From: Streptomyces sp. NBC_00289
GTDB taxonomy: Bacteria > Actinomycetota > Actinomycetes > Streptomycetales > Streptomycetaceae
Length of the DNA: 64,000 bases
Direction of reading: 5' to 3'
NCBI RefSeq assembly: GCF_041435115.1
Contig: NZ_CP108046.1
Coordinates: forward strand, 2,666,001-2,730,000
Under the pieces are notes generated by a model. It searched no databases. It was not told the DNA's origin and worked only from the letters and a program-made list of their open reading frames with translations. Positions 1 to 64,000 of the stretch are shown one piece after another; the stretch's first letter is position 1, and each line of letters begins with the position of its first letter. A program made the translations under genes and the position numbers.

Positions 1-15
1 GGGGCAGTGCGGCCG

Positions 16-1164
16 TCACAGCGTCTCCTGGGTGGTGCGGCGGGCCTCCGTGTACCGCTCGTAGCGCTCGTAGCGCTCCACCCGGCGCCGCTTGGCGCGC
101 CGGAAGCGGCGGGCGACCAGCCGGGCCAGGTCCGCGGCGCCGACCATGCCGGCCTCGGGGCCGAGCTGGGCGCGGGCGATGCGGGCCTCGGGCCGGTAGC
201 CGCGGCCGGTGAGCTGGCGCTTGAAGGCGTCTCGTGCGGGACCGATGAGCAGGTCGTCGGCCGCGCTGACGCCGCCGCCGATCACGAAGCAGGACGGGTC
301 GAGGGCGGCGGCCAGGTTGGCGATGCCGACGCCGAGCCACTGGCCGATGTCCTGGAGCAGTTCGATGCACATGGCGTCGCCCTCGCGGGCCAGCTCGGTG
401 ATCATCGGGCCGGTGATGTCGGCGATGTTGCCCTTGACGTGCTCGATGATCCCGTAGGCGACCGGGGAGTCGGCCGCGGCCAGTTCGCGCGCCTCCCTGA
501 CCAGCGCGTTGCCGGAGCTGTACTGCTCCCAGCAGCCGCGGTTGCCGCAGGGGCAGCGGTGGCCGCCGGGCACGACCTGCATATGGCCGAACTCGCCGGC
601 CACACCGAACTTGCCGCGCTTGACCTGGCCGTCCTCCAGGATGGCGCCGCCGATACCGGTACCCAGCGTGATCATGACGAGGTGGTCCTCGCCGCGGCCC
701 GCTCCGAAGCGCCACTCGGCCCAGGCGGCGGTGTTGGCGTCGTTGTCGACCAGCACGGGGACGGCGAGACGGCTGGAGATACGGTCCCTCAGGGGCTCGT
801 TGCGCCACGACAGGTGGGGCGCGAACAGGACCCGGTTGCGGTCGGCGTCGACCCAGCCGGCCGCGCCGATGCCGACCGCGTGCACGTCGTGCCGGTCGGA
901 CAGGTCCAGGACCAGTTCGACGATGGTGTCCTCGACGACCTTGGGGCTCTTCGACTTGTCCGGGGTCTCCGCGCGGAGCTTCTCCAGGATGTTGCCGTCG
1001 GCGTCGACGACGCCCGCCATCACCTTCGTACCGCCGATGTCGATGCCGACCGTGGGCACCCGGGGTGCGGTCAGGTGCGAGCGGCGTTCCCGGGTGCCGA
1101 CCGTGCGGAGCGCTGTCGCGCGGCGGGAGCCGATGGGGGCGCTGAAGTTGCCGTAGGTGCTCAT
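16..1164 (-). CDS. ROK-family sugar kinase (glucokinase-like)
   Basis: Predicted cytoplasmic ATP-dependent sugar kinase of 382 aa. The ROK phosphate-binding motif DIGGTK lies near residues 42-47. The family zinc signature follows as CPCGNRGCWEQ with an upstream EFGH, and LGTGIGGA is the ATP-binding turn. I chose the ATG at 1164 because a short Ser/Arg-rich leader then precedes the fold; the open frame continues to 1275 but that extension looks non-coding. It has no N-terminal winged helix, so it is a kinase rather than a NagC-type ROK repressor. The C-terminus is unusually basic and Tyr-rich (repeated RYERYERY). It resembles Streptomyces GlkA paralogues. The true substrate cannot be read from sequence, but the nearby GntR/dehydrogenase genes fit sugar or polyol use. 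Confidence 0.9.
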   Translation of the reverse strand: MSTYGNFSAPIGSRRATALRTVGTRERRSHLTAPRVPTVGIDIGGTKVMAGVVDADGNILEKLRAETPDKSKSPKVVEDTIVELVLDLSDRHDVHAVGIGAAGWVDADRNRVLFAPHLSWRNEPLRDRISSRLAVPVLVDNDANTAAWAEWRFGAGRGEDHLVMITLGTGIGGAILEDGQVKRGKFGVAGEFGHMQVVPGGHRCPCGNRGCWEQYSSGNALVREARELAAADSPVAYGIIEHVKGNIADITGPMITELAREGDAMCIELLQDIGQWLGVGIANLAAALDPSCFVIGGGVSAADDLLIGPARDAFKRQLTGRGYRPEARIARAQLGPEAGMVGAADLARLVARRFRRAKRRRVERYERYERYTEARRTTQETL

Positions 1165-1637
1165 CAGGCCCGATTCTGCCTCACGCGCGAGGGGGGTGCC
1201 GTGCCGGGGAGCGGCGGCGGGCCTGTGACGTCCGCCGGGTGTGGGCACGTTGTGGCTGGTGGCGCGGCCGCACACGCTCCTGCCTGCGTCTTCCCACGTG
1301 TGACAGAGGTCGCCGGGCTCGCCTCGGCCCGCCGGCTGGCTTGCCGGACTCGTTTCGGGCCATCGGTCTGCGGGCCGGCGTCGTCTCCGACCTTCGGTCT
1401 GCGAGCCGGGCTCCTTTCGGCCCGCCGCCCGCCGCGTCGGGCTCGGTTCGGCCCCTCGGCCTGCGTCGGCTCCTCCGGCGTGATCGTGGCCGGGCGTGCG
1501 ACCGCCTGCCGTCGCCCCCCTCGCCGGGCCGGACGAAAGGGTTGCTCACCTCATGGTGGGCGCCGGTGGCTTTGTCCTGACATTGCGACGAACCCGTCCG
1601 GCACCGAGCGGTCCCCAGCAGCGTGAAGTCCCGGCGC
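1165..1637. other. 473-bp non-coding gap with degenerate GC-rich repeats
   Basis: No credible gene is visible here; the open frames on both strands are composition artefacts. About 1310-1480 holds four or five degenerate copies of a 30-45 bp unit with a GGCTCG-TTTCGGCCC core followed by TCGGTCTGCG. The promoter of the ROK kinase gene must lie in this stretch, but no clear -35/-10 pair was recognised. Confidence 0.5.
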
Positions 1638-2402
1638 TCATGGCCGTACGAGCAGCTGGAACTCGAAGGAGTAGCGCGACGGCCGGTAGGTGTGGGAGCC
1701 GAACTCGACCGCTCGGCCGGTGTCGTCGAAGGTCGTGCGCTGCATGGTGAGCAGCGGCGCACCCTCCTGCTCGGCGAGCCGCTCGGCCTCGGCCGCGGTG
1801 GCCCCGCGGGCGCCGATGGACTGGCGGGCGCTGTGCAGCGTGATCCCCGCGCCGCGCATCAGCCGGTACAGACCGGTCGCCTCGAGTTGTGCGGTGTCCA
1901 GGTCGAGCAGTCCGGGCGGGAGGTGGTTGCACAGGTACGCCATCGGCTCACCGTGCGAGAGCCGCAGCCGTTCCACCCGGTGCACGTCGCTGTCCTCGGC
2001 CACGCCGAGCGCCGCGGCGATCTCCGCGGTCGCCGGGACGACCGTATTGACCAGGACCTTCGTCGCGGGGCGCTGGCCGGCCGCCTCCAGGTCGTCGAAA
2101 AGGCTGCTGAGTTCCAGCGGACGCTTGACCTGGCTGTGCACGACCTGCGTGCCGACCCCGCGGCGGCGCACCAGCAGGCCCTTGTCGACGAGCGACTGGA
2201 TGGCCTGGCGGACGGTGGGCCGGGACAGACCGAGCCGGCCGGCGAGTTCGATCTCGTTGCCCAGGAGGCTGCCGGGGGTCAGCTTTCCGTGCTCGATCGC
2301 GGCCTCGAGCTGCTGGGACAGCTGGAAGTACAACGGCACCGGACTGCTCCGGTCCACACTGAGTTCGAGCGTCACGGTCGGGTCCACTCCAGGTTTGGGC
2401 AC
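1638..2402 (-). CDS. GntR/HutC-family transcriptional regulator
   Basis: A 254-aa regulator with an N-terminal winged helix (about residues 17-85, including LGLSRPTVRQAIQSLVDKGLL) and a C-terminal UTRA effector-binding domain (about 95-250, with the VHRVERLRL and YRPSRYSFEFQL segments). It is divergent from the Gfo/Idh/MocA gene at 2505, and a TGTCCGGACA palindrome at 2453-2462 sits between them. It therefore probably controls both itself and that dehydrogenase in response to a sugar or inositol-like ligand. The start is GTG at 2402; a second in-frame GTG five codons downstream is possible, and neither has a strong ribosome binding site. Confidence 0.9.
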   Translation of the reverse strand: MPKPGVDPTVTLELSVDRSSPVPLYFQLSQQLEAAIEHGKLTPGSLLGNEIELAGRLGLSRPTVRQAIQSLVDKGLLVRRRGVGTQVVHSQVKRPLELSSLFDDLEAAGQRPATKVLVNTVVPATAEIAAALGVAEDSDVHRVERLRLSHGEPMAYLCNHLPPGLLDLDTAQLEATGLYRLMRGAGITLHSARQSIGARGATAAEAERLAEQEGAPLLTMQRTTFDDTGRAVEFGSHTYRPSRYSFEFQLLVRP

Positions 2403-2452
2403 GGGCCGAGCGTAGCCGCGTGCATGGTTGACGGGAAGCTATGTAGTCCGAT

Positions 2453-2498
2453 TGTCCGGACATACGCATTGACAGCGTGCCGGGTGGGCCCGCACTTT
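2453..2498 (+). promoter_or_regulatory. Promoter and palindromic operator for the Gfo/Idh gene
   Basis: A perfect TGTCCGGACA palindrome (2453-2462) is followed by TTGACA (2469-2474), an 18-bp spacer and CACTTT (2493-2498). The ATG at 2505 lies six bases after the -10, so transcription would begin at or next to the start codon. There is no Shine-Dalgarno sequence, which supports a leaderless message. The palindrome just upstream of the -35 is a candidate site for the adjacent GntR protein. Confidence 0.55.
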
Positions 2499-2504
2499 GG
2501 TCAC

Positions 2505-3506
2505 ATGCGCATCGGAGTCATCGGAACTGGCCGGATCGGCACCATCCATGCGAACACCCTCAGCCGGAACCGGGAGGTCGGCTCCCTGATCCTCACCGAC
2601 GCGGACCCCTCGCGGGCGCAGGATCTGGCCCACCGCCTCGGCGAGACGGCGGCGCCGGGAATCGACGAGATCTTCCGGTGGGGGGTCGACGCGGTGGTCA
2701 TCACGACGGCGACGTCGGCGCACGCCGAACTGATCGGTCGGGCAGCACGCTCGGGGCTGCCGGTGTTCTGCGAGAAGCCGATCGCGCTCGATCTGCCCGG
2801 CACCCTGCAGGCGATCACCGAGGTCGAGACGGCCGGGACGGTTCTCCAGATGGGGTTCCAGCGCCGCTTCGACGCCGGTTACACGGGCGCGCGGGAAGCG
2901 GTCGGCTCGGGGCGGCTCGGGCGACTGCACACCGTCAGGGCGATGACCTCGGACCAGGCGCCGCCGCCCGCCGCCTATCTGACGCAGTCCGGCGGGCTGT
3001 ACCGGGACACCCTGATCCACGACTTCGACGTGGTGCGCTGGGTGACCGGACGCGAGGTCGTCGACGTGTTCGCGGCCGGGTCCGACGCCGGACCCGCGAT
3101 GTTCCGCGAACTGGGGGACGTCGACACGGCCGCGGTCGTCCTCACCCTGGACGACGGCACGCTCGCCACCGCGACGGCGACCCGGCTGAACGGCGCCGGC
3201 TACGACGTACGCATGGAACTGGCCGGGGAGCTCGACCAGATCGTGGTCGGTCTGGACGACCGCACGCCGATCGCGTCCACCGAGCCGACCGGTCCGCCCG
3301 CCGCCGACAAGCCGTGGACCGGGTTCCTGGAGCGGTTCGGACCCGCCTACGACGCCGAACTGTCCGCGTTCGTCGAGGTGGTGCGGGGCGAGCGGGCCAA
3401 TCCCTGCGACGGCCGCGAAGCCCTCCAGGCGCTGCGGATCGCCGAGGCCTGCGAAGTCTCCAGACGCGAGCGCCGACCGGTACGACCGGCGGAGCTCCCG
3501 GGCTGA
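2505..3506 (+). CDS. Gfo/Idh/MocA-family dehydrogenase (inositol 2-dehydrogenase-like)
   Basis: A 333-aa NAD(P)-dependent sugar or polyol dehydrogenase. The N-terminal Rossmann fold shows GTGRIGTIH (residues 7-15). The family motif CEKPIALD carries the conserved lysine, and the catalytic Asp/His pair lies in LIHDFDVVRW. The C-terminal alpha/beta domain is complete and ends near RPAELPG. Closest family members by eye are myo-inositol 2-dehydrogenases, but substrate specificity in this family is unreliable. The ATG at 2505 fits the promoter at 2469-2498. The last codons run into a 34-bp tandem repeat array that starts at 3487 inside the gene. Confidence 0.88.
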   Translation: MRIGVIGTGRIGTIHANTLSRNREVGSLILTDADPSRAQDLAHRLGETAAPGIDEIFRWGVDAVVITTATSAHAELIGRAARSGLPVFCEKPIALDLPGTLQAITEVETAGTVLQMGFQRRFDAGYTGAREAVGSGRLGRLHTVRAMTSDQAPPPAAYLTQSGGLYRDTLIHDFDVVRWVTGREVVDVFAAGSDAGPAMFRELGDVDTAAVVLTLDDGTLATATATRLNGAGYDVRMELAGELDQIVVGLDDRTPIASTEPTGPPAADKPWTGFLERFGPAYDAELSAFVEVVRGERANPCDGREALQALRIAEACEVSRRERRPVRPAELPG

Positions 3507-3640
3507 AGGCCCACGGCGGCCGGCGGAACTCCCGGCCTGAGGGCCGACGGCGACCGGCGGAACTCCCGGGCTGAAGGCCCACGGCGACCGGCGGAACTCC
3601 CAAACTGAAGCTCCACGGCGACCAGCGGAACTCCACGGGC
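3487..3640. repeat. 34-bp tandem repeat, four and a half copies
   Basis: Copies start at 3487, 3521, 3555 and 3589, with a partial fifth at 3623. Each begins CGGCGGAACTCC (first copy CGGCGGAGCTCC) and ends ACGGCGAC or similar. Most contain a small hairpin such as CGGCC-TGAG-GGCCG. A weaker related segment occurs near 3656-3680. The array overlaps the last seven codons of the dehydrogenase gene and may act as its transcription end. Confidence 0.85.
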
Positions 3641-3771
3641 CCGTAATGGATGACGTAACTCCCGGCCTTCAGGCGTACGGCGGCCCGCTGAACCGGCGGC
3701 CGGACCCGCTCAGGTCGTACCCGCCACGCACGCCTCCCTCCCTCGGGACCGGGCGGACCGGGCGGACCGGC

Positions 3772-4452
3772 CTACGCCGTGTCTCCTTCGGCTTCCTCCA
3801 GCAGTCCCGCGTCGTACGTCAACAGGGCGATCTGCACGCGGTTGTTGAGGTCGAGCTTGGCCAGGACGCGCGAGACGTGGGTCTTGACGGTGGCGACGCT
3901 CATGAAGAGCGCGCCGGCGATCTCCGCGTTGGCGAGGCCCCGGCCGACCGCGACGGCGACCTCGGTCTCGCGGTCGTTCAGAAGGGCGATGCGGTCCCGC
4001 GCACGCGCGCGGCGGGTGTCGGCGGTGGTACCGGCCGCGTGGTCCATCAGGCGGCGGGTGACGGTCGGCGACAGGACGGGCTCGCCCGCCGCGACCCTGC
4101 GCACCGCGGCGAGGATCTCGGCGGGCCGGGTGTCCTTGAGGACGAACCCGGCGGCGCCCGCGCGCAGCGCCCGCAGCACCTGCTCGTCCGCGTGGAAGGT
4201 GGTGAGGACCACGACCTGCGGGGCGTCCGGCCGGCGTCGCAGCCGCTCGGTGGCGGTGAGGCCGTCCACCGACGGCATCCGGATGTCCATGAGGACGACG
4301 TCGGGGCGGGTGCGGTCGACCAGTGCCTCGACCTCGGCGCCGTCGGCCGCCTCGCCGACGATCTCGATGTCCTCGGCGCCGCCCAGCATCAGGGAGAGTC
4401 CGGCCCTCACCAGCGGGTCGTCGTCGACGAGGAGCAGTCTGATCGCAGTCAT
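3772..4452 (-). CDS. NarL/FixJ-family response regulator
   Basis: A 226-aa response regulator. The receiver domain (residues 1-120) has the acidic pocket VDDD, the phospho-acceptor Asp56 in VVLMDIRMP, the conserved Thr in VVLTTF and Lys in VLKD. A LuxR-type helix-turn-helix (about 160-220, NDRETEVAVAVGRGLANAEI...VATVKTHVSRV) binds DNA. It lies 85 bp downstream of the histidine kinase gene on the same strand and is its likely partner. All key residues are present, so it should be a normal phosphorelay output protein. Confidence 0.93.
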   Translation of the reverse strand: MTAIRLLLVDDDPLVRAGLSLMLGGAEDIEIVGEAADGAEVEALVDRTRPDVVLMDIRMPSVDGLTATERLRRRPDAPQVVVLTTFHADEQVLRALRAGAAGFVLKDTRPAEILAAVRRVAAGEPVLSPTVTRRLMDHAAGTTADTRRARARDRIALLNDRETEVAVAVGRGLANAEIAGALFMSVATVKTHVSRVLAKLDLNNRVQIALLTYDAGLLEEAEGDTA

Positions 4453-4537
4453 GGGGCTACGTAATCACGCTCGGGGCACGCGAGTTGGGCGCCCGGCGAG
4501 TACGGCGGTCGTCCGTGGCCGCGGCCTCGCGGCCCGC

Positions 4538-5821
4538 TCACCCCCACGGCAGCCAGGCCGACACCCGGAACCCCCCGTCCACGTCCGGCCCGTGCTCCAG
4601 CCGGCCCCCGGCCAGTGTGGCCCGTTCGGTCAGGCCGATCAGGCCCTGGCCGGAGCCGGGAACGGCCGGTACCGGGCCGTCGGGCGCGGGGTTGCTCACG
4701 GTCATGACGAGCCCGTCGCCCGGGGCGCCGGTGACTCGGACGGTGACCTCCGTGCCCGGGGCGTGCTTGCGGGCGTTGGTGAGACCTTCCTGGGCGATGC
4801 GGTAGGCGGTGCGGCCGACGGAGGCCGGGACGCCGGCGGGGTCGGTGACACGGTTGTCGAGACTGACCTTCGTGCCGGCCTCGCGGGACTCGGCGGCGAG
4901 CGCGTCCAGGGCGGCGAGCGTCGGCTGGGGGCGGCCCGTGTCGTCGGCCTCGGCGGCCCGCAGGACGCCGATGATCTCCCGCAGGTCCTGTAGCGCCTCG
5001 TGCGCGCTCTCCCGGATGACGCCGGCCGCCCGTGCCACTTCCGCGCGGGGCGCGTCCGGCCGGAACTCCAGGGCGCCGGCGTGCACGCTCAGCAACGTCA
5101 GCCGGTGGGCGAGCACGTCGTGCATCTCCCGCGCGATGGCCTCGCGGGCGAGCCGCTGCGCCTGCTCGGCCCGCAGCCGCGCCTCCGTCTCCGCGCGCCG
5201 GGCCCGGTCCCGCAGACTCAGCATGAGCTGCCGTTTGGCGCGGGCCAGCATGCCCCAGCCGATGATCGTCAGGGTGAGCAGCGCGATGAGCGCGACGGCC
5301 GCCGCGTACGGCAGGTCGGGTTCGGGGCGCAGCACGTAGAAGAGCGGGACCAGGGCGAGGGAGACACCGCCGATCCAGGCCACGTACCGGAAGGGCCGGT
5401 GCACGGCGAGCGTGAACAGGGCGACCATGACGGCGCCGCCCGCGGTGTTGGAGACGAAACCGACCGGGACCATCGCGACGGCGAGGCCGACCGGCCACCG
5501 GCGGCGCAGCCAGACCGCGCCGCAGGCCACGGCGCCGACGAGCTGGTCGACGACGGCGAGGGCCGGCGAGAGCCCGTGCTCGTCGGGCAGGGAGTCGGCG
5601 GCGGCCAGGCCGATGGCGACGGCCAGGAGGAAGCAGGAGAAGTCGACGATCCAGTCCCGGGCGGTGCGCCGGGGCCGCCCGTTCCGCGCGGCGTCGGGGT
5701 CGAGTGCGTGCACCACGGCGGAGGGCAACAGCCACTTGCGCAGTTCCGGCTCGGTGCGCGGGCGGGGCGCCGGATCACCCGCCGGTAACGGCAGCAGCCG
5801 CGTCGTCTCGTCACCACTCAC
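4538..5821 (-). CDS. NarL-type sensor histidine kinase
   Basis: A membrane sensor kinase of 427 aa. About four to six hydrophobic segments (roughly residues 55-190) form an integral sensor with little extracytoplasmic loop. A coiled region rich in Arg/Ala/Glu links it to the HisKA_3 dimerisation helix with the phospho-acceptor His in AREMHDVLAH. The C-terminal ATPase domain has an N-box (GLTNARKHAP) and G-box (GQGLIGLTERA). It pairs with the response regulator downstream. I chose GTG at 5821; a TTG three codons upstream (5830) is also possible. The stimulus is unknown. Confidence 0.9.
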   Translation of the reverse strand: MSGDETTRLLPLPAGDPAPRPRTEPELRKWLLPSAVVHALDPDAARNGRPRRTARDWIVDFSCFLLAVAIGLAAADSLPDEHGLSPALAVVDQLVGAVACGAVWLRRRWPVGLAVAMVPVGFVSNTAGGAVMVALFTLAVHRPFRYVAWIGGVSLALVPLFYVLRPEPDLPYAAAVALIALLTLTIIGWGMLARAKRQLMLSLRDRARRAETEARLRAEQAQRLAREAIAREMHDVLAHRLTLLSVHAGALEFRPDAPRAEVARAAGVIRESAHEALQDLREIIGVLRAAEADDTGRPQPTLAALDALAAESREAGTKVSLDNRVTDPAGVPASVGRTAYRIAQEGLTNARKHAPGTEVTVRVTGAPGDGLVMTVSNPAPDGPVPAVPGSGQGLIGLTERATLAGGRLEHGPDVDGGFRVSAWLPWG

Positions 5822-6000
5822 GGTCGACAAATCTACGCAGGCGCGGCCCGTACCACCTCCCCGCGAGCGGGATCCGCGACCGAAGTCGCGCAGCCGTCGA
5901 CTTTCGGCGCGAGCGCGCCGGATTCGGGGTACTTCCGTCGAACGTGCCTCGCCCCGCGGAGTGATGCGTGTGGGGGGCCCGCGGGGCGAGGGTCTTTTGC

Positions 6001-6201
6001 ATGAAGCAGCTGCTGGAGCTACTCGGTTTCATCGCCCTGGTGCAGGGCGTGCTCGGTCTGTTGCACGAGTTCACCCACTGGCACGTGGGGCTCGTGCAGC
6101 GCCTCGGTTTCCTCGACGGTCACGAGGTCTACGCCTGCGTCGTCCTCGTCGTGCTGGCGTTCGCGCTGTTCGCCGTCGCCGAGAGCCACCGGACCGGCTG
6201 A
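6001..6201 (+). CDS. Small two-helix membrane protein
   Basis: A 66-aa protein that starts MKQLLELLGFIALVQGVLG and contains two hydrophobic segments (about 5-24 and 39-60) joined by a His-rich loop (HEFTHWHVG). It ends with a hydrophilic SHRTG tail. The ATG at 6001 is preferred over an upstream in-frame ATG at 5968 because that would add a charged non-membrane leader. Related short membrane proteins are common in Streptomyces and have no known function. It is convergent with the ribonuclease gene. Confidence 0.65.
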   Translation: MKQLLELLGFIALVQGVLGLLHEFTHWHVGLVQRLGFLDGHEVYACVVLVVLAFALFAVAESHRTG

Positions 6202-6263
6202 CCGCGACGCGTGTGCGGCCGGTCGCACCGTTCCTCGACGGTCGGTCCTGATCGGTCGGCGGC

Positions 6264-6659
6264 TCAGCAGCCGTAGTTGATCAGGTTGAAGGTGACGTAG
6301 TGGTCACCGGTGTAGTAGTCCTCCTGGGTCTTCTTCCCGGTCACGATGCGGCGTGCGCCGCGCGTGGACGACCCGGGGGTCTTGACCGTGTACTCGTGGT
6401 AGTAGCCGGTCGACTGCGCGGGCAGCACCGCCTCGCGGTTCTGGAAGACGGCTCCGTCCTGCGAGTACGGGTACGGGCCGCCCTGCTCGATCAGGTCGAG
6501 TGTGTCGTACGCCTGGGCGGGGAGCCTGCTGTGACAGACGCTGCCGACTGCCGTGGCCGCGGCGTCCGCCGTGGTGGCGGAGACGGTGCCGCCCACGAGG
6601 AGGGCGGACAGGAGTGCGGCGGTGGTGCCGATCCTGGTGGCGCGTGGGGGGAATCTCAT
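6264..6659 (-). CDS. Secreted guanyl-specific ribonuclease (RNase Sa family)
   Basis: A 131-aa precursor with a Sec signal peptide (MRFPPRATRIG... to the ATTADA region) and a mature domain of about 95 residues. The fold closely matches RNase Sa/Sa2. It has the active-site Glu in YYHEYTV, two Arg in STRGARRIVTG and the His in YTGDHY. It also has the terminal cysteine that pairs with the cysteine in GSVCHS. It cleaves single-stranded RNA after G outside the cell. The start ATG at 6659 gives a standard signal peptide; the upstream ATG at 6701 would bury it. No barstar-like inhibitor gene is visible next to it. Confidence 0.92.
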   Translation of the reverse strand: MRFPPRATRIGTTAALLSALLVGGTVSATTADAAATAVGSVCHSRLPAQAYDTLDLIEQGGPYPYSQDGAVFQNREAVLPAQSTGYYHEYTVKTPGSSTRGARRIVTGKKTQEDYYTGDHYVTFNLINYGC

Positions 6660-6744
6660 GCCCCATGATGACGCGCGTAGACGATGGCATGTCAATGACA
6701 ACTTTGGAGATTTTTCCCGTCACGTCCGTTGAGTTTTCGCGAAG

Positions 6745-7650
6745 TTAACCTGCCGCGCGGCGCCCCCACGCCGTCCCCGCGAGCACCAGGACGCCCCCCA
6801 CCAGCCCAAGCGCCCCGAGCCGCTCCCCGCCGAGCGCGATCCCGGCCGCGGCGGCCCACAGGGGCTCCGTGCCCAGCAGGAGGCTGACCCGGGAGGGCGA
6901 GGTCCGGCGTACGGCCCACATCTGCACGAAGAAGGCGAAGAGGGTGCAGAACACCGACAGGAACACCAGCCCGGCCCACTCCCCGGGCCCGAAACCCGCG
7001 GCCGTGTCCCACACCGGCGTCCCGGTGCCGGCCGACAGCAGCGCGAACACCGCGACAGCCGCGCCCAGTTGGACGGTCGTCAGGGGCAGCGCGGCGGCGC
7101 CCTGGACGGACCTGACCCGGGACATCGCCAGGACGTGCGCGGTGCGGGCGACGGCCGCGAGCAGCATCAGCAGGTCGCCGGCGGAGGGCCGGGTGAGGCC
7201 GGCGCCCTGGGTGAGCAGCACGACGCCGAGCACCGAGACCCCCGCCGCCGCGAGGAACCCACGGGTGGGCCGGACGCGGGTCACGGCGGACTCGGCGAGC
7301 GGCGTGAAGATCATGGTGAGGCTGATGACGAGGCCGGCGTTGGTCGCCGAGGTGTGCACGACCCCGTACGTCTCCAGGAGGAAGATCCCGGCGAGGATCA
7401 GCCCGAGCAGCCCGGCACCACGCCACTGGGCGGCGCTCAGCGCGCGCAGCGAGCGACACCCGACGACCGCCAGAACCGGCAGGACGACGGCGAACCGCAG
7501 GACGAGCACCGCGATCACCGTCCGCGCGGTGGTGATGTCCTTGGCGGCGAGATAGCTCGCGCCCCACACCACCGCCACGAGCAGGAGGGGCAGGTCGGTC
7601 AGCCAGGCGCGGCGGGGCGCGACGAGGGCCGGTACGGCGATCGAGGACAT
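6745..7650 (-). CDS. EamA/DMT-superfamily transporter
   Basis: A 301-aa integral membrane protein with about ten transmembrane helices, formed by two EamA repeats. The first repeat starts around LPLLLVAVVWGASYLAAK, and the second ends in the C-terminal GERLGALGLVGGVLVLAG. Such proteins usually export amino acids or other metabolites, and the substrate here cannot be inferred. The ATG at 7650 places the first helix directly after a short leader; the frame opens further upstream to 7710 without good support. The gene stands alone between the ribonuclease and the AIM24-like gene. Confidence 0.85.
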   Translation of the reverse strand: MSSIAVPALVAPRRAWLTDLPLLLVAVVWGASYLAAKDITTARTVIAVLVLRFAVVLPVLAVVGCRSLRALSAAQWRGAGLLGLILAGIFLLETYGVVHTSATNAGLVISLTMIFTPLAESAVTRVRPTRGFLAAAGVSVLGVVLLTQGAGLTRPSAGDLLMLLAAVARTAHVLAMSRVRSVQGAAALPLTTVQLGAAVAVFALLSAGTGTPVWDTAAGFGPGEWAGLVFLSVFCTLFAFFVQMWAVRRTSPSRVSLLLGTEPLWAAAAGIALGGERLGALGLVGGVLVLAGTAWGRRAAG

Positions 7651-7854
7651 ACGGGCGGCTCTCCCGGTCTCCAGCACGATCAGACAGGTGGAGACGACGA
7701 CGGCTCGCACGCGGAACGATCACCGTACCGGCACGGGTGATTTCAGGCCAGGACGATTACCGCCCGCCCCGGCCCTCGTCGGGGAGCGCGTCCGGGGCCG
7801 TACTCGGGGCGTCCGGCACGGTCGTACGACTGACCCGGTCGGCGGCGCCGCGCC

Positions 7855-8673
7855 TCACCCGGAGGACGTCGAGAACAGGCCGCCCGTAGGTCCCTGCTTG
7901 TCGCCGCCCTGCGCCTTCCTCAGCGCGTTGGCGAGACCCTCGATGGTGAGGGACTGCAGGATCACGCGTCCGCTGCCCTCCAGGGTCGCCAGGGAGAGGC
8001 CCTCGCCGCCGAAGACGGCGTTCATGACGCCCTGGCGGTTGAGGCCGCCGACGCGCTGGACGCCGTAGCGGATGCCCTCCTCGAAGGCGACGACGCAGCC
8101 GGTGTCGACCTCGACGCGGCCGCCGAAGTCGGCCGGGTCGAGGTCGATGAAGTTTCCGGCACCGGCGATGATCACTGTGCCGCGTCCGGTGAACTTCTCC
8201 AGGACGAAGCCCTCGCCGCCCTTCATGCCGGTGCGGCCGCCCTGGAAGGCGATGCCGAAGTCGACGGTGGACTCGGCCGCCACGAAGGCGTCCTTCTCCG
8301 CGAACCACGCGCGCGTGCCGTCCAGCTCCAGGGCCCGCATCTCGCCGGGGAGCACGCCCGCGAAGGCGACGGTGCCCTCGCCGCCCTGCGCGCTGAAGTA
8401 CTGGAAGGCCAGCGACTCGCCCGCGAGGGCGCGCTGGCCGGCCTGCATGGCCGTGCCCATGGCCTGGCGGAGCATGCCTCCCATGCCTCCGGAGCCGCCG
8501 CCCTGGGACGGCTGACCGCCCGCGTTCGACGGACCCCCCAGGCGGGTCTCCATGGTCACGTTCGTCGTCTTGAACAGGAACTTGCCCGCCTCGCAGTAGA
8601 CGGTCTGGCCGGGCCGCAGGTTGACGATCGCCATCTGCATGGCGTTGCCGACGATCTCTTGCCGAAGTGTCAC
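7855..8673 (-). CDS. AIM24/TIGR00266-family protein
   Basis: A 272-aa protein of the AIM24 family, which folds as a beta-sandwich and is found widely in bacteria without a settled role. Recognisable segments are QTVYCEAGKFLFKT near the N-terminus, a Gly/Met-rich insert (about residues 55-70), and the GEGFVLEKFTGRGTVI strand pair. The start is GTG at 8673, giving TLRQEIVGNAMQMA, which looks like the family N-terminus; ATG codons 11 and 13 are alternatives. It is divergent from the SDR gene with a short gap. Confidence 0.8.
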   Translation of the reverse strand: MTLRQEIVGNAMQMAIVNLRPGQTVYCEAGKFLFKTTNVTMETRLGGPSNAGGQPSQGGGSGGMGGMLRQAMGTAMQAGQRALAGESLAFQYFSAQGGEGTVAFAGVLPGEMRALELDGTRAWFAEKDAFVAAESTVDFGIAFQGGRTGMKGGEGFVLEKFTGRGTVIIAGAGNFIDLDPADFGGRVEVDTGCVVAFEEGIRYGVQRVGGLNRQGVMNAVFGGEGLSLATLEGSGRVILQSLTIEGLANALRKAQGGDKQGPTGGLFSTSSG

Positions 8674-8774
8674 GAGAGGAGAACGAGCGAAACGGAGGGA
8701 AGAGTTCCAGCCACGCGATCTCGATGTCCGCGGCCCGCCAGCGGCTCGGCGCCGCCGGCGCTGGGATGGGGTCC

Positions 8775-8846
8775 ATGACCTCTCAGAAGACCATGACCTC
8801 TCAGAAGACCATGACCCCGCAGGAGATCATGACGCCCCGGGAGACC
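8775..8846 (+). repeat. 18-bp tandem repeat encoding in-frame start codons
   Basis: Four 18-bp units begin with ATG at 8775, 8793, 8811 and 8829. The first two are identical (ATGACCTCTCAGAAGACC) and the last two diverge. They encode MTSQKT, MTSQKT, MTPQEI and MTPRET at the start of the SDR gene, so the gene has four equivalent in-frame ATG codons in a row, plus one more at 8766. Confidence 0.9.
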
Positions 8847-9575
8847 CTGCACGGCAAGGTGGCCCTGGTGACCGGCGGCAGCCGCGGTATCGGCGCGGCG
8901 ACGGCGGTCCGGCTGGCCCGCGAGGGCGCGGACGTGGCCGTGACGTACGTGAACGGCAAGGAGGCGGCCGAGGACGTCGTACGGGCCGTCGAGGCGCTGG
9001 GGCGCCGGGGCGTGGCCCTGCGCGCCGACTCGGCCGACGCCGAGGAGGCGACGGGGGCGGTGCGGCGTACGACGGAGGCGCTCGGGGGCCGCCTCGACGT
9101 GCTGGTGAACAACGTGGGCGTGGGCGTCCTCGGCCCGCTGGAGAGCCTCTCGCTCGCCGACGTCGACCGGGTCCTCGCCGTGAACGTGCGCGGTGTCTTC
9201 CTGGCCTCGCAGGCGGCCGCGTCCCGCATGGGGCCCGGTGGCCGGATCGTCACCATCGGCACCTGCATGACACAGCGGGTGCCGGGGCCCGGCGGGACGC
9301 TCTACGCCATGAGCAAGTCGGCCCTCGTCGGCCTGACGAAGGCACTGGCCAGGGAGCTGGGCGGGCGCGGGATCACCGCGAACATCGTGCATCCCGGACC
9401 GATCGACACGGACATGAACCCGGCGGACGGGCCGTACGCGGCCGGGCAGGCGGCGATGACCGCGCTGGGGCGGTTCGGGGCGGTGGACGAGGTGGCGGCG
9501 ACGGTCGCGCATGTCGCTGCCGCCGCCTACGTCACGGGAGCGGAGTTCGCGGTGGACGGCGGGCATGCGGCATGA
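8775..9575 (+). CDS. Short-chain dehydrogenase/reductase
   Basis: A 266-aa SDR from the ATG at 8775 (269 aa from 8766). The cofactor motif is TGGSRGIG, followed by the structural LVNNVG motif, the catalytic YAMSK and the C-terminal VTGAEFAVDGGH typical of 3-oxoacyl-ACP reductase-like members. By counting back from the catalytic Tyr, the position usually held by catalytic Ser falls in IGTCMT, so Cys or Thr appears to replace it. The N-terminus consists of a six-residue tandem repeat with four ATG codons, so the real start is uncertain and the fold itself begins at HGKVALVTGG. The substrate is unknown. Confidence 0.85.
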   Translation: MTSQKTMTSQKTMTPQEIMTPRETLHGKVALVTGGSRGIGAATAVRLAREGADVAVTYVNGKEAAEDVVRAVEALGRRGVALRADSADAEEATGAVRRTTEALGGRLDVLVNNVGVGVLGPLESLSLADVDRVLAVNVRGVFLASQAAASRMGPGGRIVTIGTCMTQRVPGPGGTLYAMSKSALVGLTKALARELGGRGITANIVHPGPIDTDMNPADGPYAAGQAAMTALGRFGAVDEVAATVAHVAAAAYVTGAEFAVDGGHAA

Positions 9576-9629
9576 CGCCGGGTGCCGTCCGGCGGTCGGG
9601 CGGGTACGTGCCGGTGCGTCGTGGCGGGC

Positions 9630-9652
9630 GCCCCTGGGGGCGCTGCCCCCGG
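9630..9652. terminator. Hairpin of a common Streptomyces intergenic type
   Basis: GGGGGC (9636-9641), a GCT loop and GCCCCC (9645-9650) form a tight hairpin between the convergent SDR and allantoicase genes. There is no T-run, and similar CCCTGGGGGCGCTGCCCCC elements are frequent between Streptomyces genes. It could end transcription from either side. Confidence 0.5.
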
Positions 9653-9745
9653 GCCCCCGACGGCCTGAACGGCCTCGTCCTCACCCGCCGGACGGGCTGA
9701 AGATGCCCTACCGGCGTTCGAGAGGTGGACGGGACGCAGGCGCGC

Positions 9746-10861
9746 TCACCCGCCCAGTTCCCGGTGGCGGGTCGTCAGATCGGTCGTGCCCTGGTCCGTG
9801 AGGGAGCCGAAGAGGCGGAGGCGGGAGATGCCTCCGTCGGGGTAGATGTCCACGCGCGCGTGCGTGCCGACGGCGGGGGCCGGGAGGACGAAGCGGTGGT
9901 TGGTGTCGGGCTGGAGGCGGGTGCGCGGCAGGATCTCGTGCCAGTCGGCGTCCTCGCCGTCCCTGACCGAGACCGAGGCCCAGCCGGCGCTGTTGCCCTT
10001 CAGGTACGCCGTGTCGATCTCGAGCGCGCGGATGCGGGACTGGGCGACCAGGCGGTAGCTGATCCAGTCGTTGCCCGGGTCGCGCCGGCGGCGGGTCTCC
10101 CAGCCGTCGTCCATCTTGCGGGAACGGCCCGGCTGGATGGTGTTCGACGCCGGGGAGTAGAAGAGGTTCGACGCGTCCTCGGCCCGGCCGCCGTTCTCCA
10201 GGGCGACCACGTCGAAGGTGCCGAGCGCCTCCAGCCAGCGCGGGTCCGGGAGGACCTCGCCGTACACCCGCAGGCGGGCGATGCCGCCGTCGGGATGCTG
10301 GTTGACGCGCAGGTGGGTGAAGCGCTGTTCGAGCGACACGGCGAACCCGTTCGCCGCGTGGCCGCCCACGGGTGTGCGCGGCACCAGTGTCGTCCACTTC
10401 ACCTCGTCACCGAGCAGGTCCTGCGGCGAGGGGGAACCCGGCACCGAGGTGCCCTCGACCGACACGGCCTGCGGGTAGTTGCCGCGGAAGTGGGCCGTGT
10501 CGACGACGATCCCGCGGATCACCCCGGGCGCGCCGAGGCGTACCAGGGCCCAGTCGTGGTCCTCGGCCGTGGGCCAGGGGTGTTCGGCGGAGGCACCCCG
10601 GCGGCGTCGGGTCTCCCAGCCGTCCATGATCTTGCCCTTGTGCCCGAAGCGTTCGGGGTCGAAGGCGGCCGGCTCGGGCACGAGGAGGTTCTCGCGCTGG
10701 GCGAAGAACTCGTCGTTGGCGGCGATGACACCGGCGCCCAGTCGCCGGTCGGCGAGGTTGGCGTACGGGGTGAAGGGGAACTCCGTCGTGCGGTAGTCGG
10801 CGTACGGGTCACCGCCTCCGTAGGGGTTCGCGTCGCCGGTGAAACTCTCGGTCGCCGTCAC
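9746..10861 (-). CDS. alc: Allantoicase
   Basis: A 371-aa enzyme that hydrolyses allantoate to ureidoglycolate and urea in the cytoplasm. It has the expected two-fold internal repeat of a jelly-roll domain. Each half carries a GWETRRRR motif (MDGWETRRRRG and DDGWETRRRRD), a DTA(H/Y) motif and a PDGGI(A/S)RLR motif. The length matches the family. The gene begins 51 bp downstream of allantoinase on the same strand, so the two form one operon under the AllR-type operators at 12293-12348. A separate ureidoglycolate lyase gene was not seen in this window. Confidence 0.95.
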   Translation of the reverse strand: MTATESFTGDANPYGGGDPYADYRTTEFPFTPYANLADRRLGAGVIAANDEFFAQRENLLVPEPAAFDPERFGHKGKIMDGWETRRRRGASAEHPWPTAEDHDWALVRLGAPGVIRGIVVDTAHFRGNYPQAVSVEGTSVPGSPSPQDLLGDEVKWTTLVPRTPVGGHAANGFAVSLEQRFTHLRVNQHPDGGIARLRVYGEVLPDPRWLEALGTFDVVALENGGRAEDASNLFYSPASNTIQPGRSRKMDDGWETRRRRDPGNDWISYRLVAQSRIRALEIDTAYLKGNSAGWASVSVRDGEDADWHEILPRTRLQPDTNHRFVLPAPAVGTHARVDIYPDGGISRLRLFGSLTDQGTTDLTTRHRELGG

Positions 10862-10912
10862 GGTGATCAGGTCTGCCTTTCGGGAGTCGGCCGCTGAGGA
10901 TGCGGGCGTGGA

Positions 10913-12259
10913 TCAGAGGGGACGGGTGAGCAGTCGGCCCTTCGGGTCGGTGAACTCGCCGTCGGCCACGATGCGTTCGCCGCGCAGCCAGGTGGACTTC
11001 ACGACGCCGTACAGGGTCTTGCCCGCGTACGCCGTGACGCGGTTGCGGTGCTGGAGGGCCGCCGGGTCCACGGTGAAGGTCTCGTCGGGAGCGAGGACCG
11101 CGAAGTCGGCGTCACGGCCCGCCTCGATGGCGCCCTTCCTGGCCAGTCCGACCAGGTCGGCCGTGCGGGACGACATCCAGCGGGTCACGTCCTCCAGGTC
11201 GTGGCCCCGCCTGCGGGCCTCCGTCCATACGGCGGCCAGGCTGAGCTGGAGCCCGGAGATGCCGCCCCAGGCCGTCGCGAAGTCGTCCGTCTTGAGGTCC
11301 GCCGTGGACGGCGAGTGGTCGGTGACCACACAGTCGATGGTGCCGTCCGCCAGGGCCTGCCACAGCAGGTCCTGGTTGGCGGCTTCACGGATGGGCGGAC
11401 AGCACTTGAACTCGCTGGCCCCGTCGGGGACTTCCTCGGCGGTGAGGGTGAGGTAGTGCGGGCAGGTCTCGACGGTGACGCGGACGCCCTCCGCCCGGGC
11501 GGCGGCGATCGACGGCAACGCGTCGCTCGACGACAGGTGCAGGACGTGCACCCGCGCGCCCAGCCGCTTCGCCTGGGCGAGGAGGTGCGCGATCGCGGTG
11601 TCCTCGGCGCCGCGCGGGCGGCTGGCGAGGAAGTCGGCGTACCTGGGGCCGCCGTGCTGCGGGGCCGCGTCCAGGTGGTGCGGGTCCTCGGCGTGCACGA
11701 TCAGCAGCCCGTCGAAGGAGGCGATCTCGGCCAGCGAGCGGGCGAGTCCGTCCTGGTCGAGGTGCGGGAACTCGTCCACGCCGGACGGCGACAGGAATGC
11801 CTTGAAGCCGAACACGCCGGCCTCGTGCAGTGGGCGGAGGTCCTTGACGTTGTCGGGCAGCGCGCCGCCCCAGAAGCCGACGTCGATGTGCGCCTTCTCC
11901 TCGGCGACGGCCTGCTTCGCACGGAGGCCTGCGACCGTGGTGGTCGGCGGGAGGGAGTTGAGCGGCATGTCGACGAGCGTGGTGACGCCACCGGCGGCCG
12001 CCGCGCGGGTGGCGGTCCAGAAGCCCTCCCACTCCGTCCGGCCGGGGTCGTTGACGTGCACGTGGGTGTCCACGAGGCCGGGCAGCAGGACGTCGTCGCC
12101 GAAGTCCTCCAGGCGTGCGCCGGGCGGCACCTTCGTGTCGTACGGCAGGACGGCCGTGATCCTGCCGCCGGCGACGGCGACCGCGGCGGCCCGCGTCCCC
12201 TCCGGGGTGATGACGCGTGTGGAGCGCAGCACCAGTTCTCCGTCTTCCACGTCGGGCAC
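10913..12259 (-). CDS. allB: Allantoinase
   Basis: A 448-aa amidohydrolase that opens the hydantoin ring of allantoin to give allantoate. The binuclear metal site is visible: VDTHVHVND, the carboxylated lysine in [24 protein letters not shown] and VTDHSP. The length and MPLNS segment fit AllB rather than dihydropyrimidinase. The GTG at 12259 is preceded by GAGGGG at good spacing. It leads the allB-alc operon and is divergent from allR. The intergenic region holds paired operators on each side. Confidence 0.96.
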
Positions 12260-12292
12260 CGGGACCCCTCTCTGCCGCCCGCCGCGCTTCCG

Positions 12293-12348
12293 TTACTTCC
12301 GGGAAACGGAAGTAACTTCCACGAAACGGAATTCAACTTTCTGTTGAA
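12293..12348 (-). promoter_or_regulatory. Tandem AllR-type operators and promoter of allB
   Basis: Site 1 is TTACTTCCG-N5-CGGAAGTAA (12293-12315), a perfect palindrome with 9-bp arms. Site 2 is TTCCA-N5-CGGAA (12317-12331). The two TTCC starts are 20 bp apart, about two helix turns. A further perfect palindrome, TTCAAC-N5-GTTGAA (12332-12348), adjoins them. On the minus strand this supplies a TTGAAT -35, with TACTTC as -10 after 16 bp inside site 1. Repressor bound here would block RNA polymerase. Confidence 0.75.
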
Positions 12349-12425
12349 GAAGTCTTCACTCCCGCCCGCCCGCAGTCAAGAGGCACACTTCTCCACTGTG
12401 CGCCCGCGACGCCCACTCTGGACGT

Positions 12426-12461
12426 TTCCGCAAAGCGGAATTAGAGTTCCAGAAAGCAGAA
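12426..12461 (+). promoter_or_regulatory. Tandem AllR-type operators upstream of allR
   Basis: TTCCG-N5-CGGAA (12426-12440) and TTCCA-N5-CAGAA (12447-12461) lie 21 bp apart, about 80 bp before the allR start. They match the doubled sites at allB, aceB, hyi and gcl, so the regulator probably controls its own gene. Confidence 0.72.
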
Positions 12462-12541
12462 CGTAGTTACGTCCACGCCGGGAGTCAACCGGCCGACGGG
12501 TAGGCTTCTGCCCTTCCCGCCAGTCGCGAAAGGAACGCGCC

Positions 12542-13345
12542 GTGCCGACGTCCAGCGCCAGCACCACCGACTCCGCCAAGTCCTCCGCCAGTGGTGGCGT
12601 CCAGTCCCTCGAGCGCGCCTTCGACCTGCTCGAACGGATGGCGGACGCGGGCGGCGAGGTCGGACTGAGCGAGCTCTCCGCGAGCAGCGGACTGCCGCTG
12701 CCCACCATCCACCGCCTCATGCGGACGCTCGTGGTCTGCGGATACGTCCGCCAGCAGACGAACCGCAGGTACGCGCTCGGCCCGCGTCTGATCCGGCTCG
12801 GCGAGTCCTCGGCACGGCTGCTCGGCACCTGGGCCCGCCCCTATCTCGCCCGCCTCGTCGAGGAGACCGGCGAGACGGCGAACATGGCGCTGCTGGACGG
12901 CGACGAGATCGTCTACGTGGCACAGGTGCCGTCCAAGCACTCGATGCGCATGTTCACCGAGGTCGGCCGGCGGGTGCTGCCGCACTCCACGGGCGTCGGC
13001 AAGGCCCTGCTGGCGAACACCCCGGACCACGAGGTGCGGGCCCTGCTCGCCCGGACCGGAATGCCCGCCGCGACGGAGAAGACGATCGTCACGCCCGAGG
13101 GCTTCCTCGCGGCGCTGGAGGACGTGCGGCGCGCGGGCTACGCCGTCGACGACAACGAGCAGGAGCTCGGCGTCCGCTGCCTGGCCGTCTCGGTCCCCGA
13201 CTCCCCCACCGCCGCGGCCATTTCCATCTCCGGTCCGGCGGGGCGCGTCACGGAGGCGGCCACGGAGCGGATCGTGCCGGTGCTCCAGCAGGTGGCCGTC
13301 GAACTCTCGCACGCACTGGCGAGCTCCGGCACCCCGGCCACCTGA
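12542..13345 (+). CDS. allR: IclR-family regulator, AllR (purine/glyoxylate repressor)
   Basis: A 267-aa IclR protein. The winged helix (about residues 18-80) includes GLSELSASSGLPLPTIHRLM. The effector domain (about 95-260) has the family segments LPHSTGVGKALLA, YAVDDNEQELGVRCLAVSV and ISGPAGRV. It is divergent from allB and flanked by doubled TTCCR-N5-YRGAA palindromes that recur before aceB, hyi and gcl. From established work on S. coelicolor AllR, it should repress allantoin and glyoxylate genes until a pathway intermediate is present. The start is GTG at 12542 with AAAGGAA upstream. Confidence 0.92.
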   Translation: MPTSSASTTDSAKSSASGGVQSLERAFDLLERMADAGGEVGLSELSASSGLPLPTIHRLMRTLVVCGYVRQQTNRRYALGPRLIRLGESSARLLGTWARPYLARLVEETGETANMALLDGDEIVYVAQVPSKHSMRMFTEVGRRVLPHSTGVGKALLANTPDHEVRALLARTGMPAATEKTIVTPEGFLAALEDVRRAGYAVDDNEQELGVRCLAVSVPDSPTAAAISISGPAGRVTEAATERIVPVLQQVAVELSHALASSGTPAT

Positions 13346-13419
13346 GCACACCCACGCGCCCGGCGCGCGCGGAGTCACCGGCAGGCGGACCACGCGTCGG
13401 GCCGAAGGCCCTGCCCGCC

Positions 13420-13707
13420 TCAGCGACCCGGGGGTTCGACGAACCGTTCCACCGCCTCGCGGACCTGCGTGAGGCCCCTGCCCAGGGCGCTGACGGAACC
13501 GATCGCGCCCGCGATCAGGAGCAGGGAGCGGCGCAGCCGCGGGATTTCGGGGGTGCCGTGCGCCGCCATCGCGGCCAGCGCGGCGAGTTCGTCCTCGGCG
13601 ATGCCACGGTCGGGGAACTCGGCAGGATGCGCGGCGAGTTGACGGCGTAACCGGGACACCGCGGCCCTCAGTTCCGCCACCCTCGGATCGTCGTTCCTGC
13701 CGGTCAC
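13420..13707 (-). CDS. Small conserved actinobacterial protein with a TTA codon
   Basis: A protein of about 95 aa beginning VTGRNDDPRVAELR from GTG at 13707 (a GTG at 13734 is an alternative). The N-terminal half is helical and charged. The C-terminal half holds a hydrophobic stretch (LRRSLLLIAGAIGSVSALGRGL) that could be a buried or membrane-associated helix. It resembles a Streptomyces family of unknown function (DUF5955-like, from memory). The Leu in SRLRRQ is encoded by TTA (13648-13650), so translation should depend on the bldA tRNA. It is convergent with allR and not obviously part of the allantoin operons. Confidence 0.7.
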   Translation of the reverse strand: MTGRNDDPRVAELRAAVSRLRRQLAAHPAEFPDRGIAEDELAALAAMAAHGTPEIPRLRRSLLLIAGAIGSVSALGRGLTQVREAVERFVEPPGR

Positions 13708-13941
13708 TGGCCTCTGTCCCAAGCTCCGCAACACAGCCGCCCCCTCACACCCCGGTGTGCACGTACCGCCCGGCACTGCCGGGTCCTACGCGGTGATCCC
13801 GCCGACGGCCCTCGCAGAACCGGTAGGGCGCCCGGGGACGCGGGCCAGTAAACGCCACCCGGTGGCGCCGCGCCACTGCCCGGACCGAAATCGGGCCCGC
13901 CGGAACCCCGCACTGTCCGGCCTGTCGGGTATGCAGGACGC

Positions 13942-14541
13942 ATGACTCACGACGAACCCCAGGTCGCCGGACTCCTGCTCGCGGCGGGCGGCGGCCGGCG
14001 GCTGGGCGGACGGCCCAAGGCGCTGCTCGAACACCGGGGGCGGCCGCTGGTGGAACACGCGGCCGCCGTCCTGCGCGCGGCCGGCTGCACGCGGGTGCAC
14101 GTGGTCCTGGGCGCGCGGGCGGACACGGTACGGGAGCGGGCGGACCTCGGTGCCTGCGTGCTTGTGGACAACCCGGAGTGGGAGCAGGGCATGGGCACCT
14201 CGCTGCGGGCCGGGCTGCGCTCGCTCACCGGAACGGGCGTACGCGCGGCGCTGGTCTCGCTGGTCGACCAGCCCGGCATCGGCCCGGAGGCGGTGGGCCG
14301 GGTGCTGGCGGCGTACGAGGACGAGGCCTCGCTGGTGTCGGCCGCCTACGAGGGGGTGCGCGGCCATCCCGTCCTGTTCGGGGCCGCCCACTGGGCGGGC
14401 ATCGTGGAGTCCGCGACCGGGGACCGGGGGGCACGCGCGTATCTGAAGGAGCACGAGCGGGCGGTCAGGCTCGTCGAGTGCGCGGACGTGGCGCGGCCGT
14501 ACGACATCGACACCGAGGCCGACCTGGTCCACCTTGAGTGA
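13942..14541 (+). CDS. MobA-like nucleotidyltransferase
   Basis: A 199-aa NTP-transferase-fold protein with the nucleotide-binding signature LLLAAGGGRRLGGRPKAL at residues 11-28 and the metal-binding VSLVDQPGI. It resembles MocA/CoxI-associated molybdopterin cytidylyltransferases, which mature the cofactor of xanthine dehydrogenase-type enzymes. That would fit purine catabolism here, but no xanthine dehydrogenase gene is in the window. It sits directly upstream of the malate synthase promoter, and the 187-bp gap to that gene holds the doubled operator. Confidence 0.82.
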   Translation: MTHDEPQVAGLLLAAGGGRRLGGRPKALLEHRGRPLVEHAAAVLRAAGCTRVHVVLGARADTVRERADLGACVLVDNPEWEQGMGTSLRAGLRSLTGTGVRAALVSLVDQPGIGPEAVGRVLAAYEDEASLVSAAYEGVRGHPVLFGAAHWAGIVESATGDRGARAYLKEHERAVRLVECADVARPYDIDTEADLVHLE

Positions 14542-14589
14542 ACGGGGTGGCACTGAGAGCCACTGTGCCTCGACCCGGAGAATCTCGAC

Positions 14590-14643
14590 ATCAACAAACC
14601 ATTGAACTTCCACCATGAGGAAACTACTATCCACTGTTCAGAA
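14590..14643 (+). promoter_or_regulatory. Promoter and tandem AllR-type operators of malate synthase
   Basis: TTGAAC (14602-14607), 17 bp and TACTAT (14625-14630) form a near-consensus promoter. TTCCA-N5-AGGAA (14608-14622) fills the spacer and ATCCA-N5-CAGAA (14629-14643) overlaps the -10 and start point; the copies are 21 bp apart. An ATCAAC-N5-ATTGAA element (14590-14606) overlaps the -35. The arrangement matches that at allB. Confidence 0.72.
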
Positions 14644-14728
14644 GCGTCCGGCCGCTCCGCGGACGCCCACCGCCGTACCCAGGCCGACTGGCACCCGGTG
14701 CCACGCCCGCTGAAGGAAGTGACAGCTC

Positions 14729-16363
14729 ATGTCCGCACCAGCGCCGTCCCCGCTGGCCATCGTCGACGCCGAGCCCCTGCCCCGGCAGGAGGAGGTCCTC
14801 ACCGAGGCGGCCCTCGCCTTCGTGGCCGAACTGCACCGCCGGTTCACACCCCGGCGTGACGAGCTCCTCGCCCGCCGTGCGGAGCGCCGCGCCGAGATCG
14901 CCCGCACCTCCACGCTCGACTTCCTCCCCGAGACCGCCGGCATCCGCGCGGACGACTCCTGGAAGGTGGCCCCGGCGCCCGCGGCCCTCGACGACCGGCG
15001 GGTGGAGATCACCGGGCCCACCGACCGCAAGATGACGATCAACGCCCTCAACTCGGGCGCCCGGGTGTGGCTCGCGGACTTCGAGGACGCCTCCGCGCCG
15101 ACCTGGGAGAACGTGGTCCTCGGTCAGCTCAACCTGATCGGCGCGTACACCCGCACCATCGACTTCACGGACCCGGGGTCCGGCAAGTCGTACGCCCTGA
15201 AGGCCGACCAGGAACTCGCCACCGTCGTCATGCGTCCGCGCGGCTGGCACCTGAACGAGCGGCACCTCGTGGACGCCGACGGCCGCCAGGTGCCGGGCGC
15301 CCTCGTCGACTTCGGGCTGTACTTCTTCCACAACGCCCAGCGGCTGCTCGACCTCGGCAAGGGACCGTACTTCTACCTCCCCAAGACGGAGTCGCATCTG
15401 GAGGCCCGGCTCTGGAACGACGTCTTCGTCTTCGCGCAGAACCACGTCGGCATCCCGCAGGGCACCGTACGCGCCACCGTGCTGATCGAGACGATCACCG
15501 CCGCGTACGAGATGGAGGAGATCCTCTACGAACTCCGCGACCACGCCTCCGGGTTGAACGCGGGCCGCTGGGACTACCTGTTCTCCATCGTCAAGAACTT
15601 CCGTGACGGCGGGGCCAGGTTCGTCCTGCCGGACCGCAACGCGGTCACGATGACCGCCCCGTTCATGCGCGCGTACACCGAACTCCTCGTCCGCACCTGC
15701 CACAAGCGGGGCGCGCACGCGATCGGCGGCATGGCGGCGTTCATCCCCTCCCGCCGGGACGCGGAGGTCAACAAGGTGGCCTTCGAGAAGGTCCGGGCCG
15801 ACAAGGACCGCGAGGCGGGCGACGGCTTCGACGGCTCCTGGGTCGCCCATCCCGACCTGGTCCCGATCGCCATGGAGTGCTTCGACAAGGTCCTCGGCGA
15901 CAGGCCGAACCAGAAGGAGCGGCTGCGCGAGGACGTCGACGTCAAGGCGGCCGACCTGATCGCCGTCGACTCCCTGGCGGCCAGGCCGACGTACGACGGT
16001 CTCGTCAACGCCGTGCAGGTGGGCATCCGTTACATCGAGGCCTGGCTGCGCGGCCTCGGCGCGGTCGCCATCTTCAACCTGATGGAGGACGCGGCGACCG
16101 CCGAGATCTCCCGCTCGCAGATCTGGCAGTGGATCAACGCGGGCGTCGAGTTCGAGCACGACGGGCAGACCGTGCGGGTCACCCAGGAACTGGCCCGCGA
16201 GGTCGCCGCCGAGGAGCTGCGGAACATCCGGGCCGAAGTCGGGGCGGAGGCCTTCGCCGCCGGTCACTGGCAGCAGGCCCACGACCTGCTGCTGGAGGTC
16301 GCGCTCGACGAGAACTACGCGGACTTCCTCACGCTGCCCGCGTACGAGCGGCTGACCGGCTGA
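14729..16363 (+). CDS. aceB: Malate synthase A
   Basis: A 544-aa enzyme that condenses glyoxylate with acetyl-CoA to malate, the expected length for class A. Catalytic regions are visible: [15 protein letters not shown] with the active-site Arg, [16 protein letters not shown] with catalytic/metal acids, and the C-terminal [37 protein letters not shown] precedes the ATG at a good distance. The doubled operator upstream places it in the allantoin/glyoxylate regulon, where it would use glyoxylate released from ureidoglycolate. No isocitrate lyase gene is nearby, which also favours this role. Confidence 0.96.
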
Positions 16364-16364
16364 G

Positions 16365-16664
16365 TCAGTCCGCCGCCGTGCGCTCCGAGTGGCCCAGGGA
16401 TCTCCCCGGGGCCACTCGGTCGCGGACGAGCTTCTTCACCGCCGTGGGTTCCGGGAAGCCCTGCTCACGGCGGTCGAAGACCACCTCGTCGTTCACCCGG
16501 ACGACGAAGACGCCCCCGGTGCCGGGCTTCAGGGACAGCTCCGCCAGCTCGGACTCGAACGTCGTCAGCAGCTCCTGCGCCAGCCACGCGGCGCGCGGCA
16601 GCCAGCGGCACTGGGTGCAGTACTCGATCTGGACGCGCCAGGCGTCCGCGGTCCGCTCCGTCAT
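16365..16664 (-). CDS. SelW/SelT-like thioredoxin-fold (Rdx) protein
   Basis: A 99-aa protein of the Rdx family, with the redox motif CTQC in VQIEYCTQCRWLPRA and a GGVFVVRVNDEVVFDRREQGFPEP segment typical of the fold. In this family the second position is Cys or selenocysteine; here it is Cys, and no in-frame TGA is needed. Its ATG overlaps the stop of the HipA-like gene by four bases, making it the last gene of a coupled three-gene operon. Members are believed to act in thiol redox control, but no partner is known. Confidence 0.85.
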   Translation of the reverse strand: MTERTADAWRVQIEYCTQCRWLPRAAWLAQELLTTFESELAELSLKPGTGGVFVVRVNDEVVFDRREQGFPEPTAVKKLVRDRVAPGRSLGHSERTAAD

Positions 16665-17602
16665 CCCAGGTGCACCGACCAATCCTGTTCCGCCGCCGGT
16701 TCGCCGTGCAGGTCGGGGACCCGCTTGAGCCAGTCCGGACGGCCTTGCCGTGTCTTCGCCGCGCGCCGGGCCTCCTCGGCGGCGCGTTCCTCCCCGGTGG
16801 GGAAGTCGGTGGGGAGCCAGGCCGCGGAGGACCGCACGCGCGCGTGGAGGTAGCGGACGTACGCGGCCCGGACCTCGTCGGGCGTGGCGAAGCCCGGTTC
16901 GTCGCTCAGCCAGGCCTCCGGCACCTCGGCCACGATGTCCCGCAGCAGCCGCTCGGTCACCCGGGGGGCCAGCTCGGCGTCGGCCGCGCGGGTGTCGGGG
17001 CCGTAGTGGCCGAGGGCGTGGTGGCGGAAGTCGTAGGCCTTCTCGGGATCCGAGGCGTCCCAGCGGTGGTGGAAGACGAGGGCGGCGCCGTGGTCGATCA
17101 GCCACAGACGCGGCGGCACGGTCCCGAAGGTGGGCCAGATCATCAGGTTCGAGCTGTGCACCGTGCGGTCGACGTTCACCGTCAGGGCGTCGAGCCAGAC
17201 GATCCGGCCCGCTTCCAGGGGGTCGACGCGGAAGGTCTCCGCGACCTGTGGCGTGAAGTCCTGGGCGCCCGGCAGATAGTCCATCCCGAGGTTGACGCCG
17301 TGACTGGCGTCCAGGAGGTCGCGTACCTCCTGGTGGGGTTCGTGCGCGGCGAGTGCCGGGTCGAAGTGCGCGAGGACCAGTTCCGGGAACCGCAGCCCGA
17401 GGGCGCGGGCCAGCTCGCCCACGATCACCTCGGCGACCAGCGCCTTGCGGCCCTGCGCGGAGCCGGTGAACTTCACGACGTACGTGCCCAGGTCGTCCGC
17501 CTCGACGATTCCGGGCACGGAGCCACCGGACCTCAGCGGGGTCACGTATCGAACAGCAGTCACATCGCGCAGCACACCGGCCAGCGTAAGGCAGCCGCTC
17601 AT
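16661..17602 (-). CDS. HipA-like kinase-fold protein
   Basis: A 313-aa protein resembling the HipA-like kinase family. The nucleotide-binding lysine is probably in GTYVVKFTG (about residues 40-50), the catalytic loop in VNVDRTVHSSNLMIW and the metal Asp in LIDHGAALVFH. It lacks the HipA N-terminal domain and has no HipB-type DNA-binding partner, so it need not be a toxin. The ATG at 17602 overlaps the upstream siderophore synthetase stop by four bases, and its own stop overlaps the SelW-like start by four. A GTG at 17572 is an alternative start. Confidence 0.78.
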   Translation of the reverse strand: MSGCLTLAGVLRDVTAVRYVTPLRSGGSVPGIVEADDLGTYVVKFTGSAQGRKALVAEVIVGELARALGLRFPELVLAHFDPALAAHEPHQEVRDLLDASHGVNLGMDYLPGAQDFTPQVAETFRVDPLEAGRIVWLDALTVNVDRTVHSSNLMIWPTFGTVPPRLWLIDHGAALVFHHRWDASDPEKAYDFRHHALGHYGPDTRAADAELAPRVTERLLRDIVAEVPEAWLSDEPGFATPDEVRAAYVRYLHARVRSSAAWLPTDFPTGEERAAEEARRAAKTRQGRPDWLKRVPDLHGEPAAEQDWSVHLG

Positions 17603-19119
17603 CCGGCCAGCGGGTTGGGCAGCGGCAGGTAGCGGGCGTCCGCGCCGTCCGCGCCCGTCCAGCGCAGCAAAAGGTTGGTCTTGCCGGGCAGGGTGGGCGA
17701 GGTGAGCAGGGCGTCGGTCTCGGGCAGGTCGTGGCGGGCCAGCGCACGGCGGACGGCGGGCCAGGGGTCCAGCCCGGGGTGGCGTTCGGCGAGGGCCGCG
17801 GCGAATTCGGCGAGGTGGTTGACGACCAGGCAGTACACCAGCCGCTCCCAGCCGGCCGCCCGCGAGACGTCCGGCAGCAGCTTGACGCCCTCGGCGTCCC
17901 GGAACAGCGCCTGCACCGGCATCCCGTCGGCGTCCACGGCGACCAGCGTGTTCTGCACATGCGCCTCGAGTACGACGCCGTGGTCGGCGAAGGCCGTGAG
18001 CGCGGGCGGCACGACCTGGGCCAGATAGGCCTCCCACCAGGCCGCCGGATCGCGCCCGCCGTCCGGCGGGCTGCCCGGGTAGCCCTCCACCAGTCCCGCC
18101 GCGAGCAGCGGTGTCGCGCCAGGCACCAGGTGCCCGCTGAATCCGTCGCGGACCAGGACGGCCAGTGCCTCGAAGGCGAAGTCCGCGGTGCGGTAGCCGC
18201 GGTCGCTCAGCCAGGCCGCCGGGCCGTCGGCCGCCGCGAGGGCCCGAGTCGCCGCCGCGTCGGTCCGACGGAGTTTCCGCAGGTCGTGGCGCCACAGGCG
18301 GCGGATGTCGTTGGTGATGCGCACGTCGAGGCTGAACTTCAGGAAGAGGTCGCGCTCCGGGACCCAGAGCGTCCGGATCGCCGCGGTCGGCCAGGCGGGG
18401 AACGCGGTGGTGCCGAGCGTCAGCAGCCGTCCGTCCGCGAAGGCCGGGGCGAGCTCGGAGCCCGCCAGTTCCAGCTGCCAGGGGTGGGCGGGCAGCAGCC
18501 GGTAGCCGGGCGGTGCCTCGCCGAGCGCGTCCAGGGCCGAGGTGTCGCCCTCCTCGACGACCGTGTCCTCGCGCAGCGCGAGCAGCACCAGCGGGAAGCG
18601 GGCGCGCGCCTCGGGGGCGTACGGCAGCCAGCCGGTGACGGGTCCGCCGCCGCGCGCCTTGGGGGCCGGGTGACGGGGGTGGCCGGTGATGAGGGACTGC
18701 TCGGACCGCAGATACGGGTCGTCCGGTGCCGTCGTGCGGGCGCGGACGGCGAGCAGCGCGGCCACCACGTCGCGGCTGTCGGCCATCTCGGCGGGCAGTT
18801 CGTGGTTGGCCAGGCCGGTGTGCAGGCGCAGTTCCGCGGCGACGAGCTCCACCAGCTCCTGGTGCCCGACACGCCGCCAGCCGCCAGCGGTGTGCACCTG
18901 CGGCTCGGCGGGCCGCCGGTCACCGCGCACCCTGAGCAGCCGGCCGCTCGGCAGTCGGTACCCGCGCGGCTCACCGGCTCGCGGGAGCGGGTCGGCCACC
19001 TCGCGCAGCAGACAGTTGAGCAGCGGCGCTGCCGCGTAGGCGTCGGCGCGCTCGGCGACGTCCGCGCCCGGCGGGGCGTCGTCGCCTGCGGGCGGGGGGA
19101 TGAGATCCACGCGCTTCAC
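17599..19119 (-). CDS. IucA/IucC-family NIS siderophore synthetase
   Basis: A 506-aa NRPS-independent siderophore synthetase, which joins a carboxylate to an amine or alcohol through an acyl adenylate. Recognisable motifs are the N-terminal SLITGHPRHPAPKARGG, the central LLPAHPWQLE and KFSLDVRITNDIRR, and the C-terminal LEAHVQNTLV. All look intact. The GTG at 19119 follows GGAAAA; GTG 19110 is possible. It is divergent from a second synthetase at 19212, and the pair probably builds one product. No iron-box palindrome (TTAGGTTAGGCT-like) is visible in the 92-bp gap, and no transporter or precursor genes adjoin it. Confidence 0.88.
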   Translation of the reverse strand: MKRVDLIPPPAGDDAPPGADVAERADAYAAAPLLNCLLREVADPLPRAGEPRGYRLPSGRLLRVRGDRRPAEPQVHTAGGWRRVGHQELVELVAAELRLHTGLANHELPAEMADSRDVVAALLAVRARTTAPDDPYLRSEQSLITGHPRHPAPKARGGGPVTGWLPYAPEARARFPLVLLALREDTVVEEGDTSALDALGEAPPGYRLLPAHPWQLELAGSELAPAFADGRLLTLGTTAFPAWPTAAIRTLWVPERDLFLKFSLDVRITNDIRRLWRHDLRKLRRTDAAATRALAAADGPAAWLSDRGYRTADFAFEALAVLVRDGFSGHLVPGATPLLAAGLVEGYPGSPPDGGRDPAAWWEAYLAQVVPPALTAFADHGVVLEAHVQNTLVAVDADGMPVQALFRDAEGVKLLPDVSRAAGWERLVYCLVVNHLAEFAAALAERHPGLDPWPAVRRALARHDLPETDALLTSPTLPGKTNLLLRWTGADGADARYLPLPNPLAG

Positions 19120-19211
19120 TCGTTTTCCACGGTCCGTTCGGGCGGAGATGATCAGTATGTCTGCCGCCACCCCCTGACATGGCATCGAAGCCGTACGCGA
19201 GGAGCCCGACC

Positions 19212-20711
19212 GTGCATCGTCCCCCCACCGCCGAGGCCGAGGTCGCCGAGGAACTGGCCGCCGTGCGCCCCGCCCTCGTGTCACGGTACGCGGCCGAGCT
19301 GGCCGGCTCCCGAGCGGCCGTGCTGACCCGACTGTGGCGGGCGCTCGCCCATGAACCACTGCCGTGGATCGCGGGCCGTGAGCCGGTCCGGGACGGGCTC
19401 GTCCTGCGCCTCACGGACGGCCGCCGTCTGCACGGCCCGCACCCCGACCCCTACGCCACCGCCGCGTACGTCACCACCGTGCGGCTGGACGACGTGGCGT
19501 ACGACGATCCGGGGCGGCTGACGGCAGACCTGGCCGTACCGCACGGCACGGGCTTCGCCGCCGAACTGGACCACAGCGTCGCTTCGTTGGCACTGTCACG
19601 GGCCGGGCGGACCGGTCGGGCGGGGGACTGGCCGGTGACCGACTGGGGCTGGGAGCAGCGGGTGGTCGACGGACATCCGTACCACCCCGGCTGCCGGTCC
19701 CGGCCGGGCTTCTCGGTCGCCGAGCAGCTCGCCTACGGACCCGAGCACGGGCCGGTCGTCCGGCTCGGTCTGGTGCCGGTCCCGGCCGGGCGGTGTGTGG
19801 TGACCGGTGTGTGGCCGGAGGAACTGCGCGACGGCGGAAGGCTGTTGCTTCCGGTGCATCCGTGGCAGGCCGAGCACGTGCTCAAACTGCCCTGCGAGCG
19901 GGGGCCGTCCGCTCATCCCCTGATGTCCCTGCGCACCCTCGCCCTGCCCGGCGGACCGCACGTCAAGACCGCGCTGAGCGCCCGGCTGACGTCCTCCGTC
20001 CGCGACATCTCCGTCTACTCGATCACCCTGTCCGCCACCTTGTCGGACTTCGCGGAGGCCCTCGCGACCCGCGCCGACGGCCTGCTGCACGTCACCCGCA
20101 CGCTGGGCGCGGCCACGGCCGGCTCCCCCGACCTGGCCGCGGTGTGGCGCGAGTCGCCCGGCGCGTACGCGGCGGCGGAGACGGGCGAGCGGGTGGTGCC
20201 GGTGGCCGCGCTCGCCGGTACCGGGCTGCCCGACTCCCCCGCCTGGCTCGCTCGTTTCGCCAGGCTCGCCCTCACCGTGGGGCTGCGTCTGCTGGAGCTG
20301 GGCGTGGCTCTGGAGGCGCACGGCCAGAACCTCCTCGTCGTGCTGTCCCCGGGGGGCGAGCCGCTGCGCCTGGTCTACCGCGACCTGGCCGACATCCGCG
20401 TCAGCCCGCTCCGGCTGGCCCGGCACGGCGTGCCGGTGCCCGAGCTGACCGGACGCCTGGTCACGGACGACGAAACGGCCTTGCGGCGCAAGCTGTTCGG
20501 GTCGCTGGTGGCGGGGGCGCTGGCGGCCACGGCGGGGTCGGCGACGGCCCTGCGGGCCGCGCTGGAGACGGCCGTACGGGATCTGCCGCGCACCCCCGAT
20601 CTCGTCGCGCTGCTCGAAGAGCCGTTGCCCGCCAAGGCGTTGACGTTGATGCGGCTGTCGCCGGGGACTCCGGGGGACCAGTGGGCCGAGCTGCCCAACC
20701 CCCTGCTGTGA
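19212..20711 (+). CDS. IucA/IucC-family NIS siderophore synthetase (second copy)
   Basis: A 499-aa synthetase divergent from the first. It has the corresponding motifs: VVDGHPYHPGCRSR in place of TGHPxHPxxKxR, LLPVHPWQAEHVL, KTALSARLTSSVRDIS and LEAHGQNLLVVL. The GHPYHPGCRSR version is typical of IucC-like second enzymes. The GTG at 19212 has GAGGAG seven bases upstream, which is better than the ATG at 19179. Two different synthetases fit stepwise condensation of a dicarboxylate such as citrate. The product cannot be deduced. Confidence 0.88.
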   Translation: MHRPPTAEAEVAEELAAVRPALVSRYAAELAGSRAAVLTRLWRALAHEPLPWIAGREPVRDGLVLRLTDGRRLHGPHPDPYATAAYVTTVRLDDVAYDDPGRLTADLAVPHGTGFAAELDHSVASLALSRAGRTGRAGDWPVTDWGWEQRVVDGHPYHPGCRSRPGFSVAEQLAYGPEHGPVVRLGLVPVPAGRCVVTGVWPEELRDGGRLLLPVHPWQAEHVLKLPCERGPSAHPLMSLRTLALPGGPHVKTALSARLTSSVRDISVYSITLSATLSDFAEALATRADGLLHVTRTLGAATAGSPDLAAVWRESPGAYAAAETGERVVPVAALAGTGLPDSPAWLARFARLALTVGLRLLELGVALEAHGQNLLVVLSPGGEPLRLVYRDLADIRVSPLRLARHGVPVPELTGRLVTDDETALRRKLFGSLVAGALAATAGSATALRAALETAVRDLPRTPDLVALLEEPLPAKALTLMRLSPGTPGDQWAELPNPLL

Positions 20712-20720
20712 CGACCCGTT

Positions 20721-20750
20721 TTGGAGCCCGACACCTCTGATCAATAGGAT
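20721..20750 (+). promoter_or_regulatory. Promoter of the VWA-protein gene, possibly leaderless
   Basis: TTGGAG (20721-20726), an 18-bp spacer and TAGGAT (20745-20750) precede the ATG at 20757 by six bases. The start point would coincide with the ATG, although AGGAT could also act as a weak ribosome binding site on a longer message. Confidence 0.45.
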
Positions 20751-20756
20751 CCGCCG

Positions 20757-22022
20757 ATGATCAGAACACAACGGCTGGCGGCGGGAGTGTGCGCCCTGCT
20801 CGCCGCCCTGACGGCCGGGATCGCCTTCCCCGCCGCGGCGGTCGCCGGTGAACCCACCGGCGAGACCGCGCCCAAGGTCAACCTCCTGCTCGACGTGAGC
20901 GGGTCCATGCGGACCCGGGACATCGACGGCGGGACGCGGATGGCCGCGGCGAAACAGGCGTTCAACGAGGTGCTCGACGCGACGCCCGAGGAGGTCGAAC
21001 TCGGCATCCGGACCCTCGGCGCCAACTACCCCGGCGACGACCAGAAGACCGGCTGCAAGGACACCGCGCAGCTCTACCCGGTCGGACCGCTGGACCGCAC
21101 CGAGGCGAAGACGGCGGTGGCCACCCTCTCCCCCACCGGCTGGACACCGATCGGCCCCTCGCTGCTGAAGGCGGCCGACGACCTCGACGGCGGCGACGGC
21201 TCCAAGCGCATCGTGCTGATCAGCGACGGCGAGGACACCTGCGCCCCGCTCGACCCGTGCGAGGTGGCCCGCGAGATCGCGGCCAAGGGCATCGGCCTCA
21301 CCATCGACACCCTCGGCCTGGTGCCGAACGCCAAGATGCGCAAGCAGCTCAGCTGCATCGCGGAGGCGACCGGCGGCACCTACACCTCGGTCGAGCACAC
21401 CGACGAACTGACCGACCGCGTCAACCAGTTGGTGGACCGGGCGGCCGACCCCGTGGTGACGCCGGTGGCCACCGAGGGCGCCACGGCCTGTGCGCAGGCG
21501 CCGACGCTGAAGTCGGGGCTGTACACGGACCGCGAGGAGTTCGGACAGCAGCGCTGGTACCGCGTGGACGTCGAGCCGGGCCAGGAGGTGCGGGCCTCGG
21601 TGAGCGTCGGCGCCGACCGGGCCGTGAACCCCGACCACGGGGTGCTGCTGCGGGCGGTCACGGTGCACGGCCGGGAGATCGTGCGCGGCGAGGCGGCCGG
21701 AACCGGCCGCACGGACGTGGTCTCGACGGGCCTGCGCTATCCGAAGGCGGAGAGCGACGACGAGGACGCCGCGGCGGAGACCGTGTGCCTCCAGGTCACC
21801 AACTCCTTCTCGGCGGCCTCCGGCGTGAAGAGCACGCCGGGTCTGCCGCTGGAGCTGACCGTGGACGTCGTGGACGGCCCGTCCCAGGCGAGCGACGTGG
21901 CCTCCTTCGGCCTCGGCCGCGGCTGGTGGCTGCTCGGCGCTCTGATCCTCGCCGGCTTCCTCGCCGGTGTCCTGTGGGGCTGGCTCTCGCGCTGGCGGTT
22001 CGCGGTCTGGAGGACCAACTGA
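20757..22022 (+). CDS. Secreted, membrane-anchored VWA-domain protein
   Basis: A 421-aa exported protein. A signal peptide (to about AVAGEP) is followed by a von Willebrand A domain (about residues 40-225) with a complete MIDAS: DVSGSM, a Thr in GWTPIGPSL and SDGEDT. Several cysteines (GCKDTAQL, DTCAPLDPCE, LSCIAEA) suggest disulfides. The following region is a beta-rich ectodomain. A hydrophobic helix (GWWLLGALILAGFLAGVLWGW) and a short basic tail anchor it. Its stop overlaps the next gene's ATG (TGATG), so the two are coupled and probably form one surface complex. The ligand is unknown. Confidence 0.87.
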   Translation: MIRTQRLAAGVCALLAALTAGIAFPAAAVAGEPTGETAPKVNLLLDVSGSMRTRDIDGGTRMAAAKQAFNEVLDATPEEVELGIRTLGANYPGDDQKTGCKDTAQLYPVGPLDRTEAKTAVATLSPTGWTPIGPSLLKAADDLDGGDGSKRIVLISDGEDTCAPLDPCEVAREIAAKGIGLTIDTLGLVPNAKMRKQLSCIAEATGGTYTSVEHTDELTDRVNQLVDRAADPVVTPVATEGATACAQAPTLKSGLYTDREEFGQQRWYRVDVEPGQEVRASVSVGADRAVNPDHGVLLRAVTVHGREIVRGEAAGTGRTDVVSTGLRYPKAESDDEDAAAETVCLQVTNSFSAASGVKSTPGLPLELTVDVVDGPSQASDVASFGLGRGWWLLGALILAGFLAGVLWGWLSRWRFAVWRTN

Positions 22023-22822
22023 TGCGTGTGACACATGTGGTGAGCGCGGCGCTGCTGACACTCGGCCTGGCCGCGGCACCCGCGGCGGCCGACTCCTCTC
22101 CGTCGCCGAGCGCCTCGGCGGACGGCGGGGCGCCGACCGCGGCGGGTACGTCCTTCCGTACGGCGGCCGAGATCGAGCAGGGGCAGCAGGCGACGGCGAA
22201 CGGTTCCGCGGGCGACTACCTGTACTGGTCGTTCCCGGCGGACGCCGGACAGCGGCCCACGGTGAAGGCGACGGTGAAGCTGCCCGACACGCACGCCGCC
22301 CAGACCTGGCAGCTCGACGTCTACGACGGCCTGCGCCGCCGTCAGGCCTGCCAGTACGGGGCGAACACACGCACCGCCGCCCAGGGCACGGCCTCCGTGG
22401 AGCTGGCCTGCACCCTGCGCACGGTCCGCGCCTGGTCCGAGACATGGGCCAACGATCCGCTGCCGGGGACGTACTACGTCCGCCTCACGGTCGTGAACGT
22501 GCCGACGTCCGATCTCGGTCTGACGGTCGACACCGAGGTGCGGGTCGACTCCAAGGACATCGGCGGGTCCGCTGCCGTGGACGGTTCGCTGGCCGAGCCG
22601 CTGGTTCCGGGTGTCGCGGTCAGGTCCGAGGCGGAGGAGGAGGACTCGTCCTCCGCCGTGCTGTCGAGCATCGAGCCGGACGACGGCTGGTCCTCCGGCT
22701 GGTGGTCCGACCGCTGGGTGTGGACCGGGGTGGGCGGCGTGCTGGCCGCGCTCGCCGGGATCGGCGGATACGCGCTGACCCGCGGCTCGGGACGGCCGCG
22801 CGGGGTGCCACCGGGCGCGTGA
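22022..22822 (+). CDS. Secreted membrane-anchored partner of the VWA protein
   Basis: A 266-aa protein with a signal peptide (MRVTHVVSAALLTLGLAAAPAAA by inspection), a low-complexity Ser/Pro/Ala segment, a beta-rich ectodomain (about 45-190) and an acidic stretch (EAEEEDSSS). A C-terminal transmembrane helix (VWTGVGGVLAALAGIGGYAL) ends the protein. No named domain was recognised. The gene overlaps the VWA gene by one base and has a similar topology. The ectodomain resembles the second half of the VWA protein in style (GDYLYWSFPADAGQRPTVKATV versus QRWYRVDVEPGQEVRASV), so the two may share a domain. Confidence 0.75.
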   Translation: MRVTHVVSAALLTLGLAAAPAAADSSPSPSASADGGAPTAAGTSFRTAAEIEQGQQATANGSAGDYLYWSFPADAGQRPTVKATVKLPDTHAAQTWQLDVYDGLRRRQACQYGANTRTAAQGTASVELACTLRTVRAWSETWANDPLPGTYYVRLTVVNVPTSDLGLTVDTEVRVDSKDIGGSAAVDGSLAEPLVPGVAVRSEAEEEDSSSAVLSSIEPDDGWSSGWWSDRWVWTGVGGVLAALAGIGGYALTRGSGRPRGVPPGA

Positions 22823-22901
22823 GCGCGCCTGACGGCGCTCCGGGTTCCCCGGGCGCCGGCAGTTCACGACCCCCCTCGGGCTCCCGTTCCTGACGTGTCA
22901 C

Positions 22902-22930
22902 CAGAAGGCCCGCCTCCGGCGGGCCTTCTG
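22902..22930. terminator. Bidirectional terminator
   Basis: CAGAAGGCCCGCC (22902-22914), a TCC loop and GGCGGGCCTTCTG (22918-22930) form a perfect 13-bp stem. It sits between the convergent VWA-partner gene and the HxlR gene and can serve both. Confidence 0.9.
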
Positions 22931-22936
22931 CGTCCG

Positions 22937-23563
22937 TCACGTCTCTCGCAGTGCCTTGGCCGGTGGACCGTCACCGGTCACCTCGATCCGGCCGGCGCGC
23001 ACCGCGTCGCGCACGCTCAGCTCGCCGCGGGCGATGGCCGTACAGGTGTCGACGTCCAGCACGAGGCGCGCGTCGGGCTCCTCCGGCGCGGGCCCGTCGC
23101 CGTACACGGATGCCTCGGCGACGCCGATCCGGAGATGGAACTCGCCCTCCTCCAGGCGGACTTCGACGAGTCCCTCGCCCTCGAGGGCCCGCAGCAGGGG
23201 CAGCGCGAACCAGTGCGCGCGCACCGCGTCCGTGGGCCGCCGCCCACCGAGTTCGGACTGACCCCACTTCCCCAGCGCCTGGAGCACCGCCAGCAACTCC
23301 CGCCCGCGTGGGGTGAGTTCGTAGACGGAGGCCGCCCCGGGCGGGGGCAGCCGACGCCGGGTGGCCAGTCCGTCGCGTTCCATGTCCTTCAGCCGGGAGG
23401 CGAGTACGTCCGTGCTCACGCCCGGCAGGTCGGCGTGCAGGTCCGTGTAACGGCGCGGGCCGGCCAGGAGTTCGCGGACGATCAGCAGGGTCCAGCGGTC
23501 ACCGACGACGTCGAGCGCACGGGCGGCGGAACAGTACTGGTCGTAGCTTCGGCGAGGTGACAT
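22937..23563 (-). CDS. HxlR-family transcriptional regulator with a C-terminal extra domain
   Basis: A 208-aa regulator. The HxlR winged helix occupies residues 1-105 (CSAARALDVVGDRWTLLIVREL, LPGVSTDVLASRLKDMERDGL). Residues 110-208 form an alpha/beta domain resembling the SCP2-like ligand domain of larger Streptomyces HxlR proteins. The ATG at 23563 gives the normal family N-terminus. Two palindromes in the 85-bp gap to the divergent aminotransferase gene are likely binding sites. The protein probably controls that gene and itself. Confidence 0.85.
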   Translation of the reverse strand: MSPRRSYDQYCSAARALDVVGDRWTLLIVRELLAGPRRYTDLHADLPGVSTDVLASRLKDMERDGLATRRRLPPPGAASVYELTPRGRELLAVLQALGKWGQSELGGRRPTDAVRAHWFALPLLRALEGEGLVEVRLEEGEFHLRIGVAEASVYGDGPAPEEPDARLVLDVDTCTAIARGELSVRDAVRAGRIEVTGDGPPAKALRET

Positions 23564-23585
23564 GTGACGCAGTCTAGACAACTTG

Positions 23586-23620
23586 TTGGACTTTCCAAGC
23601 TCGAACTTGGTAAAACCAAG
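23586..23620. promoter_or_regulatory. Paired palindromes in the HxlR/aminotransferase gap
   Basis: TTGGA-N3-TCCAA (23586-23598) and CTTGGT-N3-ACCAAG (23606-23620) share a TTGGW-N3-WCCAA core. Their centres are 21 bp apart, so a dimeric regulator could occupy the same face of the helix twice. Confidence 0.6.
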
Positions 23621-23648
23621 CAACACCATTTCCGGAGGGGCGCAGCGC

Positions 23649-24875
23649 ATGGAGTTCCGGCAGTCGAGCAAGCTCAGCGAGGTCTGTTACGAGATCCGCG
23701 GCCCGGTGATCGAGCAGGCGAACGCGCTGGAGGAGGCGGGCCACAGCGTGCTCCGCCTGAACACCGGCAATCCCGCGCTCTTCGGCTTCGAGGCGCCGGA
23801 GGAGATCATCCAGGACATGATCCGCATGCTCCCGCAGGCGCACGGCTACACGGACTCGCGCGGCATCCTCTCCGCCCGCCGGGCGGTCGCCCAGCGCTAC
23901 CAGGAACGGGGCCTGGAGGTCGACGTCGACGACGTCTTCCTCGGCAACGGCGTCTCCGAGTTGGTCTCGATGGCCGTACAGGCGCTGATCGAGGACGGCG
24001 ACGAAATCCTCATCCCCGCACCGGACTTCCCCCTCTGGACGGCGGTCACCACCCTGGCCGGCGGCAAGGCCGTGCACTACCTCTGCGACGAACAGGCCGA
24101 CTGGTACCCGGACCTGGACGACATGGCGGCGAAGATCACGGACCGCACGCGAGCCGTCGTGATCATCAACCCCAACAACCCCACCGGAGCCGTCTACCCG
24201 AAGGAGATCGTCGAGGGCATCCTCGACCTCGCCCGCCGACACGGCCTGATGGTCTTCGCCGACGAGATCTACGACCAGATCCTGTACGACGGCGCCGTGC
24301 ACCACTCGGCCGCCGCGCTCGCCCCCGACCTGGTGGTCCTGACCTTCTGCGGCCTCTCGAAGACCTACCGGGTCGCCGGATTCCGCTCGGGCTGGCTGGT
24401 GGTCACCGGCCCGAAGCAGCACGCGCGCGACTACCTGGAGGGCCTGACCATGCTGGCCTCCATGCGACTGTGCCCGAACGCGCCCGCCCAGTACGCCATC
24501 CAGGCCGCCCTCGGCGGCCGCCAGTCCATCACCGACCTCACCGCCCCGGGCGGCAGACTGCACGAACAGCGCAACGTGGTGTGGGAGAAGCTCAACGAGA
24601 TCCCCGGAGTGTCCTGCGTGAAGCCCAGGGGCGCCCTGTACGCGTTCCCCCGTCTGGACCCGAAGGTGCACCGGATCCACGACGACGAGAAGTTCGTCCT
24701 GGACCTGCTGCTGCGGGAGAAGATCCAGGTGGTCCAGGGCACCGGCTTCAACTGGCCGAGCCCCGACCACTTCCGCATCCTCACCCTCCCCCACGCGGAC
24801 GACCTGGAGGCGGCGATCGGACGGATCGGGCGGTTCCTCGGCGGGTACCGGCAGGAACGGCCTCGTAGCCTGTGA
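23649..24875 (+). CDS. PLP-dependent aminotransferase (AlaA-like)
   Basis: A 408-aa class I/II aminotransferase of the AlaA/YfbQ type, which makes alanine from pyruvate and glutamate. Visible features are NTGNPALFGFEAP near the N-terminus, the PLP-binding NPNNPTGAVYP and FADEIYDQI motifs, the Schiff-base lysine in GLSKTYRVAGFRSGW and the C-terminal FRILTLPH. The ATG at 23649 has a GGAGGGG ribosome binding site. The gene ends three bases before the histidine phosphatase gene, so the two are co-transcribed. Confidence 0.9.
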   Translation: MEFRQSSKLSEVCYEIRGPVIEQANALEEAGHSVLRLNTGNPALFGFEAPEEIIQDMIRMLPQAHGYTDSRGILSARRAVAQRYQERGLEVDVDDVFLGNGVSELVSMAVQALIEDGDEILIPAPDFPLWTAVTTLAGGKAVHYLCDEQADWYPDLDDMAAKITDRTRAVVIINPNNPTGAVYPKEIVEGILDLARRHGLMVFADEIYDQILYDGAVHHSAAALAPDLVVLTFCGLSKTYRVAGFRSGWLVVTGPKQHARDYLEGLTMLASMRLCPNAPAQYAIQAALGGRQSITDLTAPGGRLHEQRNVVWEKLNEIPGVSCVKPRGALYAFPRLDPKVHRIHDDEKFVLDLLLREKIQVVQGTGFNWPSPDHFRILTLPHADDLEAAIGRIGRFLGGYRQERPRSL

Positions 24876-24878
24876 GAC

Positions 24879-25478
24879 ATGGGTGATCTCTTCCTGGTCC
24901 GGCACGGCGAGACCGAGTGGTCGCGGTCCGGGCGGCACACCGGCTCCACGGACGTACCGCTGACCGAGCACGGCCGCGAGGAGGCGCGCCGGCTGGTGCC
25001 GCTGATCCGCTCGCACCGGATCGGCGCCGCGTTCGTCAGCCCGCTGCAACGGGCGCGCGAGACCGCGGAGCTCATCGGACTGCACGAGGCACGCGTGGAC
25101 CCGGACCTACGCGAATGGGACTACGGCGGGTACGAGGGCATAACGACCGTCGAGATCCAGCGCGGCCGGCCGGGGTGGTTCCTGTTCACGGACGGGGTCA
25201 CGCCCGGCCCGCCCGAGCATCCGGGGGAGACACCGGAGCAGGTCGGGGAGCGCGCCGACCGGATGCTGGCCCGGGCGGACGCCGCGCTCGGCAGCACCGA
25301 GGGCGCCGTCGTGCTGGTCGCGCACGGCCACTTCCTGCGGGTCCTCACCGCCCGGCGGCTCGGACTGCCCGCCTCGGCGGGGGCACTGTTCCAGCTGGCG
25401 ACGGGCACCGTGTGCCGGCTGAGCACGGAACACGAGCGCCCGGTGATCGCGGGCTGGAACCTCCGGCCGGGACCGTAG
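24879..25478 (+). CDS. Histidine phosphatase family protein
   Basis: A 199-aa phosphoglycerate mutase-like phosphatase. The catalytic RHGE motif is at residues 8-11 (FLVRHGETEWS), the second Arg is in PLQRARETAELI, the acid in DLREWDYGGYEG and the second catalytic His in LVAHGHFLRVL. It lies three bases after the aminotransferase gene and is followed by a strong hairpin. The substrate could be a sugar phosphate or cobalamin precursor; nothing in the context decides. Confidence 0.9.
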   Translation: MGDLFLVRHGETEWSRSGRHTGSTDVPLTEHGREEARRLVPLIRSHRIGAAFVSPLQRARETAELIGLHEARVDPDLREWDYGGYEGITTVEIQRGRPGWFLFTDGVTPGPPEHPGETPEQVGERADRMLARADAALGSTEGAVVLVAHGHFLRVLTARRLGLPASAGALFQLATGTVCRLSTEHERPVIAGWNLRPGP

Positions 25479-25482
25479 CAAG

Positions 25483-25522
25483 GGGGCCTCGGACGCTCTC
25501 CCGGACGGGCGTCCGAGGCCCC
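25483..25522 (+). terminator. Terminator hairpin with duplicated loop sequence
   Basis: GGGGCCTCGGACGC (25483-25496) pairs with GCGTCCGAGGCCCC (25509-25522), a perfect 14-bp stem. The loop and part of the stem, GGACGCTCTCCCGGACGGGC, are repeated directly at 25523-25542. It ends the aminotransferase-phosphatase operon. Confidence 0.85.
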
Positions 25523-25634
25523 GGACGCTCTCCCGGACGGGCGGTGTCAGACCGCCGTCGTAGTCTTCGAGCGGGTCGGCCGTCGCCTTCCGGCCGACCC
25601 TGCGAAGAAACCGTCAGCCGGGGAGGAGCACGCC

Positions 25635-26264
25635 GTGACACGACCGCCGACCGCCGCGCAGCGGCGTGTCATCGACACCGCCGATCCCGTCACCGGGCGG
25701 CTGAAGGGCACCGAGACGCAGCTCGCCGCGCTGGTCGGGCGCGGGCTCGCCTTCCGGCACCCGCGGCCGCCGCACGACCACTTCCTGACGCCGGCCGGAC
25801 ACCGGATACGCGAGCAGACGACGGTCACCCCCGAGCCCGTCGGGGACACACCCACCGCCACCGGGGTGTTCACCGCACGCGTCGGCGGTGAGGAGGAGAT
25901 CCCCGACGCGGGTCCCTCCCGTGTCCGCGAGGTGCACAGCGCCTGGCAGGGGCTGCTCGAGCTGCGCAGGATGACCAACCCCGACGGTGCCACGGACCGG
26001 CCGTGCGGCTGGGAGCGGACCCATCTGGTGCAGGCGGCCGCGCTCGCCCTGGAGGCGGCCGGACACCACCCCGCGGGTCAGGACACCGAGGGCTACCGGG
26101 TGCGGGCGACCCCGCAGCCGGAGGCCGTCGCCGTGCGCGGGCCGGACGGCGAGACGCTCCGGGCCTGCGCGGCCACGCTGGAGCGGGCGGGCTGGCAGGC
26201 GGGCGAACACACCGATCCTCGTACGCGCGCTCGATATCTGCTCGCTTCCCCGCGCCGGGCATGA
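25635..26264 (+). CDS. Hypothetical protein
   Basis: A 209-aa soluble protein from GTG at 25635 with GGGGAGGAG upstream. I recognise no named domain. The N-terminus (AAQRRVIDTADPVTGRL...LTPAGHRIRE) looks like a degenerate winged-helix unit of the MarR or restriction-subunit style. The C-terminal third (ACAATLERAGWQAGEHTDPRTRARYLLAS) is an alpha/beta segment. There are no signal peptide or membrane segments. The codon use matches its neighbours. It lies 51 bp before the thioesterase gene and could be co-transcribed with it. Confidence 0.75.
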   Translation: MTRPPTAAQRRVIDTADPVTGRLKGTETQLAALVGRGLAFRHPRPPHDHFLTPAGHRIREQTTVTPEPVGDTPTATGVFTARVGGEEEIPDAGPSRVREVHSAWQGLLELRRMTNPDGATDRPCGWERTHLVQAAALALEAAGHHPAGQDTEGYRVRATPQPEAVAVRGPDGETLRACAATLERAGWQAGEHTDPRTRARYLLASPRRA

Positions 26265-26315
26265 CGGGCGTGCCAAGATCGGTGAGCAGGGCATCCACGT
26301 CGAGAAGGGGACACC

Positions 26316-26738
26316 GTGAGCGAGCCGTTCTCCGTCCGGATCACCGTCCGCGGATACGAGACCGACGTACAGGGACACCTCAACCAGAGCGTGTACATCA
26401 ACTACGCCGAACACGCCCGCTGGTCCTTGTTGCAGGCGGCGGGCATCAGCCAGGCCGCGCTCGCGGGCAGGGGCGTGGGCCCGGTCGCCCTGGAGACGAC
26501 CATCCGCTACCGGCGGGAGCTGCTCGCGGGTGACGAGGTGGACGTGAACTGCGTCTTCGTCTGGGGTGGGGGCAAGACGTTCCGGATCGAGCAGACCATC
26601 CGCAGGACGGACGGCACGGTGGCCGCCGAACTCACCTCGGTGGGCGGCCTGCTCGACCTCGGGGAACGCAGACTGCTGGCGGATCCGCAGGGCCGCTTCA
26701 AGGAACTCGCCACGGACGCGAGCCTGTTCGGCCTGTGA
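26316..26738 (+). CDS. Hotdog-fold acyl-CoA thioesterase
   Basis: A 140-aa single hotdog domain of the 4HBT/FadM type. The active-site region YETDVQGHLNQSVYINYAEHARW replaces the usual D-xx-GHVN with D-xx-GHLN, which is common. The long helix and the central beta sheet (VALETTIRYRRELLAGDEVDV) are intact. It would hydrolyse a short or medium acyl-CoA. The start is GTG at 26316, with GAGAAGGGG upstream. Confidence 0.85.
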   Translation: MSEPFSVRITVRGYETDVQGHLNQSVYINYAEHARWSLLQAAGISQAALAGRGVGPVALETTIRYRRELLAGDEVDVNCVFVWGGGKTFRIEQTIRRTDGTVAAELTSVGGLLDLGERRLLADPQGRFKELATDASLFGL

Positions 26739-26886
26739 CCGCGACCGCCGGACGCCGCACGCCCCGTCGGACACGGGCGGCATCCCCCGCCCATCCACCG
26801 TGACCTCCTCGGCCCTCCCCACGGCGTTCCCCACCTGACGCGCGGACCTCGACTCCCCCGCACCGCGAGCACACCCTGGAGATCAC

Positions 26887-27696
26887 GTGCCGATCCCGTA
26901 CGCGAGAGCCGCCCGTCGCACCCTGCTCGCCGCCCTCGGCACCGCGGTGTTCGCCGGCCGGTGGGCGTCGGGCGGGGCGGCCCCGGCGACCGGGCTCGAC
27001 GCCCCGGAGAAGAAGGACATCGCGATGCGGCTGGTGTCCAGCGCGGAGAACTCCTCGCTGGACTGGAAGGCGCAGTACCGCTATATCGAGGACATCGGCG
27101 ACGGCCGCGGCTACACCGGCGGCATCATCGGCTTCTGCTCCGGTACGAGCGACATGCTCGCCCTCGTCGAGCTGTACACCGAGCGGGAACCGGGCAACGC
27201 CCTGGCCGGCTACCTGCCCGCGCTGCGGGCGGTGGACGGGACGGCCTCCCACGAGGGCCTCGACCCGGGCTTCGCCGCCGCGTGGCGCGAGGCCGCCGGC
27301 ACGTCCGCCTTCCGCAGGGCGCAGCGCGACGAACGGGACCGGGTCTACTTCGACCCGGCGGTCGCCCGCGCCAAGCGGGACGGCGTCGGCACGCTCGGCC
27401 AGTTCGCCTACTTCGACGCCATGGTGATGCACGGCCCCGGCTCGGACGCCGTCAGCTTCGGCGGCATCCGCCGGCGTGCCCGGGGCCTCGCGGACACCCC
27501 GGCCGACGGCGGTGACGAGACGGCGTACCTGAATGCCTTCCTCGACGCCCGGGTGTGGGCGATGGAGCAGGAGGCGGCCCACCGCGACGTGACCCGGGTC
27601 GAGACGGCCCAACGGGTGTTCCTCGCCGCGGGCAACCTCGCCCTGACCCCGCCGCTCACGTGGCGGGTGTACGGGGACGACTACACGATCGACTGA
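26887..27696 (+). CDS. csn: Secreted chitosanase, GH46
   Basis: A 269-aa precursor with a twin-Arg-like or Sec signal (ARAARRTLLAALGTAVFAG) and a GH46 catalytic domain. The acid Glu is in LVSSAENSSLDW and the base Asp is in YIEDIGDGRGYTGGIIGF, both at the expected spacing. It cleaves beta-1,4 bonds in chitosan outside the cell. The start is GTG at 26887 after GGAGATCAC. The last 16 bases overlap the end of the purine permease gene on the opposite strand. Confidence 0.95.
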   Translation: MPIPYARAARRTLLAALGTAVFAGRWASGGAAPATGLDAPEKKDIAMRLVSSAENSSLDWKAQYRYIEDIGDGRGYTGGIIGFCSGTSDMLALVELYTEREPGNALAGYLPALRAVDGTASHEGLDPGFAAAWREAAGTSAFRRAQRDERDRVYFDPAVARAKRDGVGTLGQFAYFDAMVMHGPGSDAVSFGGIRRRARGLADTPADGGDETAYLNAFLDARVWAMEQEAAHRDVTRVETAQRVFLAAGNLALTPPLTWRVYGDDYTID

Positions 27697-29045
27697 GGAG
27701 CGAGGGGGACGGCGTCGGCCGGGCCCGGCAGCCGGGCCGGTTCCTTGCCGGGGTGGTTGAACACGAGGTTCAGCAGGACCGCCGCGAGGCACCCTGTGGA
27801 GATGCCGGAGTCCAGCACGATCCGCGCGGTCTCCGGGAAGGCGTGGTAGAACTCCGGCGCGGTGATCGGGACGATGCCGACGGCCAGCGAGACGGCCACG
27901 ATCAGGACGTTGTCGCCCTTCTCCAGGGCCGCCCCGACGAGGGTCTGGATGCCGCTGGCCGCGACCGACCCGAACAGCACGACGCCCGCCCCGCCGAGCA
28001 CCGGACGCGGTACGACGGCGATCAGTGAGGCCGCCACCGGGCACAGGCCCATCAGCACGAGGAATCCGCCGCCGGCCGCGACCACGTACCGGCTGCGGAT
28101 GCGGGTCATGGCGACCAGCCCGATGTTCTGCGCGAAGGCGCTGCACATGAAGCCGTTGAAGAGGGGGCTGAGGGCCGAGCCGAGGGTGTCGGCCCGCAGC
28201 CCGGCCGCGATGGTCCGCTCGTCCGCGGGGCGTTCGACTATCTCGCCCAGCGCGAGCATGTCCGCGGTCGACTCGGTCATCGAGACCACCATCACCACGC
28301 ACATCGACAGGATCGCGGCGAGCTGGAACCGCGGGGCGCCGAAGTGGAACGGTGCCGGGAAGCCGACCACGTCCGCGGCGGCGACGGGGCCGAAGTCGAC
28401 TCCGCCGAAGGGGATCGCGAGCACGGTGCCGGCGACCAGGCCGAGCAGCACGGCGATCTGCTTGACGAAGCCGCGGGTGAAGCGGCGCAGCAGGAGCACG
28501 ATCAGCAGGGTGGCGCCCGCCAGGCCCAGGTTCGTGGCCGAGCCGTAGTCGTGTGCGGCGGGGTCGGGGCCCTGCGCCCAGCCGAAGGCCACGGGCAGCA
28601 GCGACACGCCGATGAGCGTGATCACCGTGCCGGTGACGACCGGCGGGAAGAAGCGGACCGCCTTGCAGAAGACGGGAGCCGCGAGGAAGCCGAGGAGTCC
28701 GGCGACGATCACCGCGCCGAAGATGACCGGCAGGGCGTCGGACGGGTCGTCCGTGGCGGCGACGATCGCGGTCATGGGGGCGACACCGGCGAAGGTGACG
28801 CCGTTGACGAAGGGGAGCCGGGCGCCGATCTTCCAGATCCCGAGGGTCTGCAGGAAGGTGGCGAGGCCGGCGGTGAACAGGCAGGCGCCGGTGAGGAAGG
28901 TGAGTTCGGTGCCGGTCAGGCCGATGGCCGCGCCGACGATCAGGGGCGGGGCGACGACTCCCGCGTACATGGCGGCCACGTGCTGCAGACCGCTGGTCGC
29001 CAGCTTGAGGACAGGGAGTTTCTCGTCAACGGGGTGGGTGGTCAC
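27681..29045 (-). CDS. Purine/uric acid permease, NCS2 (NAT) family
   Basis: A 454-aa membrane transporter with about 12-14 helices. The NAT signature is present as FAQNIGLVAMTRIRSRYV, and the QH motif occurs early in ATSGLQHVAAMYAG. Members import xanthine, urate or uracil with protons. Position after 8-oxoguanine deaminase and uricase points to a purine, probably urate or xanthine. The start is GTG at 29045 with GGAGGAG upstream. A strong hairpin in the 254-bp gap upstream suggests its own promoter or partial read-through. It is convergent with the chitosanase gene and overlaps it by 16 bp. Confidence 0.9.
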   Translation of the reverse strand: MTTHPVDEKLPVLKLATSGLQHVAAMYAGVVAPPLIVGAAIGLTGTELTFLTGACLFTAGLATFLQTLGIWKIGARLPFVNGVTFAGVAPMTAIVAATDDPSDALPVIFGAVIVAGLLGFLAAPVFCKAVRFFPPVVTGTVITLIGVSLLPVAFGWAQGPDPAAHDYGSATNLGLAGATLLIVLLLRRFTRGFVKQIAVLLGLVAGTVLAIPFGGVDFGPVAAADVVGFPAPFHFGAPRFQLAAILSMCVVMVVSMTESTADMLALGEIVERPADERTIAAGLRADTLGSALSPLFNGFMCSAFAQNIGLVAMTRIRSRYVVAAGGGFLVLMGLCPVAASLIAVVPRPVLGGAGVVLFGSVAASGIQTLVGAALEKGDNVLIVAVSLAVGIVPITAPEFYHAFPETARIVLDSGISTGCLAAVLLNLVFNHPGKEPARLPGPADAVPLAPQSIV

Positions 29046-29175
29046 GGCGGCTCCTCCGGTCGGTTGCACGTCGGCTCCGACGTGGGTGTCAAGGAGGTGG
29101 TGCGGGTGGGCAGGGGGTACCTCCACCCGGGCGGGGCATGGGGCGGAGAGGGGGAGGGACCGGGACGGGACCGTG

Positions 29176-29205
29176 CCGGGGCGCGTGCGTCCACACGCGC
29201 CCCGG
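29176..29205 (-). terminator. Terminator between deaminase and permease genes
   Basis: CCGGGGCGCGTG (29176-29187) and CACGCGCCCCGG (29194-29205) form a 12-bp stem with a six-base loop. A second small hairpin, CACGTCGG-CT-CCGACGTG (29067-29084), lies nearer the permease start. Confidence 0.75.
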
Positions 29206-29299
29206 GGACGGCCGCCGTGCACCCTGTGCGGGTCCACGGCCGCCGGCCGGGAGCCGTCCCTCCCGACCGGAGATCAAGTGCCGTACGGGGACCGGGAGA

Positions 29300-30679
29300 T
29301 CAGGCCCGGGCGGCGATCTTCGCCAGCCGCTGCGCCTGTGCCCGCGTGGAGCGGGCGATCGCGTCCTCGTCGGCGTGCAGCAGACGGTTGTTCTCGACGA
29401 TCTGGCGGCCGCCCACGAAGGAGGCCGTGACCGGGGCCGCGGCGCCGAAGACCAGCGCGGTCACCGGGTCGGCGATGGAGGCGTGGGCCAGCGTGTCGAG
29501 CTTCCACAGCACCAGGTCGGCGAGCTTGCCCGGCTCCAGGGAACCGGTCTCCGGTGCGCGGCCCAGGACCTGGGCGCCGCCGTAGGTGCCCAGGCGCAGT
29601 GCCTGACGGGCGTTGAGGGCGGCCTCGCGGTGGGCGCCGAGGCGGTTGATGAGCAGTGCGTTGCGCAGTTCGGTGTGGAGTTCGCCGGACTCGTTGGAGG
29701 CCGTGCCGTCGACGCCGAGGCCGACCGGGACGCCGGCGGCGAGCAGGTCCGGGACCCGGGCGATACCGGCCGCGAGCCGGGCGTTGGACGACGGGCAGTG
29801 CGCGACACCGGTCTTCGTCCGGGCGAAGGCGGCGATGTCGGAGTCGTTCATGTGGACGCAGTGCGCCATCCACACGTCCTCGCCGAGCCAGCCGGTGGAC
29901 TCGAAGTAGTCGGTGGGGCCCATGCCGAACAGCTCGTGGCAGAACTTCTCCTCCTCCACGGTCTCCGAGCCGTGGGTGTGCAGCCGTACGCCCTTGCGGC
30001 GGGCCAGTTCGGCGCCCTGCCGCATCAGTTCGGTGGAGACGGAGAAGGGCGAACAGGGCGCTACGGCCACCTGGGTCATGGCGTCGAAGGAGGCGTCGTG
30101 GTGCTCGTCGATGGTCGCCTCGGTGGCGGCCAGGGCGTCTTCGAGGGTCTCGACGGCGAAGTCCGGCGGCAGGCCGCCGTCCTTCTCGCTGCGGTCCATG
30201 GAGCCGCGGGCGAGGGTGAAGCGGACGCCCATCTCGCGGGCGGCGCGGATGACGGCGCCGGACAGGTCGCCGGAGCCCTTCGGGAAGACGTAGTGGTGGT
30301 CCATGGCGGTGGTGACGCCACCGCGGGCCATCATCGCCAGGGAGCCCTGGGCGGCCGAGTACACCATTTCCTCGTCGATGCGCGCCCAGGTCGGGTACAG
30401 CGCGACGAGCCAGTCGAAGAGGTTGTGGTCGGTGGCCAGGCCCCGGGTGATCCACTGGTAGTAGTGGTGGTGGGTGTTGACCAGTCCGGGGGTGACGAGG
30501 TGGCCCGAGGCGTCGATACGGCGTTCGACGTTCGCCAGGTCCTCGGGGGCCCTTCCCGCGCCGAGCGACTCGATGCGGTTGCCGGCGACGACGACATGCC
30601 CGGAGGCGTACTCGGTGTCGTGCGCGTCGACGGTCGCGATCGCACAGTTCTCGAACACGATCCGCTGGGCTGCTGCCAT
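29300..30679 (-). CDS. 8-oxoguanine deaminase (amidohydrolase)
   Basis: A 459-aa amidohydrolase of the chlorohydrolase-like branch. Metal ligands are NTHHHYY near residue 70, the His in RLHTHGSE, the His in MAHCVHMND and the Asp in GLGVDGTASNESG. The SSNARLAAG and PCSPFSVS segments match 8-oxoguanine deaminases, which convert 8-oxoguanine to urate and ammonia. The genomic position next to uricase supports this. An alternative is another N-ring deaminase of the triazine hydrolase type. It starts at ATG 30679, 114 bp after uricase, and is probably the fourth gene of the operon. Confidence 0.85.
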   Translation of the reverse strand: MAAAQRIVFENCAIATVDAHDTEYASGHVVVAGNRIESLGAGRAPEDLANVERRIDASGHLVTPGLVNTHHHYYQWITRGLATDHNLFDWLVALYPTWARIDEEMVYSAAQGSLAMMARGGVTTAMDHHYVFPKGSGDLSGAVIRAAREMGVRFTLARGSMDRSEKDGGLPPDFAVETLEDALAATEATIDEHHDASFDAMTQVAVAPCSPFSVSTELMRQGAELARRKGVRLHTHGSETVEEEKFCHELFGMGPTDYFESTGWLGEDVWMAHCVHMNDSDIAAFARTKTGVAHCPSSNARLAAGIARVPDLLAAGVPVGLGVDGTASNESGELHTELRNALLINRLGAHREAALNARQALRLGTYGGAQVLGRAPETGSLEPGKLADLVLWKLDTLAHASIADPVTALVFGAAAPVTASFVGGRQIVENNRLLHADEDAIARSTRAQAQRLAKIAARA

Positions 30680-30745
30680 GATGCGTCCTTTGCACTCGGT
30701 GGTCTCCGGGGAGAGGGCACGGCAGGACCCTGAGAGGTTTGAGTG

Positions 30746-30776
30746 CCGTGGCCGGGAGACCGTTCCCCGGCCACGG
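30746..30776 (-). terminator. Hairpin between uricase and deaminase genes
   Basis: CCGTGGCCGGG (30746-30756) pairs with CCCGGCCACGG (30766-30776) around a nine-base loop. It could terminate or attenuate transcription within the urate operon. Confidence 0.6.
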
Positions 30777-30793
30777 GTGCCGAAAGTGGGGCG

Positions 30794-31741
30794 TCAGAGG
30801 GTGGTGAGGTCCACCGGGATCCGCGCCTCGCAGCCGTCCCGCAGGACGGTGGCCTCGATCAGGCCGTAGGGCCGGTCGGCGGCGAAGTACACCTCGTTGT
30901 CGTTCTTCAGGCCGAAGGGCTCGAGGTCCACGAGGAAGTGGTGCTTGTTCGGGAGCGAGAAGCGGACCTCGTCGATCTCGCCGCGCCGGTCGATGATCCG
31001 CGACCCCATCTGGTAGAGCGTCTGCTGGAGCGACAGCGAGTACGTCTCGGCGAAGGCCTGGAGCAGGTGCCCGCGCGTCTGCTCGTACGACTCCTCCCAG
31101 TCCGGCGTCTCCCGCTCGTCGCCGGACCAGTTGAAGCGCCAGCGCGCGGAGACCTCGGTCGCCAGGATGCGGTCGTACGCCTCGGGGAGCGTCGTGTACT
31201 TGTCCTTGACGTAGCCCCAGAACTCGGAGTCGGTCGAGTTCATCACGACCAGGTCCTTCAGGCCGGAGACGACCTCCCAGGACGAGCCGTCGTAGGTGAT
31301 CTGCGCGACCCGGGTCTCCCGGCCCTGGCGGACGAAGGAGTGCTCGCCCCGGCCGGCGCCGCCCGGGCCGGTCTCGGCGTCGGAGGTCGCGATCCGCTCC
31401 CAGGCGTACTCCTCGACGCGGATGCGGGCCCGTCTGATCGGCTCCTGCGAGGTCACGAAGTGCCGGGCGAGATGGATGCCGAACTGCTCGGCCGACTCGA
31501 TGCCGTGCTCCTTGGCGAACGCGTACACCGTGTTCTTGGTGGTGTCGGTCGGCAGGACGTTGGCGTTCGAGCCGGAGTAGTGCACCTCCTCCATGTCGCC
31601 GCTGAGCGCCACGGAGACGTTCAGGTCCTTGATGTGGTGGGTCGCGCCGTCCCGGGTGATCTTCACGACCCGGTTCTCCGCCTTGCCGTACTGGTTCTGT
31701 CCCAGCATCACGGGGCGGCCGGTTCGGGGATTGTCTGCCAT
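30794..31741 (-). CDS. uaZ: Uricase (urate oxidase)
   Basis: A 315-aa cofactor-free oxidase that turns urate into 5-hydroxyisourate. It has the two-fold tunnelling-fold repeat. The catalytic Thr is in NVLPTDTTKNTVYAFAKE, and the second half shows MNSTDSEFWGY and SLPNKHHFLVDLEPFGL. The length matches actinobacterial uricases. The ATG at 31741 lies just seven bases after the HIU hydrolase stop, so the three urate genes are co-transcribed. Confidence 0.96.
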   Translation of the reverse strand: MADNPRTGRPVMLGQNQYGKAENRVVKITRDGATHHIKDLNVSVALSGDMEEVHYSGSNANVLPTDTTKNTVYAFAKEHGIESAEQFGIHLARHFVTSQEPIRRARIRVEEYAWERIATSDAETGPGGAGRGEHSFVRQGRETRVAQITYDGSSWEVVSGLKDLVVMNSTDSEFWGYVKDKYTTLPEAYDRILATEVSARWRFNWSGDERETPDWEESYEQTRGHLLQAFAETYSLSLQQTLYQMGSRIIDRRGEIDEVRFSLPNKHHFLVDLEPFGLKNDNEVYFAADRPYGLIEATVLRDGCEARIPVDLTTL

Positions 31742-31748
31742 GTGTCTG

Positions 31749-32147
31749 CTAGCTCCCTCGGTATACGGAGTAGCCGAACGGGTTGAGCAGCAGCGGTACG
31801 TGGTAGTGCTCGCCCGGCACGACGGCGAACGTGATCGCCACCTCCGGGAAGAACACCGCCCCGGCACCGCTGTCCCGGTTCGCGGGGGCGTCCTGCTGCG
31901 CATCGGCTTGCTTCTTCTCGAAATACGGCTCCACGGCGAAGTCGAGCCGCACGTGGGTGGTTTCCTCCGGCAGGGCCGGCAGGTCCTTGCACCGCCCGTC
32001 CACATCGGTCGCCGAGCCGCCGAGCTCCCGCCACCGCGCGCCGCGGCCGGCGCGGCACGCGAGCCGGACGGCGACGCCCCCGGCGGGTCGGCCGACGCTG
32101 GTGTCCAGGATGTGCGTGGACACGGAGGCGGTGGTGCTGGTGCTCAT
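31749..32147 (-). CDS. 5-hydroxyisourate hydrolase
   Basis: A 132-aa transthyretin-related enzyme that hydrolyses 5-hydroxyisourate to OHCU. Catalytic elements are STHILDTSVGRPA at the N-terminus, the Arg in DGRC, the His in HYHVPLLL and the signature C-terminus YRGS. The ATG at 32147 overlaps the OHCU decarboxylase stop by four bases (ATGA), giving translational coupling. There is an insert around KKQADAQQDAPANRDSGAG that is longer than usual. Confidence 0.95.
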   Translation of the reverse strand: MSTSTTASVSTHILDTSVGRPAGGVAVRLACRAGRGARWRELGGSATDVDGRCKDLPALPEETTHVRLDFAVEPYFEKKQADAQQDAPANRDSGAGAVFFPEVAITFAVVPGEHYHVPLLLNPFGYSVYRGS

Positions 32148-32662
32148 GGTCGGGCGTCCTCTTCGACGAGTAGGGCCAGGCGGAGACGGTTGATCATGCC
32201 CAGCTCGGTGCGGACGGTCTCCCACTCCTGCTCCGGCGTGTTGCCGAGCCGCTCCCTGGCCGCGTCGCGCATCTGCTCGCCGGTCCGGCCGGTGGCGCAG
32301 ATGAGGAAGACATGGCCGAACTTCTCCTGGTAGGCCAGGTTCAGTTCGAGCATCTCCGCCTTGAGCTCCGCGGAGGCGCCGGCCATGCCGCGCTGTTCGC
32401 GGGCCGAGGTCGGGTCGCCCGGCTCGGGCCGGCCGATCGGCGGGTGCCCGGCCATGGCCTCCGCGAGGTCCTCGGCACTCAGCCCGGACATGGCGGCGTC
32501 ACTGGCGGTGAGGAGTTCGTCGGTGGTGGCGCAGGGGCGGGCGGCGAGCAGTCGCCTCGCCCAGGTGGTGGAGGCGCACGCCTCATGGAGCGCGGCGAGG
32601 GCCGCGGACTCCTCGAGATCATTGAACCGGGCCAGGCCCGGGGGCGTGGAAGTCGACGTCAC
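32144..32662 (-). CDS. OHCU decarboxylase
   Basis: A 172-aa all-helical enzyme that decarboxylates OHCU to S-allantoin. The catalytic His is in MAGHPPIG. The family segments SAREQRGMAGAS, LNLAYQEKFGHVFLICATG and RLGNTPEQEWETVRTELGMINRLRL are all present. It is the first gene of the urate operon, with a candidate promoter about 50-90 bp upstream. Confidence 0.95.
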   Translation of the reverse strand: MTSTSTPPGLARFNDLEESAALAALHEACASTTWARRLLAARPCATTDELLTASDAAMSGLSAEDLAEAMAGHPPIGRPEPGDPTSAREQRGMAGASAELKAEMLELNLAYQEKFGHVFLICATGRTGEQMRDAARERLGNTPEQEWETVRTELGMINRLRLALLVEEDARP

Positions 32663-32712
32663 GGAAGCCTCCGTGGCCGCGAACGGCCTTCGTGCTGAAC
32701 GGGCTGCGGACA

Positions 32713-32774
32713 GCTAACGCCCCTCCGCGACACCACGTCAACACTTTGTTGAAAATTCCGGGTAACGAACCCGG
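32713..32774 (-). promoter_or_regulatory. Promoter of the urate operon with palindromes
   Basis: On the minus strand TTGACG, 18 bp and TTAGCT form a candidate promoter. The -35 lies in an imperfect palindrome, GTCAAC-N5-GTTGAA (32737-32753), which matches the TTCAAC-N5-GTTGAA element at allB. A second palindrome, CCGGGT-N5-ACCCGG (32758-32774), could terminate the gene upstream. Confidence 0.5.
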
Positions 32775-32784
32775 CCCGCCGCGC

Positions 32785-33153
32785 TCAGCCCTGCTTCTCG
32801 CGGTTCAGGTAGTTGTAGACCGTGAAGCGGCTCACCCCGAGCGCGCTCGCCACGGTCTCCACGCCGTGCCGCACGGAGAAGGCGCCACGCGCCTCGAGTA
32901 TCCGCACGACCTCCTGCTTGGCCTTGCGGTCCAGATCGGCGAGGGGCTTGCCCTGCCTGCGCTCCATGGCGGCCAGGATGTGGTCGAGCGAGTCGGCGAG
33001 CTGGGGCAGACGTACGGCGACGACGTCGGCCCCCTGCCAGGCGAGCACGACATCCTCGGGGCCGGCCTCGTCGGGCGGGAGCATCTCCCCGCCCATGGCG
33101 TCGACCAGCGGCTTCACGGCCGCGATGAAGGGCTCGTCCCCGGCGCCGGTCAT
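32785..33153 (-). CDS. Small helix-turn-helix protein
   Basis: A 122-aa protein with an N-terminal alpha/beta part (about 1-75) and a C-terminal Fis-like helix-turn-helix (VVRILEARGAFSVRHGVETVASALGVS by inspection, ending FTVYNYLNREKQG). This end is like those of DauR/YheO-type regulators, though the N-terminal part is shorter than their PAS domain. Its ATG at 33153 overlaps the upstream small gene by four bases. Position directly before the urate operon suggests a local regulator. Confidence 0.75.
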   Translation of the reverse strand: MTGAGDEPFIAAVKPLVDAMGGEMLPPDEAGPEDVVLAWQGADVVAVRLPQLADSLDHILAAMERRQGKPLADLDRKAKQEVVRILEARGAFSVRHGVETVASALGVSRFTVYNYLNREKQG

Positions 33154-33407
33154 TCCGGGCCCTCCCCGACCACGTTGACCTGGAGCGAGATCCGGGTGGC
33201 GCCCGCCTCCAGGGTCCTGCGCAGCAGCGCGTCCACGGCGGAGAGCACGGCGTCGGCACCACCCTCGGCCGTGTTGCCGAACGGGCCGACGTCCACCGCG
33301 TCCAGCTCGGCCGCCTCGACGACCTGACGGGCCACCACCGCATGCGCGGGTGGCTCGTCGAGGTCGAAGGGCTCGGTCGTGAACTCCACTCTCAATCGCA
33401 CGCGCAC
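33150..33407 (-). CDS. Small protein resembling thiamine-binding DUF77 proteins
   Basis: An 85-aa protein starting MRVRLRVEFTTEPFDLDEPP. The segment VGPFGNTAEGGADAVLSAV, followed by LEAGATRISLQVNVV, resembles the MTH1187/YkoF-type ferredoxin-like fold (pattern GxxGTxxEGxxDxVL and GxxRI). It is translationally coupled to the helix-turn-helix gene by a four-base overlap. A ligand-sensing role together with that regulator is conceivable. The family call is by eye only. Confidence 0.6.
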   Translation of the reverse strand: MRVRLRVEFTTEPFDLDEPPAHAVVARQVVEAAELDAVDVGPFGNTAEGGADAVLSAVDALLRRTLEAGATRISLQVNVVGEGPE

Positions 33408-33443
33408 AACCTAACGCGCGGCGCCGTTTTCCGCCGACCCCTC

Positions 33444-33508
33444 TTGACAAGCTCCGACGCCCGGCGGCAATCTTCCAATAAGCAGAAACCAACTTCCGCA
33501 ATACGGAA
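33444..33508 (+). promoter_or_regulatory. Promoter and tandem AllR-type operators of hyi
   Basis: TTGACA (33444-33449), 18 bp and CAATCT (33468-33473) form a candidate promoter. TTCCA-N5-CAGAA (33473-33487) and TTCCG-N5-CGGAA (33494-33508) follow, 21 bp apart, covering the start region. Confidence 0.72.
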
Positions 33509-33545
33509 ATCGTCCTCGCCTCGACACGGAAGGAGCGCGGCCCCG

Positions 33546-34403
33546 ATGCCAGGTCCCGAATCGAGCACAGCCGCAGATCAGCGCTTCAGCGTCAACCTGT
33601 CGATCCTCTTCACGGAACTCCCGCTCCTGGAGCGCCCCGCGGCCGCCGCCGCGGCCGGCTTCACCGCGGTCGAACTGTGGTGGCCCTGGATCGACTCCCC
33701 CACACCCGCGCGCTCGGAACTCGACGCCCTCAGGAGGGCGATCGAGGACGCGGGAGTCCGGCTCACGGGCCTGAACTTCTACGCCGGACAGCTCCCCGGC
33801 CCCGACCGCGGCGCCCTGTCGGTTCCCGGCGAGGAGTCCGAGCGGTTCCGCGCCAACATCGACGTGACCGCCGACTTCGCCCGCTCCCTCGGCTGCACGG
33901 CGCTGAACGCCCTGTACGGCAACCGCGTCGAGGGCGTGGACCCGGCCGAACAGGACGCGCTGGCGCTGGAGAACCTGGTCCTCGCGGCCCGGGCGGCCGA
34001 CCGGATCGGCGCGATCCTGCTGGTCGAGGCGCTCAACCGGCCGGAGTCCCCGCGGTACCCGCTGGTCAGCGCCCCGGCCGCCGTCGGCATCGTCGACAAG
34101 GTCGACGCGGCCACCGGGCTCGGCAACGCGCGGTTCCTGATGGACCTCTACCACCTGTCGATGAACGGCGAGGACCTGCCGTCGGTGATCGAGCGGTACG
34201 CGCCCCGCACCGGCCACGTCCAGATCGCCGACAACCCCGGCCGAGGCGCTCCGGGCACCGGCACGCTGCCGCTGGAGGACCTGCTCGGCCGGCTGCGGAA
34301 GGCCGGCTACGAGGGCTGGGTCGGCCTGGAGTACAAGCCGGGCGACCGCCCGAGCGCGGAGGCCTTCGACTGGCTGCCCGCCGAGGCCCGAGCCGCCCGC
34401 TGA
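33546..34403 (+). CDS. hyi: Hydroxypyruvate isomerase
   Basis: A 285-aa TIM-barrel isomerase that interconverts hydroxypyruvate and tartronate semialdehyde. Metal ligands are visible as the Glu in LLVEALNRP, the Asp in FLMDLYHLS, the His in TGHVQIADNPGRG and the Glu in VGLEYKPGD. The N-terminal FSVNLSILFTELPLLER is typical. The ATG at 33546 has GGAAGGAG upstream; the frame opens earlier but would cross the operators. The gene is followed 45 bp later by glxR. Confidence 0.93.
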   Translation: MPGPESSTAADQRFSVNLSILFTELPLLERPAAAAAAGFTAVELWWPWIDSPTPARSELDALRRAIEDAGVRLTGLNFYAGQLPGPDRGALSVPGEESERFRANIDVTADFARSLGCTALNALYGNRVEGVDPAEQDALALENLVLAARAADRIGAILLVEALNRPESPRYPLVSAPAAVGIVDKVDAATGLGNARFLMDLYHLSMNGEDLPSVIERYAPRTGHVQIADNPGRGAPGTGTLPLEDLLGRLRKAGYEGWVGLEYKPGDRPSAEAFDWLPAEARAAR

Positions 34404-34448
34404 GCGGCACCCCATCAGACGCAGCACAGAAGTCAGAGAGGCACCCTC

Positions 34449-35342
34449 ATGAGCAACAACCTCCCCAAGGTGGCCTGGATCGGCCTCGGCATCATGGGCT
34501 CGCCCATGTCGGAGAACCTGATCAAGGCGGGGTACGGCGTCACCGGCCACACCCTGGAACAGGACAAGCTCGACCGGCTGACCGCCGCAGGCGGCACCGC
34601 GGCCGGCTCGATCGCCGAGGCCGTGCGGGACGCCGACGTCGTCATCACGATGGTGCCCGCGTCCCCGCAGGTGGAGGCCATCGCCTACGGCCCGGACGGC
34701 ATCCTGGCCCACGCGAGGCCCGGCGCCCTGCTCGTCGACATGTCGTCGATCACCCCGCAGACGTCCGTCGACCTCGCGAAGGCCGCCGCGGACCGGGGCA
34801 TCCGCGTCCTGGACGCACCGGTGTCCGGCGGCGAGGCCGGTGCCGTCGAGGCGGTCCTTTCCATCATGGTCGGCGGCGAACAGGCCGACTTCGACGAGGC
34901 GCGGCCGCTCTTCGAGGCACTCGGCAGGACCATCGTGCTGTGCGGTCCGCACGGCGCGGGTCAGACCGTGAAGGCCGCCAACCAGCTGATCGTGGCCGTG
35001 AACATCCAGGCGTGCGCCGAGGCCGTGGTCTTCCTGGAGAAGTCGGGCGTGGACCTGAAGGCGGCCCTGGACGTGCTCGGCGGCGGGCTCGCGGGCTCCA
35101 CCGTCCTGACGCGCAAGAAGGACAACTTCCTGGCCCGCGACTTCAGGCCGGGCTTCCGTGTCGACCTGCACCACAAGGACATGGGCATCGTCACCGACGC
35201 GGCCCGCGCCGTCGGCGCGGCCCTGCCCGTCGGCGCCGTGGTCGCCCAGCTGGTGGCCGGCCTGCGCGCCCAGGGCGACGGTGGCCTCGACCACTCGGCC
35301 CTGCTGCGGGGCGTGGAGCGCCTGTCCGGCGCCCGGCTCTGA
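34449..35342 (+). CDS. glxR: Tartronate semialdehyde reductase (2-hydroxy-3-oxopropionate reductase)
   Basis: A 297-aa beta-hydroxyacid dehydrogenase that reduces tartronate semialdehyde to glycerate with NAD(P)H. It shows the cofactor motif GLGIMGSPMSENL, the substrate-binding DAPVSGGEAGA and the catalytic Lys in GAGQTVKAANQL. The C-terminal helical domain is complete. It forms an operon with hyi and acts after glyoxylate carboligase. A glycerate kinase gene was not seen in the window. Confidence 0.94.
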   Translation: MSNNLPKVAWIGLGIMGSPMSENLIKAGYGVTGHTLEQDKLDRLTAAGGTAAGSIAEAVRDADVVITMVPASPQVEAIAYGPDGILAHARPGALLVDMSSITPQTSVDLAKAAADRGIRVLDAPVSGGEAGAVEAVLSIMVGGEQADFDEARPLFEALGRTIVLCGPHGAGQTVKAANQLIVAVNIQACAEAVVFLEKSGVDLKAALDVLGGGLAGSTVLTRKKDNFLARDFRPGFRVDLHHKDMGIVTDAARAVGAALPVGAVVAQLVAGLRAQGDGGLDHSALLRGVERLSGARL

Positions 35343-35855
35343 CCTCCCCCAGACCCCGGGCGGCGTCGCCGCTGACATCTGTCCTGTCGCGCCCAGGCGA
35401 CGGCGCCGCCCGGAACCAGCCACACCGAAGAGTCCCGCCCGATCACGTCCACCGGCGGCCCGTCCCGGGTCCGGCGGCGACGTGACCGGGAAGGACCCGG
35501 CCCGCGTGCGGCGTCCGACCACGGGTCCCGACGCCGTACGCACAGCCCGCGACACCACTGTGCGACCCGGATGAGGGGTGCTCGCCGGTGGGGCGTGGGC
35601 GGGATGGGACCGCGGCGGCGCGTGAGCCAGTGCGGTGGCGAAGGTTCCGGAGCCTCCTTCTTCGACCTGAGGGAAGGAGGCCCCGGTTCGTCGCGGCCGC
35701 CGCGGTCCCAGCCCAGAACGGCACTCTCGCACGGCGACGAGCGCCGGACACGGACGGTCCCGTGTCCGGCGCTCGTCGCCGTCCCGGGGCGCCGGAGGAG
35801 TCGGGGGCGGGGGAACCGGGATGCGGATCTGCCGGGTCCGCAGGAGTCTGAACAC
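35343..35855. other. 513-bp gap with two strong hairpins
   Basis: No gene is convincing here. A 9-bp stem, GCCTCCTTC (35652-35660) with GAAGGAGGC (35673-35681), and a 23-bp perfect stem (35731-35753 with 35760-35782) are the main structures. The rest is GC-rich without clear promoter elements. Confidence 0.5.
35731..35782. terminator. Very long perfect hairpin downstream of glxR
   Basis: A 23-bp left arm (35731-35753, starting ACGGCGACGAGC) pairs perfectly with 35760-35782 around a six-base ACGGTC loop. It has no T-run. It lies almost 400 bp after glxR and 74 bp before the next small gene, so it may insulate that gene. Confidence 0.7.
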
Positions 35856-36092
35856 ATGGCACCTCCCACGCCGCATCCGCACATCGTGGTGCACGCACCG
35901 GCCCTCGACGGCTCCCGGCGGGTGACGGCCGGGGACACGGTCCTCGGTATCGCCTCCCATCTGGACGACGTGGTCGAGATCCTCCGGCTGGCCGACCTCG
36001 ACCGCATCGAGGTGGAGGAGAGCGACTTCATCGAGTGGCAGGGCGGCGGCCCCGAGGACTGGCCGGGACTGTCCGAGCGCGAGGAGGACTGA
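35856..36092 (+). CDS. Small acidic hypothetical protein
   Basis: A 78-aa soluble protein starting MAPPTPHPHIVVHAPALDG. It has a short beta-rich N-terminal part (IVVHAPALDGSRRVTAGDTVLG) and an acidic C-terminus (DRIEVEESDFIEWQGGGPEDW). No known domain was recognised, though similar short proteins occur in Streptomyces. The ATG at 35856 is preferred because the frame further upstream crosses the hairpins. Confidence 0.6.
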   Translation: MAPPTPHPHIVVHAPALDGSRRVTAGDTVLGIASHLDDVVEILRLADLDRIEVEESDFIEWQGGGPEDWPGLSEREED

Positions 36093-36336
36093 ACCCCGCG
36101 CGATGCGGTCCCGTCCACGGCGCCGGTGCGGTCCGGTCCACGGCGCCGACTCGTCGGCGGTGGCGGACGCGTACGACGGACGGCGTAGGACCGCTACGGA
36201 ACCCTCAGAACAACCTCTGAACTTCGTTCAAAAGGCTTCGCCGGGGCCTCACCGCGGGCACATCCTGGTGCACGGGGCGGCCCGCCGGCACGGGGGCGGC
36301 GGGCCGCCCGCCGGGGGACGTTCGCACGGGGGTGCA

Positions 36337-37041
36337 ATGAACGAGGACACGGATTTCCGGCCGAGCCCGCAGGACGTCGCTCTGCTGCGCGGCGGCCCAC
36401 GGGCCGCCGTCACCGTCGCCGTGCTGGCGCTGCATCTGCGGGGCGCGGTCGAAACCGGCCGTCCGGGCACGCTGCGCAAGGCCAATCGCCCGGACGGCGG
36501 ACCGCCCGACTACCGGCACCCGTTGGAGAAGGCGGTGCGCGTCGGGCTCTACCGGCCCGCCGGACCACGGGAGTTGCTCAGCCGCTCGGTCGTACGTCAG
36601 GCGTTGGCGCGAATGCGGCGCGAGGCGACGGCGGCCGGGCTGCTGCGTTCCGTCCCGCCCGGCAGGACCCGCGCCGCCCGCCGCCGTCTCGCGGAGCTCC
36701 GCGAACGCCGTCCGCTGCCGGCCGACGGCGACGTACTGCCGGACGAGGACGCCCTGTTCGCCGTCGCTCTGTACGGCGGCCGGGCCCTGACGGCCCTCGT
36801 CCCGGTCTTCGCCCGGGACTCCGGGCTGCTCGGCCGGGGCGCACTGGCGGACGAGGGTCTTTTCCCGCACGGCCTGGGCAGCGGCCTCCGCGGCCTCATC
36901 GGCGACGAGGGCACGACCGGCCGGGACGAGCACGGTCACGGGTCCGGGTCGGACCATGGGCATGCGCATGGGTACGGCCATGACCACGGGGGCGGTGGCT
37001 ACGGCTGCGGTGGTGGCGGCGGCGGTGGCGGCTCGGACTGA
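36337..37041 (+). CDS. TIGR04222-like protein with His/Gly-rich tail
   Basis: A 234-aa protein. The segment SPQDVALLRGGPRAAVTVAV...ALHLRG is characteristic of the TIGR04222 family, whose members are usually membrane proteins. Here the transmembrane part is missing and only the cytoplasmic-type domain (about 10-170) remains. The C-terminus is a low-complexity tail alternating HG and DHG, ending in a run of glycines with one cysteine, which could bind metal. The ATG at 36337 follows GGGGGTGCA. Function unknown. Confidence 0.7.
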   Translation: MNEDTDFRPSPQDVALLRGGPRAAVTVAVLALHLRGAVETGRPGTLRKANRPDGGPPDYRHPLEKAVRVGLYRPAGPRELLSRSVVRQALARMRREATAAGLLRSVPPGRTRAARRRLAELRERRPLPADGDVLPDEDALFAVALYGGRALTALVPVFARDSGLLGRGALADEGLFPHGLGSGLRGLIGDEGTTGRDEHGHGSGSDHGHAHGYGHDHGGGGYGCGGGGGGGGSD

Positions 37042-37058
37042 CCGGGCGACGGCGGAAG

Positions 37059-37087
37059 GGCGGCCCGTCCCGGCAGGACGGGCCGCC
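37059..37087. terminator. Bidirectional terminator
   Basis: GGCGGCCCGTCC (37059-37070), a CGGCA loop and GGACGGGCCGCC (37076-37087) form a 12-bp stem between the convergent TIGR04222-like gene and gcl. Confidence 0.88.
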
Positions 37088-37130
37088 TCGCGGCACCGCT
37101 GGCGTCAGACCCGCCGATGGGCCTCCGGTG

Positions 37131-38915
<1,785 letters not shown>

Positions 38916-38997
38916 CGAGTACTCCTGCCTCGGCTGTCGGATTCGCACTCCCGTCGCGCCCCGCGGTGAGCTCTTCCGGTTCCCGCTTCCGCATTGT

Positions 38998-39033
38998 TTC
39001 CACATTACGGAAGTTACTTTCTACTATCTGGAA
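38998..39033 (-). promoter_or_regulatory. Tandem AllR-type operators upstream of gcl
   Basis: TTCCA-N5-CGGAA (38998-39012) and TTCTA-N5-TGGAA (39019-39033) are 21 bp apart. They lie 83-118 bp upstream of the gcl start and about 100 bp before the divergent gene at 39134, which might therefore share control. Confidence 0.7.
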
Positions 39034-39133
39034 GCAATGTAGGTGGGCGGGCGCAGGGCGTCAAGGGGAGCGAAGGACGCCCAAGGAGGCCGAAGGACGG
39101 ACAGGCGGGGGCCGGGTGGAGGACGATGGGGGC

Positions 39134-40162
39134 ATGCCCGAGAGCGTGCCGGTGCGCTGCCCGGCCTGCCGGCGCGAGCAGGTCTACGCGCCACCGTCGT
39201 ATCCCTGCGTGTGCGGCTCCCCCGTCGCCCCGCCGCTGGACCGGCGTGCCGTGCCGACCGCCGTCACCCACCGGGCCTGGGACGAGGAGTGGGTCTCCGT
39301 GCGCTGCGAGGCCTGCGGCCGCCGCGACCAATGGCCCCGGCCGGAACTGGGCTGCTCGTGCGGGACGGTCCTGCTCATCCCGGTGGCACGGGCCCACCCG
39401 GACACCGGGTACGGCGGCGGCCCGGACTCGGCCTACGGCGGCGGCCCGGACACCAGCTCCGACTCGGGAGACGGCCCGAGAACCGGCTCAGGCCTGGGCG
39501 GCGGCCCGGACACCGGCTCAGGCTCGGGCGGCGGCCCGAACACCGGATCGGGCGGCGGCCCGGACACCGGCTCACGCTCGGACGGCGACCCCAACACCGG
39601 CTCGGACGGCGGCACCACCGGATCGGGCGGCGGCCCGGACACCGGCTCGGACGGCGACCCGCCGAGGCCCGGCGCGCCGACGCCACCGTCACCGCTTCCG
39701 CCCCCGTCCTCGCCCCCGCCCTCGTCCGTCCGCCCGCCACCGCCCCCGCGCTCACGCCCGGCCTTCCAGCCCGTCACGATCCGCACCGCACGCGACGCGG
39801 TCACGGCCGCGGCCCTGTATCTGCGGTGGCTCGGCCACCGGGACGTCCGCCCCGCCGGCCGGCGCCCCCCGTCAGGTGTCGGGCTCGCCGCCGATGACCT
39901 GCTGGCCCGGGTGGAGCCGACGGTGCGTCCGGCCTCGCTCAGGGACGTGGAGTGCCTGTGGCTGACCGCCATGACGGAGTCCGCGGACTGCGTCTACTTC
40001 TCCCTCGCCGGATACACCACCGACGCCCGGGCCCGCGCCGACGGCCTCGGCGTCCCCCTCTTCGTGCTCGACCTCACGGGCGCACCCCGGCCCGTCAACG
40101 CCCCCGCCGCCGAACTCGACGCCACGGCCCCACGCGAGCCCGGAGGCGCCCAGGGGTCATAG
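39134..40162 (+). CDS. Zinc-ribbon protein with repeat linker and Mrr-like domain
   Basis: A 342-aa protein in three parts. Residues 1-85 hold two zinc-ribbon-like cysteine sets (CPAC...CVCG and CEAC...CSCG). Residues 90-200 are a low-complexity linker of repeated GGGPDTGS units followed by a Pro/Ser stretch. Residues 215-325 resemble an Mrr-type restriction endonuclease domain (SGVGLAADDLLARVEPT, then ADCVYFSLAGYTTDARARADGLGVPLFVLDL). The canonical catalytic D and QxK appear changed to G and ARVEP, so it may bind DNA without cutting. Confidence 0.7.
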   Translation: MPESVPVRCPACRREQVYAPPSYPCVCGSPVAPPLDRRAVPTAVTHRAWDEEWVSVRCEACGRRDQWPRPELGCSCGTVLLIPVARAHPDTGYGGGPDSAYGGGPDTSSDSGDGPRTGSGLGGGPDTGSGSGGGPNTGSGGGPDTGSRSDGDPNTGSDGGTTGSGGGPDTGSDGDPPRPGAPTPPSPLPPPSSPPPSSVRPPPPPRSRPAFQPVTIRTARDAVTAAALYLRWLGHRDVRPAGRRPPSGVGLAADDLLARVEPTVRPASLRDVECLWLTAMTESADCVYFSLAGYTTDARARADGLGVPLFVLDLTGAPRPVNAPAAELDATAPREPGGAQGS

Positions 40163-40203
40163 GGCGGCCCGGGTGAGGGACGGCGTCGGCGGCCTCCCGG
40201 GGC

Positions 40204-41841
40204 CTACAGGCCGTATCCCTCGCGCAGTTCGACCTTGCGCACCTTCCCGGAGACCGTCATGGGGAAGGAGTCGAGGACCCGCAGTCCGGACGGGATCTTG
40301 TAGTGGGCCAACCGGCCCGCGCAGAACGCGCGCAGTTCCTCCAGCGTCGGCGGGTCGGCCGGATCGCGCGGGATGACGCAGGCGAGGACCTCCTCGCCGT
40401 AGCGCTCGTGCGGCACGCCGACCACCTGTACGTCCGCGATCTTGGGGTGGCCGTAGAGGAACTCCTCGATCTCGCGGGGGTAGATGTTCTCCCCGCCCCG
40501 GATGATCATGTCCTTGATACGGCCGACGATCTCGACGTAGCCGTCCTCGCGCATCACCGCCAGGTCGCCGGTGTGCATCCAGCGGCCCGCGTCGACGGCC
40601 TCGGCGGTCTTCTCCGGCTCGTTCCAGTAGCCGAGCATGACGCTGTAGCCGCGGGTGCACAACTCACCCGCCTCACCCCGGGGTTGGGTCACCCCGGTCG
40701 CCGGGTCCACCACCTTCGCCTCGATGTGCGGCAGGACGCGTCCGACGGTCGTGGTGCGGTGCTCGAGGTCGTCGTCACGTCGCGTCTGGAGGGACACCGG
40801 GGACGTCTCGGTCATGCCGTAGCAGATGGACACCTCCTCCATGTGCATCTCGGCGACCACCCGCTTCATCACCTCCACCGGGCAGGGCGAGCCGGCCATG
40901 ATGCCGGTACGCAGGGAGGTCAGGTCGTAGCCGGCGAAGTCCGGCAGGTTCAACTCCGCGATGAACATGGTGGGGACGCCGTACAGGGAGGTGCAGCGCT
41001 CATCCTGGACCGCGCGCAGTGTCGCCGCCGGGTCGAAGGACGGCGCCGGAATGACCAGGCAGGCGCCGTGCGAGGTCGCGGCGAGGTTGCCCATCACCAT
41101 GCCGAAGCAGTGGTAGAAGGGCACCGGCACACAGACCCGGTCCTGCTCGCTGTAGGCGATCAACTCCCCTACGAAGTAACCGTTGTTGAGGATGTTGTGG
41201 TGGGAGAGGGTGGCCCCCTTGGGGAAGCCCGTCGTACCCGAGGTGTACTGGATGTTGATCGGGTCGTCGCAGGACAGTTCGCTCGCGCGGATCCGCAGCC
41301 GCTCCGCCAGATCGGGTGTCCCGCGCCCGGTGAACGCCTCCCAACCCCGGTCTCCGATGTAGACCGTCTCCCGCAACCGCGGGCACTTCCCGCGTACTTC
41401 CTCGACCATCGCCCGGTAGTCGCTGGTCTTGTGCCGGAGGGAGGCGAAGAGGAGGGAGATCCCGGCCTGCCGGAGGACGTACTCGACCTCGTGGGTGCGG
41501 TACGCCGGGTTGATGTTCACCATGATCGCGCCGATGCGGGCGGTGGCGTACTGGACGAGCACCCACTCGGGGCAGTTGACCGCCCAGATGCCCACCCGGT
41601 CGCCCGCCTCGACCCCGCTTGCCAGCAGGGCGCGGGCCAGCCGGTCGACGTCCGAGGCGAACCCCGCGTACGTCCAGCGCCGTCCGGACGGGAGGTCGAC
41701 GAGGGCCTCGCGGTCGGGCCAGGCCGCGACCGTCCGGGCCAGGTTGGCCCCGATCGTGTCGCCGAGCAGTACCGTGCCGCTCGTGCCGTGCGCGTACGAC
41801 GGCTGGGTGCGGGAGTGCTGGGCGTGGCGCGGTTCGGTCAC
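40204..41841 (-). CDS. Acyl-CoA synthetase (AMP-forming, FadD type)
   Basis: A 545-aa ANL-superfamily enzyme that activates a carboxylic acid via an acyl-AMP to acyl-CoA. Motifs are [16 protein letters not shown] (P-loop), [10 protein letters not shown], the Asp in [25 protein letters not shown] and the catalytic Lys in [11 protein letters not shown]. The start is GTG at 41841, overlapping the stop of the upstream synthetase gene (GTGA). The extended open frame to 42774 is not used. Medium or long-chain substrates are likely. It is convergent with the zinc-ribbon gene. Confidence 0.92.
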
Positions 41842-43502
41842 CGGAAGTCCTCCTCGCGGTACTCGTCGGCCGAGCCGGCGGCCGTGGCCTCGCGCAGCTC
41901 GATCCGGCGGATCTTGCCGGACACGGTCTTGGGCAGGGGGGCGAACTCCAGGCGGCGCAGGCGCTTGTAGGGGGCCAGGACCTGCCGGGAATGCTCGAAC
42001 AGCACCTTCGCCGTGTCGGGGCCCGGCTCCCAGCCCTCCGCGAGGACGACGTACGCCTTGGGTACGGCCAGGCGCAGTTCGTCGGGGGCGGGTACGACGG
42101 CCGCCTCGGCCACCGCCTCGTGTTCGAGCAGCGCGCTCTCCAGCTCGAAGGGGGAGATCTTGTAGTCGGAGGCCTTGAAGACGTCGTCGGCGCGGCCGAC
42201 GTAGGTGATGTAGCCGTCGGCGTCCCGTGAGCCGATGTCGCCGGTCCGGTAGTAGCCCCCGGCCATCGCCTCCGCCGTACGGTCGGCGTCGCCGTGGTAC
42301 CCGGTCATCAGGCCGACCGGCTTCGCCGACAGGTCGAGGGCGATCTCGCCCTCGGCTGCGCCGGGGGCACCCGAGACCGGATCGAGGAGTTCGACGCGGT
42401 ATCCGGGACTGGGCCGTCCCATGGAGCCCGTCTTCAGGGGCTGGCCGGGGCTGTTGGAGACCTGGACCGCGGTCTCGGTCTGGCCGAAGCCGTCCCGGAT
42501 GGTCACCCCCCAGGCCCGCCGCACCTGCTCGATGACCTCGGGATTGAGCGGCTCGCCGGCGGCCACGGCCTCGCGGGGCGGGGTGCGCAGCTGGGTCAGG
42601 TCGGCCTGGATGAGCATGCGCCACACGGTCGGCGGGGCGCAGAAGGTGGTCACGCCGGCGCGGTCCATCTCCGCCAGCAGGCGGGGTGCGTCGAAGCGCG
42701 TGTAGTTGTGCAGGAAGACCGTCGCCTCCGCGTTCCACGGCGCGAACAGGTTGGACCAGGCGTGCTTGGCCCACCCCGGCGAGGAGATGTTCAGGTGCAC
42801 GTCACCGGGCTTGAGGCCGATCCAGTACATGGTCGCCAGGTGTCCGACCGGGTAGGACACGTGGGTGTGCTCGACGAGCTTGGGGCGGGCGGTGGTGCCC
42901 GAGGTGAAGTAGAGCATCAGCGGGTCGTCGGCGAGGGTGGGCCCGTCGGGCGTGAAGCCGGCGGGAGCCGCGTACGCGTCCTCGTACGGCTGCCAGCCCG
43001 CCGGCGCCCCGCCGACCGCGATACGGGTGTAGCGGCCGGGCACCTCGTCGAACTTGCCGGTGTCCTCCGCGCGCACCAGGACGTGCCGGACCTGGCCGCG
43101 CTCGACCCGGTCGCGCAGGTCGGCGGGCCCGAGCAGCGGGGTGGCCGGGATGACGACGGCGCGCAGCTTCATCGCGGCCAGGGCCGTCTCCCACAGTTCG
43201 GCCTGGTTGCCGAGCATGACGAGGATGCGGTCCTCGGCGCGGACCCCCCACTCGCGCAGCCGGTTCGCGACCCGGTCGGAGCGCTCGGACATCTCGGCGA
43301 AGGACCGCACGGTCTCGGTGCCGTCCTCCTCGACGATGTGCAGCGCGGTCCGCTCGTTGCCCTCCGCGATGACGTCGAACCAGTCGAGCGCCCAGTTGAA
43401 GTGCCGCGGCCTGGGCCAGGAGAAGCCGTCGTAGGCGGTGGCGTAGTCCTCGCGGTGTGCCAGCAGGAAGTCCCGCGCGCTGCGGAAGAGCTCCGTGGTC
43501 AT
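41838..43502 (-). CDS. AMP-binding acyl-CoA synthetase (medium-chain type)
   Basis: A 554-aa ANL enzyme closer to acetyl/medium-chain acyl-CoA synthetases. It shows [56 protein letters not shown] and the catalytic Lys in [12 protein letters not shown]. It is the first gene of a two-gene operon with the FadD-type enzyme, and the two overlap by four bases. A LuxR/GAF regulator is divergent 153 bp away. It may handle a related but different acid, so that the pair covers a wider substrate range. Confidence 0.9.
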
Positions 43503-43655
43503 CAATACTCCTCTTCGGTCGTCCACCTCAGGGGCCGGCCTCGCTCCCGCTCGGTGCCGGACCATTGCCGGGCGGCTGTCTGCCATCGTGTAATCCGTGA
43601 TGCAGGTCTCACTACCCCCGTACGGGGGTGTGCGCCGCACAGAAGGGACGAGGAC

Positions 43656-44522
43656 GTGGCAGTAGACCCGATCGGGGCAACCGGAGCCGTGGAGATACGC
43701 GGTGCGCTGCTCCGGCTGCGGCGCACGACGGGGCTCCCGGTCGCCTTCGGCGGCCTGGTGGACGGCGGGCGTCCGCAGATGCGCATCAGCGAACTGTGCG
43801 GCACCGCCACACCCGCCCTGAGCGCGCTGGCGGTGACCTCGGGCAACGGCCTCGGCGGCAAGGCGGTGGCCCTGGCCCGTCCCTGCGCCGTGACGGACTA
43901 CTCCTCCTCTCGGCAGATCAGCCACGAGTACGACACCGCCGTCGCCACCGAGGGGCTGCGGTCGGTGCTCGCGGTACCGGTGGTCGTACGGCGCCGGGTG
44001 CGCGGTGTGCTGTACGGCGCCCTGCGCACGGCCCAGCCACTGGGCGACCGCACGCTGAGCGCGGCGATGCAGGCGGCGCGGGACGTGGAGCAGGCGCTGG
44101 TCCTGAGCGACGAGACGCGGGCCGTGCGTGAGGAGGCGCGGGCGGTGCTGGTCGCCGCGCGGGCCGAGCCGGCCCGTGGGCCCGGGTCCGGAGCGGCGCT
44201 GGAGCGGGTGCGGGAGGCGCATGCGGCGTTGCGGGCGCTGGCGCCCCGGCTGACCGATCCCGCGCTGCGGGCGGAGTTGCTGGACGCCTGTGACCTGCTG
44301 GCCGGCGGGGTGCCGGGGGCGCCGGGGGCGTGTCTTGCTCCCCGGGAGCTGGACGTGCTGGCGTGCGTGGCCGCGGGGGCGACCAACGCGGCGGCGGCGG
44401 ACCGGCTGGGCCTGCGGGCCGAGACGGTGAAGGGATATCTGAGGTCGGCGATGCGGAAACTCGGGGCCCGCACCCGCGGAGAGGCCGTCGTCGCCGCACG
44501 CCGGGCGGGGGTGTTGCCGTAG
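43656..44522 (+). CDS. GAF-LuxR transcriptional regulator
   Basis: A 288-aa regulator from GTG at 43656 with AAGGGACGAGGAC upstream. Residues 10-150 form a GAF-like sensor domain (LGGKAVALARPCAVTDY, VLAVPVVVRRRVRGVLYGAL), a helical linker follows, and residues 220-285 carry a LuxR helix-turn-helix (LAPRELDVLACVAAGATNAAAADRLGL...TVKGYLRSAM). It is divergent from the two acyl-CoA synthetases and probably controls them in response to a fatty acid-type ligand. There is no phospho-acceptor domain. Confidence 0.85.
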   Translation: MAVDPIGATGAVEIRGALLRLRRTTGLPVAFGGLVDGGRPQMRISELCGTATPALSALAVTSGNGLGGKAVALARPCAVTDYSSSRQISHEYDTAVATEGLRSVLAVPVVVRRRVRGVLYGALRTAQPLGDRTLSAAMQAARDVEQALVLSDETRAVREEARAVLVAARAEPARGPGSGAALERVREAHAALRALAPRLTDPALRAELLDACDLLAGGVPGAPGACLAPRELDVLACVAAGATNAAAADRLGLRAETVKGYLRSAMRKLGARTRGEAVVAARRAGVLP

Positions 44523-44709
44523 TCCACCGGGATTTTCCGGCCGCCTCAGGCATTTGGCATGCACACGCCAGTTGCGTGATATTCACCCAGGCGTACATTG
44601 AATTTATCCATGCCTCACCTGCTTGTTATATCCCTCACCACTCCATCCGTCCGAATTTCAAAGAGTTGTTGCCTAGAATTTGGCCGTAACACGACACAGG
44701 AGGGGAGCG

Positions 44710-47523
44710 GTGACCGTGCGACGGGACTTCCAGGAGCCTGCCAGATGCCGCCCCGACCTGGTCATCGGCAGGGAGGAACTGTCCACCGCCGCTCGTGACC
44801 AGCTCAGGCGGGGTGGCAGCGTGCTGCTCCACGGCCCGGCCGGAATAGGAAAGTCGACCGTGCTGCGGTCATTGGCCGCGGAATACGGCGAGTCGGCGCG
44901 GACCGTGCTGCGCTGCTCGGCGACCGAGTCCGAATCCCACCTCCCCTTCCTGGCCCTGGCCGACCTCCTCGGCCTGGCCCTCGGCGAGGTCTCCGACCAG
45001 CTTCCCGCGGCCCAGCGCACGGCCCTGGAGTCGGCGCTCACCGGGCGCGGCGAGTCCACCCTGCAACGCGACGGACTGGCGCTGCGCCTGGCCGTGCTGT
45101 CCGCGCTGCGCGCGCTCGCCGCCAAGGGCCCCGTCCTGGTCGTCGCCGACGACCTCCAGTGGCTGGATCCGGCCAGCGCGGAACTGCTCGGCTTCGCCGC
45201 CCGCCGCCTGGGCGACACCCCCGTGCAGATGCTGTTCGCGGTGCGGACCGAGGGACAGGAGTACGACCGCCATCTACGCGCGTCCCCGCCGGACACCGTC
45301 GCCGTCCGGCTCGGCCCGCTCACCCGCGCGCAGGTGTCGGCGCTGCTCGACCACCGCGGCTACACCGGCCTGCCCCGCTCCACCGTCCGCGACATCCACC
45401 GCACCAGCGGCGGCAACCCGCTGTTCGCGCTCGAACTCGGTCGCGCCCTGGCCGAGAACCCGACCCCGCCCCGGCCGGGCGAGCCGCTGCCGGTGCCCAC
45501 CTCGCTGCGGGCCCTGGTGCTGAACCGGCTGGAGATGCTCTCCTACGAGGCCCGCCGCACCCTGCTCGTGGCCAGCGCGGGCGCCCGCCCCACCGTCGCC
45601 CTGCTGCACGCGGCCGGCCGGGAGAACGCCGAGGCCGAGACGGCACAGGCGGCCGAGCTGGGGCTGCTCGCGACGGAGCCCGAGGGTCCCGCCGTACGGT
45701 TCGCGCACCCCCTGATCTCGGCGGCGCTGTACGCGGAGGCTCCCGCCCAGGACCGGCGGGCCGCGCACGCCGCGCTGTCCACCGCCGCCTCCGACCCCAT
45801 CGAACGGGCCCGGCACCTGGCCCTGGCGACCACCGGCACCGACCCCGACGTGGCCGCCCGGCTCGCCGAGGCCGCCACCCTGGCCCGGGACCGCGGAGCA
45901 CCGTCGGTGGCCGCGTCGATGGGGCTGCTCGCCGCCCGGCACACCCCCGCGGACAGCACACCGGGCCCCGACGAGCGGCGGTTGCAGGCCGCCGAGGACG
46001 CGATCACCTCCGGAGAGGTCGACCTGGCCCGGGACATCGCACACGACGTGCTGGGCCGCGCCACCGTCCCCGCCGACCGGGTGCGGGCCTGGATGGTGGT
46101 GATCGAGGCGGCCGGACAGGCCCTCGGCGACGTGGACGCCGTCTTCCCGCAGGCGCTGGCCGACGCGGGCGACGATCCGCGGCTGCTCGCCCTGGTCCAC
46201 TACCAGCTCGCCTGGCGGGGACTCGTGGTGGAGGGCGACTTCGCGGAGGGCCGGGAGCAGGCCGCGCACGCGGCGGAACTGGCCGCCCGGGCCGGCGACC
46301 GGCGCACCGAACTGCTGGCGCTCGCCTTCCAGGCGCAGACCGAGACCCTGATGGGCCACCCGGACGCGCCCGCCACCATCAAACGGGCGCTGAAGGAACC
46401 CCAGGACCCGCAGGTGGCGTGCCACCACAACGGGGCCGGCTCGACCCGCTTCCGCTGGCTGATCATGAGCGACCAGCTGGCCGAGGCCCGCAACACCGTC
46501 ACCGCGCTGCTGCGCGAGGTGCGCCGGCGCGGCATGGTCGAGAGCGAGGTGCACTTCCTGCGTCTGCTCGCCGAGACCGAACTGCGCTCGGGACACTGCG
46601 GCCGGGCCCTCGACCTGGCCCGCGAGAGCCTGCGGCTGGCCCGGGACTCCGGCATCGGCCGGGTGGCCTCCGCCCTGCTCACCTCGCTCGCGGAGGCCTC
46701 CGGCGGAGATGTGGACCGGGCCCTCGCGCTGGCCCGGGAAGCGGTGGAGCACGCCGAGGAGGACGGCGACCAGATGTACATCTCCCGCACCCTCGCCGCC
46801 CTCGGGCACGCGCAGCTGGTCGCCGGGGACCCCGAGGGGACGGTGCGGTCGCTGCGCCGGGTGCGGGAGTTGGAGCACGCGCTCGGCATCACCGACCCGG
46901 CCCGCGGCCGCTGGCACGGTGACCTCGCCGAGGCCCTGGTGCGCATCGGCGAGATCGGCGAGGCGCAGGACGTCATCAACGTGACGCGGGAACACGCGCT
47001 GCGGCTGGAGCGCGAGAGCGTGCTGGCCGTGCTGGACCGGGCGGAGGCCCTGGTGCGGGCCGCGCGCGGCGAACACGACGCCGCGATCGCCCAGCTGACG
47101 TCCGTTCAGGACCGGCTGGCCAAGCTGGGATACGGCCTCGAGGAGGCGCGGGCCGCGTTCGCGCTGGCCTCGCTGCGCACCGCGAGCAGGCCGGGGCCGA
47201 CCTCGTACGACGAGGCGGCCCGCCTGTTCCGGCGCTGCCGGGCGCTGCCCTGGCTGCGCCAGGTGGAGGCTGCCGCGGCGGCGGCCCCCGCGAAGGCCGT
47301 GCCGGCGCCGGACCCCGCGCTCGACGCGCTGGACGGCCTTGCCGCGATGGAGCGTCAGGTCGCGGCGCTCGTCATGGAGGGCGCCACCAACAGGGAGATC
47401 GCCGGACGGCTGTTCATCAGTGTCAAGACGGTCGAGGCGACCCTCACCCGGGTCTACCGCAAGCTCGGGATCCGCTCCCGGGTGGACATCGTCCGGCTGA
47501 CGGCGGGGCGCCACCCCAAGTGA
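44710..47523 (+). CDS. LAL-type LuxR regulator (large ATP-binding)
   Basis: A 937-aa regulator. The N-terminal AAA-type domain has Walker A GPAGIGKST and Walker B VLVVADDLQWLDP. The central part (about 350-850) is a helical TPR-like array. The C-terminal 65 residues are a LuxR helix-turn-helix (ERQVAALVMEGATNREIAGRLF...KTVEATLTRVYRKLGI). The GTG at 44710 has an ideal AGGAGG ribosome binding site; the ATG 30 bases upstream does not. The 187-bp upstream region is comparatively AT-rich. Such proteins often switch on secondary metabolism or sugar use, but no target is evident here. Confidence 0.92.
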   Translation: MTVRRDFQEPARCRPDLVIGREELSTAARDQLRRGGSVLLHGPAGIGKSTVLRSLAAEYGESARTVLRCSATESESHLPFLALADLLGLALGEVSDQLPAAQRTALESALTGRGESTLQRDGLALRLAVLSALRALAAKGPVLVVADDLQWLDPASAELLGFAARRLGDTPVQMLFAVRTEGQEYDRHLRASPPDTVAVRLGPLTRAQVSALLDHRGYTGLPRSTVRDIHRTSGGNPLFALELGRALAENPTPPRPGEPLPVPTSLRALVLNRLEMLSYEARRTLLVASAGARPTVALLHAAGRENAEAETAQAAELGLLATEPEGPAVRFAHPLISAALYAEAPAQDRRAAHAALSTAASDPIERARHLALATTGTDPDVAARLAEAATLARDRGAPSVAASMGLLAARHTPADSTPGPDERRLQAAEDAITSGEVDLARDIAHDVLGRATVPADRVRAWMVVIEAAGQALGDVDAVFPQALADAGDDPRLLALVHYQLAWRGLVVEGDFAEGREQAAHAAELAARAGDRRTELLALAFQAQTETLMGHPDAPATIKRALKEPQDPQVACHHNGAGSTRFRWLIMSDQLAEARNTVTALLREVRRRGMVESEVHFLRLLAETELRSGHCGRALDLARESLRLARDSGIGRVASALLTSLAEASGGDVDRALALAREAVEHAEEDGDQMYISRTLAALGHAQLVAGDPEGTVRSLRRVRELEHALGITDPARGRWHGDLAEALVRIGEIGEAQDVINVTREHALRLERESVLAVLDRAEALVRAARGEHDAAIAQLTSVQDRLAKLGYGLEEARAAFALASLRTASRPGPTSYDEAARLFRRCRALPWLRQVEAAAAAAPAKAVPAPDPALDALDGLAAMERQVAALVMEGATNREIAGRLFISVKTVEATLTRVYRKLGIRSRVDIVRLTAGRHPK

Positions 47524-47723
47524 CGCCGGGCCGGTTTCACTGAGCGCGATCGAGGGTTAACCCTGCCCAACTCCCTTAGGGGGTTCCCTCATTGGGGCGA
47601 GGGTGGGGCCAGTCCTAGCGTAAGGGCATGCCGCTCGCCCGGGCATACGGGGGTCGTTCCCGCGACTCCCGGCCGCACCCCCACCCGCGCGTCCCCCACC
47701 GGCAACCCCCACTGAGGAGACTC

Positions 47724-48515
47724 ATGTTCGGGCTCCACCGCGCACAGAAGACCGCCGCCGTCGTCGCGGCGACCGCCGCCGCCGCAGCGACCGCACTGCT
47801 CAGCGCCCCCACCGCTGTAGCCGCCCCCCAGCCCATCGTGGGCGGTTCGACGACCACCACGACGACGTACCCGTTCATGATGCAGATCACGGACGCCTCG
47901 CAGAACCAGTTCTGCGGCGGCACCCTGGTGTCGGCCACCAAGGTGGTCACGGCCGCGCACTGCATGGTCGGCGAGACCACCAGCAGCGTCCGCGTCGTGG
48001 GCGGCCGCACCTACCTGAACGGCACCAACGGCACCGTCTCCAGAGTCAGCAAGATCTGGATCAACCCCGACTACACGGACGCCACCAACGGCGACGACGT
48101 GGCCGTGCTGACGCTGTCGACGTCGATGCCGTACACCAAGGCGTCGTACGTCTCGTCCTCCCAGACCAGCGTGTACGCGGCCGGCACCACCGCACGCATC
48201 GTCGGCTGGGGCACCACCTCGGAGAACGGCAGCTCCTCCAACCAGCTGCGGACCGCGACCGTGCCGATCGTGTCCAACTCCAGCTGCAGCACTTCCTACG
48301 GCTCCGACTTCGTCGCGAGCGACATGGTGTGCGCCGGATACACCTCCGGCGGCGTAGACACCTGCCAGGGCGACAGCGGCGGTCCCCTGCTCATCGGGGG
48401 CGTCCTGGCAGGGATCACTTCTTGGGGCGAGGGCTGCGCGGAGGCCGGTTACCCGGGTGTCTACACCCGGCTGACCACCTTCTCGAGCCTGGTGACCACC
48501 CAGGTCAACTCATAG
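47724..48515 (+). CDS. Secreted trypsin-like serine protease
   Basis: A 263-aa precursor with a Sec signal peptide and short propeptide ending before IVGGSTTTT. The mature chymotrypsin fold has the catalytic His in TAAHCMVG, Asp in NGDDVAVLTL and Ser in CQGDSGGPLL. An Asp six residues before the Ser (VDTCQGDSGG) gives trypsin specificity for Arg/Lys. Six cysteines fit three disulfides. It resembles Streptomyces trypsins such as SprT. The ATG at 47724 follows GAGGAG. A possible promoter, TTGGGG-N18-TAGCGT, lies at 47592-47621. Confidence 0.94.
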   Translation: MFGLHRAQKTAAVVAATAAAAATALLSAPTAVAAPQPIVGGSTTTTTTYPFMMQITDASQNQFCGGTLVSATKVVTAAHCMVGETTSSVRVVGGRTYLNGTNGTVSRVSKIWINPDYTDATNGDDVAVLTLSTSMPYTKASYVSSSQTSVYAAGTTARIVGWGTTSENGSSSNQLRTATVPIVSNSSCSTSYGSDFVASDMVCAGYTSGGVDTCQGDSGGPLLIGGVLAGITSWGEGCAEAGYPGVYTRLTTFSSLVTTQVNS

Positions 48516-48523
48516 TCCCAGAA

Positions 48524-48597
48524 GGTTTCCTGAGGATCCCTCAGGTATGAAACCAGGGGGCGTTGCGAGCCACCACGAGCGGCCCGCAACGCCCCCT
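48524..48597. terminator. Two consecutive terminators between convergent genes
   Basis: The first hairpin joins GGTTTC and CCTGAGG (48524-48535) with CCTCAGG and GAAACC (48539-48554) around an internal bulge. The second joins AGGGGGCGTTGCG (48555-48567) with CGCAACGCCCCCT (48585-48597), a perfect 13-bp stem. They separate the protease gene from the AlkZ-like gene. Confidence 0.85.
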
Positions 48598-48634
48598 GTC
48601 CATGCCCGGGCACCGTTCGCCGTGCCGGGCGCCG

Positions 48635-49741
48635 TCAGCGTCGTACGACGGCACCGAACCGGATGTCGTACGACGTGTCCGGGTGCATCACCCGCAGCAT
48701 CCGTTCTCCCTCGGCCGTGACCTCGTCCCGCTGCGGCCGGCTGAGCCTGCCGAACGGCTCGACGACGAGGGCGGTCTCCTCCAGCCGCCACACGCCGGCG
48801 AGGAAGCCGTCGACCAGGAGCGTGCTGTGGGCCTGGTTGCCCTGCCAGGTCCGGCCCCAGTACGCGGGCGGTACGACGCGGGTGCGGTCGGCGTGGGAGA
48901 GCAGGAGGTTGTCGAACTCGGGCAGGAAGCGGGGCGGGGCCGGGGTGCCGGGGTCGGGGCGGGGCGCGTCCGGGAGGTCGAAGAGCTCCACGCCGTTCTC
49001 GTCGCGGAAGGTGAGCAGCCGGGGACGGAGGCGTTCGAACGCGTCCCGCAATCGGGTCAGACCGGCCCAGGTCTGCATGTCCTTGACCGACGCCGGACCG
49101 AACGCGGCGAGGTAGCGCAGCACGGTGGCGTCGGGTGCCGGGGCGGGACGCGCGGGACGGCCCAGCCAGTGTTCGGCGGTGGTGAGGGCGACCTGGCCGC
49201 TTCGGCCCCACAGTCCGCGCGGGGTGACCTGCACCAGGGGAAGCCGGCAACGGGCGGCGATCGCCAGGGCCTGCGGGTCGGCGTCCGGCCACTCGGTGAG
49301 CAGTGCCTCACGCAGCTGTTTCATGGTGCGCGGCTCGGTTTCGACGAGGTCCCGGGCGAGTACGGCGAGCCGGTCCAGGTCGACGCCCACGAGTCCCTTG
49401 CGGAAGGCGCCGAGCTCGCGGTCCCGCGCGGCCTGCACGAGCGGGCGCAGGGTGAGGCAGTCGTCGGCGGTGTGGGTGTGGATGGTCGAGCGCATGGTGA
49501 CGATCCGCACGACGTCCCGCCGGTCCATCAGTCCCGACAACTCCCCGGGAGCGAAGCCCTCCAGCCGGGCGGCGAGCGCGTAGTACGGCGGTTTGACGTT
49601 CTGCGCCTGGAGGCCGAGAAGGTGCTCCACAGCCTCCCGGGCGGACAGCGGCGAGCGGCGCAGCAGCAGCTGGCGGTCGAGGGTCGCGCGGTTCAGGGCG
49701 CGGGCGTCGAGCAGGGGAGCCGTCGCGGTCGTCTTCGTCAT
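48635..49741 (-). CDS. Winged-helix AlkZ/YcaQ-like DNA glycosylase family protein
   Basis: A 368-aa HTH_42-family protein. It is built from several winged-helix units and keeps the QxQ motif in LLGLQAQNVKPPYYAL that performs base excision in AlkZ. It also has the family segments VRIVTMRSTIHTHTADDC and PEFDNLLLSHADRTRVV. It may repair alkylated bases or unhook crosslinks from natural products. The ATG at 49741 is used; the frame opens at 49771. It is not part of an obvious biosynthetic cluster here. Confidence 0.85.
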   Translation of the reverse strand: MTKTTATAPLLDARALNRATLDRQLLLRRSPLSAREAVEHLLGLQAQNVKPPYYALAARLEGFAPGELSGLMDRRDVVRIVTMRSTIHTHTADDCLTLRPLVQAARDRELGAFRKGLVGVDLDRLAVLARDLVETEPRTMKQLREALLTEWPDADPQALAIAARCRLPLVQVTPRGLWGRSGQVALTTAEHWLGRPARPAPAPDATVLRYLAAFGPASVKDMQTWAGLTRLRDAFERLRPRLLTFRDENGVELFDLPDAPRPDPGTPAPPRFLPEFDNLLLSHADRTRVVPPAYWGRTWQGNQAHSTLLVDGFLAGVWRLEETALVVEPFGRLSRPQRDEVTAEGERMLRVMHPDTSYDIRFGAVVRR

Positions 49742-49873
49742 GCTGTGCACGCTAGTGCCGCTTGCGGACACACCCTGTCCGCAACTCTCGTGAAATGCGG
49801 GTCCGACCGGGCACTCCGATCCCGTTTATCCCGTATATCCTGCCGGTGATCACGCCAGTGAGAGGCAGCCGCG

Positions 49874-51031
49874 ATGCCCGAGCGACGCGCCCGACCGACC
49901 TCGAAGAACCCCGTGAAGTCCGCCTGGCGCCGGGCCATGGCCCCGCCGCCCCCGCCGTCGCACGAACGGCCGGAGCCCGGCGTCCGGACGCCCGCCCCGG
50001 AGCCGGAGCCGCCCAGCATCGTGCAGGCGGCCCTGTACCGGGACGGCGTGCGCGTCTCCTCCCCCGCCACCCTCGCCGACACCTTCCGCGAGCTGCGCGA
50101 GCAGCCGTCCGGCATGGCCTGGATCGGCCTGGCCCGGCCCACGGAGAGTGAACTCCTCACCCTGGCGGCGGAGTTCGACCTGCATCCACTCGCGGTCGAG
50201 GACGCGATGGAGGCGCACCAGCGTCCCAAGCTGGAGCGCTACGGCGACACCCTCTTCGTCGTCCTGCGCGCCGCCCGCTACCTGGACGCCCCGGAGGAGG
50301 TCGACTTCGGCGAACTGCACGTGTTCGTGGGCCCCGACTTCGTCATCACGGTCCGGCACGGCGCGGCCCCCGACCTCTCGGCGGTCCGCCGCCGCATGGA
50401 GGAGACGCCGGAGCTGCTGGACCTGGGCCCGGAGGCAGTGCTGTACGCGATCCTGGACGCGGTGGTCGACGGCTACGCGCCGGTCGTGTCCGGCGTCCAG
50501 AACGACATCGACGAGATCGAGACCGAGGTCTTCCGCGGCGACCCCGAGGTCTCCCGCCGCATCTACGAACTGTCCCGCGAGATGGTCGAGTTCCAGCGAG
50601 CCACCCGCCCCCTCGTCGGCATGCTGCACGGCCTCATGGCCGGCTTCGCGAAGTACCGCACGGACGAGGAGCTCCAGCGTTACCTCCGCGACGTCGCCGA
50701 CCACGTGACCCACACCAGCGAACGCGTCGACGGCTTCCGCCAGGCCCTCCAGGACATCCTCACGGTGAACGCGACCCTGGTGACCCAGCAACAGAACGCG
50801 GAGATGCGGGCGTTGGCGGAGGCGGGGTTCGAACAGAACGAGGAGATCAAGAAGATCTCCTCCTGGGCCGCGATCCTGTTCGCTCCGACGCTGGTCGGGA
50901 CGATCTACGGGATGAACTTCGACCACATGCCCGAGCTGAGCTGGCGCTTCGGGTACCCGTTCGCGATCGGCCTGATGGGCGTGGTCTGCGTCAGCCTGTA
51001 CCTGATCTTCAAGCGGCGCGACTGGCTCTGA
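49874..51031 (+). CDS. CorA-family magnesium/cobalt transporter
   Basis: A 385-aa channel subunit. The N-terminal cytoplasmic domain is alpha/beta with a long helix (about 210-310). The C-terminus has two transmembrane helices separated by the selectivity motif YGMNFDHMPE (canonical GMN with an acidic follow-up). It ends with a basic KRRDWL. The first 60 residues are Pro-rich and basic, longer than in many CorA proteins. The ATG at 49874 is used. It acts as a homopentamer in the membrane. Confidence 0.93.
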   Translation: MPERRARPTSKNPVKSAWRRAMAPPPPPSHERPEPGVRTPAPEPEPPSIVQAALYRDGVRVSSPATLADTFRELREQPSGMAWIGLARPTESELLTLAAEFDLHPLAVEDAMEAHQRPKLERYGDTLFVVLRAARYLDAPEEVDFGELHVFVGPDFVITVRHGAAPDLSAVRRRMEETPELLDLGPEAVLYAILDAVVDGYAPVVSGVQNDIDEIETEVFRGDPEVSRRIYELSREMVEFQRATRPLVGMLHGLMAGFAKYRTDEELQRYLRDVADHVTHTSERVDGFRQALQDILTVNATLVTQQQNAEMRALAEAGFEQNEEIKKISSWAAILFAPTLVGTIYGMNFDHMPELSWRFGYPFAIGLMGVVCVSLYLIFKRRDWL

Positions 51032-51059
51032 GCCGGCAAGTGTGACCCAGACCACATGA

Positions 51060-51129
51060 GAAACGGTGCCGTTTCGATAGTGGCGGGGTTAGTGTGAAGT
51101 CACCCGAAATGAACGAAACAGTTTCGTTC
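51060..51129 (+). promoter_or_regulatory. Two GAAAC...GTTTC palindromes before a small ORF
   Basis: GAAACGG-TG-CCGTTTC (51060-51075) and GAACGAAAC-A-GTTTCGTTC (51111-51129) share inverted GAAAC half-sites. They bracket a region with a possible -10 (TAGTGT, 51090-51095). The second ends one base before the GGAGGAGGG ribosome binding site. They look like operators of a TetR- or MarR-type regulator. Confidence 0.55.
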
Positions 51130-51138
51130 GGAGGAGGG

Positions 51139-51219
51139 ATGCTCATGGCCGAGCCGATGACTCGGGCCGTACTCAAGCGGCCCATGGAAGTGTCGATCTT
51201 CCCCGCCGCCGGCAACTGA
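51139..51219 (+). CDS. Candidate 24-26 residue peptide
   Basis: A short ORF beginning at ATG 51139 (26 aa) or ATG 51145 (24 aa, better spaced from GGAGGAGGG), ending at TGA 51217-51219. The peptide begins MAEPMTRAVLKRP and ends MEVSIFPAAGN. It has a basic middle (VLKRPM) and a hydrophobic C-terminus, no cysteines and no recognised leader motif. The strong ribosome binding site, Streptomyces-like codons and paired upstream palindromes argue for a real gene. It lies 240 bp upstream of an atypical response regulator gene on the same strand. Function unknown; it could be a signal, a regulatory leader peptide or a RiPP precursor. Confidence 0.45.
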   Translation: MLMAEPMTRAVLKRPMEVSIFPAAGN

Positions 51220-51458
51220 CCTCACCTCCCACCCGCACCCTCACCCTCACCCTGCCCGCCGTGACGCTTCCCGCCGTCGCGGTGGCAGGGCACCTCCGCC
51301 TCCTCGCGCCCGGGACACGGCTCGACAAGCCGCGACCCGGAGAGCCGGCCGCCCGCGCCCTCGCGCTCCGGCACGCCCTCACCCCCCGTTTTCCGACGAC
51401 CACGACGACCGTCGGCCCGTCCGCATCGAGCCGGCCCTCCCCCACGGGAACGACCAGC

Positions 51459-52148
51459 ATGACCACCGTACTCATCGTCAGCGAACAAGCCCTGCAACGC
51501 CTCGGCCTGCGCATGCTGCTCACCGCAGAGGCCGGCCTGACCGTCGTCGGCGAGGCCGCCAACGGGACCGATGCGGTCCGCGCGAGCGACGAACTCCGCC
51601 CCGACATCGTCCTGTTGGACAGCCGCACGCCCGACGGCGCGGATGGCGTCGACACCATCCGCCGGCTCACCCGCCCCCACTCCCTTCCCGGCGCCGTCGA
51701 GGCGGGCGGACATCCACCCCGGCTGCTGATCCTGGGCGCCGGCGGACTCGACGCGTACACCCACGCCGCCCTGCGCGCCGGCGCCGGCGGATTCCTGCCC
51801 GAGAACGCGCTGCCCGGCGAGCTGACCGCCGCGGTCCGCGCGGTCGCCGCCGGAAACGCCGTCATCCCACCCGGCCTGACCCGCGAACTCATCGACGCCG
51901 TCCGCAACCGGGGACCCGTCCGCCCCTCCGGGCGGGAACACCGGCTCGGGGCGTTGACCGAGCGCGAACGCGACGTCCTGACCGCCGTCGCCTCCGGCTG
52001 GTCCAACGTCGAGATCGCCCAGCGCCTGTCCATCGCCCCGACGACCGTCAAGTCCCATGTCAGCAGCATCTTCACCAAGATCGGCGCCCGGGCCCGCGTC
52101 CAGGCGGTCGTCTTCGCCTATGAGTCGGGGCTGGTACGGCCGCGGTGA
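51459..52148 (+). CDS. Atypical NarL-type response regulator
   Basis: A 229-aa protein with a receiver-like domain (1-125) and a LuxR helix-turn-helix (about 160-222, TERERDVLTAVASGWSNVEIAQRL...TTVKSHVSSIF). Asp54 in VLLDSRTPDG is kept. The acidic pair is reduced to SE (LIVSEQ), the switch Thr is replaced (LLILGAGG) and the conserved Lys is missing (GGFLPENALPG). It therefore probably does not follow normal phosphorylation. No histidine kinase gene adjoins it. The ATG at 51459 gives the normal receiver start. Confidence 0.85.
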   Translation: MTTVLIVSEQALQRLGLRMLLTAEAGLTVVGEAANGTDAVRASDELRPDIVLLDSRTPDGADGVDTIRRLTRPHSLPGAVEAGGHPPRLLILGAGGLDAYTHAALRAGAGGFLPENALPGELTAAVRAVAAGNAVIPPGLTRELIDAVRNRGPVRPSGREHRLGALTERERDVLTAVASGWSNVEIAQRLSIAPTTVKSHVSSIFTKIGARARVQAVVFAYESGLVRPR

Positions 52149-52212
52149 CCTCACCCGGCCCACCCGGCCCCTTCGTTCGCTCGGTCCACGGCCGGCGGTC
52201 ACGCCCAAACCG

Positions 52213-52274
52213 TTGACCTGAACATGCCCCGCCCCTATCTTCTGATCGAATTTACGAACTACGTTCGAAATTAC
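52213..52274 (+). promoter_or_regulatory. Promoter and operator of the first GH43 gene
   Basis: TTGACC (52213-52218), exactly 17 bp and TATCTT (52236-52241) form a strong promoter. An imperfect palindrome, AATTT-A-CGAAC-TAC-GTTCGAAATT (about 52249-52272), follows at the expected start of transcription and is a likely operator for a sugar-responsive repressor. Confidence 0.6.
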
Positions 52275-52292
52275 GGACAGGGACGGTCTCGT

Positions 52293-53855
52293 ATGCCTCG
52301 AATGCCCCATCCGCATGCCCTGGTTCGCACCATCGGCAGACCTCGCACCGCACACCTGGCCCGGACGGCGCGCACCCCACGCCTCGGATCGGTGCTGCTG
52401 TGCGTCCTCACCGCGCTCGTCGCCCTGGTGGCGACGACCCAGCCGGCCTCCGCCGCGGCCGGCCGGCCGTACACCAACCCGCTCAAGTCGGCCAAGGGCG
52501 CCGACCCCTGGCTCCAGTACCACGACGGCAACTACTACCTGATCACCACGACGTTCACCGGCATCCTCGGCATACGCAAGTCGCCGACGCTCGCGGGCCT
52601 CGCCGGGGCGCCCAACGTCCAGGTGTGGTCGGACACCACGTCGACGCGCAACACCAACATCTGGGCACCGGAGCTCCACCTGTTCAACGGCCACTGGTAC
52701 CTGTACTACTCCGCCGGCCAGAGCGGCGTGGCCTGCTGCGACTCGCAGCGCACCCATGTCCTGGAGAGCGCCGGCACCGACCCGCTCGGCCCCTACACGT
52801 ACAAAGGCTCGCTGACCGGCTCGAATCTCTCGCCGGGCGGCTGGCTCATCGACGCGACCGTGCTCGAGGCCAAGGGCGGTCTCTACCTCGTCGGCAGCGG
52901 TTCCGTGAACGGCAGCGCGCAGAGCCTGGTCATCGCGCCGATGAGCAACCCGTACACCCTGGCGAGCAGTTCCTTCACGGTCATCTCCAGCCCCACGCTG
53001 AGCTGGGAGACCTCGGGCGCGCCGGTGAACGAGGGACCCGAGCCGCTCCACCACGACGGGCGCACCTTCCTCACGTACTCCGCGAGCTACTGTCAGACCC
53101 CCGACTACAAGCTCGGCCAACTGGAGCTGACCGGCTCCGATCCGCTGAGCCGGGCGTCCTGGACCAAGAAGCAGACGCCCGTCTTCCAGCGCAGTGACAC
53201 CAACGGCGTCTACGGGCCCGGGCACAACGGCTTCTTCACCTCGCCCGACGGCACCGAGAACTGGATCGTCTACCACGCCAACTCCTCCTCCGGCGGCGGC
53301 TGCGGCAACGGACGGACCACCCGCGCCCAGAAGTTCACCTGGAACACGGACGGCACGCCGAACTTCGGCACGCCCGTCGCGCTCGGCGCCTCGCTGCCCG
53401 GCCCGTCCGGCGAGACGGCGGCCACCCCGACCTCGTACACCCTCGTCAACCGCAACAGCGGCAAGTGTCTGGACCTGGCGGGCGGCAGCAGCGCCGACGG
53501 CACCAACGTCTTCCAGTGGACCTGCACCGGCGGCACCAACCAGAAGTGGCGGATCGAGGACCAGGGCGACGACACCAGCCGGCTGGTCAACGTCGCCACC
53601 GGCGGCGTACTCGACGCGGCCGACTGCTCCACCGCCGACGGCGCCGATCTGCGGCAGTGGTCCTGGCTGAACAACAAGTGCCAGCGCTACCGGCTGGTCT
53701 TCACCGCCACGGGCGACTACGTGCGGATCGTCAACGAGAACAGCGGCAAGGTCGCCGACGTGGCCGACTGCGGCACCGCCGACGGCACCGACGTACGGCA
53801 GTGGTCCTGGCTGAGCAACACCTGCCAGCAGTGGCGCCTCGTCCCCACGACCTGA
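52293..53855 (+). CDS. Secreted GH43 arabinan-degrading enzyme with CBM13
   Basis: A 520-aa precursor with a signal peptide (VLLCVLTALVALVATTQPASA by inspection). The GH43 five-bladed propeller spans about 60-370, with catalytic Asp in KGADPWLQYH, the modulating Asp in WLIDATVLEA and the acid Glu in VNEGPEPLHH. A C-terminal ricin-type CBM13 (about 380-520) shows repeated QW motifs (VFQWTC, RQWSWLNNKCQRY). It probably releases arabinose from arabinan or arabinoxylan. I chose ATG 52293 because the upstream ATG 52224 lies before the promoter's start point and operator. Confidence 0.9.
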   Translation: MPRMPHPHALVRTIGRPRTAHLARTARTPRLGSVLLCVLTALVALVATTQPASAAAGRPYTNPLKSAKGADPWLQYHDGNYYLITTTFTGILGIRKSPTLAGLAGAPNVQVWSDTTSTRNTNIWAPELHLFNGHWYLYYSAGQSGVACCDSQRTHVLESAGTDPLGPYTYKGSLTGSNLSPGGWLIDATVLEAKGGLYLVGSGSVNGSAQSLVIAPMSNPYTLASSSFTVISSPTLSWETSGAPVNEGPEPLHHDGRTFLTYSASYCQTPDYKLGQLELTGSDPLSRASWTKKQTPVFQRSDTNGVYGPGHNGFFTSPDGTENWIVYHANSSSGGGCGNGRTTRAQKFTWNTDGTPNFGTPVALGASLPGPSGETAATPTSYTLVNRNSGKCLDLAGGSSADGTNVFQWTCTGGTNQKWRIEDQGDDTSRLVNVATGGVLDAADCSTADGADLRQWSWLNNKCQRYRLVFTATGDYVRIVNENSGKVADVADCGTADGTDVRQWSWLSNTCQQWRLVPTT

Positions 53856-53880
53856 TCGCCCCCCCACCTGGAGAACTCCC

Positions 53881-55329
53881 TTGAGACGCAACGCCGTTCG
53901 GCTGCTTCTGGCCGTCCTCGTGGCCCTGGCGGGCTGCCTCGCCGGGCCTGTCGGCACTGCCCGCGCCGCCGCGCCCGACTCCCCCGCCGTGACGTACACC
54001 AACCCCATCGCCGAGAAGCGCGCCGACCCGCACATCTACAAACACACCGACGGCTACTACTACTTCACCGCGACCGTGCCCGAGTACGACCGCATCGTGC
54101 TGCGCCGGGCGACCACCATCCAGGGTCTGTCGACCGCTCCCGAGACGACGATCTGGACCAAGCACGCAAGCGGCGTGATGGGCGCCCACATCTGGGCGCC
54201 GGAGATCCACTACATCGACGGCAAGTGGTACGTGTACTTCGCCGCCGGGTCCACGAGCGACGTGTGGGCCATCCGGATGTACGTCCTGGAGGGCACCGGC
54301 GCCAATCCGCTCACCGCCGCCTGGACGGAGAAGGGACAGATCACGACCCAGTGGGAGAGCTTCTCCCTGGACGCCACGACCTTCGTCGTGAACGGAGTCC
54401 GCTATCTGGCCTGGGCGCAGCACGACCCGTCGGTCGACAACAACACCGACCTCTACCTCGCCCGACTGGCCAACCCCTGGACCATCAGCGGCACTCCGGT
54501 ACGGCTGTCGCGGCCCACGTACTCCTGGGAGACGACCGGATACAAGGTCAACGAGGGCCCGGCGGTGATCCAGCACGGCGGCAAGGTGTTCATGTCGTAC
54601 TCCGCGAGCGCCACCGACAGCAACTACTGCCTGGGACTGCTCAGCGCCCCCGCGAGCTCCGACCTGCTCAACGCGGCGTCGTGGACCAAGAGTTCCACGC
54701 CGGTCTTCACCAGCAACGCGAACACCGGCCAGTACGGCCCGGGCCACAACTCCTTCACCGTCTCCGAGGACGGCAGAAGTGACGTCCTCGTCTACCACGA
54801 TCGCAACTACAAGGACATCAGCGGCGATCCGCTCAACGACCCCAACCGCCGCACCCGTGTCCAGAAGCTCTACTGGAACGCCGACGGCACCCCCGACTTC
54901 GGTGTGCCGGTGGCCGACGGGCTCACCCCGCAGCGCCTGTCCTCGTACAACTTCCCGGACCGGTTCGTCCGCCACTACGACTACCGCGCCCGGATCGACG
55001 CGGGCGTCTCCCCCCTCGCGGACTCGCAGTTCCGCGTGGTCGCGGGGCTGGCCGGCAGCGGCACCGTCTCGCTGGAGTCGGCGAACCTCCCCGGCTACTA
55101 CCTGCGGCACAGGAACTTCGAGGTGTGGCTGGAGAAGTCCGACGGTACGGCCGCGTTCGCGTCGGACGCGACGTTCTACCGGCGGGCCGGTCTCTCCGAC
55201 TCGGCGGGCGTCTCCTACGAGTCGTACAACTACGCCGGCCGCTACGTCCGCCACTACAACTACCTGCTGTACGTACAGACTCCGAGCACGGCGACCGACA
55301 AGGGGGACGCCACGTTCTACGCCCAGTGA
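53881..55329 (+). CDS. Secreted GH43 alpha-L-arabinofuranosidase with AbfB (CBM42)
   Basis: A 482-aa precursor with a signal peptide ending near GTARAAA. The GH43 domain (about 35-325) has catalytic Asp in KRADPHIYKH, Asp in SLDATTFVVN and Glu in VNEGPAVIQH. The C-terminal AbfB arabinose-binding domain (about 345-482) shows repeated SYNFPDRFVRHYDYR-like units. The start appears to be TTG at 53881, 25 bases after the upstream GH43 gene, with CTGGAG as ribosome binding site. The two enzymes form one operon and should act together on arabinan side chains. Confidence 0.9.
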   Translation: MRRNAVRLLLAVLVALAGCLAGPVGTARAAAPDSPAVTYTNPIAEKRADPHIYKHTDGYYYFTATVPEYDRIVLRRATTIQGLSTAPETTIWTKHASGVMGAHIWAPEIHYIDGKWYVYFAAGSTSDVWAIRMYVLEGTGANPLTAAWTEKGQITTQWESFSLDATTFVVNGVRYLAWAQHDPSVDNNTDLYLARLANPWTISGTPVRLSRPTYSWETTGYKVNEGPAVIQHGGKVFMSYSASATDSNYCLGLLSAPASSDLLNAASWTKSSTPVFTSNANTGQYGPGHNSFTVSEDGRSDVLVYHDRNYKDISGDPLNDPNRRTRVQKLYWNADGTPDFGVPVADGLTPQRLSSYNFPDRFVRHYDYRARIDAGVSPLADSQFRVVAGLAGSGTVSLESANLPGYYLRHRNFEVWLEKSDGTAAFASDATFYRRAGLSDSAGVSYESYNYAGRYVRHYNYLLYVQTPSTATDKGDATFYAQ

Positions 55330-55441
55330 CGCCGGGCTGATCGAGACGACCGGTGCCCGGCCCGCCCGTTAGTACGGGAGGTGTCCGGGCACTCGGGACG
55401 CGTCCGCCGCGGCCTCGGGCGGAGAGACGAGGAAGAGAACT

Positions 55442-55759
55442 GTGACGACCGGCCGGCTTCCCCACAACGAGCAGCACATCCTCGACCAGATGGAGCGGGC
55501 GTTGCGTCGTGACCGCCGGCTCGACCGGCAGCTGCGCACGCTGCGGCTGCGCCGGGGCCTGGACCTGACGAGGACGGCCGCGTACCGGCCCCGGCCGACG
55601 ACGGTGGGGCTGCTGCTCGCCGTGTCGATCGGGCTGCTGGTGACCGGGATAGACACCTCGGAGCCGGGGGTGATCTGGGCCTTCGCCGCCGTGTGGCCGC
55701 TGGCACTCTTCGCGGTGTCCCGGCTGCTGCGCGGACGGGCGGAGCGCCGCAGGAAGTGA
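55442..55759 (+). CDS. DUF3040 small membrane protein
   Basis: A 105-aa protein with the DUF3040 N-terminus (LPHNEQHILDQMERALRRDRRLDRQL) and two membrane helices (about 52-69 and 76-95), ending in a basic tail. The start is GTG at 55442 with GAGGAAGAGA upstream. DUF3040 proteins are frequent in actinobacteria and have no assigned role. A textbook terminator follows the stop codon. Confidence 0.85.
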   Translation: MTTGRLPHNEQHILDQMERALRRDRRLDRQLRTLRLRRGLDLTRTAAYRPRPTTVGLLLAVSIGLLVTGIDTSEPGVIWAFAAVWPLALFAVSRLLRGRAERRRK

Positions 55760-55761
55760 GC

Positions 55762-55789
55762 ACGGCCGGACCGGATCCGGCCGTTTTTT
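55762..55789 (+). terminator. Intrinsic terminator with T-run
   Basis: ACGGCCGGA (55762-55770), a CCGGA loop and TCCGGCCGT (55776-55784), followed by six T residues (55784-55789). It is the only classical rho-independent terminator noticed in the window. Confidence 0.92.
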
Positions 55790-55835
55790 GAGTCAACTTC
55801 CTTACTGAAGCGCGGTGTTGAGCCCAGCCCGCCCA

Positions 55836-55869
55836 ACTATGCACACCGTATATACTCGCTGTGTATAGT
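55836..55869 (+). promoter_or_regulatory. Leaderless promoter of the CE4 gene with overlapping palindrome
   Basis: TGCACA (55840-55845), 18 bp and TATAGT (55864-55869) place the start point at the ATG (55876). An imperfect palindrome, ACTAT-GC-ACAC ... GTGT-ATAGT (55836-55869), spans the promoter and may bind a GntR-like repressor. Confidence 0.5.
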
Positions 55870-55875
55870 CCCGGC

Positions 55876-56664
55876 ATGCCTTCTCCGAGCAAGAAGATGG
55901 AAAGAACAGGCGCCGGGTTCCGCGCCGCCACGATGTTCGCCGCGGCCACCGCCCTGGCGCTGTCCCTCACCGGGTGCGCGAACGTCGACGCCACCGCGCC
56001 GAGCGCCGCCCGGACCCAGTCGGCCGGCGGTGTCCAGGCCCGATTCGGCAGCGTGGACTGCCGTGAGGCCAAGTGCATCGCCCTGACCTTCGACGCCGGG
56101 CCCAGCGAGAACTCCGCCCGCCTCCTGGACATCCTCAAGGAGAAGCACGTCCCGGCGACCTTCTTCCTGCTGGGCAAGCGGCACATCGAGAAGTACCCGC
56201 AACTCGTGCGGCGGATGGCGGCCGAGGGCCACGAGGTGGCCAGCCACACCTGGGACCACAAGATCCTCACCCGCATCGAACCGGACGAGATACGCGCGGA
56301 ACTGGAGCGCCCCAACGAGGAGATAGAGCGCCTCACCGGACAACGCCCCACGCTCATGCGCCCGCCCCAGGGCCGTACGGACGACACCGTGCACGACATC
56401 TGCCGTGAACTGGGCCTCTCGGAGGTGCTGTGGAGCGTGACCGCGAAGGACTACACGACGACCGACTCGGATCTGATCACCCGGCGCGTCCTCGCGCAGT
56501 CCTCCCGGGACGGGATCATCCTGCTGCACGACATCTACCAGGGCACGGTTCCCGCCGTGCCCGGCATCATCGACGCGCTCAAGGAGCGGGGGTACGTGTT
56601 CGTGACCGTGCCGCAGCTGCTGGCGCCGGGGACGGCCGAACCGGGCAGGGTGTACCGGCCGTGA
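55876..56664 (+). CDS. CE4 polysaccharide deacetylase-like lipoprotein
   Basis: A 262-aa protein with a lipoprotein signal ending in the lipobox LTGC (ALALSLTGCANVD). The NodB domain spans about 60-245. Motif 1 reads TFDAGP instead of TFDDGP, so the usual metal-binding second Asp is Ala. Motif 2 (SHTWDH) and motif 3 (RPPQGRTDD) are present. It may be active with altered metal binding, or be a binding protein. I chose ATG 55876 because GTG 55861 lies before the predicted -10. Substrate could be peptidoglycan, chitin or xylan. Confidence 0.85.
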   Translation: MPSPSKKMERTGAGFRAATMFAAATALALSLTGCANVDATAPSAARTQSAGGVQARFGSVDCREAKCIALTFDAGPSENSARLLDILKEKHVPATFFLLGKRHIEKYPQLVRRMAAEGHEVASHTWDHKILTRIEPDEIRAELERPNEEIERLTGQRPTLMRPPQGRTDDTVHDICRELGLSEVLWSVTAKDYTTTDSDLITRRVLAQSSRDGIILLHDIYQGTVPAVPGIIDALKERGYVFVTVPQLLAPGTAEPGRVYRP

Positions 56665-56846
56665 GGCGTCTCACCGCCCGGGTCGCCCTGCCGTAGCGGC
56701 TGTCGCTTCCGCGCCCGTCCGCACGCACGGCAGGTGCGCGTACCCGCCCTCCCGCGTACGCCACCCCGCCCACAGGCTGCTGGACCATGCGGGTGAGCCG
56801 ACCCCGAACGCGTGGACGCACAGGTTGGGCTGCCTAAGATCCTTCC

Positions 56847-57287
56847 GTGGTCAACATCCTCATCGAACGTACGGCCCCGCTCTCCCTCGACGAGGCGTGG
56901 CGCCGGCTCACGGAGTGGCAACGCCACGGTGAGGTGGTCCCGCTGACGCGCGTACGCGTGCTCACGCCCCCGCCGACGCACGAGGGGACGCGCTTCGTCG
57001 CCCGTTCGGGACTCGGCTTCCTCTCCGTCGACGATCCGATGGAGGTGACCGTCTGGCACCCGCCGTCGGACGGCGAACCCGGCCTGTGCCGGCTCGAGAA
57101 GCGCGGCCGGGTGGTCAGGGGGTGGGCCGAGATCGAGGTACGTCCGGGACCGGGCGGCCGCACGCGGGTGCTGTGGCGCGAGGAACTGCGGGTCCGCCCG
57201 CTGCCCGCCCTCGCCGACCCCCTGCTCGGCGCCACCGCCCGGTACGTGTTCGGACGCGCGGCGAACCGCCTGCTCCGGCGCCCATAG
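56847..57287 (+). CDS. SRPBCC-family protein
   Basis: A 146-aa single-domain protein of the START/polyketide cyclase fold (beta-strand N-terminus VNILIERTAPLSLDEAWRRLTEW, long C-terminal helix ALADPLLGATARYVFGRAANRLL). It begins at GTG 56847. Such proteins bind hydrophobic ligands, and the ligand is not evident. The gene stands alone and is convergent with the S1-domain gene. Confidence 0.85.
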   Translation: MVNILIERTAPLSLDEAWRRLTEWQRHGEVVPLTRVRVLTPPPTHEGTRFVARSGLGFLSVDDPMEVTVWHPPSDGEPGLCRLEKRGRVVRGWAEIEVRPGPGGRTRVLWREELRVRPLPALADPLLGATARYVFGRAANRLLRRP

Positions 57288-57499
57288 ATCGATTTGGGAC
57301 GGTCCTGTCGGGAGGACCACTTGGCTGCACCCGACGGCTCGGGGCTCGCCGCGAGTCACTGCTGCCGTGCGAGGCCGTCCGCCACGCTGGGCACTGACTG
57401 TCGACCGGCGCCCGTGCGGCCGCACTCGCCGATGTCAGTCACAGCGCCCTGCCCGGCGGCCGGGCGGCAGACCGGCTCCTCGAAACATGAAAGACGTCG

Positions 57500-57529
57500 C
57501 TCCGGCGGGGGCTTGGCTTTCCGCCGGAG
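57500..57529 (-). terminator. Terminator directly after the S1-domain gene
   Basis: CTCCGGCGG (57500-57508) and CCGCCGGAG (57521-57529) form a 9-bp stem adjacent to the stop codon at 57530. A second small hairpin, GGTCCT-N6-AGGACC (57301-57318), serves the facing gene. Confidence 0.75.
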
Positions 57530-60037
57530 TCAGTCGGTGGTGCGCCTCTCCATGAGGTTCTGCCGGTGACGTTCGAAAATGTTGCGCGCCGTGGCGTCGT
57601 CGAAGTCCGGTGCGTCGGCATACAGCTCCGGTGCGAACTCGGCGGAAGCGGGGTCAGCGCCCAGGGCCGCGTCGGCCTCTCGGGCCGACAGCACGACCCA
57701 GCACCGTTCCGGGTCGACCGATACGATCCTCACGAAGATGTCCTCCCCGCTCCCGACGGCGAGCATGTTCGACGCGATCTGGTCGTCGGCCAGTTCGTCG
57801 AAATCGACCCACCCTCTGACACCGTCCGCCACTCTGAGGAAGAGACCGTTCGAGGCGGTCTCGACCACGGTCCCCCGGACGATCCGGCCCGCACGATGGG
57901 TTTCCGTGAAGCGCTGCCAGGAGGTCTTCTCACCCTCGATGAGTTCCAGGTAGACCTGCCCGCCCGACCGGTCGACCGCGGAGATCCGGGCCGTGACCAG
58001 GTCGCCAACCGCGACTCGGCCCGTCTCCAGGTCGGCCAGGTCGAGCAGGCCCCGAAAGCTCCCGAGGTTCACGACGACATCCTGCGACTGAACTCCGGTG
58101 ACTCTGCCGGTGCGCACGTGCCCGACTTGCACATGGGCCAGCCACTCCTGCGGCCGCAGCTTCTCCGCCTCTTCAAGCCAGGCCCGTCGGGAGAGGAGCA
58201 CCGAACCAGAGCGGTGCACCCATGCCTTGGCGTCAAGGATCTGCCCCACGTAGCGCTGCGGGTCGCGTACCGGCCCCTCCTCGATGTCCGCCGTGGGCAG
58301 CAACGCGGTACCGCTCCCGACCTCCACCGCGAGACCCTCCGCGACCACCTCGAGGACCCGGCCCGAGACCGTCACACCGTCCGACGCCAGGCCGACGGAC
58401 GCGGCCAGGGTACGGCGCCTGCGGGCCTCTTCCCACAGCGGCTCCCGCATCGAGAGCAGCAGCCGGCCCTCGTAGCCCTGCTCGCACCCGATGACCACGG
58501 CCTCCAGCTCGTCCCCGTAGGCCACGAGCTCGCTGGGATGTCCGATGTCGGGGTCCGGCAGGGAGTGGCGGAGGACGACGCCCCGGTCGATGTCGCCGAC
58601 CTCGACCTCCACCTCGTGCTGGTCGATCTCCGACACGACGCCTCTCACCAAGGCGCCGAGGGGGTAACCCACGCCGCCCGAAGCGGACCTCGGGCCGTGG
58701 AAGGGGACGATGCGAACGTTGCTCGCCACCGTGCCGTCCCCGGGCGTCGGCGGCCGGCCCAGCGCGCCCACCGCCTCCCGGAACGACCGGTAGACCTCCC
58801 CGTCCTCCTGCCAGTCCACCAGGGTCCGCACCAGCGTCGTACCACCGATGTCGCGCCCGTCCTCGTCGCCTGCGGCCATCCGGCGGCAGGTGGCCGCCGA
58901 GGCGCTCACCAGCCGGGTCACGGGATGCCGTTTTCCCAACAACTCGCCGAACTGCAGGGCTCGTTCGGCGAGGGCGTCCGCCGTGCGCTGCGCCTTTCCT
59001 GGGGCCGGGAGCGCTCGCACCATCTCCACCTGAGCCGCGACCAGATTGGTCAGGGCTGCCACAGTGCGCGGGTGGGCGGGACCGAGCCGGATCTCCAGGC
59101 GCTGCGCGGTCGCGCCAAGCAGCCGTACGGCCCGATCCAGGCGGTCGGGCGACCGCACCGCGCGCGCCGCCTCGATCTGGACGGCGGCCAGGTCCGCCTG
59201 GACCCCGAGGGCTTTGGGGTGGTCCGCGCCGAGCAGGGTCGCGAGCCGCTGGGCGGCCACCTCGAGGACCTTGACCACGGTCTCCAGGTCGTCTGTGTCA
59301 CCAGCCTCCACTGCTGCCCCAGCGCGCGCCAGAGCGAAGTTCGCAACGGCGAGGAAGGCGCGCGGGTCGGATCGGTCGAGACCGTCGAGCTTCCGGCCGG
59401 TGTGCTGCGCGAGGGTGTACAGGGCGCGGGTGCAGTGGTCGCCGTACCGCGGGGCGAAGCCGAGGAGTTGGTGCTCCACGGCATCCAGGACGGTACTCAG
59501 TTCCCGTACCGCCGGGGCGTCGGACTCAGGGAGCCGTTCGAGCATCGCGCGTGCGGCGAGCGCGTGGTCGACCGCCGGGTCGACGTTGCCGAGCCCCGCT
59601 TCGGCCGCGGCGAGATTCACGCGGGTGGCCACCGCGGCCGGCGAAAGACGGGGCTCGCCGTCCAGCCGCGCGCACCGGAGCACCGCTCGCGCCGCCGTCT
59701 GCTGTCCCAGGGAGATGCCCAGCACACCGAGGCAGTTGACGAACGGCTCGCCCTGCTCGCCCCACTCGGACTCGGGTACGCCGTATCGGTCGAGCCGCTC
59801 GGCCAGGAGCCGGAACATGCGCTCCGCCTCCTGGCGCAGGCCCAGTTCGAGGAGGTGCCGACCGAGGCGCAGTCCCGCAGCACCCGTCTCCGGGCCCCAG
59901 GCCTCGTTGACGAGGCAGCTCTCGGCGCGCACGTCGAGGAACCGCATCAGGCTCGCCAGGAGTGCGAACCGCGTCTCATCTGTACGGCTCAGGGCCGCCT
60001 CGGCGCAGTCGACGGCCTCGGCGAGGGAGTCAATCAT
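57530..60037 (-). CDS. TPR protein with four S1 RNA-binding domains
   Basis: An 835-aa protein. Residues 1-390 are helical with TPR_10-like repeats (LLGADHPKALGVQADLAAV, RLGPAHPRTVAALTNLVAA, LLGKRHPVTRLV). Residues 455-820 contain four S1 domains, starting near GALVRGVVSEI, VSGRVLEVVAE, RTGRVTGVQSQ and VRGTVVETASN. The S1 array resembles ribosomal protein S1, but the TPR fusion and the context are unlike RpsA. It probably binds RNA and a protein partner. Its ATG overlaps the end of the pseudo-trypsin gene by eight bases. A terminator follows the stop. Confidence 0.82.
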   Translation of the reverse strand: MIDSLAEAVDCAEAALSRTDETRFALLASLMRFLDVRAESCLVNEAWGPETGAAGLRLGRHLLELGLRQEAERMFRLLAERLDRYGVPESEWGEQGEPFVNCLGVLGISLGQQTAARAVLRCARLDGEPRLSPAAVATRVNLAAAEAGLGNVDPAVDHALAARAMLERLPESDAPAVRELSTVLDAVEHQLLGFAPRYGDHCTRALYTLAQHTGRKLDGLDRSDPRAFLAVANFALARAGAAVEAGDTDDLETVVKVLEVAAQRLATLLGADHPKALGVQADLAAVQIEAARAVRSPDRLDRAVRLLGATAQRLEIRLGPAHPRTVAALTNLVAAQVEMVRALPAPGKAQRTADALAERALQFGELLGKRHPVTRLVSASAATCRRMAAGDEDGRDIGGTTLVRTLVDWQEDGEVYRSFREAVGALGRPPTPGDGTVASNVRIVPFHGPRSASGGVGYPLGALVRGVVSEIDQHEVEVEVGDIDRGVVLRHSLPDPDIGHPSELVAYGDELEAVVIGCEQGYEGRLLLSMREPLWEEARRRRTLAASVGLASDGVTVSGRVLEVVAEGLAVEVGSGTALLPTADIEEGPVRDPQRYVGQILDAKAWVHRSGSVLLSRRAWLEEAEKLRPQEWLAHVQVGHVRTGRVTGVQSQDVVVNLGSFRGLLDLADLETGRVAVGDLVTARISAVDRSGGQVYLELIEGEKTSWQRFTETHRAGRIVRGTVVETASNGLFLRVADGVRGWVDFDELADDQIASNMLAVGSGEDIFVRIVSVDPERCWVVLSAREADAALGADPASAEFAPELYADAPDFDDATARNIFERHRQNLMERRTTD

Positions 60038-60884
60038 GCGCCTCCGCTCCCTTGGCGGCCTGTACCACCACGTCCAGCATCGCGATCTGATAGGGCGGCA
60101 GATCCCGCTCGTCGACGATGCCCTCCGCCGCCCAGTCGCGGAACTTGCGCAGCCCGAACTCCACCGCGTCCATCACCGCCGCCACCTCGTCCCGCCGGGA
60201 TCCGTCCGGCGTCTCGGGTGGGTCGGGCGTCTCCACGGCCATGGCGGCTGGATCCCGCTCTGTGAGCAGTCCCAGCATGCGGTGCGGGTTGAGCCCGTCG
60301 AAGGCATCGATGACACCACCGATGTCCCCCGCCACGAGCGGGCTTCCCTGATCGCCCCGGATCCCCCGCGCGTACTCGGCCTCCAGGAGCACACCCAGAA
60401 CGGTCTCCTGCCGGCCGGTTTCGTGCCGCTCGACAGGGCCGCCCGCATAACCGTTGGCACCGACCAGGCCCAGTTGCTCGCCCACGGTGAGTTCGAGGAT
60501 GGACAGGGCACGGTCGGCGTCGGTGCGACGGCAGGGGGACAGAACGTCCTCCACCGTGCCACACAGCGGCGGGTGTGCGGGGCCCGGCCGGTAGGGGGCC
60601 CGCCAGGAGTCGCCCTTGACGGCGCGGTCGGCCCTCGGCGTCGGGTAGTCGACGCGCGCGGGTACCACCACGTGGACCAGTGCGAGCCCGACGTCCTCGG
60701 CGATCTCGTCCACGACACCGCGCAGCCCACGTCCTTCCGCAGTCCGCAGCTCCACTTCGCTGCCCAGACCCGCGACCGGCAGGCAGCCGGCCGAGGTCAC
60801 CACGAAATGCCGCGTCACGAAGAAGCCGGCGCCGTACAGGACACCGTCCTGGGAGATGGCAACCCAGTATTCCTCGCGCCCCAT
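60030..60884 (-). CDS. Catalytically dead trypsin-like protein
   Basis: A 284-aa cytoplasmic protein, no signal peptide, with a trypsin-like fold. The usual GAGFxVxxxxVLTxAHC region reads GAGFFVTRHFVVTSAGCLP, so the catalytic His is Gly. The usual GDSGSPL reads GDQGSPLVAG, so the Ser is Gln. The Asp region EDVGLALVHV is kept. The last 60 residues form a helical tail (VAAVMDAVEFGLRKFRDWAAEG). It probably acts as a scaffold or adaptor. It is coupled to the S1 gene by an eight-base overlap. Confidence 0.8.
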   Translation of the reverse strand: MGREEYWVAISQDGVLYGAGFFVTRHFVVTSAGCLPVAGLGSEVELRTAEGRGLRGVVDEIAEDVGLALVHVVVPARVDYPTPRADRAVKGDSWRAPYRPGPAHPPLCGTVEDVLSPCRRTDADRALSILELTVGEQLGLVGANGYAGGPVERHETGRQETVLGVLLEAEYARGIRGDQGSPLVAGDIGGVIDAFDGLNPHRMLGLLTERDPAAMAVETPDPPETPDGSRRDEVAAVMDAVEFGLRKFRDWAAEGIVDERDLPPYQIAMLDVVVQAAKGAEAHD

Positions 60885-60966
60885 CCAGTCCCTCTGCTAG
60901 GTCGCTCCTCAACGCCGTGGCTGCGCCCCGGCGGTCTTGAGGCAGCGTACCGCCACCGGCATCCGC

Positions 60967-62427
60967 TCACCCTCGTCCCAGGACCCGCCGGGCCCCCGCG
61001 ACCACCGCGGTGGCCAGCACCCACCCGGACACCACGAGCACGATCGCCACCGCCTTGTCAACCCCGACGGGGTCCCAACTCCCGCGGTATCCGAGGCTCG
61101 CGACGGGGATGAGAAGGTCCAGGCTGTACAGCACCGGGTCCCAGGCGCGTGAAGCGTTTCCCCCCACCGGGCGGGGCGGGTGGTGGGCAAACCACAGGGA
61201 CCCGGCGGCGGCGAGGGACAGCAGCCACATCAAAGCGCGGCGGGGTGCGTATCCGTAGCCGAAGAGGACGTCCTGCAACAAGCCCCACACACGGCCTGTC
61301 AGCCGGTCGTGGCGGCGCAGATGGCGCTCGCGGGCGTGCCGTACGACGCGCGCCGCGCGTTCGTCGCCCGCAGCCTGGTACGACGCGGCCAGTTGCTCGA
61401 AGGAGCCGGCACCCACCCGCGGGTCACGGGTCAGCCAGCCGGTGCGCGAGCGCACGTCCACGGGCCGGATCGATTCGAGCCGCTTGTAGGTGAAACCTTC
61501 GAGGGAGAGAGCGCCCGGGGGCGGCCACGTCGCCTCGGAGTCCACGAGGACATCGACCGTCGCGTCCTGCAGCACCACCGGCCCGGCGGGCGGCTCACGC
61601 AGGTCGAGTCTGAGCCGGGGCACCCGCAGCCGGCTCAGCAACAGGGAGCCCGCGGGCGCCGTGAGGACGCTGTCGTGAAAGGTGACCACGCCGCCCACAT
61701 CGGCGCCGCGGAGCAGGACTTGGCCCGTGCTGCGGAATCCCCAGTCGGCATACAGGCCCCCGGCGCACACGAGACCGGTCGCGTCGAGTCCGCCGACCTG
61801 TGCTCCGTCGAGGTTGGCAGCGTAGGAGACGCGCGCGTCGCGGAGATACAGGGCGCCAGAGGTCTGCAGGCCCCGGGCGTGCAGCGTGCCTCCGATGTTG
61901 AGGCGGGGTGCGAGCACCGACCATTGGCCGGGATCGGCCACGTCCAGGTCATCGAGGACGAGGTTGCCCGATATGCGCGCATCGGCGAGCCGGAGGACGC
62001 CTCCCGTGCTTCCCTCCCGCACCCGGCGGGGCGCACGGACCGTCTCCGTCGCGGACGGGTCCCGCAGGGGCACGGACTCCGCGCCGCCTCCCCCGAGCCG
62101 GGCGCCGCGTAGCAGCAGTTCGCCCTCGACGGTGATCCGGTCGGCGGACACGGCGGGCATCCGCGACCGGGAGAGGTCGAGACCGCGGACGGTCAGCTCG
62201 GTCAGCCGCAGAGGCGTGTCGAACTCGCACTCGACCAAGGCCAATCCGCTGTCCAGACGCCACCGGCTCAGATCGAGGGGGCCCTGCACCCGCAAGCCCT
62301 CGAAGCGGAGGGAATCCTCGCGCCCCGGCTCCCGTCCGGTGATCGCCTCCCGCAGCCGGGCCGCGTCCACCGTGGCACCCCGGCCCGGCGGCCAGTCCGG
62401 ACGCCGACTCCCCCTGTTTCGCGCCAT
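60967..62427 (-). CDS. Beta-helix membrane protein
   Basis: A 486-aa protein. Residues 35-330 are a series of short repeats (for example LRFEGLRVQGPLDLSRW, GGVLRLADARISGNLVLDDL, GALYLRDARVSYAANLDGA) typical of pentapeptide-like or right-handed beta-helix folds. A helical stretch (FEQLAASYQAAGDERAARVVRHARERHLRRH) follows, then two or three membrane helices (about 405-480). Related Streptomyces proteins are sometimes labelled membrane-associated oxidoreductase without evidence. The ATG at 62427 has GGGGAGG upstream. It leads the three-gene operon ending at 57530 and is divergent from the kinase gene. Confidence 0.78.
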   Translation of the reverse strand: MARNRGSRRPDWPPGRGATVDAARLREAITGREPGREDSLRFEGLRVQGPLDLSRWRLDSGLALVECEFDTPLRLTELTVRGLDLSRSRMPAVSADRITVEGELLLRGARLGGGGAESVPLRDPSATETVRAPRRVREGSTGGVLRLADARISGNLVLDDLDVADPGQWSVLAPRLNIGGTLHARGLQTSGALYLRDARVSYAANLDGAQVGGLDATGLVCAGGLYADWGFRSTGQVLLRGADVGGVVTFHDSVLTAPAGSLLLSRLRVPRLRLDLREPPAGPVVLQDATVDVLVDSEATWPPPGALSLEGFTYKRLESIRPVDVRSRTGWLTRDPRVGAGSFEQLAASYQAAGDERAARVVRHARERHLRRHDRLTGRVWGLLQDVLFGYGYAPRRALMWLLSLAAAGSLWFAHHPPRPVGGNASRAWDPVLYSLDLLIPVASLGYRGSWDPVGVDKAVAIVLVVSGWVLATAVVAGARRVLGRG

Positions 62428-62488
62428 GGTGACCTCCCCTTCTCCCCAGGACGCATATCACGTACGAGACTTCTCCAACCCCCGCCGC

Positions 62489-64000
62489 ATGGATACTGAG
62501 TCGATGGATCCATCCCCCTTCACCCCCTTCGGCGACCGCGCCGCGGAGTTGCTGGACCAGTGGCAGCGGCAGAATCACCGGACGCTGGGCACTCCCACGT
62601 TTCTGGAGACCGGGGGCAGCGGTGCCCTGCTGGCCTCCGTGGTCGTGCGGGACAGGGATCCCCGCCACCCCCGGCGCAGGATGATCATCAAGCTCTGCGC
62701 GGCTGACGAAGAGGCCTCGGTGGAGCCGGGCGGGCTGAAGGCCGCCTGGTTGTCCCGGCCCGTCGGCAACCAGTCGTTCCCCGAGGCCCACCTCGTCGAG
62801 CAGCTCTACGACCCCATGCCGGTGGACGACGCCTGGATGATGTTCCAGCGAATCGCCGGCGACGGCCAGGACATGGTCACGCTGGGCACCGTCGTCCGGA
62901 AGCGACAGTCTCGGCTGCCCGACATCGCCGCGGCGGTCGGGCGGTCCCTGCTGGCCGACTGGAATCCGGACGAGCAGGGCGGCAAGTCCATGAGCGCGGC
63001 GGAGTTCGTCGCGACTGTCCTCGACCGGCGCCTCGGTCCGAAGGCCCCGCTCGCCCGGTGGGCCCGGGACGAACTCGGCATCTCCCTCTCCGACCCATGG
63101 ATCCTGCTGCCTGAGAAGCCGGGAGAACTGCCCAACCCGCTTCACCTGGCGGAGGGTGGCCCGCTTTCCAGGGGCGTCGTGGACGACCCGGTCCGTGGGC
63201 GCGCCCACGGCGATCTCCACCCCGGCAACATCATGGTTCCGGAACGGCAGGACGTGGGTGTCGGCTCGTACCGGCTCATCGACCTGACGCGGTTCAGCGC
63301 GGACGCGCTCCTCGCCCGCGATCCGGTCCACCTCATGCTGTACCTGGTCGCCGAGTTCCTGCCGCACCTGTCGGACGAGGCCCGTGCCGAGGTCCTCGTC
63401 CTGCTCATCGGCCGGAAGGCGACCGGTCTGCTGGTCCCACAGGGGCTGCGGCGGATCGTGGACGGCCTGCGGGAAGCTCCCGGGCCGTGGCTCGACGAGC
63501 GGGACATCGGGCCGGGGTGGGAAGTTCAGTGGATGCTGGCGATCCAGGCGTGCGCGCTGATGTTCGCCGGGCGGCGGAAGAAGTACGACAGCCGGATCCG
63601 ACGCTGGTTCTTCCTGCTCGCAGCGGAGGCCGCGGCCGTGTCGTTGCGACGTTTCGAAGCGTACGCCCCCGAGGAGGCGGTGGTGGTGCGGGCGCCGTCG
63701 GAGGTGGTGGCACAAGCCGCCCGAGCGTCTGTGGCCGTGACCCGGGTGCCGGTGGCGGTGGCGGATGCCGTCGCGACTGCGACGACCACGGACGCGACGG
63801 CGCCTGCCGAGCAGGGCCTCGTGGCGTCCCTCCTGGCGGCCCGCGAGGCTCTCACCTTCCCGACGCACCGGCTCGGGTCCCAGAGTGCGACGAACGTGAC
63901 ATCGCATGAGTTGAGAGCCGTCGTGAACCGGGCGCAGCACGCCAGGCAGCAGGTCGAGGAGTTACTGGAGCGCGACTTCGCCGGTCTCGCCGAACCGGCG
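62489..64000 (+). CDS. Phosphotransferase-type kinase, C-terminus outside window
   Basis: A partial gene with 504 codons in the window and no stop before 64000. The APH-like kinase fold shows a glycine loop (TGGSGALLASVVV), the nucleotide Lys in RRMIIKLC, the catalytic loop RAHGDLHPGNIMV and the metal Asp in YRLIDLTRF, all intact. A helical part follows, then an Ala/Val/Thr-rich linker, then the start of another helical segment (ELRAVVNRAQHARQQVEELL). Leu in EELLE is encoded by TTA (63962-63964), so bldA control is expected. ATG 62504 is an alternative start. It may phosphorylate a protein or small molecule. Confidence 0.75.
   Translation, partial: MDTESMDPSPFTPFGDRAAELLDQWQRQNHRTLGTPTFLETGGSGALLASVVVRDRDPRHPRRRMIIKLCAADEEASVEPGGLKAAWLSRPVGNQSFPEAHLVEQLYDPMPVDDAWMMFQRIAGDGQDMVTLGTVVRKRQSRLPDIAAAVGRSLLADWNPDEQGGKSMSAAEFVATVLDRRLGPKAPLARWARDELGISLSDPWILLPEKPGELPNPLHLAEGGPLSRGVVDDPVRGRAHGDLHPGNIMVPERQDVGVGSYRLIDLTRFSADALLARDPVHLMLYLVAEFLPHLSDEARAEVLVLLIGRKATGLLVPQGLRRIVDGLREAPGPWLDERDIGPGWEVQWMLAIQACALMFAGRRKKYDSRIRRWFFLLAAEAAAVSLRRFEAYAPEEAVVVRAPSEVVAQAARASVAVTRVPVAVADAVATATTTDATAPAEQGLVASLLAAREALTFPTHRLGSQSATNVTSHELRAVVNRAQHARQQVEELLERDFAGLAEPA

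Follow-up and report, generated by a model that had tools for sequence, protein, structure and literature searches.

What kind of system, if any, is formed by four adjacent genes at one end of the window (the whole stretch of 64,000 nucleotides analysed here, G000:C1:2666001-2730000, within an 11.0-Mb genome)? Three of the genes lie on the minus strand: a TPR-S1 protein of 835 aa (57530..60037), recognised from its ORF, its Pfam S1 matches and a structure model with a TPR-like helical solenoid and S1 domains; a trypsin-like pseudoprotease of 284 aa (60030..60884); and a membrane beta-helix protein of 486 aa (60967..62427), assigned by its model and a weak, sub-cut-off match to Pentapeptide_3. 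The fourth, on the plus strand, encodes an APH-type kinase of 573 aa related to Pfam TCAD9 (62489..64210, L004:6489-8210); the gene runs over the window edge at 64000 and, when extended, ends at 64210. The TPR-S1 and trypsin-like genes overlap by 8 bp, 82 bp lie between the trypsin-like and the membrane gene, and 61 bp separate the latter from the divergent kinase start. By Pfam scan, one flank carries a polysaccharide deacetylase and an SRPBCC protein, and the other XdhC, a purine permease, two xanthine-dehydrogenase-type subunits and PucR. The block outlined by the first-pass annotation, with two genes coupled by overlap and a divergent kinase, is thus all present, and its description of the parts is borne out as well: the trypsin lacks His and Ser, and Asp is gone too, the three catalytic positions being G33, G66 and A147; the kinase is intact in its motif HGDLHPGN (residues 240-247, 63206..63229, plus strand, from the ORF translation and alignment); and the model supports a beta-helix in the membrane protein.

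The four genes occur jointly in six loci: L004 (the window), L026, L027, L106, L107, and L108. In Streptomyces sp. SID12501 (L026) and sp. GQFP (L027), order, orientation and chromosomal site are as in the window, and because the arrangement is repeated in these two, the block is not a product of chance. At E up to 0.001, a kinase match is found in 22 of 392 genus genomes and a trypsin match in 31 of the 392, a sparse distribution. In all of the nine strongest kinase loci (E < 1e-68; two genus genomes among these were equated with L026 and L027 from coordinates), the membrane gene stands divergent beside the kinase; trypsin and TPR genes are also present in six, while L109, L110, and L111 have the kinase and membrane genes without them. 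The interval between SRPBCC and XdhC holds all four genes in the window, L026, L027, and L106, the kinase and membrane genes in L109 and L110, and the kinase as the sole member of the four in L114. Near seven of the weaker kinase loci of the genus (L112-L118), neither a trypsin nor a membrane match was found, and in G059 and G055 the trypsin-TPR pair and the kinase match are on separate contigs. Furthermore, in a segment of about 2 kb covering the 5′ parts of the kinase and membrane genes, identity between L026 and L027 falls to 57-68%, while around it identity is mostly 80-96%, as if this segment had been exchanged as a unit between the two loci.

The deeper core of the block is the pair of trypsin and TPR genes. 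In all of the 37 loci with a trypsin-profile match, the trypsin gene is followed immediately, on the same strand, by a homologous TPR gene; in 26 of the 37 the two genes overlap by 4 or 8 bp, counted from an in-frame TPR start to the trypsin stop. These loci were drawn from the family, genus and class searches and from named genomes; the set leaves out L035 and L036 (weak matches without a trypsin-profile match), G423:C28:60263 and most matches weaker than about 1e-5. The conserved part of the TPR family, which has profile matches in 37/37 trypsin loci and appears as a solenoid in the model, is the scaffold of residues 1-390 (58868..60037, minus strand). The family search found the trypsin in 10 of 121 genomes belonging to three genera and the class search in 8 of 394, of which six belong to the same genus as the window and two, matching at about 1e-3, do not. 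As far as searches of this sensitivity show, the module appears restricted to Streptomycetaceae. No trypsin match was found in the plasmid and phage collections searched. Conservation as a unit, which had been set in advance as the test of a system, is therefore seen at two levels, the four genes in 6 loci and trypsin-TPR in 37/37. Independent occurrence of the genes, named as the contrary outcome, is seen for the membrane protein, whose paralogue family is matched in 104 of the 121 genomes of the family search, for the S1 part (121 of 121, evidently native rpsA), and for kinase plus membrane genes (3/9), and is not seen between trypsin and TPR genes at the 37 loci.

What, then, is attached to the scaffold in the window? 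Pfam finds the S1 domain in four stretches of the TPR-S1 protein, and its model (mean pLDDT 74, pTM 0.42) shows a helical solenoid over 1-390 followed by S1 folds, for which structure comparison gives ribosomal protein S1 as the best matches. Residues 461-815 (57593..58657, minus strand) share 37% identity with the native RpsA of this genome, and an RpsA-like C-terminal tail comes after them; the S1 array is RpsA copied almost in full, diverged but in register and with the tail included. S1 domains are found in all of 10 scored database relatives, in a search which, like the other database homologue searches here, scored only the candidates with most shared words. Against the NCBIfam equivalog for 30S protein S1, the window protein scores 176.8 bits, below the cut-off of 691, and the fused RpsA of L107 947.6 bits, above it. 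With the RpsA of G127 as reference, the domain-3 motif FGAF...VHVSEL is replaced in six of six relatives retaining domain 3, and the domain-4 His in all of eight aligned rows, while the domain-4 aromatic is kept in some. These positions, which we take to be RNA contacts, thus appear to be gone from the copy in domain 3 and partly gone in domain 4. An RNA-surveillance role, suggested in the annotation, does not agree with this loss, and a generic RNA-surveillance part is ruled out by the in-register identity to RpsA including the tail.

There are more varied cases in the other loci. A recognisable copy of a core protein (RpsA, AfsR, SigF-like, NsdA, DUF742, or SCO5555) stands behind the TPR part in 18 of the 37 loci, and in 11 of the 37 the copy is complete: RpsA in L107, AfsR in L122, L129, L131, and L132 (above the curated score) and in L125 and L128 (by alignment), a SigF-like sigma factor in L126, an NsdA family protein in L133 (426 bits, cut-off 75), SCO5555 in L140, and DUF742 in L206. 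RpsA is near complete but diverged in the window, L026, and L027 and partial, ended by a contig edge, in L108; no RpsA match was found in L106, another four-gene locus. AfsR is partial (the N-terminal part or domains) in L124, L127, and L130. No core-protein copy is recognised in 19 loci, among which are a HAD part (L134), CHAT (L123), a weak hydrolase match (L207) and a weak SCO2524 match (L028); in the remaining loci nothing beyond the TPR part is recognised. The module is exchangeable, and it differs even between sister trypsins, as with HAD and SCO5555 (support 100/98) and CHAT and DUF742 (99/92).

The capture of host genes has been repeated, and some copies are nearly identical to their sources. 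In G127, assembled as a single contig, the fused rpsA at 5.31 Mb and the native rpsA at 2.64 Mb are identical at 1453 of 1457 bp (99.7% in DNA); the identity begins at native codon 12 and extends to a point no more than seven bases short of the stop codon end. The TPR-rpsA joint of G143 is similar to that of G127, and the two TPR proteins are 74% identical (dS 0.49 over 519 aligned residues); since the joint is old and yet the rpsA copy is near-identical, conversion or re-capture is suggested. In G143 both rpsA copies are interrupted by contig ends and lack their middle, so that identity there would be an extrapolation; an assembly chimera is unlikely, given the one contig of G127 and these breaks inside both copies in G143. 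The fused sigma factor of G389 has 98% aa identity to one native gene (96.7% in DNA) and 63% to the next paralogue, and the mismatches to its native gene are clumped, the longest identical run taking 280 of 763 columns (permutation P 0.006). These patterns suggest that copies may undergo gene conversion. The seven fused AfsR proteins are 68-83% identical to their own native gene: those of G203 and G362 pair with it, with support, and the other five have no supported sister pairing with it, among them that of G430, which is nearer another genome's native. In the tree of these proteins, AfsR has been captured at least three times. All seven are on longer branches than nearby natives, and all seven keep the Walker A GKT and Walker B, which argues against simple decay; a loss of the P-loop indicated by a strict motif search proved wrong. 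Relocation of the native gene is ruled out as the origin of the G127 RpsA, the G389 sigma and the AfsR fusions, for which separate natives exist.

The four-gene form differs in its protease. No Pfam match was found for the trypsin-like protein of the window, and its relatives at 31-37% identity match Trypsin_2 above the cut-off. His, Asp and Ser are absent in all six kinase-linked trypsins and in 12 database rows, two of which are identical to L026 and L027; these 18 triple-dead rows form a single clade (100/99) in a tree that carries long-branch warnings. At the 31 loci without the kinase pair, the triad is intact in 25, Ser alone is lost in six (L032, L137, L138, L139, L208, and L209), and triple loss does not occur. 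Because the link between dead trypsin and kinase pair corresponds to one clade, no significance value is attached to it. The dead trypsin is under purifying selection: its dN/dS (0.37-0.50 in the window, L026, and L027) is below 1, yet higher than that of the flanking genes (0.15-0.28). In the kinase, K68, D242, N247, and D265 are invariant in six aligned proteins. Its match to TCAD9 (PF19974), 23.3 bits, is below the curated cut-off of 40, and PF19974 is carried, by precomputed assignment, by most of 57 scored database relatives. The kinase looks active, its activity and any substrate being putative. The membrane protein is modelled as a beta-helix; confidence is good across most of the stretch from residue 20 to 250, and the C-terminal helices are poorly predicted. 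A Foldseek search with this protein gave nothing below 0.001, the best hit being a beta-helix enzyme at 0.013.

Taken together, the block may be the four-gene version of a conflict-type module that changes fast within Streptomycetaceae. At the heart of the module are a trypsin-like protein and a TPR scaffold, made from overlapping or adjoining genes, and the C-terminus of the scaffold bears an exchangeable part that in many loci copies a core protein of the host. Such a copy could serve as bait, because an invader factor targeting the real RpsA, AfsR or sigma would also strike the copy, and the scaffold would relay this event to the partner protein. In the two-gene form that partner would be, in most loci, a protease whose triad is intact; in the window form the dead trypsin is probably an adaptor, output having perhaps shifted to the active-looking kinase and the membrane beta-helix protein. 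A conflict system fits better than housekeeping genes because of the constant scaffold, the exchangeable copies, the sparse spread and the swapped alleles. The bait role, the signal path and any anti-phage effect are what we infer, and a module carrying copies of host hub proteins as bait is a tentative reading to which we give not quite an even chance. A wider claim, that Streptomyces possess a family of immune receptors whose sensors are core genes (rpsA, afsR, sigma, nsdA) copied onto a TPR scaffold and kept matched perhaps by gene conversion, with the protease output replaced by a membrane-kinase one in one lineage, is possible though doubtful. If the bait role is true, the captured genes name the host hubs attacked by Streptomyces invaders, each a testable prediction.

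Several observations stand against bait. The scan of flanking genes revealed no known defence gene, none of the four window proteins gave a PADLOC match at E up to 0.01, and plasmid or phage occurrence was not found in the collections searched; relatives match the PADLOC models Avs1b, LmuA, and MzaA in trypsin or sigma parts only. The defence or conflict role suggested in the annotation is plausible, though putative. In addition, 19/37 modules are not recognised core-protein copies, and the copies of AfsR without a supported native sister (5/7) also count here. Finally, the intact Walker A/B of the 7/7 AfsR and the functional look of the fused sigma and the G127 RpsA suit a working regulator as well.

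Such a regulator is the subject of the alternative that survives best, though we consider it rather unlikely: the TPR part would cage an extra, working regulator copy, which the adjacent trypsin would free under stress or in development, and in the window lineage cutting would have been lost and replaced by control through the kinase. The copies are often complete with their motifs kept, the triad is intact in 25/31 two-gene loci, and several of the copied genes are presumably developmental or global regulators. On the other side, modules turn over between sister loci, HAD and CHAT modules are not regulators, RpsA is atypical as a switched regulator, and the window copy lacks the RNA-contact positions of domain 3 and partly those of domain 4. 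If true, it would be a new route to proteolytic control of a global regulator. Decidedly unlikely is a dominant-negative effector, in which the TPR-bound copy, once triggered, would oust its native counterpart, such as S1 from the ribosome or sigma from the polymerase, halt growth and limit the spread of infection; complete RpsA and sigma copies could still bind ribosome or polymerase, and dominant-negative modules are proposed for related systems by Kaur et al. (2020, PMC7159879), but AfsR, DUF742, and SCO5555 are ill suited as targets if growth is to stop, and the window copy, 37% identical to RpsA, may no longer bind. Very improbable is a neutral assembly of unrelated genes without a common task in a recombination-prone region, which the common membrane family, the three kinase-membrane loci and the separate contigs of G059 and G055 would allow, and against which stand the 37/37 trypsin-TPR adjacency, the complete copies fused in frame, the purifying selection on the dead trypsin and the tie of its clade to the kinase pair.

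How does the favoured bait reading compare with known systems? In plant immune receptors with integrated decoys, a constant frame is fused to exchangeable copies of pathogen-targeted host proteins. The constant frame here has likewise repeatedly captured copies of host proteins; unlike in plants, the NB-ARC receptor frame is absent, and the likeness in function would be one of analogy. PARIS and Panoptes sense invader factors by guard or decoy, as is proposed here, whereas copies of host regulators, present at the trypsin-TPR loci, are not described for them in the available part of the review (PMC12409349). In the open-licence literature we found no account of complete copies of host core genes being taken up again and again by a constant scaffold of two genes. 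The pseudo-trypsin, APH kinase, TPR and borrowed host modules are, each by itself, known kinds of part. The kinase has its nearest entry in Pfam PF19974, TCAD9 (ternary complex associated domain 9), and differs from a typical entry in its sub-cut-off match and in being a stand-alone gene facing the membrane gene. The closest systems are the predicted MoxR-vWA ternary conflict systems (VMAP and relatives). According to the accessible text of Kaur et al. (2020, PMC7159879), they too occur in multicellular actinobacteria and contain TPRs, inactive trypsins, kinases of the APH superfamily and modules that derive from host subsystems; decoy or dominant-negative action is proposed there for the borrowed modules. 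Their effector-type modules, inactive trypsin and APH-like kinase, are present in the window block, while MoxR, vWA and VMAP are absent from the scanned flanks, no MoxR or vWA gene being found by Pfam in seven genes flanking the window block. Also unlike those systems, as far as that text goes, the constant part here is the trypsin-TPR pair, and many of the modules are host genes copied recently and in full.

Some genomes harbor more than one trypsin-TPR locus: three are found in G423, one on contig C1 and two on contig C28, and two in G294, on contigs C2 and C193. The modules, that is, the exchangeable C-terminal parts of the TPR scaffold proteins such as an RpsA or AfsR copy, differ between the loci inside each of these two genomes (for G423, two of its three loci are compared). 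Three consecutive AfsR-like genes are located in another genome at G219:C1:5549577-5558951. In two database relatives of the window TPR-S1 protein, P0025 and P0027, S1 domain 3 is absent, and domain 4 and the RpsA-like tail are retained. A DDE transposase fragment is found at L107:1-261, about 6 kb away from the four-gene block of that locus, the one with a pristine RpsA copy.

In the window's own block, the membrane protein (window 60967-62427) is far more conserved in its C-terminal half than in its N-terminal half, as compared between the window and the four-gene loci of Streptomyces sp. SID12501 (L026) and sp. GQFP (L027). Relatives of the kinase are fused to putative STAND/AAA-type NTPase domains, assigned by weak Pfam matches, at L111:4993-9048, in a kinase and membrane protein locus without trypsin-TPR, and at L038:1456-4227.
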